From the IMG/VR virus record IMGVR_UViG_3300029989_000103, positions 1-34,903 of that record: a stretch of DNA of 34,903 nucleotides; one strand, given 5' to 3'. Below, in pieces: positions 1 through 34,903 of this stretch. The position numbers and the translations under genes were made by a program. Each line of letters begins with the position of its first letter. The stretch's first letter is position 1. The notes under the pieces were generated by a model, which was not told where the DNA came from, did no database searches, and worked only from the letters and a program-made list of their open reading frames with translations. The DNA is from a virus.

Positions 1-198
1 CTCGATGCACGATCCAGCCTCGATGCACTCTCCAGCCTCGATGCCCCATCCAGCCTCGATGCCCGATCCAGCCTCGATGCCCCATCCAGCCTCGATGCCC
101 CATCCAGCCTCGATGCCCCATCCAGCCTTGATGCCCTCTCCAGCCTCGATGCCCCATCCAGCCTTGATGCCCCATCCAGCCTCGATGCCCGATCCAGC
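1..198. repeat. 18-bp minisatellite, left end (about 11 copies)
   Basis: The unit is ccagcctcgatgccccat with a few variable positions (cgat/cgac region, ttg for tcg, ctc for cat). Copies begin at 14, 32, 50 and every 18 bp to 176, with a degenerate one at 194. Eighteen bases equal six codons, so copy-number change keeps the minus-strand frame. The array continues at the right end of the window. Confidence 0.95.
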
Positions 199-369
199 GG
201 CGGCCCAAATATGACCGGAAGCGTTAATTGAGTCAAATTTTAAGTATCCTAGACCACCATCAATTTCGATGTGGCCTTGAAAGTCGGATACATCGGTTTT
301 GCCGATATATTCCTTCCAATAATAAACGGTCTCTTTAAAGTCTTTGGCGTACAATTTTAATGTTTTCAT
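1..369 (-). CDS. Hexapeptide-repeat beta-solenoid protein, N-terminal part (continues at 34903)
   Basis: ATG at 369..367 overlaps the previous gene's TGA (ATGA) and follows a GGGGAGG ribosome site. About 57 residues of unique sequence (start MKTLKLYAKDFKETVYYW) are followed by eleven tandem hexapeptides of the form I-(E/K)-A-G-(W/E/S)-(G/C). The frame is open to base 1 and joins, in phase, the frame open at 34903 if the terminal CT is counted once; the joined protein would be about 248 residues. Regular Ile and Gly/Ala spacing suggests a beta-solenoid, but the classic left-handed hexapeptide helix has a small residue where this has Trp, so the fold is inference. Function unknown. It sits in the operon driven by the promoter at 724-752. 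The copy number may be wrong if assembly collapsed the repeat. Confidence 0.75.
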   Translation of the reverse strand, partial: MKTLKLYAKDFKETVYYWKEYIGKTDVSDFQGHIEIDGGLGYLKFDSINASGHIWAAAGSGIEAGWGIKAGWGIEAGEGIKAGWGIEAGWGIEAGWGIEAGSGIEAGWGIEAGECIEAGSCIE

Positions 370-533
370 TTTTTATCCTCCCCTAGCATTTTAATCAAAC
401 AACTTCCCAGGCTAAACGCCGCGAACACTTTTTGACTTCCTTCCTGTCTCAACTCAAACCGGCCCATTTTATCTATCAATACCGTAAAAGGACCATGCTT
501 TTTTAGTACCGCTTCCATTAATTTGTTTATCAT
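366..533 (-). CDS. Small hypothetical protein (55 aa)
   Basis: Too short for routine calling but well supported: GGAGGAAG stands six nt before ATG 533, and the stop overlaps the next ATG as ATGA. The product starts MINKLMEAVLKKHGPF and contains DKMGRFELRQEG followed by an aliphatic stretch ending in GEDKK. No domain is recognised. It is the middle gene of a three-gene unit, lying between a small zinc-ribbon-like protein and the solenoid protein. Tight coupling suggests co-translation with the solenoid gene. Confidence 0.75.
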   Translation of the reverse strand: MINKLMEAVLKKHGPFTVLIDKMGRFELRQEGSQKVFAAFSLGSCLIKMLGEDKK

Positions 534-558
534 TGTTCTTCCTCCAATGAATTAATAA

Positions 559-717
559 CTATTTCTCTCCGCCGGAGTTCCATTTGTATGTCTTACATTT
601 AGGACACATTTTCGGTAACTCTTTTGGATCTTCTGATTTTCTTTTGTCCCATTCGTACCCACACGAAGGTTTATCGCAGGTGCAGTGAATGGTCTTTACA
701 CTAATAATTTTTATCAT
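559..717 (-). CDS. Small cysteine-rich (zinc-ribbon-like) protein, 52 aa, probably leaderless
   Basis: ATG 717..715 lies six nt after a -10 hexamer (TAAGAT, 724-729) of a near-consensus promoter, so the mRNA probably begins at or beside the start codon; no Shine-Dalgarno is present. The protein has His11-Cys12-x-Cys14, Cys19, then Cys38-x2-Cys41 followed by KTYKW, resembling a one-domain zinc ribbon (rubredoxin/FmdB-like layout). It ends NSGGEK. Likely a small zinc-binding protein that may bind nucleic acid; exact role unknown. First gene of the unit that includes the solenoid gene. Confidence 0.75.
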   Translation of the reverse strand: MIKIISVKTIHCTCDKPSCGYEWDKRKSEDPKELPKMCPKCKTYKWNSGGEK

Positions 718-723
718 ATTTAT

Positions 724-752
724 ATCTTACTTATTGATAATAATAATGTCAA
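724..752 (-). promoter_or_regulatory. Sigma70-type promoter with palindromic operator in the spacer
   Basis: On the minus strand: -35 TTGACA (752..747), 17-bp spacer, -10 TAAGAT (729..724). The spacer holds TTATTGATAA (731-740, half-sites TTAT/ATAA), identical in sequence and position to the promoter at 4571-4599; the shared block is acttattgataataa. This suggests common control of both units by one DNA-binding protein. Confidence 0.8.
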
Positions 753-759
753 GCATTAG

Positions 760-975
760 TTATTTTTCACCCCCGACAATTTTAATTTCCTTCTTATTTC
801 CGGTAATTATTTTGTTTAACAAACTTTTCTTTTCCTCTTCCTGTTGCTTCCGGATCGCTTCTTTTTCTACCTCATTGGCATTAGCATCAATGGCATAGTG
901 GCAAACTTTATATTTCTTACCGCTACCGCAATAACAAGGTAGGTTTCTTTTGTGTCCTGAAAATAATTCTTTCAT
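760..975 (-). CDS. SEC-C motif protein (71 aa)
   Basis: Residues 11-26 read NLPCYCGSGKKYKVCH, a textbook SEC-C zinc-binding motif (Cys14, Cys16, Cys25, His26) like that at the C-terminus of SecA and in many small proteins. Here it stands near the N-terminus and is followed by a charged helix (roughly residues 30-55) and a short basic tail. In SecA the motif binds zinc and helps contact SecB and ribosomes; in this phage the partner is unknown. Five bases separate it from the upstream coiled-coil gene, so the two are co-transcribed. It is the last gene before the promoter at 724-752. Confidence 0.85.
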   Translation of the reverse strand: MKELFSGHKRNLPCYCGSGKKYKVCHYAIDANANEVEKEAIRKQQEEEKKSLLNKIITGNKKEIKIVGGEK

Positions 976-979
976 AGTT

Positions 980-1330
980 TTAAGCCAATTTTTTAACCGT
1001 TAATATTCTTCTACCCTTATATTTCTTCTCCCCTGTAGCCTTCTCAAACTCCACCAGCAAATCAGATAAGCTAAGTTGGTATTGTTTCCGGATCCAGTTT
1101 ACATCTCTGTTCTTGGACCGGTACATGGCCAAATCCTTGTTTTCCTTAAACAGTTTCTTTTTAATATCTTTCTTCTGGTCCTGTAGTGATTTAATTTGCA
1201 CCACCGTTCTCGAATACTCCGAATTGTTATTTAAAATCTTTTCCATTTCCTCCTTGTTTTTTTTTACCTCCACTTTCGCGGATTCAATACTGCTAATCGC
1301 CACTGATATTTTTTCTTCTATTTGTGTCAT
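980..1330 (-). CDS. Coiled-coil hypothetical protein (116 aa)
   Basis: Residues 1-70 have strong heptad character with many Lys, Glu and Asn (IEEKISVAISSIESAKVEVK), predicting a long coiled coil. A more globular C-terminal part begins with VNWIRKQYQLSLSDLLVEFE and ends in a basic ILTVKKLA. No family recognised; an oligomeric scaffold or DNA-metabolism accessory is possible but unsupported. ATG 1330 lies one base after the stop of the small membrane gene upstream. Confidence 0.75.
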   Translation of the reverse strand: MTQIEEKISVAISSIESAKVEVKKNKEEMEKILNNNSEYSRTVVQIKSLQDQKKDIKKKLFKENKDLAMYRSKNRDVNWIRKQYQLSLSDLLVEFEKATGEKKYKGRRILTVKKLA

Positions 1331-1331
1331 T

Positions 1332-1448
1332 TCATTTTTTAATAATTAATAATAAATTTATCGCCATTGAGATAATCAAAGCTACTCCGATCAAGTACAC
1401 CTCTGATTTTGAGTACACCACCTTTTTAAATTGTTTTATTGTTTTCAT
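1332..1448 (-). CDS. Small single-span membrane protein (38 aa)
   Basis: MKTIKQFKKVVYSKSEV is followed by a hydrophobic stretch of about 20 residues (YLIGVALIISMAINLLLII) and KK. ATG 1448 overlaps the upstream stop as ATGA, and the next gene begins two bases after its TGA. A basic N-terminus before a single span predicts the N-terminus inside the cell. Function unknown. Its position in a tightly packed operon supports a real gene despite its size. Confidence 0.65.
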   Translation of the reverse strand: MKTIKQFKKVVYSKSEVYLIGVALIISMAINLLLIIKK

Positions 1449-1696
1449 TTTTTAAGTAAATTCTGTAACTGTTTTCTAATTTTTGATCCATCAGCCAAAC
1501 CTTTAGTAATTGGTATACTGGGTATGATCCGGCGTAACTCTGTTTTCCAGTTTTCATTTCTTACCCTCAATGCTTCCTCACACAATATTCCACCATTTTC
1601 TAGTCCGGCATCCATTCCGGCCCGGTAGCCACGACCAAATCGAGTAACACTAAAATAATCGTTCCAGAAATTTATTACTCTAGTAAAAACATTCAT
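1445..1696 (-). CDS. Hypothetical protein (83 aa)
   Basis: Starts MNVFTRVINFWNDYFSVTRF, then GRGYRAGMDAGLENGG and a charged helical C-terminus ending in QLQNLLKK. The Gly-rich patch recurs in small phage early proteins but I recognise no family. ATG 1696 overlaps the previous gene's stop by four bases and its own stop overlaps the next ATG, so it belongs to the 3572-760 operon. Small, basic and soluble; role unknown. Confidence 0.7.
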   Translation of the reverse strand: MNVFTRVINFWNDYFSVTRFGRGYRAGMDAGLENGGILCEEALRVRNENWKTELRRIIPSIPITKGLADGSKIRKQLQNLLKK

Positions 1697-1995
1697 ACCT
1701 TTTTATTAATTTTTAATTGTTTAACCTTCCACATAAATAATGCCGCCCTGTTGTTGGCGTTTGAATCAGCCACAAAAGATAGCGCTCTATCTAACAGGGC
1801 AGTATTATTTAATTTAGCGAGGCGCATATATATTCCAATATGCTTCCGATCATTCAGTTTGTCGGCTAGTCTTAATGCGTAGTCCTGAAATTCTTGTGTC
1901 ACTCTGGTACTTTTTTCTTTCTTTACTTCGTATTTATTAAAAATCTCTCCCAAAGTTTGGACCGATTTTAAAACTTTACTGGTGTTTCCAATCAT
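1693..1995 (-). CDS. Helical hypothetical protein (about 100 aa)
   Basis: A strong AGGAGGG site stands six nt before ATG 1995 (MIGNTSKVLKSV), so this start is preferred to the upstream in-frame start at 2013. The body is helical: EFQDYALRLADKLNDRKH, IGIYMRLAKLNNTALLDRAL, then NRAALFMWKVKQLKINKKV. This arrangement resembles a small protein I associate with genomes of uncultured candidate-phylum bacteria and their phages, from memory only. The C-terminal MWKVKQLK could be a short basic interaction motif. Function unknown. Confidence 0.75.
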   Translation of the reverse strand: MIGNTSKVLKSVQTLGEIFNKYEVKKEKSTRVTQEFQDYALRLADKLNDRKHIGIYMRLAKLNNTALLDRALSFVADSNANNRAALFMWKVKQLKINKKV

Positions 1996-2504
1996 AGTAT
2001 CCCTCCTATACAAATTTTCTTACTTAATTCCGGATCCCTAAAATCTCTCAAAACCGCATAAAGTAAATGTCTCTCACCCCTGTATCCTTCGCTGGTTAGT
2101 GGGTGGTGGTGGCTGTTATGGTTAAATATATCTTTCTTTAATCTAGCAAAGCCACTCGGATATACTTCAAGCAATCCCCAACCGTCCGGTAAATCACTTT
2201 CCTTCAATAATCCCTTTGGACAACAATACACCCGGTAGTTACCAACCATTGTTCCATTAATTCGACTATATTTTTTTTGATCTCTCTTAAAATCCGCCCG
2301 GCTTACTTTACATTCCACCAAAATAGAATCACTTAAATTAAGTCCAACAACGTCCGGTATTTCTCCAAATGTTTCACTTCTTTCCATTACCACTACACCA
2401 AATCTCCCCTTACACCAGTGAAAAGCAATCTCTACCAGTTTATGGTGTGAGTACGTTTCCATTTCAGATAATTTTAATTTAGGTAATAAAGATAAATCTT
2501 CCAT
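1992..2504 (-). CDS. PD-(D/E)XK nuclease-like protein (about 170 aa)
   Basis: From ATG 2504, Asp51 in EIPDVVGL and Glu64/Lys66 in ILVECKVSRADF give the D-x(n)-E-x-K signature of PD-(D/E)XK nucleases, after a helix with KLVEIAFHWCKG and a strand with FGVVVMERSE. The C-terminal half (CCPKGLLKESDLPDGWGLLE) matches the end of the core seen in MmcB/YraN-like and resolvase-like nucleases. It probably cuts or processes DNA in phage recombination or host DNA degradation. An upstream in-frame TTG (2531) would overlap the previous gene by 22 bp; ATG 2504 is five bases after that gene's stop and fits better. Confidence 0.7.
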   Translation of the reverse strand: MEDLSLLPKLKLSEMETYSHHKLVEIAFHWCKGRFGVVVMERSETFGEIPDVVGLNLSDSILVECKVSRADFKRDQKKYSRINGTMVGNYRVYCCPKGLLKESDLPDGWGLLEVYPSGFARLKKDIFNHNSHHHPLTSEGYRGERHLLYAVLRDFRDPELSKKICIGGIL

Positions 2505-2509
2505 GTTTT

Positions 2510-2668
2510 TTAACCATTGTCGTGAAGCCAACTAATAACAAACAAACAAAAATCTATTATCAACGCGTTTAGGTGGTTAAGTTTTCCTGATTCATTCAAA
2601 CGTACTCCGTTATCTCTAAATTCCTTTTCAAAATATCTTAATTGTTGTTCTTTCCTGTAGTCAATCAT
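2510..2668 (-). CDS. Small hypothetical protein (52 aa)
   Basis: ATG 2668 overlaps the end of the upstream gene (ATGA-type) and the stop lies at 2512..2510, just before the nuclease-like gene's ATG. It starts MIDYRKEQQLRYFEKEFRD, has a polar middle (NGVRLNESGKLNHLNA), then an aliphatic/aromatic helix LIIDFCLFVISWLHDNG. It could be a small amphipathic or weakly membrane-associated protein. No family recognised; supported mainly by gene packing and absence of stops. Confidence 0.65.
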   Translation of the reverse strand: MIDYRKEQQLRYFEKEFRDNGVRLNESGKLNHLNALIIDFCLFVISWLHDNG

Positions 2669-3363
2669 TTTTCTCTCCTTTCAAAATCTTTAACCGGTAA
2701 TACTCCAATGGCCCGGCCCTTCTTATTGGTCCATGTGCTTCGATATTTCACTAGTAATTCAGTAGCGGTGGTTGATTCAATCTCATAAATCACCTTTCTA
2801 TTTTTTCCTAAATAAAACTTAAAAACTAGATTTTTGACAAATAAAACAGTGTCTATCCCCACCACCAGGCTTCGCTTGCCCTCTTCAAATTGATCCATCT
2901 TACTCATGTAGCAATTCTTGACAGTAAAGATCTTATCCTTCGTCACACCGGGCCTAGCACCGGTTCCTATCATGCCATTTACCAACTTCAACAACTCTTC
3001 TTGGCTTATTCCGGTGATGTCGTAATACCGGCAGTTGGCTAATAACAATTTCATATTAGTATCGCCGGATGCCATTACCTCTTCTGCCTTAGCAATACTA
3101 AATAATCTACTTTTATACCTTTTCTCGTATCTATCCACAATATTTTCTTCATTCTCGGTTAGTGGTACCCAATTCTTACAAAAATCACATTTATCTAAAC
3201 CTAAACAGGCTTTGTATTGATATTCAAACCTCATATCTAGCCCAGGTGCTATCGCCAATTCCATATTTAATCCAGGTACAGCCATTACCGACAAAGTTAA
3301 ACATGATCCGGTTTGAAGTCGGGGGTATTCTTTTAACTCTGGCCCAATGTATCGGTATTTCAT
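2665..3363 (-). CDS. Hypothetical protein (232 aa)
   Basis: The N-terminal half contains Cys60/Cys63-type spacing (LGLDKCDFCKNWVPL), suggesting a metal site, preceded by an extended section with PGLNMELAIAPGLDMRFEYQ. The middle is helical (YEKRYKSRLFSIAKAEEVMA) and the C-terminal part is beta-rich with basic patches (TWTNKKGRAIGVLPVKDF). It overlaps the next and previous genes by four bases each, so it is translated with its neighbours in the middle operon. I do not recognise the family; nucleic-acid binding is possible but unproven. Confidence 0.75.
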   Translation of the reverse strand: MKYRYIGPELKEYPRLQTGSCLTLSVMAVPGLNMELAIAPGLDMRFEYQYKACLGLDKCDFCKNWVPLTENEENIVDRYEKRYKSRLFSIAKAEEVMASGDTNMKLLLANCRYYDITGISQEELLKLVNGMIGTGARPGVTKDKIFTVKNCYMSKMDQFEEGKRSLVVGIDTVLFVKNLVFKFYLGKNRKVIYEIESTTATELLVKYRSTWTNKKGRAIGVLPVKDFERREK

Positions 3364-3572
3364 TTGAATTCAACAATAAATTTATAAGGTTTATCTCCGG
3401 GTTTATAACAAAATGGACATTCAAGAGTAAAAGTACTGTCCGGATCCGCTACCACCTCTCCAAATTCAAATAGATTTTCCCTTTGACAATTAGGACAATT
3501 ACAAGTGTAATAGTTTTTCTCTATTCCCTCTTGTACCGTTCCTTCTAAATATTTTGCTATTGCGATTAACAT
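3360..3572 (-). CDS. Zinc-ribbon protein (70 aa)
   Basis: Two pairs of cysteines, CNCPNCQRENLFEFGE and then LECPFCYKPGDKP, form a single zinc ribbon. The N-terminal MLIAIAKYLEGTVQEGIEK is a short helix. Zinc ribbons of this size in phages often bind nucleic acid or RNA polymerase, but nothing here fixes the role. It follows a perfect hairpin at 3593-3612 and overlaps the next gene by four bases. One of several small cysteine-rich products in this early region. Confidence 0.75.
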   Translation of the reverse strand: MLIAIAKYLEGTVQEGIEKNYYTCNCPNCQRENLFEFGEVVADPDSTFTLECPFCYKPGDKPYKFIVEFK

Positions 3573-3592
3573 ATTTTTAATACCTCATTTGA

Positions 3593-3612
3593 TCCCGACA
3601 TTTGTGTCGGGA
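3593..3612. other. Perfect 8-bp hairpin without U-tract
   Basis: TCCCGACA / TTTG loop / TGTCGGGA. It lies between the stop at 3624 and the start at 3572. Neither strand has a T-run beside it, so it is more likely an RNA-processing, mRNA-stabilising or protein-binding site than a terminator. Confidence 0.8.
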
Positions 3613-3623
3613 CCTATCAAGCA

Positions 3624-4460
3624 TTAAAAAGGTCTACCGGCATCGTGCGCGGCTTTAGCTTCCTCTTCCGTTTCCTCTCCGGTTCCGGGAATGTCTTGGA
3701 TCTTTCTACCTTCGCTGTCATATCCTGGCTTACCTTTATTCGGATTGACTTCTACCTTCACCGGGGTAGTTTCATCATCCTCAAAGTTGGCTTTATCCAA
3801 TACTCCGGCGTATTCTGCAAAAGCAGTAGCCATAATCTCCATTTCCTCTTCATCAAATTTATTGGCTTCAATTTGAAAAGCTGGTGTGTAATAATCGTAG
3901 TCTTTGGTTTGGACAAACTCCGAAGAAATTACCACCGGGAAACGATACGATGATGTAATTCCTTTCTTTTTAAACTCCATCATCAGCCTTCCAACAGCGG
4001 AGAATCCACCCTTGGTAATATTCATCAAAAAAGGTGTAAGTGTGGTGGTATCAATGGCTAGGACCTTGATTATTGCCTCTTCTACATCCATACGGTCTTT
4101 CTTGACGGTGTGCTTCCCCATTTTAGTTCGGAGAATAGCAACTCGAATAGATTTAACCTCTTCACCGATGTCGGTGTAAAAACTCCCGGCTTCCGCCCTG
4201 GTATCATCTCCAAGCATTACTCCCTTAGAGTTTTGTTGGACCAAACGATAATATCCAAGTGGAATTATCGAGGTTGGTAATTCATCGAATCCGGAAACGC
4301 CAATAGAATGTTTAACGGCTACCGCCACTTCATCGTGGTGTTCTACTCGTGCCGGGGCCATTGATGGTTCCGCCGGTGGGTTCTTTTCGGCCTTTGCTTC
4401 ACCAAAAATTTGATCTCTAACTTCTCTCGCTCTATCGATTCCTTTTTTTGTATCTGACAT
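3624..4460 (-). CDS. Hypothetical protein, possible DNA-metabolism protein (278 aa)
   Basis: First gene behind the strongest-looking promoter (4571-4599) and an attenuator-like leader, with AAAGGAAG before ATG 4460, so probably made in quantity. The N-terminus is charged and Pro-rich (about 1-50). Residues 60-210 form a mixed alpha/beta core with IIPLGYYRLVQQNSKGV, EAGSFYTDIGEE and FLMNITKGGFSAVGRLMME. The C-terminal 60 residues are very acidic with a GRKIQDIPGTGEETEEEAK segment. An acidic tail and high expression recall single-stranded DNA-binding proteins, and the core recalls phage proteins near recombination genes, but no family is certain. Confidence 0.75.
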   Translation of the reverse strand: MSDTKKGIDRAREVRDQIFGEAKAEKNPPAEPSMAPARVEHHDEVAVAVKHSIGVSGFDELPTSIIPLGYYRLVQQNSKGVMLGDDTRAEAGSFYTDIGEEVKSIRVAILRTKMGKHTVKKDRMDVEEAIIKVLAIDTTTLTPFLMNITKGGFSAVGRLMMEFKKKGITSSYRFPVVISSEFVQTKDYDYYTPAFQIEANKFDEEEMEIMATAFAEYAGVLDKANFEDDETTPVKVEVNPNKGKPGYDSEGRKIQDIPGTGEETEEEAKAAHDAGRPF

Positions 4461-4498
4461 TTTTATCTTCCTTTAAAAAATAATAATTATTAAATGAC

Positions 4499-4547
4499 TT
4501 AAAAAATCTTTCAGCCGCGAATCTTAGAGGAGCCACCACCGAAAGAT
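4499..4547 (-). terminator. Attenuator-like hairpin in the leader of the 4460 operon
   Basis: On the minus strand ATCTTTC (4541-4547) pairs with GAAAGAT (4506-4512), a 7-bp stem around a structured 28-nt GC-rich loop, followed at once by a run of Us. It lies after the predicted start of transcription (about 4564) and before ATG 4460, so it can act as a leader attenuator. Confidence 0.6.
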
Positions 4548-4570
4548 CTTTAAAATCATTTAGTTAGATT

Positions 4571-4599
4571 AGTTTACTTATTGATAATAAATCTGTCAA
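4571..4599 (-). promoter_or_regulatory. Sigma70-type promoter with palindromic operator
   Basis: -35 TTGACA (4599..4594), 17-bp spacer, -10 TAAACT (4576..4571). The spacer contains TTATTGATAA at 4578-4587, in the same position relative to the promoter as at 731-740. The -35 lies inside the end of the upstream small gene. Confidence 0.8.
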
Positions 4600-4726
4600 C
4601 AAGTAGGTTTTTCTCCGGATATTTTGCCTGTTTTGCCCATCTAAATAAGCACTTGATACAAAATCCTGTATCAAACCACCTTTCATTCTGACAATTAGCG
4701 ACTTTACACTTTTCTTTAGAATCCAC
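4574..4726 (-). CDS. Small cysteine-rich protein (50 aa, GTG start)
   Basis: GTG 4726 lies inside the last codons of the gene upstream. The product has Cys7, Cys12 (KCKVANCQ) and Cys24, Cys27 (GFCIKCLFRW), a compact four-cysteine zinc site, then a basic helix (AKQAKYPEK) and a tail LLVDRFIINK. Zinc-binding, possibly nucleic-acid-binding; unknown function. Its last 25 bases contain the -35 and operator of the next promoter, so repressor binding would occur within the coding region. Confidence 0.6.
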   Translation of the reverse strand: MDSKEKCKVANCQNERWFDTGFCIKCLFRWAKQAKYPEKNLLVDRFIINK

Positions 4727-4877
4727 TGAATTTAATTAAAACCTTTAAATCCAGATCTTTTTTACATTCCGTACAAAGCCAGCGCGGCTCTTCCAGGTTA
4801 TCGGCAATTATGTATGGTTTGGTTTGTCTAGTCTTACTTTTGCAATATTGGCATCTTTTTATTTCTTTAGCGTCCAT
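4716..4877 (-). CDS. Small zinc-ribbon protein (53 aa)
   Basis: GGGAGGGAG stands a few bases before ATG 4877, a good ribosome site. Cysteines pair as RCQYCKSK (Cys9, Cys12) and WLCTECKKD (Cys35, Cys38), a two-knuckle zinc ribbon separated by 22 residues. It overlaps the end of the preceding gene by 19 bases and the start of the following one. Three small Cys4 proteins in a row (this, 4574-4726 and 4859-5092) suggest a cassette of early zinc-binding regulators or host-interaction proteins. Confidence 0.7.
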   Translation of the reverse strand: MDAKEIKRCQYCKSKTRQTKPYIIADNLEEPRWLCTECKKDLDLKVLIKFSGF

Positions 4878-5092
4878 GATTCTCCCTCCCATTCACTTAA
4901 TCCACCACAAATAACACAACAATTCTTTTTACCAATATATTCTCCCGGTTCGTGTTTACATTCCGCCCGGATTTTTTGCTCTACTTTCTCTTTATTAATT
5001 GCATCCGTAACTTTTACAGCAGGCCACCAGGTATTCCCTTTTAATGTTAATAAAAGAAAATCCGCAGTTTGATCATCGATACTGATATTCAT
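4859..5092 (-). CDS. Small cysteine-containing protein (77 aa)
   Basis: ATG 5092 has only an A-rich leader. The first half (MNISIDDQTADFLLLTLKG) looks like a beta-alpha unit with TWWPAVKVTDAINKEKVEQK; the second half contains AECKHEPGEYIGKKNCCVIC, with Cys, His and a CCVIC cluster fit for one metal ion. It heads the small cysteine-rich trio. No promoter is obvious immediately upstream, where a 345-base noncoding stretch begins. Confidence 0.7.
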   Translation of the reverse strand: MNISIDDQTADFLLLTLKGNTWWPAVKVTDAINKEKVEQKIRAECKHEPGEYIGKKNCCVICGGLSEWEGESWTLKK

Positions 5093-5437
5093 AATTTTTT
5101 TTAACTTTTAATTTGCTTGGGATCAAGTATTTACTCTATGGAGCAGATTGTACTAGATTGATACCATACATGCAGAAGGACAGATTGAGAAGGAACGAAT
5201 CTCCCCCTACCCCCTCTTTAGAGTTTTAGACAATCCGAACCGGTCACTTGATATGCCGGAGGGTAGGCAGGTTCTAAGCCTTGATACCTAACACTCTTTT
5301 CTTTACACATGCCGAAGTCGAGTATTCGTTAGTGTCTCTTTCTTGTTCTCAATTTATAAAGCGGAAACAAGATATTCTCCATCCGCTATTTTTTGCCGCA
5401 AAAATATCCGGCAATGTCAATACCAGTTGGAAATTAA
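5093..5437. other. Noncoding interval between lysis and early regions
   Basis: No convincing gene on either strand. Visible elements are two direct copies of TTGATACC (5158-5165 and 5281-5288), a perfect stem TTGCCG/CGGCAA (5393-5414, 10-nt loop) beside a TTGACA on the minus strand, and a pyrimidine-rich run CTCCCCCTACCCCCTC near 5202-5217. It separates two functional blocks, so it could hold an origin or a promoter region; I cannot show either. Confidence 0.5.
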
Positions 5438-5647
5438 TTAACTTCCTTCTGAAATCAAACTTTTATTTTGATTTTTAGGAAAAAGAACGAGCGTGTTTGG
5501 AAATAAAACAATACCTTTACAGTCTTTGACTATTTTTATATTCGGGGCCGGTCTATTGATCAATTGAAACGAAGTGGGGAGATTACTTGACACAAAAAAT
5601 CCGCTATTCACTTGCGGGTTGGTTTGGTCTTGGGGTATAATTTGCAT
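5438..5647 (-). CDS. Hypothetical protein (69 aa)
   Basis: ATG 5647 lies just behind a candidate minus-strand promoter (TTGACT, 18 bp, TATAGT, 5663-5692). The product begins MQIIPQDQTNPQVNSGFF and continues through VSSNLPTSFQLINRPAPNIK and a hydrophobic strand GIVLFPNTLVLFPKN. The early residues have a pattern often seen in small phage proteins, but no domain is known. A strong plus-strand TATAAT overlaps its first codons, so an alternative reading is that this stretch is the promoter of a plus-strand RNA and the ORF is chance. Confidence 0.4.
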   Translation of the reverse strand: MQIIPQDQTNPQVNSGFFVSSNLPTSFQLINRPAPNIKIVKDCKGIVLFPNTLVLFPKNQNKSLISEGS

Positions 5648-5710
5648 AGGTGTCGTTACCTAAAACTATAGTCCCTCGCTAGTTCGCTAGTCAAGGGGCT
5701 ATTTTTATTT
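5636..5710 (+). ncRNA. Candidate plus-strand small RNA with intrinsic terminator
   Basis: -10 TATAAT at 5636-5641 with TTGCGG 18 bp upstream; predicted RNA from about 5648. TAGTCCCT (5669-5676) pairs with AGGGGCTA (5694-5701; one G-U), followed by TTTTTATTT: an intrinsic terminator on the plus strand. It ends beside the stop of the minus-strand HNH gene. The hairpin alone could instead serve as a bidirectional terminator. Confidence 0.4.
5663..5692 (-). promoter_or_regulatory. Candidate promoter for the 5647 gene
   Basis: Minus strand TTGACT (5692..5687), 18-bp spacer, TATAGT (5668..5663). It is embedded in the hairpin sequence of 5669-5701 and would start transcription close to ATG 5647. 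Confidence 0.4.
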
Positions 5711-5723
5711 ACGGTGTTTTTGT

Positions 5724-6074
5724 TTATGTATTTTCCTCAATCCACTTTCTAGTATGTCCACCTCTAGTTTCCCTGATCCTCTTTTGAATTAAATAAACTC
5801 CGTTTCTATCTCCCAATTCCTGATGATATTTTAAATGATCATCTAAACATTGCACCCGGCCATTGTTTGGATTATCGTAGCAGTCCTTAGAATGATCATG
5901 GTCAACGTGGGAGCAGTCAAGTAACCACCCTTCATCAAAACGCTTGCCACAGTCAACACACTCACCAGAATCACGCCTAATAATTGTTTGTCGGGACCCA
6001 ATAGAAAAGGCGGCAGTACTTAATCCATAAACGGCGGCGATTCCCATAATTCCGGTTATCAATTCTTTTCTCAC
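5724..6074 (-). CDS. HNH nuclease-like protein with N-terminal membrane/signal segment (116 aa)
   Basis: Residues 1-4 (MRKE) are followed by a hydrophobic span of about 22 residues (LITGIMGIAAVYGLSTAAFS). The rest is an HNH/zinc-finger fold: Cys39-x2-Cys42 (CVDCGKRF), His56 and HVDHDH, Cys65, a conserved Asn near 71, Cys76 and His80/His84 (CLDDHLKYH). HNH proteins usually cut DNA with one metal ion; a membrane anchor or signal sequence is unusual and would place the domain at or outside the membrane. GTG 6074 lies six nt after a TGG-GATATT extended -10, so it may be leaderless. Possible roles: DNA entry-side nuclease, superinfection exclusion, or a degenerate zinc domain. Confidence 0.7.
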   Translation of the reverse strand: MRKELITGIMGIAAVYGLSTAAFSIGSRQTIIRRDSGECVDCGKRFDEGWLLDCSHVDHDHSKDCYDNPNNGRVQCLDDHLKYHQELGDRNGVYLIQKRIRETRGGHTRKWIEENT

Positions 6075-6080
6075 TAAAAG

Positions 6081-6089
6081 AATATCCCA
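6081..6089 (-). promoter_or_regulatory. Extended -10 promoter of the signal-HNH gene
   Basis: Minus strand TGGGATATT (TG-n-GATATT), six nt before GTG 6074. Related to the TGATATATTC family but diverged. Confidence 0.45.
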
Positions 6090-6192
6090 CCGGCACCAAA
6101 ACTAAAACACCAATTTCTTTATTTTTACTTTTTCGATATATTCAAAGTAGTCAAACAATTCCTTCCCCTTTTTTCTTGAAAATAACCACCAA

Positions 6193-6281
6193 TGGTATAA
6201 TTAAGGTGGACTATTAGACCAAATACCCCTCGTTGATAACTAACCGTCACGTTATGTTTTAATCCGAAGGGTATTTTTTTG
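6193..6281 (+). ncRNA. Candidate plus-strand small RNA with intrinsic terminator
   Basis: A perfect extended -10, TGGTATAAT (6193-6201), predicts an RNA starting near 6208. AAATACCC (6221-6228) pairs with GGGTATTT (6269-6276) and is followed by a T-run to 6280, with an inner stem ATAAC/GTTAT (6236-6240/6251-6255). The RNA would be about 74 nt, antisense in orientation to all genes, ending a few bases before the stop of the holin-like gene. No open frame is present in it. Confidence 0.5.
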
Positions 6282-6284
6282 GTT

Positions 6285-6554
6285 TTATTTACTAGCTTTA
6301 TCTCCGACTACCTGGCTGACTTTGTACAGTCCGGATCCGGCAATGGCAACTTCAATTGCAGTTTTAATATGATCAAGTAAAACATTTCCAAATGCCGGGG
6401 GAATAAAACTAACAGCAAAAGCCACCAATAAAGATATGACTACTTTGGTTTTGCTATCCATATTCGGTTTATACATTCCGATGATATTGACAGCGCCAAT
6501 AACGAATAAAAGGGCAAGAGATGCAGATGCTAAATTTATTTCAGTGAGTTCCAT
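6285..6554 (-). CDS. Holin-like membrane protein (89 aa)
   Basis: Two clear membrane spans (about residues 9-29, LASASLALLFVIGAVNIIGM, and 37-57, KVVISLLVAFAVSFIPPAF) and a third weakly hydrophobic helix (65-82, AIEVAIAGSGLYKVSQVV) before a charged end DKASK. Size, topology and position two genes from the CHAP endolysin fit a holin that forms membrane lesions for lysis. Other small membrane proteins at 8299-8553 and 8576-8770 are rival candidates, so the assignment is inference. Confidence 0.6.
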   Translation of the reverse strand: MELTEINLASASLALLFVIGAVNIIGMYKPNMDSKTKVVISLLVAFAVSFIPPAFGNVLLDHIKTAIEVAIAGSGLYKVSQVVGDKASK

Positions 6555-6576
6555 TTTTGTTTTTAAATTAATAATT

Positions 6577-7047
6577 TTAAGTTTTAAAAAATAATTTGGT
6601 ACTTCCTTTAAATTGTCTTTTAACTATTTTTTTAGCACCGTCATATATGTTTACTTTTCCAAATTCTCCAAAAGTTTTTTCTTTGGAAAACAGTTTATAA
6701 ATACTACTTCTTCTTAATATAAATTTACCATACTTTTCGTGAAGAGAATGGTGGCACTGACAACAAAGAGTAATTAAATTTGAGGGACTATTATTTTCGG
6801 TGTCAACATCAATGTGATGGACTATCAATTTATTAGTTGTCTGGCCATCTTCATTGCAACCGCAACACTGACATTTATTTTCATCTCTAGTAAAAACTAT
6901 TTTTCTATTTTTATAAAATAATTTAGGATAAGAAAACTTCCCCAACTTTAAACTTTTACAGTGTGAACATAGTCTAAATTGTGGAGTTTTTGATGGAAAT
7001 TCTACACCGCATTTTTTACAAATCAGTTTATATGGATACGTAGTCAT
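6577..7047 (-). CDS. HNH endonuclease with zinc fingers (156 aa)
   Basis: The N-terminus has a zinc ribbon (LICKKCGVEF ... LCSHCKSL), and residues 55-105 an HNH core: KCQCCGCN, IVHHIDVDTENNSPSN, LITLCCQCHHSLHEKYG. The His-His-Ile-Asp, Asn and His residues are the catalytic and metal ligands. The C-terminal 50 residues are basic (KKIVKRQFKGSTK), likely for DNA contact. Free-standing HNH genes like this are often homing endonucleases; lying between holin-like and endolysin genes with its own promoter is typical of an inserted selfish gene. ATG 7047 lies five nt after TATATT of TGGTATATT, predicting leaderless mRNA. Confidence 0.85.
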   Translation of the reverse strand: MTTYPYKLICKKCGVEFPSKTPQFRLCSHCKSLKLGKFSYPKLFYKNRKIVFTRDENKCQCCGCNEDGQTTNKLIVHHIDVDTENNSPSNLITLCCQCHHSLHEKYGKFILRRSSIYKLFSKEKTFGEFGKVNIYDGAKKIVKRQFKGSTKLFFKT

Positions 7048-7052
7048 AATTT

Positions 7053-7061
7053 AATATACCA
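7053..7061 (-). promoter_or_regulatory. Extended -10 promoter of the HNH gene
   Basis: Minus strand TGGTATATT, five nt before ATG 7047. Same form as the nine TGATATATTC sites but with G for A. Confidence 0.55.
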
Positions 7062-7106
7062 CCCTTCTACAGCACTTTTACAACCAAACCGCTAACCAAA
7101 AAACTT

Positions 7107-7676
7107 TTAGGCCAATTTGTTTGGTCTAAGCCAACCAATAATCTTTGGTGATAGGTAATTGTGATTGACAAAGTGACAAGTTCCGGTACCAATGAAGTTA
7201 CCCTTGTCATCGTAGTATCCCCGGACCGGCCAGTTCTGATCCATTGAAGTTAGTCCCCACCAACTAGCGCTTTTACAAATGGAAATATGACCGTAGGGCA
7301 ATGCTTTACTAGCGGCCCAGATGATCACATCACCCTTGCGCGCTACAGCAGTCCAGGTGTTTTCAATTCTTGTATAAAATGCTATTGGATAATTGGTCCA
7401 GTAAGCAATAGCATTTCCGGATACTGCTGGGGCCTTCACTACATCGCGATTATAAAACTTAAATTCATCCGTACACTGGTTTCCAAACACATGATCAAAG
7501 TCGCATGGCTTATTTAGCCATTGATTAAAGAAATCATCCACCGGATCCACACAATACTCCATAAATCTCTGTTCTGCTATCCTAGGATCCCCGTAGGCGA
7601 CGTTTTTGGCATCAATCCAACTATATCCCCGATTGGTCAAAGCCACGATTAATTTCTGTTTGTTCTCTTCACTCAT
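7107..7676 (-). CDS. CHAP-domain endolysin (189 aa)
   Basis: A CHAP amidase/endopeptidase domain: Cys68 in GNQCTDEF is the nucleophile, His130 in ALPYGHISI the base, and the acidic/amide residue lies in TSMDQNWP (Asp142-Asn144). GDVIIWAA (115-122) is the typical strand before the histidine. Residues 1-45 (helical, MSEENKQKLIVALTNRGYSW) form a separate small domain that may bind the cell wall. The enzyme would hydrolyse peptidoglycan cross-bridges or the amide to muramic acid to release progeny. ATG 7676 is six nt from the -10 of a TGATATATTC promoter and has no Shine-Dalgarno. Confidence 0.85.
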   Translation of the reverse strand: MSEENKQKLIVALTNRGYSWIDAKNVAYGDPRIAEQRFMEYCVDPVDDFFNQWLNKPCDFDHVFGNQCTDEFKFYNRDVVKAPAVSGNAIAYWTNYPIAFYTRIENTWTAVARKGDVIIWAASKALPYGHISICKSASWWGLTSMDQNWPVRGYYDDKGNFIGTGTCHFVNHNYLSPKIIGWLRPNKLA

Positions 7677-7681
7677 AGAAA

Positions 7682-7691
7682 GAATATATCA
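7682..7691 (-). promoter_or_regulatory. Late-type extended -10 promoter (TGATATATTC)
   Basis: Exact copy of the recurring element, upstream of the endolysin gene; six nt from TATATT to ATG. Confidence 0.75.
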
Positions 7692-7695
7692 CTAA

Positions 7696-7797
7696 TTACT
7701 TTCCGGATTTTTTGATTACCTTTTTTACTGGCTTTTTTCCTTTCTTATGTTCCGCTAGATATTTTGCTAATCCGGCTGGTATCTTCCCTTTTGGCAT
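7696..7797 (-). CDS. Very small Lys-rich basic protein (33 aa)
   Basis: MPKGKIPAGLAKYLAEHKKG followed by KKPVKKVIKKSGK, stop at 7698..7696. Thirteen lysines and no acidic residue except one Glu give a strongly basic peptide. It lies four bases after the stop of the preceding gene. Tiny proteins of this composition could bind nucleic acid or the negatively charged cell surface. Its coding status is supported by sensible packing, not by homology. Confidence 0.5.
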   Translation of the reverse strand: MPKGKIPAGLAKYLAEHKKGKKPVKKVIKKSGK

Positions 7798-7801
7798 TAT
7801 T

Positions 7802-8302
7802 TTATTTAATTAATAACTTTGGTGTTGGATTAGGTGACGGTCTAGCAGTGACATTGAATTTTTCTGAATAAAAAGAATGATATTTTTCTATGCCATTTAG
7901 TTTGTAATTCAAGACACCCTCAAAAAAATATTCACCGGGGATTCTGTCGCATGATAAATCCCATTGTGTAGTTATCACCGCCTCACCGATAGTAAGTGGT
8001 ATATCTCTCTCCTGATATGCTACCCGATTTTTATTATTAGATTTGTCTACTTTATAAAGATTCAAGGCTAGATTCACCGATCCTTTACCATCAATCAATG
8101 ATTCTTTGGTAAAACTAACGGTAACTGAATCGCAAGGATAATGTGGGGTCCTCTGATCAACTGCTACCGGTGAATAAATTTTGTAATAATCGGTTTTATC
8201 AAAGTAAGTTAAATAAGTTTTAGGTATAAAGTAACCCATGACGGAAAAAGCCATTCCGAATATCATGGCAAACATTAATCTCTCTACAATATCGTGTTTC
8301 AT
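7802..8302 (-). CDS. Membrane-anchored protein with extracytoplasmic beta domain (166 aa)
   Basis: One hydrophobic span near residues 9-30 (LMFAMIFGMAFSVMGYFIP) is followed by a beta-rich region (45-155) with alternating polar and apolar residues (PCDSVTVSFTKESL, SVNLALNLYKVD, YFFEGVLNYKLNG) typical of an Ig-like sandwich. Two cysteines (about 57 and 119) could form a disulphide, consistent with export. The tail is Pro-rich (ARPSPNPTPKLLIK). ATG 8302 overlaps the upstream stop (ATGA). Lying in the lysis block, it may help disrupt the envelope (spanin-like or antiholin-like) or block superinfection; no family assigned. Confidence 0.7.
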   Translation of the reverse strand: MKHDIVERLMFAMIFGMAFSVMGYFIPKTYLTYFDKTDYYKIYSPVAVDQRTPHYPCDSVTVSFTKESLIDGKGSVNLALNLYKVDKSNNKNRVAYQERDIPLTIGEAVITTQWDLSCDRIPGEYFFEGVLNYKLNGIEKYHSFYSEKFNVTARPSPNPTPKLLIK

Positions 8303-8553
8303 TCTCTTTTTGTACTCCTATAGAAAAAACCGACAATTGCCCCCATCAATCCATGAACTGCCACTGGCGTTTCATAAGAGGGCGTGGCTATATCAACAAT
8401 CATTGATACTGCCCAAACTGCGGTTACAACAAATAATACTAGATTGGAATTTAAGGCTTTACTATCTTGTTTATTATAAAAGAACCGACCGGCAAAGATT
8501 CCAGTTAATAATCCTGAAAGGTATGCCAATATGCCAATGATTAGTTCGTTCAT
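8299..8553 (-). CDS. Small membrane protein, alternative holin candidate (84 aa)
   Basis: Membrane spans at about residues 4-24 (LIIGILAYLSGLLTGIFAG), 38-55 (LVLFVVTAVWAVSMIVDI) and a third near 65-78 (VAVHGLMGAIVGFFYR), ending RSTKRE. A three-span protein with a charged tail fits class I holins. It begins the unit after a TGATATATTC promoter and overlaps the next gene by four bases. Rivals for holin are at 6285-6554 and 8576-8770. Confidence 0.65.
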   Translation of the reverse strand: MNELIIGILAYLSGLLTGIFAGRFFYNKQDSKALNSNLVLFVVTAVWAVSMIVDIATPSYETPVAVHGLMGAIVGFFYRSTKRE

Positions 8554-8561
8554 AATAAAAA

Positions 8562-8571
8562 GAATATATCA
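8562..8571 (-). promoter_or_regulatory. Late-type extended -10 promoter (TGATATATTC)
   Basis: Exact copy; nine nt from TATATT to ATG 8553, so a 5' leader of only 2-3 nt is expected. Confidence 0.75.
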
Positions 8572-8575
8572 GTTA

Positions 8576-8770
8576 TTAGGATAAATGTTTAATTTTGAAG
8601 ATTTGTAATATTTCTCTCGGCCAACTAGGATTAAAGTGTTTATCTAGTAGATAAAGTGGCAAATAAATTACTACTAGGCCGATAAAAAACCACTTCTCCA
8701 AAATAAAAACAAACAGTGTCCCCACTCCCAAACTGATAAACATAAAAATTATTCCAATTAGGATGTTCAC
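8576..8770 (-). CDS. Two-span small membrane protein (64 aa, GTG start)
   Basis: GTG 8770 overlaps the stop of the giant gene as GTGA. Spans at about 2-24 (NILIGIIFMFISLGVGTLFV) and 28-44 (FIGLVVIYLPLYLL), then a basic tail with KHFNPSWPREI. Translation is coupled to the giant virion protein, so it may be made late with it. A pinholin or envelope-associated accessory is possible; unassigned. Confidence 0.65.
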   Translation of the reverse strand: MNILIGIIFMFISLGVGTLFVFILEKWFFIGLVVIYLPLYLLDKHFNPSWPREILQIFKIKHLS

Positions 8771-11700
8771 TTTATTCCTAGATAGGTTTTGATTTCAGTG
8801 ACTTCCTTTTCAGTGAATTCTTTAATATTTAACTCTTTTTTGGTGGCCTCGTCCATATTCTGTACTACTTTCCACAAATAGACTTGGCCTTTAAAATCAT
8901 TTGGATCTTTTGATATTGTTCCTCGGCCCCGATTGTACGATGCAATGGCTTTGTTCCAATCTCCATCAAATTTCTTTAATCCATATTCCAATTCTTTTTT
9001 GGCAAGGGGAATAGCAAATTTAGGATCATTGGCTTGTTCCTTGGTTACTTCCGGATGCGCGATGTCATTAATTTGAGCGATACCATTGTCGGTGCTAACA
9101 ATTACTTTAGGTTCAACTATTCTCCACTTTCCATTTACCTTTTCTTTTTTATAGTTAATATTTTGTGCATCTGGTCTATAACCACTTTCAGTCCAAAGCA
9201 AAGAAGAAAGTACAGTTGGTGTTACCTGGCTATCTTTAGTTGTTTCTTTAATTATTGGACCAATGGCCGCATCGGGTTTTCTTTGAATTAAACCTTTATA
9301 AGTTACACCATCTTCAACTGATGGACCCACGCCTTCACCAGCGACCCCGGTTGGAGGGCTTTGGGTTGGTAGGGATGTTGGAGTAGCCATGGCACTCAAA
9401 ACTTTACCTTCGGGCCTGGCATCTAGTTGTTTGGTGTATTCCGGAGTAGTTAAATCAAATCCTAAGATAGATTTTTCATCCGCCACACTTATATTTTGTT
9501 TGTACCATCCCCAATCAGCCTCACGTAGGGCCAACATATTGTTGTAGACCTCTCTAGTTTTATCATTTACCTTTCTATCTTCAACAGCGCCGGAGTATTT
9601 ATTGGAAACTGAATTTATAAAGTTATCACCAAGAGTACCGGGTAAAAATGTTTTTACTTTGTCAAAGAATTTCTTTAATCCAACTGCCCTGGTAACACTT
9701 TCTTTTTTAATATCAGTATTTATTTCGTCCAGACTTTCAGCGGCGTAGGCTTCCTTGACAAATTTAAAGGCAAAAGTTGGTTGTTTTGGTACCATCGTCT
9801 GCTCTTTATTTAGATTGTTTAATTCATTTATTCGGTCGACCACATCGTTTCTAAGGTCGGCGGCTCTACCGGTATCTTTACTCATATCGGCATCGCGGTA
9901 GGCTTTTAAATATTTATCAATTAAAAGTGTTTTTTGGTGCAATCGTTTGATTTTGTCACTCTCGGATTGATCCGGACTGGTGATTTTGTCATTCATGGCT
10001 TTATATGCCTGATCATTTTGAGTTTTCAGATCATAGTAACCTTGAATCGTCCGGCCACTAGTAAAGTATTCGGATCTAGTCACACCGGAGAAGAAATTGT
10101 AAGCCGTACTTTTACCTAAAAGGAATCCGGAGGACCGGCCAAAGATACCAGTAATAAGATAATCCATTTTTACTGGTGATAATCCAGTTAATTTTCCAAG
10201 TTCCTTTGACATTAAAGATGTTGATTCGGTGGCGCGTAGACCGGTAGGTAGTGATTGAAGATAAGTATTTTCCAGTGGCAATACTTTCGGATAATCTTTT
10301 AAATTTAAAGCCGTCATCATTGGCACCTTGATTAATGGTGGGATCCAGGCGAGTAATGCCCGGACTGGATCGGTAATATCAAATTGTTGAGGTAGTATTT
10401 GAGCCGTACCGGAAATAAAATCACCGGTGGTGTAATTAGCGTCCAACATTTGATTCATCAAAGCCATTGAGACTAGACCACCGATCAATCCATATTGTTG
10501 AACCTTTATTTTTATCAAAGTCTTACCATCTGGGTTAGGGAGCCATATATAGTTGACCAACTCATTTGCTTCAATATCTCTCAATAAACGCTTCTGATCA
10601 TCGGTGGAATTTGACATCATCAAGGCAAAAGCACCAATTGAAGCGGCGGTAATGGCCCCAAATACAAATCCAAGGCGCGCCCGGCTCTTTTTATCTCTTC
10701 CGGCTACTCGAAGCAACTGATCCATTACCTGAATGGTGGGATTGAAGAATGGGAGAGATTTAATAGCTACTCTTCCAAATTGGCCACCCCACTTACCGAC
10801 ATGGTGGAATGGTGCGGTAACTCTTCCGGCTTCTTCTAATGAAACTATTTGAGGTTTACCGCTTTTTCTTGATTTAATGTACTCCGAAGCCCTGGTACTA
10901 AGTTCTGAATAAGTTGAAGGTATAGATAAAATATCTAACCCTGTATTGATAGCATCAACCACTTTTAATAAACCTTTTCTCTCATTTCTTATTTTGGTTG
11001 ATAATTCAGTGGGCGACATATCTTGCCAATGGGCGAATGTTTGTCTTTGACCACCTAAAACTAAGTATTCAAGAAAATATTGTGCTTCCGGACTGTCCTT
11101 ACTCAATAACGCTTTAGAAAGGGTGTTAATGGCTGTAGCCAGTGGAATATTGTTATTGGTGGTGTTGGCGGCCAAAGTAATTTGATCCCCCATCCAGTTA
11201 GTTAAAGCAAAAGCCGGGAATAAACCGGTAGTACCTTTGGTGAAGGATCGGGAAACTGCCAATAAAACATTTTCAAAGGTTCCATAATTACCAGGTGTAA
11301 TTGTTTCATCTAAAACGGTTTTAACATAGTTATCCCAAAGCACCGGTAATCTTTTACCATTCTTTCTACCCATTATTATATTGGTATCTTTTTCTTGTGG
11401 ATACCGGAATGATCCGTTGGCTTGTCGGGACCTAATTAATTGTTGTGGTTGTGCTAGATCCGGGAATTTTGGTGCCAAGTTTTCGTTTACTTTGTTGTAA
11501 ACAACCTGTCTATAGGCTTTTCTTATTATTTCTGCCTCGTTTTTAATACCAGAATAGACCGGATTTAATATGGTTCTCTTTGATCCTTTCCTTCGAAGTA
11601 ATGATGATACTGTTGATTTACCCACCTTCACCGGGCCGGATGATCCTTGTTCCTCTCCCACTAATTGATCAAAGAATTGACGTTTGCGTGAAGCATATCC

Positions 11701-14700
11701 CTGTTTTTCGGTATATTCGATATATTGTTTTTTACTCAACATCCCCACTTCGTCCTCACTTAATAGTTTTAGACTCTCATTAGTCAATTTATCAAACATT
11801 AATTCGTCTTTTGAGAATCTATCCTTATTTTTTAAATAAGCATCGCTGGCTTCTTTTTTGGTGATACCATCTCGGACCAACATAGCATTTTGTTCATCAT
11901 AAAGTTTTTGAGCGGCGTTGGTTTCTTCTACTAGGCTGATACCATCCTCGGAAATTAGTTTGGCGGCTTCTTCTAGACCCCCGGCTTCCTCTATTTGCAT
12001 CATTAATTCATCCAGGGCCACTTTATACTCATTTAACAATTTGTAGTCAAAATAAGAGGCTCTAGCCACTAAGTAATAACCAAAAGAATCGGTGGTTTTG
12101 TCTTTTCCAAGGTTATCAATCAATGTTTTCCAGTTGTAATCAAGGGTTTTAGTAAATCCTTTACCGGAGACATAACGATAATATCCAGTCTTTCCAATTA
12201 AGTTGGTGGCCACTATTCCGCTAATCTGTTGGAATTGGCGAATATAAAGCGATGGATCTTCACCGGTCATATTTATACCAGCAATTGTTGACAACTTTTC
12301 AAACGGAAATACCATATCGGCCAATTGTGTCCGGACCTTATCGCCTAGCTTCATGAAACTCTTTTTGTCATACTTTACATTATCTGAAGTCACCCTAGCC
12401 CCGATTTTATCGAGTGGATCTAATCCCTGGTAATCTTCAATAAATTTGTTGACATCTTTTAATATTTGACCAATTACTGGTTCGTAAAACTTCCCATTTT
12501 CGGTCAAAAACTCAGTGACCAGGTTTGGATATTCCTGGGTAATGGTAGTGGGTTGCTCGGCATACTTTTGAATTAAGGTAGCCAATCCCTCTACTGTTCT
12601 TTTCTTCACTGAATCAGTCTTTTTACCACCGGGATAATAATTAGTATAAAGTTTGGTTATTTCCTTTCGTACCGCTTTGGTAGCCGGATCATATATTGGT
12701 TTCCCGTTCTCGGTAGTATCAACCACTTCGCGGATCCTGTCTGATATTTTAAATCGAGCATCTAAAAAGTGGGATATTTCGTGGGTAGCTACTGCTAGAT
12801 CATTCATACCGTTTACCCGAATGTTTTGAGTATCAGTGTAATAAACTCCGGCGGCTCTCTTGGGTAAATAACCTTCTCCAATCAGTTTGGCGTATTTATC
12901 AATTAAAACTTCTACTGCTTTATATAATTTATAGTTGGTGGCTTCTGTTTTGGTTGGTCTTTGTTCAAATTTACCGATAGTTTCAGCACCGGCCGAAGCA
13001 TTGGCACCACTTGGGACACTAGGTGACTTCTTTTTAACTGTTTTAGCTTTTGTCACTTCTGGTACCACCGTTTTTACTGGTACTTCTACTCTATCCGAAA
13101 AATGGACCGGTTTTAAATCACCGGGTTCGTTGTAATCAAATCTAACCTTGTTTCCATCGACTGCTTTAATAGCATCTTTTAAATATTCGTAATTAAATCC
13201 AATTTCTGGTAAACCTAAACGATCACCACCATCGGTTCTCACCGGCATTAATAAAGTACCAGGTACAATTCCTTCCGGGATGTTTACTTCTTCGCGACTT
13301 ACCTTTAAATCAACCGATTTGGTAATTGTTTGACCATTCATATCTTTGTATTCGGCAACTAGTTTTACTCCACCTTCGGGATCTATCGATAATTTAGTAA
13401 TTTTGGCATTTTGTTTGGCGTATGGTTCGATTTGCTTAACTGCATCCAAAAATTCTGTCTTATCAATCACTAATTCGTTTTTAAATCCGGAACTGTAAAC
13501 CCTGGGGACATCTGGGTATTGACCATCAATTTTGCCAACTTGTATAGATCCATTAGGGCCGATAAATTCAACATAAGTCTTACTATCTTTGACTTCAATC
13601 TTTCCTTCACCCAAAAGGTTAATAAATTTATCGAGATTATTTCCCATAATGATAAATTCAGTATCTTTCGAGTTGATTTTGGCCCCTGTGGTCTGATAAG
13701 TGGCTCTGAATCCATCAGTAGACATGATTTCAAGTTGTCCATTATTCACCGTCATTCTAATGCCTTGGAGTACTGGTCTGTTATCATCAATTCCGATAGC
13801 CGTTTGAGCTTTACTTGCCGCTTCAATTAAATTTCCACTTAAAATGTCAAAAGCCGGGATGGTTTCTTCTTGCCACTTTACCGGGAAGTCGGTAGTATCA
13901 GCACCTTTGATTGCATCTTTTCCGACCATTGTGTAATAACCATCCGGTTTATCGGTATTTAATGATATTGTGTGTTCGAGGTCACTAAAATTCATTTTGC
14001 CATCTTTAACCTGAAAACCTTTGAGTATTGAAAATGTTTTACTAGACTTTTTATTTAAAGCACTTAAAACCTTTTCGGGTTGAATCTGCTTGGTTGGTTT
14101 AATATTTTTTACCTGTTCTTGGGCGTTAAATATTTCCTCTGATGTTATTTCTTGGACCGTATAGCCGTCTTTTTGTTCTACTCCTATTTTCTTTTGCGCG
14201 TTATCTACTGATCGACTAATCATTCTTAATTCATCTGGCGATAACTTTCTACCTTCAATGGTTCCAGTTCTCAAATATAATTTGCCTTCGGAAATACTAT
14301 TTTTTAGTTCCTGAATACCTTGTGGATCGTTAATTTTTAATTTATTTATTATTTCATCAAATGTTTTGGAGTTGTTTACTTCCGATTTATATTTATAGAC
14401 TGGTACACCTTCTTGTGTTCCCACCTTTACAAATTTAGAATCAATTTTTGGTGTACTAACCTTGGTATCAATCCATCTTTGAGTATCAGCGATGTATTCG
14501 TCATACCATTTTTTATCTTTAACTCCATTGGCTGATTGTTCCTCCGTAATAGTAGCCGGGGCTTTGTCTCTTAATACTTTGGCCGATTGAATATCGAGGT
14601 TGGCTTGTTTTACTTCATCCGTTTGTTTTTGGACAACTGTTTTTTCTTTAACTGGTTTTTTCACCGGCACATCTGCTCCATTTGAAGCATCCATTTGTTT

Positions 14701-16584
14701 TCCGATAGTTTCTGCCACCTTTTGATCTGCCAATACAATTGCTTCATCCAATGCGCGTGCTAGATCCGGACTTAATTTAGCCCGATCCATCATTTTTGAA
14801 GTAAACATATCATTACCGGCCAATTTTTCTCTAACAAGAATATCAACCAACTCTTTTTTACTGCCAATTATTTCATCTCTGGTTAAAACTGGCTCTTTTT
14901 TAGTAAATGTTTTTTTAGGGGGGGTAACTGGTGCCTCCGGTGGTGCTACTGGCGTTTCTGGTGTCACTGGTGACGTTTCTATACCTGATCCAATGGCCTT
15001 TGGCGGTCCCATTTGAACCTCGACATTAAAGTTTTTGCTACCAATCTTAAAACTAAGAGGTTTTACCCTCTCGGTAGAAATTCCGGCGGCATCTTTTAAA
15101 TTAATGTTTTCAATCTGTAGTTTTTGCAATTCTTTGGCGTAGTATTGGACCTCTGAATCAGCACCAACCATTTTTCCCACTTCATCCGGATTTGCTCCTG
15201 GGTTTTTGGCGGTGACTTCACCGGTAATTTTCTTTACAGTGGTATCAAATGTTTCCTGGGCTGTTTTTATGGCCGGTTCGTTTGTTTTTAGGGCCGCCAA
15301 TGCTCTTGGTTTAATTCCTAGTACATCTTTTATTTTATTCCAGTACGGTTTATCTTTAACTTCCAATAATTGTTTCGGAGTAATAGTTACACCTTCTTTT
15401 ACGGCTCCCTTTTGTACACCTTTTTTATCTCCAATTTGTGAAAAGAAATCTTTTTGCTCGGCAGTGGTTAATTTACCAGTGGCTCTAATATCTCGGACCT
15501 GTTCGGGAGTAAGGACCACCGATTCAATGTTATTTTTGACAAAAATATCTTTGGTTAGTCTTTCTTTGATCGCCGGGACTTTTTGAAATGCCTTGACGCC
15601 CAAATAAAATTCAGCAATTAATTCAACACCGGCGATTGTTCTCAATAATGGATCCGGTAGTGTTTCTGGTAATAAATCAGTGAATGTTTTTGATCCGGGT
15701 TTAATTTTATTTACCAATGCTTCTTTTCCCTTCTGTACGGCGCTAAAAGCTCCTACTGATGCGATTGTTACCAGTGGGGCTTCAATCAATCCACCTATTA
15801 AAGCCAGTGACATGACGGCGGTGGTTAATTCTTCGGCGTTTGGTTGATTTCTTATACCTAATTCTTTAGTAATTTGATCTCTGGTTTTATCAGTTGGCAT
15901 TGGTACTTGATCTCTCGATACATTTAATTTTTTAGCAATGGCACCTTGCAAATTATAATCAACTGCGCTTTGAGCCGGATCCGGCTGACCAATAAAAGCC
16001 GTTTGTAATTTACTCCAAAAAGTTTGTTTACTTGGAGTAGTAATAACTGATTTATCGGCATTTATTTTAGCAATAGTATTTTGTGCCTCTACTGGTTTTA
16101 CTTCACCGTTGGTAAGCCAATCGTTATTATTTTTTATCTGTTCTGGTGACGGTGTTATTGGGGTAGTAATTGTTTTAGTGTCTTTGACCACCGACAATCC
16201 CATTTTAGGTTGAGGTTTAATCAAAGTGGCCGATTGATCAGCAACCGGAGAAACAATATTGTCGATCTTTACGTTTGGATTAAAATTATCTGGTATTTTT
16301 ACTTCCGGACCATTGGCTTTAATATCTATCAATGCTTGGGTTTTTGGATCGACATTTTTAAAAGCGGTAGTAATTAATGCTCCAAGTTTATTAAATATAT
16401 TTGGTTGAGGTGGGGTTACTGCCGGTTGGGCCACTGGTACTGGTTTAATTGCTCCGGCTTTAATAGCGGCGGCAAAGTTTTGGCTAGCACTACCGGTGGT
16501 AGGTATCGATGCACCAACACTACCCGTAGCATTTGCTCCGGTCGGTTTTCCATATTTAGCCGCGAAGGTTGATGATGCAGACAT
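8767..16584 (-). CDS. Giant polyvalent virion/ejection protein (2605 aa): beta-clamp-like, zincin, LPD38-like and lytic transglycosylase modules
   Basis: Domains seen in order: a low-complexity N-terminus; a hydrophobic segment near 252-285 (MSLALIGGLIEAPLVTIASV); helical and Pro-rich linkers (near 545); a three-part DNA polymerase III beta-clamp-like region about 850-1165 (SILKGFQVKDGKMNFSDLEH; TDGFRA at 956-961; KIDGQYPDVPRVY near 1018; YLKDAIKAVDGNKVRF near 1132); a zinc peptidase site HEISH at 1268-1272; an LPD38-like region about 1750-1960 (TKGTTGLFPAFALTNWMGD; KSLPFFNPTIQVMDQLL) followed by a membrane segment near 1970-1990; and a C-terminal SLT-type transglycosylase with Glu2466 in WTESGY, GIAQIN and ASYNRG. 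Such multi-domain proteins are packaged in podovirus heads and ejected: the transglycosylase opens the wall and other modules act in the host. The clamp could seize host polymerase. Starts two bases after the previous stop. Confidence 0.85.
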   Translation of the reverse strand: MSASSTFAAKYGKPTGANATGSVGASIPTTGSASQNFAAAIKAGAIKPVPVAQPAVTPPQPNIFNKLGALITTAFKNVDPKTQALIDIKANGPEVKIPDNFNPNVKIDNIVSPVADQSATLIKPQPKMGLSVVKDTKTITTPITPSPEQIKNNNDWLTNGEVKPVEAQNTIAKINADKSVITTPSKQTFWSKLQTAFIGQPDPAQSAVDYNLQGAIAKKLNVSRDQVPMPTDKTRDQITKELGIRNQPNAEELTTAVMSLALIGGLIEAPLVTIASVGAFSAVQKGKEALVNKIKPGSKTFTDLLPETLPDPLLRTIAGVELIAEFYLGVKAFQKVPAIKERLTKDIFVKNNIESVVLTPEQVRDIRATGKLTTAEQKDFFSQIGDKKGVQKGAVKEGVTITPKQLLEVKDKPYWNKIKDVLGIKPRALAALKTNEPAIKTAQETFDTTVKKITGEVTAKNPGANPDEVGKMVGADSEVQYYAKELQKLQIENINLKDAAGISTERVKPLSFKIGSKNFNVEVQMGPPKAIGSGIETSPVTPETPVAPPEAPVTPPKKTFTKKEPVLTRDEIIGSKKELVDILVREKLAGNDMFTSKMMDRAKLSPDLARALDEAIVLADQKVAETIGKQMDASNGADVPVKKPVKEKTVVQKQTDEVKQANLDIQSAKVLRDKAPATITEEQSANGVKDKKWYDEYIADTQRWIDTKVSTPKIDSKFVKVGTQEGVPVYKYKSEVNNSKTFDEIINKLKINDPQGIQELKNSISEGKLYLRTGTIEGRKLSPDELRMISRSVDNAQKKIGVEQKDGYTVQEITSEEIFNAQEQVKNIKPTKQIQPEKVLSALNKKSSKTFSILKGFQVKDGKMNFSDLEHTISLNTDKPDGYYTMVGKDAIKGADTTDFPVKWQEETIPAFDILSGNLIEAASKAQTAIGIDDNRPVLQGIRMTVNNGQLEIMSTDGFRATYQTTGAKINSKDTEFIIMGNNLDKFINLLGEGKIEVKDSKTYVEFIGPNGSIQVGKIDGQYPDVPRVYSSGFKNELVIDKTEFLDAVKQIEPYAKQNAKITKLSIDPEGGVKLVAEYKDMNGQTITKSVDLKVSREEVNIPEGIVPGTLLMPVRTDGGDRLGLPEIGFNYEYLKDAIKAVDGNKVRFDYNEPGDLKPVHFSDRVEVPVKTVVPEVTKAKTVKKKSPSVPSGANASAGAETIGKFEQRPTKTEATNYKLYKAVEVLIDKYAKLIGEGYLPKRAAGVYYTDTQNIRVNGMNDLAVATHEISHFLDARFKISDRIREVVDTTENGKPIYDPATKAVRKEITKLYTNYYPGGKKTDSVKKRTVEGLATLIQKYAEQPTTITQEYPNLVTEFLTENGKFYEPVIGQILKDVNKFIEDYQGLDPLDKIGARVTSDNVKYDKKSFMKLGDKVRTQLADMVFPFEKLSTIAGINMTGEDPSLYIRQFQQISGIVATNLIGKTGYYRYVSGKGFTKTLDYNWKTLIDNLGKDKTTDSFGYYLVARASYFDYKLLNEYKVALDELMMQIEEAGGLEEAAKLISEDGISLVEETNAAQKLYDEQNAMLVRDGITKKEASDAYLKNKDRFSKDELMFDKLTNESLKLLSEDEVGMLSKKQYIEYTEKQGYASRKRQFFDQLVGEEQGSSGPVKVGKSTVSSLLRRKGSKRTILNPVYSGIKNEAEIIRKAYRQVVYNKVNENLAPKFPDLAQPQQLIRSRQANGSFRYPQEKDTNIIMGRKNGKRLPVLWDNYVKTVLDETITPGNYGTFENVLLAVSRSFTKGTTGLFPAFALTNWMGDQITLAANTTNNNIPLATAINTLSKALLSKDSPEAQYFLEYLVLGGQRQTFAHWQDMSPTELSTKIRNERKGLLKVVDAINTGLDILSIPSTYSELSTRASEYIKSRKSGKPQIVSLEEAGRVTAPFHHVGKWGGQFGRVAIKSLPFFNPTIQVMDQLLRVAGRDKKSRARLGFVFGAITAASIGAFALMMSNSTDDQKRLLRDIEANELVNYIWLPNPDGKTLIKIKVQQYGLIGGLVSMALMNQMLDANYTTGDFISGTAQILPQQFDITDPVRALLAWIPPLIKVPMMTALNLKDYPKVLPLENTYLQSLPTGLRATESTSLMSKELGKLTGLSPVKMDYLITGIFGRSSGFLLGKSTAYNFFSGVTRSEYFTSGRTIQGYYDLKTQNDQAYKAMNDKITSPDQSESDKIKRLHQKTLLIDKYLKAYRDADMSKDTGRAADLRNDVVDRINELNNLNKEQTMVPKQPTFAFKFVKEAYAAESLDEINTDIKKESVTRAVGLKKFFDKVKTFLPGTLGDNFINSVSNKYSGAVEDRKVNDKTREVYNNMLALREADWGWYKQNISVADEKSILGFDLTTPEYTKQLDARPEGKVLSAMATPTSLPTQSPPTGVAGEGVGPSVEDGVTYKGLIQRKPDAAIGPIIKETTKDSQVTPTVLSSLLWTESGYRPDAQNINYKKEKVNGKWRIVEPKVIVSTDNGIAQINDIAHPEVTKEQANDPKFAIPLAKKELEYGLKKFDGDWNKAIASYNRGRGTISKDPNDFKGQVYLWKVVQNMDEATKKELNIKEFTEKEVTEIKTYLGIK

Positions 16585-16586
16585 AG

Positions 16587-17492
16587 TTAAAGACCAAATA
16601 ATTTATTGCGATAATCTTTGTTCATTTGGTAGCCACTACCTTGACCATAATCTTTACGGCCAGGATCAGTCAAACCACCAAATTGTTTTTCAAAATCATC
16701 CGGGGTACCCAAGCCATCATCCACCCATGCTTTTTTAGCCGCATTCCAAACTTCCGGTGGTACGTGTCCGTATGAATTAGCTTGTGAATATAAGCTTTGG
16801 ACTAATATTGTTTTATTTTCTTTTGATATTTCAGTATCACTCTTTGTACTTGGTTTATCAGCTTTGCCTATCTTTCCAAGGTTTGTTTTACTAATTACTG
16901 CCCCTGTCTTTTTGTCTTGGACAATACTAATTACGTTTCCGGCGTTATCAGTCTCGGAAATTATTTGAGTATCGGGTTTGGATAACTCTGCCGCCGCGGT
17001 AGCTTTTTCTGTAAGTGTTTTTAATTGAGTTTGATCAACTAATAGACTGGCATTAAGATTAGTGTTTATTTTTTGGATCCGACCAACTCTGTTTGATTCT
17101 GCTAAAAATGGATTCTCGTTTACCATCGCGATTGCTTCATTGGCCTTGGTTTGTTTATCCAAAATTCGAGCATTGGTATCGTCAATTTGTTTTTGTAAGT
17201 CACTAACCGGGGTAATTGCACCACCAGCGCCGGGTGCTGATCCACCTGGAGCAATAGCACCACCATTCATCCCTAAATATTTTTCATTCGTTCCTGGGGC
17301 CAATCCTTGTGCCACATCGCTCTGCGCGACCACTTCCCTACTAACCATCGAGTTAGGATCACCGGGTATAGATTGATTTTTTTCTCCTAATTTTCCATCC
17401 AAATATCTTTGACCATCATACCAACCACCATTAGAAGGAGTAATTGTTTGACCGTTTTCTAGTTTTAATTGTCCATTAATTAATTGTGCCAT
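16587..17492 (-). CDS. Coiled-coil virion-associated protein (301 aa)
   Basis: The N-terminus (AQLINGQLKLENGQTITPS) is beta-like, then comes a Gly/Pro/Ala linker near 75-90, a coiled coil about 92-160 (SDLQKQIDDTNARILDKQTK), a beta part with AGNVISIVQDKKTGAVISK, and a C-terminal third with PPEVWNAAKKAWVDDG. It sits between the adaptor-like gene and the giant polyvalent gene, the place where podoviruses encode ejection proteins, and its start overlaps the adaptor gene's last base region. It is a good candidate for an ejected or internal head protein, but no named family was recognised. Confidence 0.7.
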   Translation of the reverse strand: MAQLINGQLKLENGQTITPSNGGWYDGQRYLDGKLGEKNQSIPGDPNSMVSREVVAQSDVAQGLAPGTNEKYLGMNGGAIAPGGSAPGAGGAITPVSDLQKQIDDTNARILDKQTKANEAIAMVNENPFLAESNRVGRIQKINTNLNASLLVDQTQLKTLTEKATAAAELSKPDTQIISETDNAGNVISIVQDKKTGAVISKTNLGKIGKADKPSTKSDTEISKENKTILVQSLYSQANSYGHVPPEVWNAAKKAWVDDGLGTPDDFEKQFGGLTDPGRKDYGQGSGYQMNKDYRNKLFGL

Positions 17493-18190
17493 TAGTTTTG
17501 TCCTCCAAAATTACCGGTTCTAGTTGGACCATTGTTTCCAAAGAAATCCGGAACTATAAACATTGGTTTTCTAATTCTTTGTTTTAATTGAGTTCTATTG
17601 GCTATTTTGGTGTAGCACTTGGCAATAATTATCTTGGCTTCGTTAATTGCATCATTGGCTTTATCAACATCAATATTTTTAATTAAATAGGCATAGGCTC
17701 GAAGTAAAATAGCTTCGTTGGTAGCGCTTGACCATCCCGAAAACATACTCTCACTCACATCCGATCCCATTTCCGAAGCTTGAATTAGTCCCCAAAAAAT
17801 TAAATTATTAGTTCCATCCATATTAGATTTTGGAGTAAAAAATATTTGTCTACCGTATTCACTAAAAAATTTACTGTTTGATCCAGGATTCTTTTCAGTA
17901 AAGTTTAAAAAGTCGGTAAAATCTTTCTTTTCAAATTCTGAATCACCATCTAAACTCATTCTAAAAATAGATTCACTTTGGCAATTAGAAGGGTAGTCGT
18001 AATAAGGCTGATTTGCTACCGAACTGGTAACAAAGCCCTTTCTAATACTCGGCCATGGTTGTTCATCACCGGCCCATAAGTTAGCCCGGCTAATAGCTTT
18101 CTGTATTCTATCCGGTGTGAAATACGTCGAGGTAGAAACGGCTAGAAGCATTGGTGTTAATTCGTTTTGTAAATCTAATCTCGTTTCCAT
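17492..18190 (-). CDS. Head-tail adaptor/connector-like protein (232 aa)
   Basis: The N-terminal helices METRLDLQNELTPMLLAVST and DRIQKAISRANLWAGDEQPW, a beta middle (NQPYYDYPSNCQSESIFRMS) and a helical part (TNEAILLRAYAYLIKNIDVD) have the layout of phage adaptor proteins that dock under the portal (P22 gp4 / gp6-like helical bundles). The Gly/Asn-rich tail ends TRTGNFGGQN. Similar proteins are found in many podovirus-like genomes beside fibre genes. ATG 18190 has an A-rich leader after the TGATATATTC promoter at 18212. Assignment rests on layout and context. Confidence 0.55.
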   Translation of the reverse strand: METRLDLQNELTPMLLAVSTSTYFTPDRIQKAISRANLWAGDEQPWPSIRKGFVTSSVANQPYYDYPSNCQSESIFRMSLDGDSEFEKKDFTDFLNFTEKNPGSNSKFFSEYGRQIFFTPKSNMDGTNNLIFWGLIQASEMGSDVSESMFSGWSSATNEAILLRAYAYLIKNIDVDKANDAINEAKIIIAKCYTKIANRTQLKQRIRKPMFIVPDFFGNNGPTRTGNFGGQN

Positions 18191-18211
18191 ATTTTTTGCT
18201 TAATCTAGTTG

Positions 18212-18221
18212 GAATATATCA
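18212..18221 (-). promoter_or_regulatory. Late-type extended -10 promoter (TGATATATTC)
   Basis: Exact copy, 22 nt before ATG 18190, giving a short A-rich leader (AAGCAAAAAAT). Confidence 0.75.
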
Positions 18222-18240
18222 TGAATAAATAACCTAACTT

Positions 18241-19281
18241 TTAACTTAATGTTTGACTTCTAGTTAAGGTCAAAGTGTACGCACCCAATTGAATTTTATT
18301 ATCTTTGGTGTAAATCATTCCACCACTACCGATGTTCATTAAATCATTATTGGAATTATCCTTTAAATAAAATTTATTGCTAGAAGTGGTGAATAACCAT
18401 AGATCACCACCGGAAACTGTTATACCTCCATAAGAAGAATCAGAATCTTTTTTAATGAGTACTGATTTATTATTATTAAGAACTAAATCACCACCGGCCA
18501 CTTCAATTCCACCACTACCGGCCGTTGTTGCCTTTAAAATACCCTTTACTGAACTACCGATAACAAAAGCAATTACCGGTGATCCGGAAATAAGCATAGA
18601 AATATAATCAGTAGTATTACCAACCAAAACTAACCCACCGGAATCTAAAAGTATATTTGTACCACTTAAAGTAGTCGATGTTATTGTCCACCCTCCAATT
18701 ACACCACTAGTAGCTGTAATTTTTCCGGTAATATCAGCATTACCAGCTACTAATTTTCCATCCGGAGTAATTCTAAATGGGGCCGATCCACGATTTGAAT
18801 AAGAAGCACCAGCCCAAAACGGATAATCTGATGGTGAAATACCAGCGGTATTAGAACCGGATCCAGCTACTAAATAAGAAGAATTAATAGTGAAACCACC
18901 AATTGATCCAGCGGCAGCATAGATTGTCCCTAAAAATGAAGCATTGCCGGTAGTGGCATCAATGGCAAAAGTGACTACGCCGCTACTATTTAACCCCGTA
19001 ATACCATTGGGAGATAAGGCTATTTCACCCGATACTCCATTTACATACTTACCAATCTTGATTGACCCAGACCTACCAAAAGAAAAACCACCGAGAATCT
19101 TACCGGAAATAGAATTAAGCATTGAACTGATTAGGTGACTGGCTACCACTGCACTAGGAAAAGGTTGTGCTGGCATTGATTCGGGGTTATCAGCTCCACC
19201 AACAAAGACGGAGTTGGTAGGACTTTGACCAGGAAATAATACTTCTGGTATTGTCTCCGGCTTTAAATTTTTTTCAGTCAT
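18241..19281 (-). CDS. Tail fibre/tip-like structural protein (346 aa)
   Basis: A short polar N-terminus (TEKNLKPETIPEVLFPGQSP) is followed by Gly/Ser/Thr-rich beta repeats such as GIKIGKYV-like strands, SPNGITGLNSSGVVTFAIDA and ITGKITATSGVIGGWTITS. The motif G-x-IGGW/F-TI occurs repeatedly and is common in phage tail fibre and baseplate tip proteins that trimerise. The C-terminal part reads TKDNKIQLGAYTLTLTRSQT. It probably forms part of the tail or fibres. No enzymatic residue is visible. Confidence 0.65.
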   Translation of the reverse strand: MTEKNLKPETIPEVLFPGQSPTNSVFVGGADNPESMPAQPFPSAVVASHLISSMLNSISGKILGGFSFGRSGSIKIGKYVNGVSGEIALSPNGITGLNSSGVVTFAIDATTGNASFLGTIYAAAGSIGGFTINSSYLVAGSGSNTAGISPSDYPFWAGASYSNRGSAPFRITPDGKLVAGNADITGKITATSGVIGGWTITSTTLSGTNILLDSGGLVLVGNTTDYISMLISGSPVIAFVIGSSVKGILKATTAGSGGIEVAGGDLVLNNNKSVLIKKDSDSSYGGITVSGGDLWLFTTSSNKFYLKDNSNNDLMNIGSGGMIYTKDNKIQLGAYTLTLTRSQTLS

Positions 19282-19283
19282 GT

Positions 19284-20624
19284 TTAAAAATCAACATATA
19301 TTTCATGGACTATCGGAGTTGTATTGGCACTTGGAATTAAAACTAACTTAACATCGAAGATTCGAGCATTAGAACCTACCAAAAATATTGGATCACGACC
19401 AGATACACATTGTTTCACATCACCAGCCATTTTCGCCTGTAAGTAACTACCAGATCTATTCAAACTATACCAAGCTTCTATCGCGCAATCTGTAGGGACA
19501 GTATCAGTAACTAATCTAATTTGAGTTATTGGTCTTTCGGCTGGTAGTTTAAGATCAAGGGTAATATATTCTGCCTGCGCTTTATTGACTGAATCAACCC
19601 TCATTAAATGACTAACTCCATCTTTTTTGTAGGTAACAAACACAACACCGTTAATTTTTCCCAAAGATCCAATTTCATCAGCATTAATATATTGTTCTAA
19701 GTTGTAAGCTAATACCCCATTCTTTTTATATCGCCCGTAGGACCAAATGCCACTATTAGCGCCTCCAAAAACACCGAACAGGGCCAAACCATCATCTTCT
19801 ACCACTGCACCTGGATAACATTGACCATCCATTGTTAAGACTGGCATTTTGTCTCTTGTTGATGGGTTACAGAAGAATAATTTGTTGGTTCCACAATTCA
19901 TCAACATGTATTCAGCATCGACAATAGCATTGATTGAAGGTACTGGTATCCTGGTTGGTGTTAAATAATTTAAATATGCCTGTTCCCAAGGGAATATAAA
20001 ACTATTCTTTCGACCATCACCGGCACCAACCAATACTTGATCACCATAATCAATTAAAGTTTTAGCCACTACTTCTGGCCGGAGTAATAACGCTTCGTTC
20101 GTGTAGGATGAATCATAACCAACCATCGCCAATTTATTTCTATTACAAATTTGTAGCGCTCCATCAGCTTGCTTCATTGTATGCCAAGGGACACTGTCAA
20201 GGTTTGTTTTTTGCCAACTTCCAGAATTTACGTCGGTAGTCCAATTACCGGGTAACTTCATTCTATTTAGTTTTGTAGCAGTGGCCCAGTAAAGATAAGA
20301 CAATGTGGCATCAAACCATTGATCAGCACCAATTATTTTTCCATCCGGATCCGTATAAACTACCGTAATGACACCAGCCGCCGTTCTTTTATATATTTTA
20401 CCGGTATCTCCAAAGAAATAGGTATTACCATCATCAGCATTGACTTGAAACAGTGGTAAATCAACAAACGTACCGGCTCCCTCTTCAATCAAAGCCTGTT
20501 GACACTGTAAAGCATCTACACCGGATCGGATGTTTAAATTCTTTCCAAACTTAAAAGATCCATAAACTCCCTTCCCTTCATAATCCGATTTGCCAGCAAT
20601 GTAAGACTTAATTTCAAACGCCAT
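19284..20624 (-). CDS. Large beta-rich tail hub or structural protein (446 aa)
   Basis: Repeated short strand motifs such as NTYFFGDTGKIYKRTAAGVI, DATLSYLYWATATKLNRM and LALFGVFGGANSGIWSYGRY look like blades of a beta-propeller. The N-terminus (MAFEIKSYIAGKSDYEGKGV) is typical of phage structural proteins that fasten to another protein. Position between fibre-like genes and an unknown small gene suggests the tail hub or needle assembly (P22 gp10-like by place, not by sequence). Two bases separate it from the next gene. Confidence 0.6.
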   Translation of the reverse strand: MAFEIKSYIAGKSDYEGKGVYGSFKFGKNLNIRSGVDALQCQQALIEEGAGTFVDLPLFQVNADDGNTYFFGDTGKIYKRTAAGVITVVYTDPDGKIIGADQWFDATLSYLYWATATKLNRMKLPGNWTTDVNSGSWQKTNLDSVPWHTMKQADGALQICNRNKLAMVGYDSSYTNEALLLRPEVVAKTLIDYGDQVLVGAGDGRKNSFIFPWEQAYLNYLTPTRIPVPSINAIVDAEYMLMNCGTNKLFFCNPSTRDKMPVLTMDGQCYPGAVVEDDGLALFGVFGGANSGIWSYGRYKKNGVLAYNLEQYINADEIGSLGKINGVVFVTYKKDGVSHLMRVDSVNKAQAEYITLDLKLPAERPITQIRLVTDTVPTDCAIEAWYSLNRSGSYLQAKMAGDVKQCVSGRDPIFLVGSNARIFDVKLVLIPSANTTPIVHEIYVDF

Positions 20625-20627
20625 TTT

Positions 20628-20939
20628 TTATTTCCAGTCTTTAATTATTAAACAAATATCTAGTAATTCTGAAGTAACTTTATTTTCTTTGTCTAGTCGA
20701 TCTACTTGGTTCTTTAAAAAGGTTATTTCGGTATCTGTAAACTCAATCTCTTTACCTTTGTCTTTATCTATATCCCATGCGATGCGATCTCCGACTTGTT
20801 TTAAATCAACTTCTTTTCTCTCCTCGGCGCTAATCTCTACTTTCTTAACAATATCCCGACAAGTCATTTGTTCCAAAATGTTGCCACTTTGGGGTAATAA
20901 AACAGTAATATTAATACGGTTCTTTAACAGTAGGTTCAT
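20628..20939 (-). CDS. Hypothetical protein (103 aa)
   Basis: ATG 20939 (MNLLLKNRINITVLLPQSGN) is preceded by AAGGAAG and is preferred to an in-frame TTG at 20963, which would fall at or before the predicted transcription start from the promoter at 20967-20976. The C-terminal half (FTDTEITFLKNQVDRLDKEN then ELLDICLIIKDW) is a helical pair; the first half has an acidic beta region. It resembles small chaperone-like or tail-assembly proteins by feel only; no family claimed. Confidence 0.7.
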   Translation of the reverse strand: MNLLLKNRINITVLLPQSGNILEQMTCRDIVKKVEISAEERKEVDLKQVGDRIAWDIDKDKGKEIEFTDTEITFLKNQVDRLDKENKVTSELLDICLIIKDWK

Positions 20940-20966
20940 TTTTTCTTCCTTAATGTATAACAAGTT

Positions 20967-20976
20967 GAATATATCA
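20967..20976 (-). promoter_or_regulatory. Late-type extended -10 promoter (TGATATATTC)
   Basis: Exact copy, located at the end of the upstream repeat-protein gene and 28 nt before ATG 20939. Confidence 0.75.
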
Positions 20977-22110
20977 TTTTTGCTCCCTTAGAATTTCATC
21001 GCCATTCTCGGTTAATATTTTGTCTCCGTTCTCTTGCAATAAATAACCTTTATATAAATCGCTGTAGCCGGTATTTTTTACCTGGTACTCATTGGTATAG
21101 ACGGTGCCTTGCTGTGAATACTTACTATTATATTCAGTATTTTGTTTGGCATAATAATCAACAATCCCATTATAAATTATGCAATATCTTAGGTATTTTT
21201 TAATTGAAGTACTACCTAAGAATATGGTGTATTTTAATTGATCTGTAATAACCGGACTGGTTACTATTGAATATTTAAGAGTCTTTGGTATTGCCTGAAA
21301 GTAGGAATCACCATAAGGCGGATGGTCGCCATAAGTTGGATGATCACCGTAAGTTACTCTTTCACGAACAAGACCACTATTTAAAATCGCATATTTTAGT
21401 AATTTGGTTGTATTTTCAGCAAAGGTAAAGTTATCAATTAAAATCTTGTCGCCATTTTCTTGTAATAACCAATCACCATTTTCTTGTTTTAGTGCCACTG
21501 CGATTCGATAAGTCAGATCTTTGGTAATTGAAAAACCTTTTTGGATTTTATATTGAAGATCCTTAGTAATAGCCGAAGCGGTACTAGAAACTAAATACTT
21601 TAATGTTTTTGTTATTGCATCAACCGTCACCTGGACCCCGTAGGACAACGATTTGGCTATTTGCTTGGGAATAGATACTCGGTACTCTAAACTCTTAGTT
21701 GTGGCATCTGGGGTGGATAAAACGGTGTATTTTAGATCCTTAGTAATATCAATAACGTAAGTTCCGACAACATCATAGGTTAATGACTTGGTAATGGCGT
21801 GAGGTACTTGGATTTTATAGAGGAGGGATTTGGTTACAGGAGAAGAAGTGGTTTGTGTTGAGTATTTTAGTGTTTTTGTTATCGCGGCAACAGTTGAAGA
21901 AACGGCGTATTTAAGACTTTTAGTTATGGCGGCTGGTGGCGCTCTAATACAATACTTTATTATCTTAGTTAAAGCCGCCGGAGTTGTTTTAATTGTATAA
22001 TTTATCGATTTTGTGACGGCAACATAACCAATACCATCAAGACCAATCGAATCACCAGTCTCTAATAATAATTTATCGCCAGTTTCAAGTAAAAGTAAAT
22101 AATCGGCCAT
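20974..22110 (-). CDS. Repeat-built structural protein with ITKxLxY and QENGDKI modules (378 aa)
   Basis: The N-terminus reads LLLLETGDKLLLETGDSIGL; from about residue 33 some twelve or more 14-16-residue repeats follow, each with (I/V/L)TK(S/T/D)L(K/x)Y, e.g. ITKSLKYAVSSTVAA, ITKTLKYSTQTT, ITKDLQYKIQKG. Then come a QENGDWLLQENGDKILIDN block, a YGDHPTYGDHPPYGD run and a final LLQENGDKILTENGDEIL. LLxENGD segments are known in phage tail proteins as short beta hairpins. The protein probably forms a fibrous, trimeric part of the tail. ATG 22110 lies six bases downstream of the tailspike stop. No catalytic site is visible. Confidence 0.7.
   Translation of the reverse strand: MADYLLLLETGDKLLLETGDSIGLDGIGYVAVTKSINYTIKTTPAALTKIIKYCIRAPPAAITKSLKYAVSSTVAAITKTLKYSTQTTSSPVTKSLLYKIQVPHAITKSLTYDVVGTYVIDITKDLKYTVLSTPDATTKSLEYRVSIPKQIAKSLSYGVQVTVDAITKTLKYLVSSTASAITKDLQYKIQKGFSITKDLTYRIAVALKQENGDWLLQENGDKILIDNFTFAENTTKLLKYAILNSGLVRERVTYGDHPTYGDHPPYGDSYFQAIPKTLKYSIVTSPVITDQLKYTIFLGSTSIKKYLRYCIIYNGIVDYYAKQNTEYNSKYSQQGTVYTNEYQVKNTGYSDLYKGYLLQENGDKILTENGDEILREQK
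21480..22014 (-). repeat. Diverged protein-level tandem repeat (about 45 bp units)
   Basis: Roughly twelve copies of a 14-16 codon unit centred on (I/V)TKxLxY in the 20974-22110 gene. Units are diverged in DNA, so they are old duplications unlike the near-identical 18-bp minisatellite at the window ends. Confidence 0.75.
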
Positions 22111-22115
22111 ACATA

Positions 22116-23285
22116 TTAGGAGACAGTGTAACCTTTAATCAACCTAGTTCCATCTACACAAGTTTCAATCATTGATACCTTCGCCGTAGTAGCCGCAATT
22201 GCATTATAAATGGCATTTAAATTAGTTGCATCGCTAACACCGGCGTTATCTCGAAGACTTACAACTGAATTAGCCGTTGTCACTATACTTTGTGGTCCGA
22301 ATAAATATAGTTCATAACTGTTTGAAAGTAACAACCTAGTTTTATCTATATTAATAATGTGTCCCGCTGACGCCTCTGTAGTTAAATTTGTATTATCAAT
22401 CGTTAGTAAATTCATATTTCCACCACCGTCACCCATGACTATTGACCCACCGGAAACACCGGCGTTATCATTTTGTTCTAAATGACAAGTATCAAGAATA
22501 ATACTTGACTGGTAACCGTGTCCGGCCCAAATTGCGGCTTCTGTATTTCCTTCGAGTACCATATCCCTAAATACTAATGGCAGCCTAGAACAACTTTCTT
22601 CCATATAAACTCCATATTTAGTATTCCATTTTATCTCTCCAGAAAAACCTTCAAATACAACAGTGGTCATTAGTCCACTGTCAGCATTATTACCTCGGTA
22701 AACTCCATAGTAATTTCCTATTATGTAACAATTTCTAATATTGCAGGCGACTAGAGAATTTAATCTTATTCCATAAGCACCAACTTTGTTGAAATTTGTT
22801 ATGACAAGATTATCAAAAACACAGTTATTTGCAAAATAAACTAGTGATCCAAAAGAAATTCCACCCAAAGAATTTACGTTACCGGTAACTCTAATGTCTC
22901 TTATAAAGGTGGCGATAACATTTTCGGTTTTTGCTATTTCAATTGCAATACCACTTCCCGTGTGTACTAAAACGGAATGCGATTCGCCAGTACCAAAAAT
23001 TATCAAATTTGACTGGTCGATAACTAAATTAGTAAAGTTATAAGTTCCTTGTGGAACAAATACAAACCCCCCTGCATTGATTGCGCTTTGAAGAGCGTCG
23101 GTATCGTCAGTAACACCATCACCAACGGCACCATAATCTTTCACGTTTTCACAATTTTGTAAATTGTTTATTGCCAGCCTAACCTCATTCATGTGTCCCG
23201 CGAATAATTCATCACCCAAAGGTGCTGGCGAATCGCTTAGTATCTGACTTCCCGATTTGTTACCTGATGTCCAAGTTGTTTTCAT
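22116..23285 (-). CDS. Tailspike with pectate-lyase-type beta-helix (389 aa)
   Basis: Residues 45-75 read ENVKDYGAVGDGVTDDTDAL, then QSAINAGGFVFVPQGTYNF: the hallmark start of the pectate_lyase_3 right-handed beta-helix (G-A-x-G-D-G-x-x-D-D-T). Later coils such as CVFDNLVITNFNKVGAYGI and GNYYGVYRGNNADSG continue the helix. The N-terminal 45 residues (KTTWTSGNKSGSQILS) would attach it to the tail. Such spikes bind, and often cleave, surface polysaccharides of the host; catalytic residues cannot be assigned from sequence. Likely receptor-binding protein. Confidence 0.85.
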   Translation of the reverse strand: MKTTWTSGNKSGSQILSDSPAPLGDELFAGHMNEVRLAINNLQNCENVKDYGAVGDGVTDDTDALQSAINAGGFVFVPQGTYNFTNLVIDQSNLIIFGTGESHSVLVHTGSGIAIEIAKTENVIATFIRDIRVTGNVNSLGGISFGSLVYFANNCVFDNLVITNFNKVGAYGIRLNSLVACNIRNCYIIGNYYGVYRGNNADSGLMTTVVFEGFSGEIKWNTKYGVYMEESCSRLPLVFRDMVLEGNTEAAIWAGHGYQSSIILDTCHLEQNDNAGVSGGSIVMGDGGGNMNLLTIDNTNLTTEASAGHIINIDKTRLLLSNSYELYLFGPQSIVTTANSVVSLRDNAGVSDATNLNAIYNAIAATTAKVSMIETCVDGTRLIKGYTVS

Positions 23286-23291
23286 TATTTT

Positions 23292-24284
23292 TTAAATAAA
23301 TTCTACAAACGTACATCTTATTTGCTGATTGGCGGCAACGATGTGATTTGCACCATCAGTAGTAGTAAACGACGCTGTGTTAGAAACTCCAGTGTTTCCA
23401 TTCAAACCTTTTAAAACACTTCCGTTATATAGTTGTCCGCCAAATCCAGTCATCAACGATGTTGCAAATGGTACTTTCTCACTTAATGTGGCTGCTGTAG
23501 CCGTCCCTAAATCAAACGCGGTGTAAATAGTTATTGTCATTTGGTTACCAATTAATTTGTAGTGGTTGGCTTGATATACCAAATTAGAAAGAACTCCTGC
23601 AGAAGCAGTCAATAAGCCATTAAACTGTAAACGTTGAGTTTCGAATATAGGTCTTTGAATTAAATTATCCGCATTAAACGTCGGTACTGTCCATGTGTAT
23701 CCCGCACCAGCAGAAAGGGTAGCAGCAAAACGACCAATATTTACATAGGCATCACTAGCGGCAGCGTTAGTTATCGTAGAAATAGCGCAGTATCTTTCAT
23801 CAGTGCTTGTAGTTCCAAAACCAGAATATATATTTATATGAGGAATCCTTGAAAAGCCGATTGTGACCCCATCAGTAACGTTATAACCTAAATAAACAAA
23901 GTAGTCTATTTCTTGAGTAGCCAGTTCGGTTGATCCTGAATTGCACCAGTTGGTACCGGCATTTTTGGTAACCGATAACGCGGCGGTTATTGAACGCATC
24001 ACACCGCCGATCCGAACATAAACCGGATTGGTACTACTTGGATTATTCCCATCTAAACCTTTTAAGGCAACAGTCAAGTTGTTACTCGTTTGAGTAACGA
24101 CAATTTTTCCATTCATTAAAAAACCTTCTGGAGAATTTAAAAGACTTTGAATGCTGGCAAGTAATACCGCGATAGTAACTTTCTTTGTAACTGGAGTTCC
24201 ACCTGGATCAGAAACAACAGGTAAAATGTCTGTACTTAAAAGTGTAGTAAGTGCTGTAAGTGCTGTTATTTTTGAATCTGCCAT
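23292..24284 (-). CDS. Fibre-type structural protein (330 aa)
   Basis: Begins MADSKITALTALTTLLSTDI, then LPVVSDPGGTPVTKKVTIA, the N-terminal pattern shared by many phage fibre and appendage proteins that attach to heads or tails. The rest is beta-rich, e.g. TSNNLTVALKGLDGNNPSST and NKFTA-like strands, ending QIRCTFVEFI. Lies immediately before (upstream of) the tailspike gene, so the two may form one appendage. The start has an A-rich leader and no Shine-Dalgarno. Confidence 0.7.
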   Translation of the reverse strand: MADSKITALTALTTLLSTDILPVVSDPGGTPVTKKVTIAVLLASIQSLLNSPEGFLMNGKIVVTQTSNNLTVALKGLDGNNPSSTNPVYVRIGGVMRSITAALSVTKNAGTNWCNSGSTELATQEIDYFVYLGYNVTDGVTIGFSRIPHINIYSGFGTTSTDERYCAISTITNAAASDAYVNIGRFAATLSAGAGYTWTVPTFNADNLIQRPIFETQRLQFNGLLTASAGVLSNLVYQANHYKLIGNQMTITIYTAFDLGTATAATLSEKVPFATSLMTGFGGQLYNGSVLKGLNGNTGVSNTASFTTTDGANHIVAANQQIRCTFVEFI

Positions 24285-24289
24285 ATTTT

Positions 24290-24697
24290 TTATTTAAAAT
24301 CTATAATATTTTCATCACCGCAAATAATTGCTTCACCGTTAGGGATAATAATTAGTAAGTGTTGATGATTTTGTCGAAGGTTCTTAGTTTGATAACCAAA
24401 ACAATAACTAGTAATTGACGATTCTTGATCAGTGCCTATTAACATCCGAGTTTGAATATATTTGTGAACCAGCTTCATTGAGTTAGGATCAAAAGGGACC
24501 GCGTAAACTTGGGAAAATTGAGATGAAACCATTTTAAATACCGACAATTTTAATTGATCTACTTCACCTATCTGGTGAAAAATACCATCATCGGCATACT
24601 GTTTTAGAAAAGTACCATCGTTATAAAAAGCTTCCCAGCGCCACATTTGTGGTTCGACTGTTTCTTCTATTCCGTTTCTATTAAATTTCCATTCCAT
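24290..24697 (-). CDS. Hypothetical virion-region protein (135 aa)
   Basis: Begins MEWKFNRNGIEETVEPQMWR and contains AFYNDGTFLKQYADDGIFHQ, VYAVPFDPNSMKLVHKYIQT and a C-terminal strand HLLIIIPNGEAIICGDENI. The fold looks alpha/beta and small; no family is recognised. The ribosome site GGGGAAAGG lies partly in the 3' arm of a small stem CCCTA/TAGGG (24715-24730), which could modulate translation. It is sandwiched between decoration-like and fibre-like genes. Confidence 0.7.
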   Translation of the reverse strand: MEWKFNRNGIEETVEPQMWRWEAFYNDGTFLKQYADDGIFHQIGEVDQLKLSVFKMVSSQFSQVYAVPFDPNSMKLVHKYIQTRMLIGTDQESSITSYCFGYQTKNLRQNHQHLLIIIPNGEAIICGDENIIDFK

Positions 24698-24742
24698 TGA
24701 GTTGGTTTCCTTTCCCCTATTGAGTTAGGGTAATTTATAAAT

Positions 24743-25249
24743 TTAAGCTATTTCGTCATACTGGACATTGAGTGTTGAGGTGGAACCAGCAACATCAGCG
24801 GCATTAGTAATTATTTGATGAATTAAGTAATCAGTATAAGAAGTAGCGCCGGTAATTGATCCGGTTAAGGATCCGCCAATACCTAAGTTGGCAGTGGCCG
24901 GAACTGATGTTGGCATAGCCTGATCTGCCCCTGTAATAGCGACTTTGACCGGAGTGGCATAAGTTGGCGCGCCAGCGTAAGCCGATAGTCTAGCATTGGT
25001 TACGTGAGTTGCAGACCCACCTAGTGCTGATGATCTACAAATCTTTATATTTTTTATAGCAGATGAACCACCCATATTAGAAACACAAAGTCTTTGGTAT
25101 TTAGCATAAGTTCGATTGCCAGGGGTGACAGGATAAGCGATTGGATCAAGGTTGACAGCGTCAACATCACCCATATTTGCATTAGTTATTGATGCTGTAA
25201 CTGTTTCTCCGGCTCCATTCGATTCTGATAGTGTGACTGCTGCTGGCAT
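24743..25249 (-). CDS. Small beta-rich virion/decoration-like protein (168 aa)
   Basis: Composition is Ala/Thr/Ser/Gly/Asn-rich with beta strands: MPAAVTLSESNGAGETVTAS, ANMGDVDAVNLDPIAYPVTP, RTYAKYQRLCVSNMGGSSAI, ending STSTLNVQYDEIA. Such composition suits capsid decoration or fibre proteins exposed on virions. ATG 25249 is about 33 nt behind the TGATATATTC promoter with an A-rich leader. Exact role unknown. Confidence 0.65.
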   Translation of the reverse strand: MPAAVTLSESNGAGETVTASITNANMGDVDAVNLDPIAYPVTPGNRTYAKYQRLCVSNMGGSSAIKNIKICRSSALGGSATHVTNARLSAYAGAPTYATPVKVAITGADQAMPTSVPATANLGIGGSLTGSITGATSYTDYLIHQIITNAADVAGSTSTLNVQYDEIA

Positions 25250-25281
25250 ATTTTTATTTTATTTAACTTCTAAGATATTGA

Positions 25282-25291
25282 GAATATATCA
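25282..25291 (-). promoter_or_regulatory. Late-type extended -10 promoter (TGATATATTC)
   Basis: Exact copy of the recurring element, just downstream of the 25304-26011 gene's stop. Confidence 0.75.
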
Positions 25292-25303
25292 TTAATTAAT
25301 AAA

Positions 25304-26011
25304 CTAAAGTTCGTAATAATAAACAGTTCCAGTTATTTTTCCACCGGCAGTAAATTTATTACCAACACCGGCATCAACTGTAATATCGGTTAAACCAGTG
25401 GTAATTGGAGTAGCGGCAGTAGGATTAAAAAAAGCTTTTGTATTAGTATCTTTGGCAACTACAATGCTTCCATTGATTGCTTGAGTAGCACCGGTTGAAT
25501 ATAAAGCGGTAAAGGCAGTTAAGGCAACTAAACCGGTAGCATCATCCAGGCCAGCAATAATAGTGTCATTATTTAAGACTGCGGCAATTAAAACGGCTTT
25601 GTTTGGCACTTGGACTGCAATTACATTAGTCCGGGCATTGGTTAAGGTCTTTTGGACTGATAAAGATTTTGCTTTCATTGTTCCGACAATAACATCAGGG
25701 GTATCACTTAAAATCCAGCGAGAGGTCGTAGAATCACCAATATTGACATAAAGACCGTTACCAGAAGCATCAGTTTTAACAAAAGTGGAACCTTTGGCAA
25801 ATCCAGCATATCCAATAGGGACCGTCAAACCAGAAGCGGATAAAATATTTCCATCAGAATCACGACTGATAACTTTATTGGTTAAATAAGGAAGTCTTGA
25901 TGTCAAATAAGCCGCTTCGTAAGTTGTTCGTAATGCGGATGCGATCGATTCAATTCGGTCTATCTCATTTTGAGTTGATTTGGGAAGATCTGTTTTTATT
26001 TCAAATATCAT
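25304..26011 (-). CDS. Capsid-associated protein, likely decoration or head fibre (235 aa)
   Basis: A helical start (IFEIKTDLPKSTQNEIDRIE, SIASALRTTYEAAYLTSRLP) is followed by a beta-rich part (VISRDSDGNILSASGLTVPI; AINGSIVVAKDTNTKAFFNP) ending GGKITGTVYYYEL. A coiled N-terminus plus beta C-domain is a common build for head fibres. It directly follows the capsid gene, so it could coat or stabilise the capsid. No named family seen. Confidence 0.65.
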   Translation of the reverse strand: MIFEIKTDLPKSTQNEIDRIESIASALRTTYEAAYLTSRLPYLTNKVISRDSDGNILSASGLTVPIGYAGFAKGSTFVKTDASGNGLYVNIGDSTTSRWILSDTPDVIVGTMKAKSLSVQKTLTNARTNVIAVQVPNKAVLIAAVLNNDTIIAGLDDATGLVALTAFTALYSTGATQAINGSIVVAKDTNTKAFFNPTAATPITTGLTDITVDAGVGNKFTAGGKITGTVYYYEL

Positions 26012-26090
26012 TCTTTTATGTTTAAACCTTTAATTGGCTTAGTTGTGGCCGGTGGAGGAAGAACCACTGGCCACTGTAAATCAATTACGT

Positions 26091-27209
26091 TTAGACATAG
26101 AAGAAACCTTCTACACCAGCTTTTCGGCGCTCATCAAGAACCTTACCACCATATACTGCTAGACCCTTATATGCTTTACCGAAGTTTCCAGTTATGGTTT
26201 GTTCGATTTCGCTTTTGGTCATTGCCATTGCAAAAGTGATAAAGGATTTGTGCATACCTAAGCAGTGGTACCCGGTTGTGTTGTTTCCAGCAACTCGGTT
26301 GGTTTTGATAACGTGGAATCCATCAACGTCACCAATATACCCTCTTCGAACTATATCACTATTGTCCATTCCAGGATTCATGATTAAGGTATCAGCCTTT
26401 TTCAATAATCCAGCGATTTTTCCGGGAAGTAGTAAATATCTTTCACCATCATCTGGTACGCCATCGACTGTACCATCGCCATCGAGCTTGGTACCCATAT
26501 CGACAATGTAATCATAGATCGTGGTTTTAGAAACTTGGAGTTTAGAAATTGCTTCAACTACGTAAGAGGCACCAGTGATTGCTCCACCATCGTACGGATA
26601 TGTTTTGGAAGCGACTTGATCATCCTCATCATCTTCAACTACACCTTCTGTAGTGCTAGAAACTGATTTAACTCTATACCATTTATCATGTCCAACTGCT
26701 TTGATCCCTCGGCCAACCCAAGTGGAAGCAACGGGAGTACCACCAGCGACCACAAAGGCACCTGTTTGAGTGGTGATTGTGATTGTCGTAGCATCATCAG
26801 CATCAGTTCCGATACGATTTCCGGCGGCAACGTCAGTGTAGAAAGTACAAATGTAAGTATCAATCAATTTAGCAAGACCTTTGGCGGTATTACCAACCAA
26901 ATTACCTTCTGGATTTTTGATCCAAGAGTGGAGTTGATCAATCGAGAGAATTTTGAAGTAATAACTTTTTTCAACATCAGTTTCAAGCAAGCCAACACTT
27001 TCTTGTGGCTCATCGGCGGTCATGTCAGCACCGGTGTAATTTTCCCAAGCAATGGATCCGAAAGTTAAGATATTCAGTTTGGTCAGTTTATCTTTTACTT
27101 CACCTTCGTAATCTTGATTGGTGACATCCATGGCAAAGGACTTATCAAAAAAGAGTTCAATAACTTTTGTGCTGAAGCCTTCAGCAACTTTTGTAGCGTA
27201 GTCGTTCAT
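26091..27209 (-). CDS. Major capsid protein (372 aa)
   Basis: Follows the scaffold gene, is behind the only TGATATATTC promoter that also has a consensus TTGACA, and has a Shine-Dalgarno CAGGAGAAACAAA before ATG 27209, as expected for the most abundant virion protein. Sequence features fit HK97-fold podovirus coats of the P22-like kind: an N-terminal helix with VIELFFDKSFAMDVTNQDYE, LLPGKIAGLLKKADTLIMN, GDVDGFHVIKTNRVAGNNTT and YHCLGMHKSFITFAMAMTK, and an end with GGKVLDERRKAGVEGFFYV. Called by order and these motifs; not by a database search. Confidence 0.85.
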   Translation of the reverse strand: MNDYATKVAEGFSTKVIELFFDKSFAMDVTNQDYEGEVKDKLTKLNILTFGSIAWENYTGADMTADEPQESVGLLETDVEKSYYFKILSIDQLHSWIKNPEGNLVGNTAKGLAKLIDTYICTFYTDVAAGNRIGTDADDATTITITTQTGAFVVAGGTPVASTWVGRGIKAVGHDKWYRVKSVSSTTEGVVEDDEDDQVASKTYPYDGGAITGASYVVEAISKLQVSKTTIYDYIVDMGTKLDGDGTVDGVPDDGERYLLLPGKIAGLLKKADTLIMNPGMDNSDIVRRGYIGDVDGFHVIKTNRVAGNNTTGYHCLGMHKSFITFAMAMTKSEIEQTITGNFGKAYKGLAVYGGKVLDERRKAGVEGFFYV

Positions 27210-27289
27210 TTTGTTTCTCCTGTAAAGGAAGTTAAAAATAATAATATTTCTAGCCGTTCTTTATCAAGAGAGTTTGGCTTAATTAATGA

Positions 27290-27320
27290 GAATATATCAA
27301 TGCAAAAAAGAAAGTGTCAA
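27290..27320 (-). promoter_or_regulatory. Late-type promoter of the capsid gene with consensus -35
   Basis: TGATATATTC at 27299..27290 with TTGACA at 27320..27315, 18 bp before TATATT. The only one of the nine copies with a full -35 at near-normal spacing, matching the need for high capsid output. Confidence 0.8.
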
Positions 27321-27331
27321 TAGAGTAGGTT

Positions 27332-28129
27332 TTAGATCTCGGCTTTGATTTTGTGCTGTCTCACCAATTCATTGTATTTCTTAGGACTGTTTATTCTCAA
27401 AGTTCGGATCTCATCGGCAGTTAAACCCTTTCTAGGTGGCTGTCCCTTTCCAGGACCACCAGGGGAATTAAACAATGATCGTTTGTGTTCAACCGGAGTA
27501 GTTGGATTCTCATATAAGAATATTTTGGCTAGATCTTCGAGTGGTAAACCTTTTCTAGTTGGCTTATTGGCAAAGCGTTTAAAATCTTCTTCTCTGCCTA
27601 CAATTTTGGCAAAACTTTCAGCAAAGGTTGAATCATCCACAAAGGCGTTTACCTTTTCACCCCAAGCCTTATCATTATTAAATTCATTTGATTTAGCCCG
27701 GATCTCTGCATTTTCTTGTTTAACTTTTTCCACTTCGGTCAATGCTCTTTGTTCACCGGAAGTCATATCATCCCAATCCTGGTATTTAGTACGCATAAAA
27801 TCTTCGGTTACTTCAACTACCTTGTTCTTTTCAGCTTCCAACCTCTGTACCTGTTCGCGCAACACCAAAGCCTCTTGTTGTGATGCAATTAGTTTTTTAT
27901 CTTTCTCATCCTCTACCTGTTTCTTTTCATTGGCGATTCTTTTAGCTTCAATAGCTTCGGCCTCTTCTCTAGCTACTCTTTCTTCTTCTGTTTCTCCATC
28001 ATCATCATCATCCTCAACTTTTTCGATAATATCTTTAAGTTGATCCTCTTTACTATTGTCCTGATTCTTTTTGGCCGCTTCAAGGGCATCTAGATCAACC
28101 GAAGGTTTGTTGTGTATTCCTACTGTCAT
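27332..28129 (-). CDS. Scaffolding protein (265 aa)
   Basis: Highly charged and helical: an acidic run VEDDDDDGETEEERVAREEA, then coiled coil AIEAKRIANEKKQVEDEKDK and LREQVQRLEAEKNKVVEVTE through about residue 130. The C-terminus has SLFNSPGGPGKGQPPRKGL and a basic helix NELVRQHKIKAEI, the usual place where scaffold binds coat. It directly precedes the major capsid gene, as scaffolds do. It would direct procapsid assembly and be released. Confidence 0.85.
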   Translation of the reverse strand: MTVGIHNKPSVDLDALEAAKKNQDNSKEDQLKDIIEKVEDDDDDGETEEERVAREEAEAIEAKRIANEKKQVEDEKDKKLIASQQEALVLREQVQRLEAEKNKVVEVTEDFMRTKYQDWDDMTSGEQRALTEVEKVKQENAEIRAKSNEFNNDKAWGEKVNAFVDDSTFAESFAKIVGREEDFKRFANKPTRKGLPLEDLAKIFLYENPTTPVEHKRSLFNSPGGPGKGQPPRKGLTADEIRTLRINSPKKYNELVRQHKIKAEI

Positions 28130-28179
28130 ATTTTTTTACCGTCCCAATTAGGGGTTTGGTTTATTAAATAATAAATAAT

Positions 28180-28515
28180 TTAAAGTGTTTTTGCTAAGGC
28201 AACCATCTCGGCTCTTTTCATTCCGACTTTGTAGCCCTTACCTTTCAATAGATCTCGTAATTCACTAAATGATAATTCGGCAAACTCACCTTCATTTTCA
28301 CCACCAACTACTGCACCGGATACTTTATCTTCAACCACAGGGGCGCTCATAGCGGCGGAATATGTCTCTAATTCTCTTTTTGTTAAATATTGGCTTCGGG
28401 CGCGTAAAAAGGCGGCCTGATCTGCACTTAATACTTCAACATCAGTTGCTAATATTTCAGCTAACATTTGTTGTGTAGCTACTGGTAATTCTTCTCTATT
28501 TAATTTTTCAGACAT
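28180..28515 (-). CDS. Small protein with SAP-like C-terminal helix pair (111 aa)
   Basis: N-terminal helices (SEKLNREELPVATQQMLAEI) and a flexible middle (VVEDKVSGAVVGGENEGEF) lead to a C-terminal segment ELSFSELRDLLKGKGYKVGM followed by KRAEMVALAKTL, which matches the SAP/Rho-N-like pattern L-x2-L-x-LL-x2-G-x-K-x(5)-L that binds DNA. It sits between portal-side and scaffold genes behind its own TGATATATTC promoter, with an A-rich leader. Possibly a DNA-associated packaging or head protein. Confidence 0.65.
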   Translation of the reverse strand: MSEKLNREELPVATQQMLAEILATDVEVLSADQAAFLRARSQYLTKRELETYSAAMSAPVVEDKVSGAVVGGENEGEFAELSFSELRDLLKGKGYKVGMKRAEMVALAKTL

Positions 28516-28552
28516 TTTTTGTTTTTAACTTTTAATATTACTTAACTAAAAA

Positions 28553-28562
28553 GAATATATCA
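28553..28562 (-). promoter_or_regulatory. Late-type extended -10 promoter (TGATATATTC)
   Basis: Exact copy; its TGA is also the stop codon of the upstream gene. A TTGACA stands 14 bp upstream of TATATT, too close for a standard spacer. Confidence 0.75.
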
Positions 28563-28895
28563 CATCTGTTTGGTGTCAAGTTTATCCGACAAAGTATGAT
28601 AATAACGCTCAATGGCTTTCTTGGCTCTTTCCGGACCATATAAAAACTGTTCCAATACAAAAATATTCTTCAACCTGGCTTTCAACATCATTGATTTGTC
28701 GGTACCCTCTTTGGCTTCAACTAGTTCCCGGCCAATTCCATCTTTCAACCCAACAATAAACTTCCGAAAAGAATCAAGGTCTACCGGCTTACCTTCCATT
28801 TGCTTTAAATGTTGAAAGTAATATTGCCTTTCCTCTACTGATAATTTATTGAATCCACCTTTTAATTTAGATACAACTTCATCGAGTATGTTCAT
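28560..28895 (-). CDS. Hypothetical helical protein (111 aa)
   Basis: Mostly helical and basic: NILDEVVSKLKGGFNKLSVE, RQYYFQHLKQMEGKPVDLDS, KNIFVLEQFLYGPERAKKAI, ending HTLSDKLDTKQM. It follows the portal gene by three bases. Portal-neighbour proteins of this size are often portal-binding or packaging accessories; nothing specific can be recognised. Confidence 0.7.
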   Translation of the reverse strand: MNILDEVVSKLKGGFNKLSVEERQYYFQHLKQMEGKPVDLDSFRKFIVGLKDGIGRELVEAKEGTDKSMMLKARLKNIFVLEQFLYGPERAKKAIERYYHTLSDKLDTKQM

Positions 28896-28898
28896 ATT

Positions 28899-30689
28899 TT
28901 ATGCTGTGGCTACTGGTGGAGTCGCTGTAGGCATGATTGCCGGAGGATTACCACCGCCATTGGGATTAATATTTAACATTGATGATTGCATTAATGAGGC
29001 TTTGGCGGCCATTTCTATATTCTTCTTCTCTTCATCCAACACCTGTTTCTTTTCGTCCGGTGTCAAATTAACAATATCGAGTAGTTTCTTTTTATAGATT
29101 TCATCAAAAGTATTATTACCGGGGAATTTACTTTTTACTCCATCAAGATTTTGGACCTGATCAAGATTTTGTTCGGCTTTGTCTTTTTTAGATATTACCT
29201 CGCAACTGTAACCGGCTTTACTACGCCAATCTGCCGGTCCTATCTCACGCGTAAAGACATTTCCTCGATAACCCGACTTAAACAACTTCACTGCTTCTAT
29301 TTCATCACCCATGGCCTCTAACAACTTAATGTATTTGGTTCCAAGGTCAAGCCAATTCTGTCGATAGAATAAAGCCATTGATTGAATTACTTTAGTAGCA
29401 TTGGCATCGAGTAGAGTAACTTCTCCAAGTGTAATTTGTTTTGGTTGGCTCACTCCCTGAACAATAGCAGTAGCGTTTGATGCTTTTTCAGCAATTGTAG
29501 TGACAAAGTTAAGGTTTTCAATCTCATTGGCTAATTGTGGTATTTCAATATGTTGGATAATCGCTTTGGGATCACCGGGGATTGCATACCAACCAAACGG
29601 TTCCGGTTCAAAAGTTTCTGGTACAAAGCCAACACTACCATCTTCGGACATTGCGGCGGTAGCATCATAGAAATTCATACCCATATAAGCCAAGGTTCGA
29701 TTCTCTACCATTTGGCTAAACCAGGAATTAGCAATTTTATTAGGTACTCTTACAGAATCAGCGGGGGCATCAGTCCAAAAGTCACTAGCTTCCAAATCTT
29801 CGGCCCATGATCCATAAGGAAAATGATTACGCCAAAAGTGATCCGGAGTAATACCAATCACCGTTTCTAAAAATTCAGCATAAAGTATTTTGTTTAACCC
29901 ATTAAAGGCGGCAGATACAGTAAATATAATCTCTTCATCATCAACATCTTTATTGTAAACCTTGATAAATCCCTCTTGCATTTCCACCAGTGTTTGCCCG
30001 ACCATTGGCAAATCAACATCATCCACACCCAAATCGCGCATTGCATTGTTTTTTGTTCTTAGTTTCTCTTCGTTCTCCGATCCCAACTGCATACCCTCGT
30101 CACTTTGAAAAAACTTTTCAATATCGGAAACTACAGTCTGATCATACATTGTATTCAGCTTCAAATCGGCTAAAGTTGAAAATATATTACCCTGAATTAA
30201 GTACCTGGCCGAATCAATATCGGTAGGATCAATTAACCGATCAACTCTCATGTCCTGGGGATGTACAATATCCAACTTAACCTTGCCTTTCTTTACGTTC
30301 CACTTCTCAAAAGTCCTTCCAAATATTAATGTTTGTTTTTTATCTGCCTTGTCTTTTAACTCTAAATGATTATCTTTAACCACAACATCGGACCAATATT
30401 GGTTATAAAACAATTCTTTTTGTTTATCATTATCAAGGTTGGTAAACTCCAACTCCACAAAATCATCAATCCGGGACAACAATGTTTTCATTGTCCCCTT
30501 CATTATGGGTAAATTCACTGATTGTCGCTGTGTTAAACGGTTTACAATGACCTTATCGCGGTACAAAGTGTAATTTTCCCTCCAATCCTCATGGCGGCGT
30601 TCTTGGAACTCATAGCCCTCATCATTGGCGGTTCTGATGCGATATTCTAGTTCGTCTTTGGTGATTATTGTTTCACTAATATTATTCAT
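28899..30689 (-). CDS. Portal protein (596 aa)
   Basis: Long protein directly after the terminases; N-terminal region with ISETIITKDELEYRIRTAND, then KVIVNRLTQRQSVNLPIMKG and the portal-like KLDIVHPQDMRVDRLIDPTD in a beta wing. Middle blocks such as PFGWYAIPGDPKAIIQHIEI and EIENLNFVTTIAEKASNATA (clip and stem helices), and QNWLDLGTKYIKLLEAMGDE, fit P22-type portals. The C-terminus is Pro/Asn-rich (NPNGGGNPPAIMPTATPP). It forms the dodecameric DNA channel at one capsid vertex. ATG 30689 follows a TGATATATTC promoter by about 27 nt. Confidence 0.85.
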   Translation of the reverse strand: MNNISETIITKDELEYRIRTANDEGYEFQERRHEDWRENYTLYRDKVIVNRLTQRQSVNLPIMKGTMKTLLSRIDDFVELEFTNLDNDKQKELFYNQYWSDVVVKDNHLELKDKADKKQTLIFGRTFEKWNVKKGKVKLDIVHPQDMRVDRLIDPTDIDSARYLIQGNIFSTLADLKLNTMYDQTVVSDIEKFFQSDEGMQLGSENEEKLRTKNNAMRDLGVDDVDLPMVGQTLVEMQEGFIKVYNKDVDDEEIIFTVSAAFNGLNKILYAEFLETVIGITPDHFWRNHFPYGSWAEDLEASDFWTDAPADSVRVPNKIANSWFSQMVENRTLAYMGMNFYDATAAMSEDGSVGFVPETFEPEPFGWYAIPGDPKAIIQHIEIPQLANEIENLNFVTTIAEKASNATAIVQGVSQPKQITLGEVTLLDANATKVIQSMALFYRQNWLDLGTKYIKLLEAMGDEIEAVKLFKSGYRGNVFTREIGPADWRSKAGYSCEVISKKDKAEQNLDQVQNLDGVKSKFPGNNTFDEIYKKKLLDIVNLTPDEKKQVLDEEKKNIEMAAKASLMQSSMLNINPNGGGNPPAIMPTATPPVATA

Positions 30690-30715
30690 GCGGAAGTCTC
30701 TTTGGTAATTAACAG

Positions 30716-30725
30716 GAATATATCA
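30716..30725 (-). promoter_or_regulatory. Late-type extended -10 promoter (TGATATATTC)
   Basis: Exact copy, between the large terminase stop and the portal start. Confidence 0.75.
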
Positions 30726-30741
30726 TCTTTTCACTTCGACT

Positions 30742-32040
30742 TTAAGCAAACGGTTTAACTGTACTGTGAGATACTGAACCGGGGACATAAATTTTAGGTG
30801 TCTTTGATGTAGCCACCGCAAACATCCTGAAAGCATCAGCACCATGGCTAGACCAATCATGTTTGGCCATACTTCGGTATATTTTATTAGTTTCATCATA
30901 TTCTTTGTGGTAAGAATTTAAAGCCGCAATACCCTTGTCACACTTCTCTTCGTCAAACCAACAACTGCCTAAAATCCTTCTCACTGCCTCAATGCCATCA
31001 TCAATAGGTAAATTAGGTACAATTTCAAAATTAATACCTAATTTCTTTGCCACTTCCCGCCTCGATACTCCGGTGCCAAGTTCTCTCACTGCCAAATCAT
31101 GTGGTCCATAATGTTTTCCATATAAATATCCTTTCTCATTCAATACCTGGGCATAGTGAGATAGTCCCTCTCCTGAATTTTCGTAATAATCAACTATTCT
31201 TTTCTCACTCTGAGTCCTTTGTACAAACCAAATTGTAGTTGAATCATCCATACCCAAGTCCCAAAAAGTATCAATCGGGTATCGTGAAATAATAGGTACC
31301 TTTCCAATTCTTCCATCATCCCTAACCTTATTCATCTGTTTACCGTAATAAGCCCCCATCATTGGTACTTCCCATCTATTAAAATACTCCTGATAATATA
31401 AGGCATCATCGTTGTAAAGATCAACATACTCCTGGCGTATTTCTTCCAACTTTTCATCCGTATATTGGTGGGTATCATTTACTGTTAATAATTGATTAAA
31501 CCATCCAAGTTTTTTAGCCATTTGATACATGGTAAATCCATGATTCTTACCTCTGGCCGTATAATTAAATATTGCAAAACCACCGTTCTCATCAAGTATT
31601 GGTTTTAGGTAGGCCCACACCGCCGGATTCTGTAAAGAATATTCTGTAAAAACCACACCAATAGGATTTGACCCAACAATAGAATCAATATTATCCGACC
31701 CTATGATCTGAAAAATAGAATGGTTTTTAATCTCAATCAACATTTCTGTATTGTCAGTTCTTAATCTAATTTCTTTTGGGATATGATCAGTAAATTTAAA
31801 GCCTTTAGCATCCATACCGTTCCAAATAATCTTTTTACCTTGTTTATAGGTAGGAGCAATATAAAAATAGGTACCAACCCTATCTAGCATCTTCTTTGCA
31901 ATTATGTTCATCAACACCTTGTCCTTGCCACTTCTACGAGGCCACACGCACACTGCGCGGGTACATCCGCTATCCATTGCCTTTAATATCGGTTTTTGAT
32001 AGTCTCTAGGTTCAAAATTGCAAGGCAAAGTTACTATCAT
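30742..32040 (-). CDS. Terminase large subunit (432 aa)
   Basis: N-terminal ATPase with Walker A WPRRSGKD (33-40) and Walker B GVVFTE (128-133, Glu133), coupling motif region FNYTARG (159-164). The C-terminal RNase H-like nuclease has acidic residues Asp261/Asp265 (WDLGMDDST), Asp315 (GPHDLAV) and Asp402 (SSHGADAF). The motor packages DNA into the head and cuts it. ATG 32040 overlaps the small-subunit stop as ATGA. Length is typical of compact terminases. Confidence 0.92.
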   Translation of the reverse strand: MIVTLPCNFEPRDYQKPILKAMDSGCTRAVCVWPRRSGKDKVLMNIIAKKMLDRVGTYFYIAPTYKQGKKIIWNGMDAKGFKFTDHIPKEIRLRTDNTEMLIEIKNHSIFQIIGSDNIDSIVGSNPIGVVFTEYSLQNPAVWAYLKPILDENGGFAIFNYTARGKNHGFTMYQMAKKLGWFNQLLTVNDTHQYTDEKLEEIRQEYVDLYNDDALYYQEYFNRWEVPMMGAYYGKQMNKVRDDGRIGKVPIISRYPIDTFWDLGMDDSTTIWFVQRTQSEKRIVDYYENSGEGLSHYAQVLNEKGYLYGKHYGPHDLAVRELGTGVSRREVAKKLGINFEIVPNLPIDDGIEAVRRILGSCWFDEEKCDKGIAALNSYHKEYDETNKIYRSMAKHDWSSHGADAFRMFAVATSKTPKIYVPGSVSHSTVKPFA

Positions 32041-32531
32041 TCCTTTGTTTCTATTTTTGAATAATCTATTGTTTGGATTGTTAGTGGTTGATCATCTTTA
32101 CCAGTAACTTCGTTCTTTTGTTTCCAATTTAAATAATTGGCGGCACATAACCCGGCAAAATAGCCATTGTACTTACCACTTAGGGTATTTGTCACCAATA
32201 TTTTCTCCTGAAATTTCTTCGCCCTATTAATGGCACCGAAAAATTCCGGGTATTCCTTCGCCCAATTGCCAAGAGTATCACTATCAACACCAATCTCACA
32301 ACAAAAACCAGCTAATGTCGGTAATTCACAAGGGATTATTTCATTTACTTTATAAGAAATTGATTTTTTGCTATCCCATTTCTTTATTTCGATAATCTCA
32401 TAAAGAGGTTTGTCAAAATATTTTAAAATCTCTGAACAATATTTTCGCTTATACTTCGTCGGCCTACCTACATGGTAGTTTTTCTTCGGAGTAGGAGCGG
32501 TTTGGCTTTTCGCCGTCGCTATTTTACTCAT
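32037..32531 (-). CDS. Terminase small subunit (164 aa)
   Basis: Basic N-terminus with GRPTKYKRKYCSEILKYF, then a helix-turn-helix PTLAGFCCEIGVDSDTLGNW followed by AKEYPEFFGAINRAKKFQEK and the helical ANYLNWKQKNEVTG region common to phage small terminases (P22 gp3/DNA-packaging type). It recognises the packaging start site on DNA. Promoter TGATATATTC lies 10 nt ahead of ATG 32531, giving almost no leader. Overlaps the large subunit by four bases. Confidence 0.85.
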   Translation of the reverse strand: MSKIATAKSQTAPTPKKNYHVGRPTKYKRKYCSEILKYFDKPLYEIIEIKKWDSKKSISYKVNEIIPCELPTLAGFCCEIGVDSDTLGNWAKEYPEFFGAINRAKKFQEKILVTNTLSGKYNGYFAGLCAANYLNWKQKNEVTGKDDQPLTIQTIDYSKIETKE

Positions 32532-32540
32532 AATTAAATT

Positions 32541-32550
32541 GAATATATCA
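32541..32550 (-). promoter_or_regulatory. Late-type extended -10 promoter (TGATATATTC)
   Basis: Exact copy ahead of the terminase genes; likely opens the late region. Confidence 0.75.
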
Positions 32551-32552
32551 GA

Positions 32553-32894
32553 TTATGCTTCGGCCTCAACCTCTTTAGGTTTTGTGGCCTCGGCAATTTT
32601 ACTCTTCTTCTCTTTAGCTTTCTTACTAATGCTATCCACCAAACTCATTACCTCATCCATCTCCACAAAAAATCGAATGTGGTGGCCGTCAATCCTCTCC
32701 ACAAAAAATCTCTTCACTCCGGGCGGCAATAACATATTCACTGCGGTTAGTTTGTGCTTTCCACCCAATTGAAAGATCCTGGTAGCTAATAGTTTTGGTC
32801 TGGTTTCTTTATTACCCAAATCTAATTTCTTCTCTCTCTCTTTGATCTCCGGTGTCTTGTCCGGTTGAACAATGTTTAGTTTCTTTTTTGGCAT
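32553..32894 (-). CDS. Hypothetical protein (113 aa)
   Basis: Basic N-terminus MPKKKLNIVQPDKTPEIKER, a central beta region AVNMLLPPGVKRFFVERIDG and HHIRFFVEMDEVMSLVDSIS, and a Lys/Glu-rich tail ending KPKEVEAEA. It lies one base after the anti-CBASS candidate's stop and before the terminase promoter. It may be an early protein of unknown role; no family recognised. Confidence 0.7.
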   Translation of the reverse strand: MPKKKLNIVQPDKTPEIKEREKKLDLGNKETRPKLLATRIFQLGGKHKLTAVNMLLPPGVKRFFVERIDGHHIRFFVEMDEVMSLVDSISKKAKEKKSKIAEATKPKEVEAEA

Positions 32895-32895
32895 T

Positions 32896-33096
32896 TTATT
32901 TTGTTAAACCTTTAACTGCCCACATTATGCTTTCCTCTAATTTAGTATTAGCTACCGCCTTTTCTCTACCACTCTCCGGTGTGGCAATTAAAGCAAATGA
33001 TTTTTCCAACTCTTCTGCCGTAACTTTTATGTGTTCCATTAAAGTTTTTTCGGCTTCATTTAATTCTCGATACTTTCTGTGAAATGTGTCTGACAT
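32896..33096 (-). CDS. Acb2/Tad1-type hairpin protein, candidate anti-CBASS (66 aa)
   Basis: The whole protein matches the Acb2-type helical hairpin as I remember it: YRELNEAEKTLMEHIKVTAE, a linker with ATPESGREKAVANTKLEES, and a final IMWAVKGLT. The Y-R-x-L-(S/N)-x-x-E-x-x-LM start and A-x-T-x-LE-x-(A/S)-x-MWAV end are diagnostic of the family. Acb2 proteins form hexamers that sequester cyclic di- and trinucleotides, so blocking CBASS signalling (and in some cases Thoeris-like signals). Sits in a small early unit 3' of the DUF1064 gene. Ligand specificity is not known for this copy. Confidence 0.7.
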   Translation of the reverse strand: MSDTFHRKYRELNEAEKTLMEHIKVTAEELEKSFALIATPESGREKAVANTKLEESIMWAVKGLTK

Positions 33097-33113
33097 TTTT
33101 ATTTTTTAAATTG

Positions 33114-33326
33114 TTAAAATGGAATATTTATATATAATCGTTTCAATTCGCTTCGATCACTTATTACTTTTAATATTTTAATTAGGTACGGATGTCTAAA
33201 CGATTCATCATTGGATATTTTAATCTCATGGTTCTTTGTTTCAAAATATTGGTTTGATCTGTTAAACGTCAGCCTCACGCCGGGTTTTGCCCCCTTGTAC
33301 TCAAAGGTTGTTGTGTAAATGACCAC
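33114..33326 (-). CDS. Small hypothetical protein (70 aa, GTG start)
   Basis: GTG 33326 lies five nt after a CATATT -10, so it is probably leaderless; no in-frame ATG follows. The product VIYTTTFEYKGAKPGVRLTF then NQYFETKNHEIKISNDES and a helix IKILKVISDRSELKRLYINI looks like a small alpha/beta protein. It heads the short unit containing the Acb2-type protein, so an accessory counter-defence role is possible by guilt of position only. Confidence 0.6.
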   Translation of the reverse strand: MVIYTTTFEYKGAKPGVRLTFNRSNQYFETKNHEIKISNDESFRHPYLIKILKVISDRSELKRLYINIPF

Positions 33327-33331
33327 AATTA

Positions 33332-33362
33332 AATATGAACTATATTTGACGGAAAGTCAAAT
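33332..33362 (-). promoter_or_regulatory. Promoter overlapping a 7-bp palindrome
   Basis: -35 TTGACT (33360..33355), 17-bp spacer, -10 CATATT (33337..33332). ATTTGAC/GTCAAAT (33344-33350 and 33356-33362, 5-nt centre) is a perfect palindrome covering the -35 and the preceding gene's stop codon, a plausible operator. Confidence 0.6.
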
Positions 33363-33761
33363 GGATTCTATAAATCGGATATTGGTTTTCTTTATCTTAT
33401 TTAAAAACATTTTTTTCTTTAATTTATAGATTCCGGTTAAAAAGCCCTTAACATCCTCCACGATCCGAATATCAGCACCGTTGACGGTATAGGAAAAATC
33501 AGCTTTATAAACTATTCCGCGCACTTTGTTACCCTCCGCGTCAACAAACTTCTTTAAAATTACGAATTTCGGTTGTTGTTTTAATTTGCTAATACATCCG
33601 GATTCTAACTCCATCGTCAATTCATTACACCGTTCCGCTTCGGCCTTTGAATCGTGTAGGTGATTTTTATTACACCGGGATTTAATAGCATGGTACTTAT
33701 TACCAGGATTGCCGGATTTCTTAATCTCTTTTTGGTACTCCTCAATTGTCATTTCTTCCAT
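33357..33761 (-). CDS. DUF1064-family nuclease-like protein (134 aa)
   Basis: KYHAIKSRCNKNHLHDSKAE (22-41), then AERCNELTMELESGCISKLK and QPKFVIL, YKADFSYTV and RIVEDVKGFLTGIYKLKKKM form the DUF1064 pattern: D-S-K-x-E, a QPKF strand, ADF and a VEDVKG strand. The family has the PD-(D/E)XK-like core (Asp37, Asp90, Glu104-Asp-Val-Lys) and is common in phages near replication/recombination genes; probably a DNA-junction or nick-processing nuclease. A second start (MTIEEYQ, 33752) follows GGAAG and may be the real one. Confidence 0.8.
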   Translation of the reverse strand: MEEMTIEEYQKEIKKSGNPGNKYHAIKSRCNKNHLHDSKAEAERCNELTMELESGCISKLKQQPKFVILKKFVDAEGNKVRGIVYKADFSYTVNGADIRIVEDVKGFLTGIYKLKKKMFLNKIKKTNIRFIESI

Positions 33762-33770
33762 AATTGTTTT

Positions 33771-33880
33771 TGGTAGGGGTGGACTCGAACCACCAAGGCT
33801 CTCGGTATAGTTGCTGTTACAACACCTAGTGAGCCATATTTTACAGTCTACAAACTGCCATTCCTGTAGTCACCTATCCA
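33771..33880 (-). tRNA. tRNA-like element with T-arm and D-arm, unusual middle
   Basis: On the minus strand the 3' side shows a perfect T-arm, GGTGG-TTCGAGT-CCACC (33778-33794), then CCTACCA that pairs with TGG(A)TAGG at the 5' end with a bulge. A D-arm CTACA/TGTAG surrounds GGAATGGCAGTT, typical of Leu/Ser/Tyr-type tRNAs. The middle is about 20 nt longer than usual and I cannot place a convincing anticodon; it contains GGCTC/GAGCC and GTTG/CAAC stems. It may be a long-variable-arm tRNA, carry a small insertion, or be degenerate. Confidence 0.4.
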
Positions 33881-33882
33881 AG

Positions 33883-33953
33883 TGGGGACCGACTGATTTG
33901 AACAGTCCTAGGCGTAAAAAAGCAGGTTTTAGCCTAGATTCCATCTGATCCCC
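33883..33953 (-). tRNA. tRNA-like element with perfect acceptor and T-arm, abnormal anticodon arm
   Basis: 71 nt. Acceptor GGGGATC/GGTCCCC (one G-U), discriminator A, and T-arm GACTG-TTCAAAT-CAGTC (33891-33907) are canonical. Where the D and anticodon arms should be there is a tiny GAT-GGA-ATC stem and a stem CTAGGC/GCCTAG with an 18-nt loop that can itself pair TAAAA/TTTTA. No 7-nt anticodon loop with U33 is found, so it may be a tRNA mimic or a decayed tRNA. Immediately upstream of the other tRNA-like element. Confidence 0.45.
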
Positions 33954-33971
33954 GATTATTGCTCTTCTGTA

Positions 33972-34003
33972 GGGCCGTAGGACAAACGATTCCTTACCGG
34001 CCC
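33972..34003. other. Strong imperfect hairpin next to the tRNA-like elements
   Basis: GGGCC/GGCCC outer stem and TAGGA/TCCT(T)A inner stem around CAAACGAT. It follows, on the minus strand, a TAGAGCATCGG sequence reminiscent of a tRNA D-stem to anticodon-stem transition. It begins the 250-base noncoding RNA-like block 34015-33765, which has no supported gene. Confidence 0.55.
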
Positions 34004-34015
34004 GATGCTCTATCC

Positions 34016-34321
34016 CTATTTTATCTCACCAGTAGCCACCCATGTATCAAGTACTTCTTTGGCACTATCTTTGGCCGCCTTCTCCACCTGGTAAAAGTGG
34101 GTAGCGTATTTACTCGCCGGACCATTGTGAATCACTGCAAAACTAAATGCCGGATTAATAATCAACACCCAGTCAATACCAGCAAACAACATGATAAAAG
34201 AAGAGATCATGTATATTACGGCTTGGTTCGCTTTCTTCAATCTACCTTTTAAAATAGCTACTTCTTGATCACCGTCAAGGTTATCAAAAACTAGGTTTGG
34301 TTTTACTTTATTTTTAATCAT
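34016..34321 (-). CDS. Membrane protein (about 101 aa)
   Basis: ATG 34321 follows AGGGAG and is preferred to an upstream start at 34402 that would overlap the previous small gene. The product starts MIKNKVKPNLVFDNLDGDQE, has a charged helix EVAILKGRLKKANQ, then one or two spans (AVIYMISSFIMLFAGIDWVL, IINPAFSFAVI) and a polar C-terminal helix KAAKDSAKEVLDTWVATGE. Membrane association is likely; role unknown. The RNA-like block follows its stop directly. Confidence 0.65.
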   Translation of the reverse strand: MIKNKVKPNLVFDNLDGDQEVAILKGRLKKANQAVIYMISSFIMLFAGIDWVLIINPAFSFAVIHNGPASKYATHFYQVEKAAKDSAKEVLDTWVATGEIK

Positions 34322-34322
34322 A

Positions 34323-34502
34323 TTAATTCTCCCTATCCATTCTCGACACACTGATTTTAGCAGTGGGGAATAGTTTAATAACCGAAAGACGGAGATTATC
34401 AATCAAAAAAACGATTGCTTCCTCTTGCCGACTATTAGCCTTAATATCTAACATAAACATTGCGGAAAACTTTTTGTTTTCCATTTTCTTTTTTTCTTCC
34501 AT
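34323..34502 (-). CDS. Small hypothetical protein (59 aa)
   Basis: ATG 34502 has AAAGGAAG just before it, and its TAA is followed one base later by the next ATG. The product is MEEKKKMENKKFSAMFMLDI then KANSRQEEAIVFLIDNLRLS and VIKLFPTAKISVSRMDREN: a small alpha/beta unit with a basic start. No family recognised. Supported by ribosome site and tight packing between the solenoid and membrane-protein genes. Confidence 0.7.
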   Translation of the reverse strand: MEEKKKMENKKFSAMFMLDIKANSRQEEAIVFLIDNLRLSVIKLFPTAKISVSRMDREN

Positions 34503-34523
34503 ATTCTTCCTTTAAATTTATAA

Positions 34524-34903
34524 TTATTTAATAACAGCGGTATGTTCCACTCCATCGATAGTAACCGTAATTTCCTTACCGGATAAACTAATTTCTTTTT
34601 TCTCTTCTTCCTTCTCCACCGGCAATCCGGTTTCTTTCAATATTCCGTATTCCAAAACGGCTCCTTTTTGTGGATCAAACTTACCGCAGGTTATGGTTTT
34701 TTCTTCATTATTGATATTTCTCCAAATACAGATACCGGCGAATATTTTGGTTGAAAAAGATAGTACCAATTTACAGGTAATTGATAATACAGCCTCGATG
34801 CCCCATCCAGCCTCGATGCCCTCTCCAGCCTCGATGCCCTCTCCAGCCTTGATGCCCCATCCAGCCTTGATGCCCCATCCAGCCTCGATGCCCCATCCAG
34901 CCT
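34524..34903 (-). CDS. Hexapeptide-repeat beta-solenoid protein, C-terminal part (continues from position 1)
   Basis: The frame is open from the right edge. About six IEAGWG-type hexapeptides lead into AVLSITCKLVLSFSTKIFAG, strand-rich residues that look like the capping turns of a solenoid, then ICIWRNINNEEKTITCGKFD, a Glu/Lys segment VEKEEEKKEISLSG and a last hairpin KEITVTIDGVEHTAVIK. A TTG at 34769 is the first start inside the unique part but the upstream repeat frame is uninterrupted and joins the gene starting at 369, so the TTG is not the real start. The final 30 residues could form an independent beta module. Confidence 0.7.
   Translation of the reverse strand, partial: AGWGIEAGWGIKAGWGIKAGEGIEAGEGIEAGWGIEAVLSITCKLVLSFSTKIFAGICIWRNINNEEKTITCGKFDPQKGAVLEYGILKETGLPVEKEEEKKEISLSGKEITVTIDGVEHTAVIK
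34790..34903. repeat. 18-bp minisatellite, right end (about 6-7 copies)
   Basis: Same ccagcctcgatgccccat unit as at 1-198, in the same phase. With the two-base CT overlap the combined array has 17-18 copies and 18-bp periodicity is kept across the junction. Confidence 0.95.

What the first reader, a model, noticed from the sequence alone, without database searches (positions are those of the whole stretch)
8767..16584. Four-activity polyvalent protein: clamp, HEISH zincin, LPD38-like core and C-terminal transglycosylase
A zincin-type HEISH at 1268-1272 directly follows the clamp-like region, an LPD38-like region with membrane segment follows, and a complete SLT transglycosylase (WTESGY, GIAQIN, ASYNRG) ends the protein. 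The peptidase may release the clamp from the wall-digesting end after ejection. Polyvalent proteins are known, but this set and order are not familiar to me.
Basis: partly seen in the sequence, partly recalled or inferred. Interest (0 to 1): 0.8.

Follow-up and report, generated by a model that had tools for sequence, protein, structure and literature searches.

The report
Virion polyvalent protein carrying clamp-like domain
A small phage makes one giant protein, probably injected into the host with its DNA, that joins a wall-cutting enzyme, a self-processing-type peptidase and, unexpectedly, a shrunken copy of the bacterial DNA-replication clamp, so the phage may touch the host's replication machinery the moment it enters.

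Summary
Window 8767-16584 (minus strand, 2605 aa) encodes a beta-clamp-like domain (832-1185), an HExxH zincin (about 1206-1400; HEISH 1268-1272, third ligand E1332), an LPD38 core (1460-2330) and a C-terminal SLT domain (2440-2605).

Zincin plus LPD38 is the known backbone of phage-type polyvalent proteins. It is shared in order with Vibrio/Shewanella podophages and about ten closer metagenomic phages, which carry other cargo. HExxH is retained in every complete relative of this clade. New here is the clamp cargo, found in 3 of 60 polyvalent proteins screened: the window, a close sister, and a distant third (L160; about 50% identical in the core, 26% in the clamp). The Iyer et al. 2017 survey does not mention a clamp.

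The clamp keeps most of the partner-binding pocket but has a 70-aa domain 1 (114 aa or more in typical phage clamps) and lacks the canonical dimer-contact and DNA-channel residues. A delivered, possibly monomeric clamp mimic therefore fits better than a working sliding ring. The C-terminal SLT fusion is seen only in window and sister. Packaging, cleavage and clamp function are inferred. New variant of a known kind.

The parts
8767..16584 (-). Whole polyvalent ORF, 2605 aa
   Evidence: sister protein of 2590 aa in L002
14515..16584 (-). N-terminal region aa 1-690, no known domain; hydrophobic segment aa 257-275; Pro-rich linker aa 527-556
14092..14514 (-). Fast-evolving spacer aa 691-831
   Evidence: dN/dS 0.46 for aa 690-835 against 0.165 for the whole protein
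13030..14091 (-). Beta-clamp-like domain aa 832-1185
   Evidence: Pfam, PHROG and NCBIfam matches; model Z 26
13882..14091 (-). Shortened clamp domain 1, aa 832-901
   Evidence: 70 aa against 84 (Tunturi_4) and 114 or more (others)
13705..13719 (-). TDGFR, aa 956-960, counterpart of the E. coli TDGHR pocket motif
13237..13254 (-). LLMPVR, aa 1111-1116, internal copy of the clamp's usual C-terminal MPMR motif
12970..13062 (-). Linker aa 1175-1205 between clamp and zincin, candidate cleavage region (inference)
   Evidence: sequence; dN/dS 0.143
12385..12969 (-). Zincin-like metallopeptidase aa 1206-1400
   Evidence: dN/dS 0.029
12769..12783 (-). HEISH, aa 1268-1272
   Evidence: invariant H, E, H in 22 of 22 homologues
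12589..12591 (-). E1332, predicted third zinc ligand
   Evidence: invariant in 22 of 22 homologues
9595..12207 (-). Conserved LPD38-containing core aa 1460-2330
   Evidence: alignments
10108..10521 (-). Pfam LPD38 match, aa 2022-2159
10618..10674 (-). Hydrophobic segment aa 1971-1989
   Evidence: Kyte-Doolittle mean 1.97
8770..9267 (-). SLT lytic transglycosylase domain aa 2440-2605, predicted catalytic E2466
   Evidence: PF01464 E 2.5e-11; motif positions
16587..17492 (-). Neighbouring gene, 301 aa, candidate ejection protein by position only
   Evidence: no PHROG match
17492..18190 (-). Neighbouring gene, 232 aa, candidate ejection protein by position only
   Evidence: no PHROG match

Best explanation
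It is a phage-type polyvalent (DarB/gp16-like) protein carried in the virion and ejected with the genome. Steps: (1) it is packaged in the head as the last member of the ejection-protein cluster (inferred from gene position and family); (2) on infection the C-terminal transglycosylase opens the peptidoglycan (inferred from the domain; precedent T7 gp16); (3) the zincin-LPD38 core is the conserved delivery and processing backbone, and the zincin may cut the chain once and free the cargo (inferred); (4) the cargo, in the slot where relatives carry 2H phosphoesterase, methylase, SNF2 or InPase domains, is here a beta-clamp-derived domain. Because it keeps much of the clamp's partner-binding pocket but lacks the canonical ring-closing and DNA-channel residues, it most likely acts as a monomeric clamp mimic that binds host clamp partners (clamp-loader delta, Pol III alpha or others), to disturb host replication or steer these proteins at the start of infection. 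Shown: domain identities, architecture, conservation, residue losses. Inferred: packaging, cleavage, target, effect.
For: Domains. Collinear zincin-LPD38 homology to Vibrio/Shewanella polyvalent proteins. Zincin residues invariant; the top 31 structural matches all come from zincin entries (lethal factor, PPEP-1/2, an MtfA-like hydrolase, a putative metallopeptidase; Z up to 7.1) and the first unrelated row scores 4.2. Purifying selection on every domain (dN/dS zincin 0.03, core 0.05-0.09, clamp 0.11-0.24, SLT 0.16; spacer 0.46). Clamp fold Z 26. Clamp fusion recurs in L160. Pocket residues kept (R936, L939, T956, G958, R960, P1024, R1028, V1029, N1131, Y1134) while E. coli I78/R103/F106 fall in the deletion, I272-L273 reads P-Y and R24/R80/R168/R197/K198 are not kept. 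No phage polymerase, clamp loader or second clamp found. Late-gene position. Cargo swapping in relatives.
Against: No virion proteomics. The pocket is weaker in L160 (G174S, H175Y, R176A, R246V) and the C-terminal MPMR tail is absent in all three fused clamps (an internal MPxR may replace it in two), so pocket binding is not certain even within the family. The short domain 1 also occurs in a stand-alone phage clamp (Tunturi_4) annotated as a processivity factor, so such clamps may still form rings by another contact. Residue mapping rests on alignments at about 20-27% identity.
Confidence: 0.45

Rival explanations
1. The embedded domain is a working processivity clamp, delivered so that phage replication can start at once with the host polymerase, by analogy with the virion RNA polymerase of N4 for transcription.
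For: Clamp-like fold over 305 residues; most pocket residues kept; purifying selection; no phage polymerase or second clamp found.
Against: Domain 1 is cut to 70 aa, canonical dimer-contact and DNA-channel residues are lost, no clamp loader was found, and a ring would have to close while joined to over a thousand further residues unless the zincin frees it.
Confidence: 0.2
2. The clamp fold is kept only as a structural or DNA-contacting module of the ejection machine (spacer, packing or DNA guide) and has no replication partner.
For: Pocket degrades in L160 while the fold stays; the clamp evolves faster than the zincin-LPD38 core; DNA-channel basic residues are not conserved.
Against: Ten pocket residues are kept in the window; relatives do without a clamp and fill the slot with enzymes, which points to effector cargo.
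Confidence: 0.2
3. The zincin does not process the protein itself but cleaves a host protein, or is needed only for encapsidation; the polyprotein stays intact.
For: N4 virion RNAP is packaged unprocessed although its MPTase region is needed for encapsidation, and Iyer et al. list host targets as an option (PMC5512222).
Against: None found here; all active-site residues are invariant, which fits either target.
Confidence: 0.45

Closest known systems
Phage-type polyvalent proteins with zincin MPTase and LPD38 (Iyer et al. 2017, PMC5512222); nearest named examples found: Vibrio phage 1.183.O gp15, Shewanella phage X14 'DNA methylase subunit', Vibrio phage VvAW1
   Same: Zincin followed by LPD38 core in the same order, gene beside virion genes, giant size, exchangeable N-terminal cargo
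   Different: Those carry methylase or SNF2 cargo and no clamp, and have no SLT homologous to the window's
Bcep22-like giant DarB-like proteins (JC1 gp69, CSP3 orf43; PMC9144972, PMC10269572)
   Same: Lytic transglycosylase and LPD38 in one giant protein next to structural genes
   Different: Transglycosylase at the N-terminus, SNF2 and methylase cargo, LPD3, no clamp listed
T7 gp16 internal virion protein
   Same: Large last ejection protein with a transglycosylase that helps breach the wall (PMC8954989)
   Different: Transglycosylase is N-terminal; no zincin, LPD38 or clamp reported in the passages read; 1318 aa
DNA polymerase III beta sliding clamp (DnaN) and phage processivity factors, phrog_947
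   Same: Sequence and predicted fold; most pocket residues
   Different: Domain 1 is 70 aa, dimer-contact and DNA-channel residues are lost, C-terminal MPMR tail absent with MPVR internal, embedded in a 2605-aa protein
Stand-alone clamp of Tunturiibacter phage Tunturi_4 (XOB77407.1)
   Same: Short domain 1 and internal MPxR motif
   Different: Separate 361-aa protein, about 22% identical to the window clamp

Membership tests
Phage-type polyvalent protein (Iyer et al. 2017) | Several domains of unrelated activity in one polypeptide | tested here: met
   clamp, zincin, LPD38, SLT
Phage-type polyvalent protein (Iyer et al. 2017) | LPD38, reported only from phage-type polyvalent proteins | tested here: met
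   PF18857 32.8 bits against a cut-off of 27; statement
Phage-type polyvalent protein (Iyer et al. 2017) | Encoded among virion (late) genes | tested here: met
   terminase, major head and tail proteins on the same strand
Phage-type polyvalent protein (Iyer et al. 2017) | Packaged in the virion and delivered to the host | not testable with these tools
   needs virion proteomics
Zincin-like metallopeptidase (polyvalent MPTase) | HExxH plus downstream Glu, conserved in homologues | tested here: met
   invariant in 22 of 22
Zincin-like metallopeptidase (polyvalent MPTase) | Zincin fold | tested here: inconclusive
   all of the top 31 rows come from zincin entries, but Z is at most 7.1 and model confidence is moderate; Foldseek E not below 0.2
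Zincin-like metallopeptidase (polyvalent MPTase) | Zinc binding and proteolysis | not testable with these tools
   needs purified protein
Beta sliding clamp (DnaN) | Clamp sequence and fold | tested here: met
Beta sliding clamp (DnaN) | Three full-size domains | tested here: not met
   domain 1 is 70 aa against 114 or more in typical phage clamps
Beta sliding clamp (DnaN) | Dimer-contact residues (E. coli I78, F106, I272, L273) | tested here: not met
   gap, gap, P1054, Y1055 (residues listed in PMC11139829)
Beta sliding clamp (DnaN) | Partner-binding pocket | tested here: inconclusive
   most of subsite I plus N320 and Y323 kept; H175F, L177A and tail M362-R365 not kept, MPxR internal instead
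Beta sliding clamp (DnaN) | Ring on DNA, processivity | not testable with these tools
   needs biochemistry
SLT lytic transglycosylase | Pfam SLT above cut-off with catalytic Glu and the GxxQIN and AxYNxG motifs | tested here: met
   PF01464 43.6 bits against 21.3; TESGY, GIAQIN, ASYNRG

The most novel reading that the evidence does not exclude
The virion injects a monomeric beta-clamp mimic that is freed from its carrier by the built-in zincin and captures host clamp-binding proteins before any phage gene is expressed: a virion-borne attack on, or recruitment of, the host replisome.
Probability: 0.3. Interest if true: 0.8.

Novelty: new variant of a known kind. Interest (0 to 1): 0.55.

Why it matters
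Polyvalent proteins are known to carry nucleases, methylases, helicases, an RNA polymerase and nucleotide enzymes, but the 2017 survey does not mention a sliding clamp or processivity factor. A clamp-derived cargo would put the host replisome among the targets reached at DNA entry. Because the domain keeps pocket residues and drops canonical ring-forming ones, it offers a small, expressible test of whether phages use clamp mimics. The junction with a highly conserved zincin also makes the open question of what these zincins cleave testable in a compact protein.

Tried and rejected
Chimeric assembly: rejected; a diverged sister contig has the same fusion. Pfam, NCBIfam and PADLOC on the zincin fragment: no meaningful hit; some homologues give only weak metallopeptidase hits (M90, Mx1, MPTase-PolyVal). 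Zincin profile against PDB sequences: best hits are PPDK outside the motif, judged chance; one weak hit to a snake venom metalloproteinase. Foldseek on the zincin model alone gave no E below 0.2; the second look was needed. First genome-contig scan found nothing; the second found one distant zincin-LPD38 relative, L133. LPD38 in 398 genomes of the phylum of L133: 8 with matches; no clamp in the seven ORFs fetched or in L133. Single origin of the clamp fusion: not resolved, one or two gains. Homology of the window's SLT to a separate SLT gene in L160: not detected. Host: not identified; no portal relative and TerL relatives too varied. Literature searches for a clamp in polyvalent or ejection proteins: none found, in an open-licence library only.
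Full report
What is there. The ORF at 8767-16584 on the minus strand encodes 2605 aa. Pfam finds, above curated cut-offs, DNA_pol3_beta_2 (918-1025), DNA_pol3_beta_3 (1127-1174), LPD38 (2022-2159) and SLT (2445-2560); PHROG 947, 'DNA polymerase processivity factor', matches at E 2e-28. HEISH lies at 1268-1272 and is the only HExxH in the protein. With just nine His in 2605 aa, 8 of 5000 shuffles contain any HExxH.

Same fusion in a sister genome. L002 encodes a 2590-aa protein with the same domains in the same order; its contig (35,052 bp) is a different permutation of a similar genome. Region by region, dN/dS is 0.029 for the zincin, 0.05-0.09 for the LPD38 core, 0.11-0.24 for the three clamp domains, 0.16 for SLT and 0.46 for the spacer before the clamp. 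All four parts are under selection and the fusion is not an assembly artefact.

The zincin. The window's own fragment has no metallopeptidase hit in Pfam. tblastn found Vibrio and Shewanella podophage proteins weakly in the zincin region (E 2) and, for the Vibrio ones at the collinear place, in the LPD38 region (E 0.002-0.005). Full alignment shows continuous homology. Scans of viral contigs gave closer relatives at 31-47% identity in the core. In 22 aligned homologues H1268, E1269, H1272, D1275 and E1332 are invariant; across 20 proteins of the wider set HExxH is always present and an EG[FLY]A motif is found in 19. An Asp three residues after HExxH is a feature Iyer et al. describe for one phage-type MPTase clade (PMC5512222). 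The AlphaFold model (mean pLDDT 63, domain core 82-92) puts HEISH in one helix and E1332 in a later one. In the VIA-align list the top 31 rows all come from zincin entries, mostly lethal factor, then PPEP-1/2, an MtfA-like hydrolase and a putative metallopeptidase (Z 7.1 to 4.4); the first unrelated row has 4.2. A few of these rows align to the N-terminal, non-catalytic domain of lethal factor, itself zincin-like (own knowledge). Iyer et al. used the same lethal-factor similarity to name these domains.

The LPD38 core and its cargo slot. Relatives with the zincin-LPD38 core carry different N-terminal cargo: a 2H phosphoesterase (L103, L104), methylase (1.183.O, FGH) or SNF2 plus Eco57I-type methylase (VvAW1); the more distant CF418P1 has InPase and LPD3. 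So zincin plus LPD38 is the backbone and the N-terminal part is exchangeable.

The clamp is the unusual cargo. In 79 other viral-contig loci holding clamp relatives, the clamp lies in an ORF of at most 567 aa, never in a giant protein. Among 60 polyvalent ORFs screened with a clamp HMM built without the window, sister and Tunturi_4, only three score: window, sister and L160 (E 6e-39, 7.5e-36, 6.7e-25). L160 (IMGVR_UViG_3300035698_003939) has the clamp directly before an HEITH zincin and LPD38, with 26% identity in the clamp, 55% in the zincin and 50% in the core. The tree does not decide between one and two origins of the fusion. The last collection scan with a clamp alignment found no fourth member.

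What kind of clamp. The model (pLDDT 84, pTM 0.81) matches beta clamps at Z 26 over 305 residues. Domain 1 has only 70 aa, against 84 in the stand-alone clamp of Tunturi_4 and 114 or more in the other phage clamps measured. Mapped on E. coli DnaN (functional residues from PMC11139829; the DNA-channel list is from my own knowledge), the window keeps R152, L155, T172, G174, R176, P242, R246, V247, N320 and Y323 of the partner pocket, changes H175 to F and L177 to A, and lacks the C-terminal MPMR tail; an MPVR motif sits internally at 1113-1116, as MPMR does in Tunturi_4. I78, R103 and F106 of the dimer contact fall in the deletion, I272-L273 reads P-Y, and R24, R80, R168, R197 and K198 are not conserved. 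A ring that slides on DNA is therefore doubtful and a partner-binding mimic more likely. L160 has lost more of the pocket (G174S, H175Y, R176A, R246V), which keeps this open. The alignment is at low identity and no multimer prediction was possible.

The transglycosylase. The SLT domain at the C-terminus is found only in window and sister among 46 polyvalent proteins screened, and in none of the 14 added. Some relatives have a separate SLT gene (G002 and G003; G408). Transglycosylase plus LPD38 in one giant protein is known from Bcep22-like phages (PMC9144972; PMC10269572), so this part is a variation on a theme.

Genome setting. Upstream on the same strand lie terminase subunits, major head protein and tail proteins; downstream are an endolysin and small membrane-type proteins. 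The polyvalent gene follows two smaller genes (232 and 301 aa), the position of the last ejection gene. No phage polymerase, clamp loader or second clamp was found, though several ORFs have no annotation.

Mechanism. Best supported: virion-delivered polyvalent protein; wall opening by SLT; zincin-LPD38 as backbone; clamp-derived domain as cargo that binds host clamp partners. Packaging, delivery, cleavage and target are inferences from family precedent (P1 DarB is carried in the head, PMC9024508; P1 DdrB is processed and N4 vRNAP is not).

Novelty. The architecture belongs to a known kind (phage polyvalent proteins) with a cargo the founding survey does not mention ('clamp' and 'processivity' do not occur in its main text) and that my literature searches did not find elsewhere (open-licence papers only). 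I rate it a new variant of a known kind, interest 0.55.

Noticed in passing
window 1-214 and about 34780-34903: Both contig ends lie in the same short tandem repeat (CCAGCCTCGATGCCCCAT-like), and the sister contig L002 runs across this junction, so the window is probably a nearly complete, circularly permuted genome of about 35 kb cut in the repeat.
   Followed up: partly
L103 6003-11966 and L104 6376-12120 (about aa 610-717): In these relatives the cargo slot holds a 2H phosphoesterase (2_5_RNA_ligase2) that also matches the Pfam anti-CBASS Acb1 model at E 2e-5, just under its cut-off: a possible virion-delivered anti-CBASS enzyme.
   Followed up: no
L002 and L160, just before the clamp: A module with 'KPRY...SDVDKALYI' precedes the clamp in the sister and in L160 (47% identical over 83 aa) but is absent from the window.
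   Followed up: partly
L160 11658-12119: A 153-aa ORF right after the polyvalent gene carries IGLSQIN and LYNRNG motifs like a transglycosylase but is not found by Pfam SLT.
   Followed up: partly
window 15595-16584: The first 330 codons of the polyvalent gene have half the synonymous divergence from the sister (dS 0.26 against 0.54 overall), suggesting recent recombination there.
   Followed up: no
L004 1110-9164 (Achromobacter phage CF418P1): A clear polyvalent protein (InPase, LPD3, HEVVGH, LPD38) is annotated 'putative portal'.
   Followed up: yes
L005 2959-4044 (Tunturiibacter phage Tunturi_4): Stand-alone phage clamp with short domain 1 and internal MPMR: a possible unrecognised clamp subfamily.
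   Followed up: partly
window 28899-30689: The 596-aa protein in the portal position has no PHROG match and no relative among 50,697 phage records.
   Followed up: no
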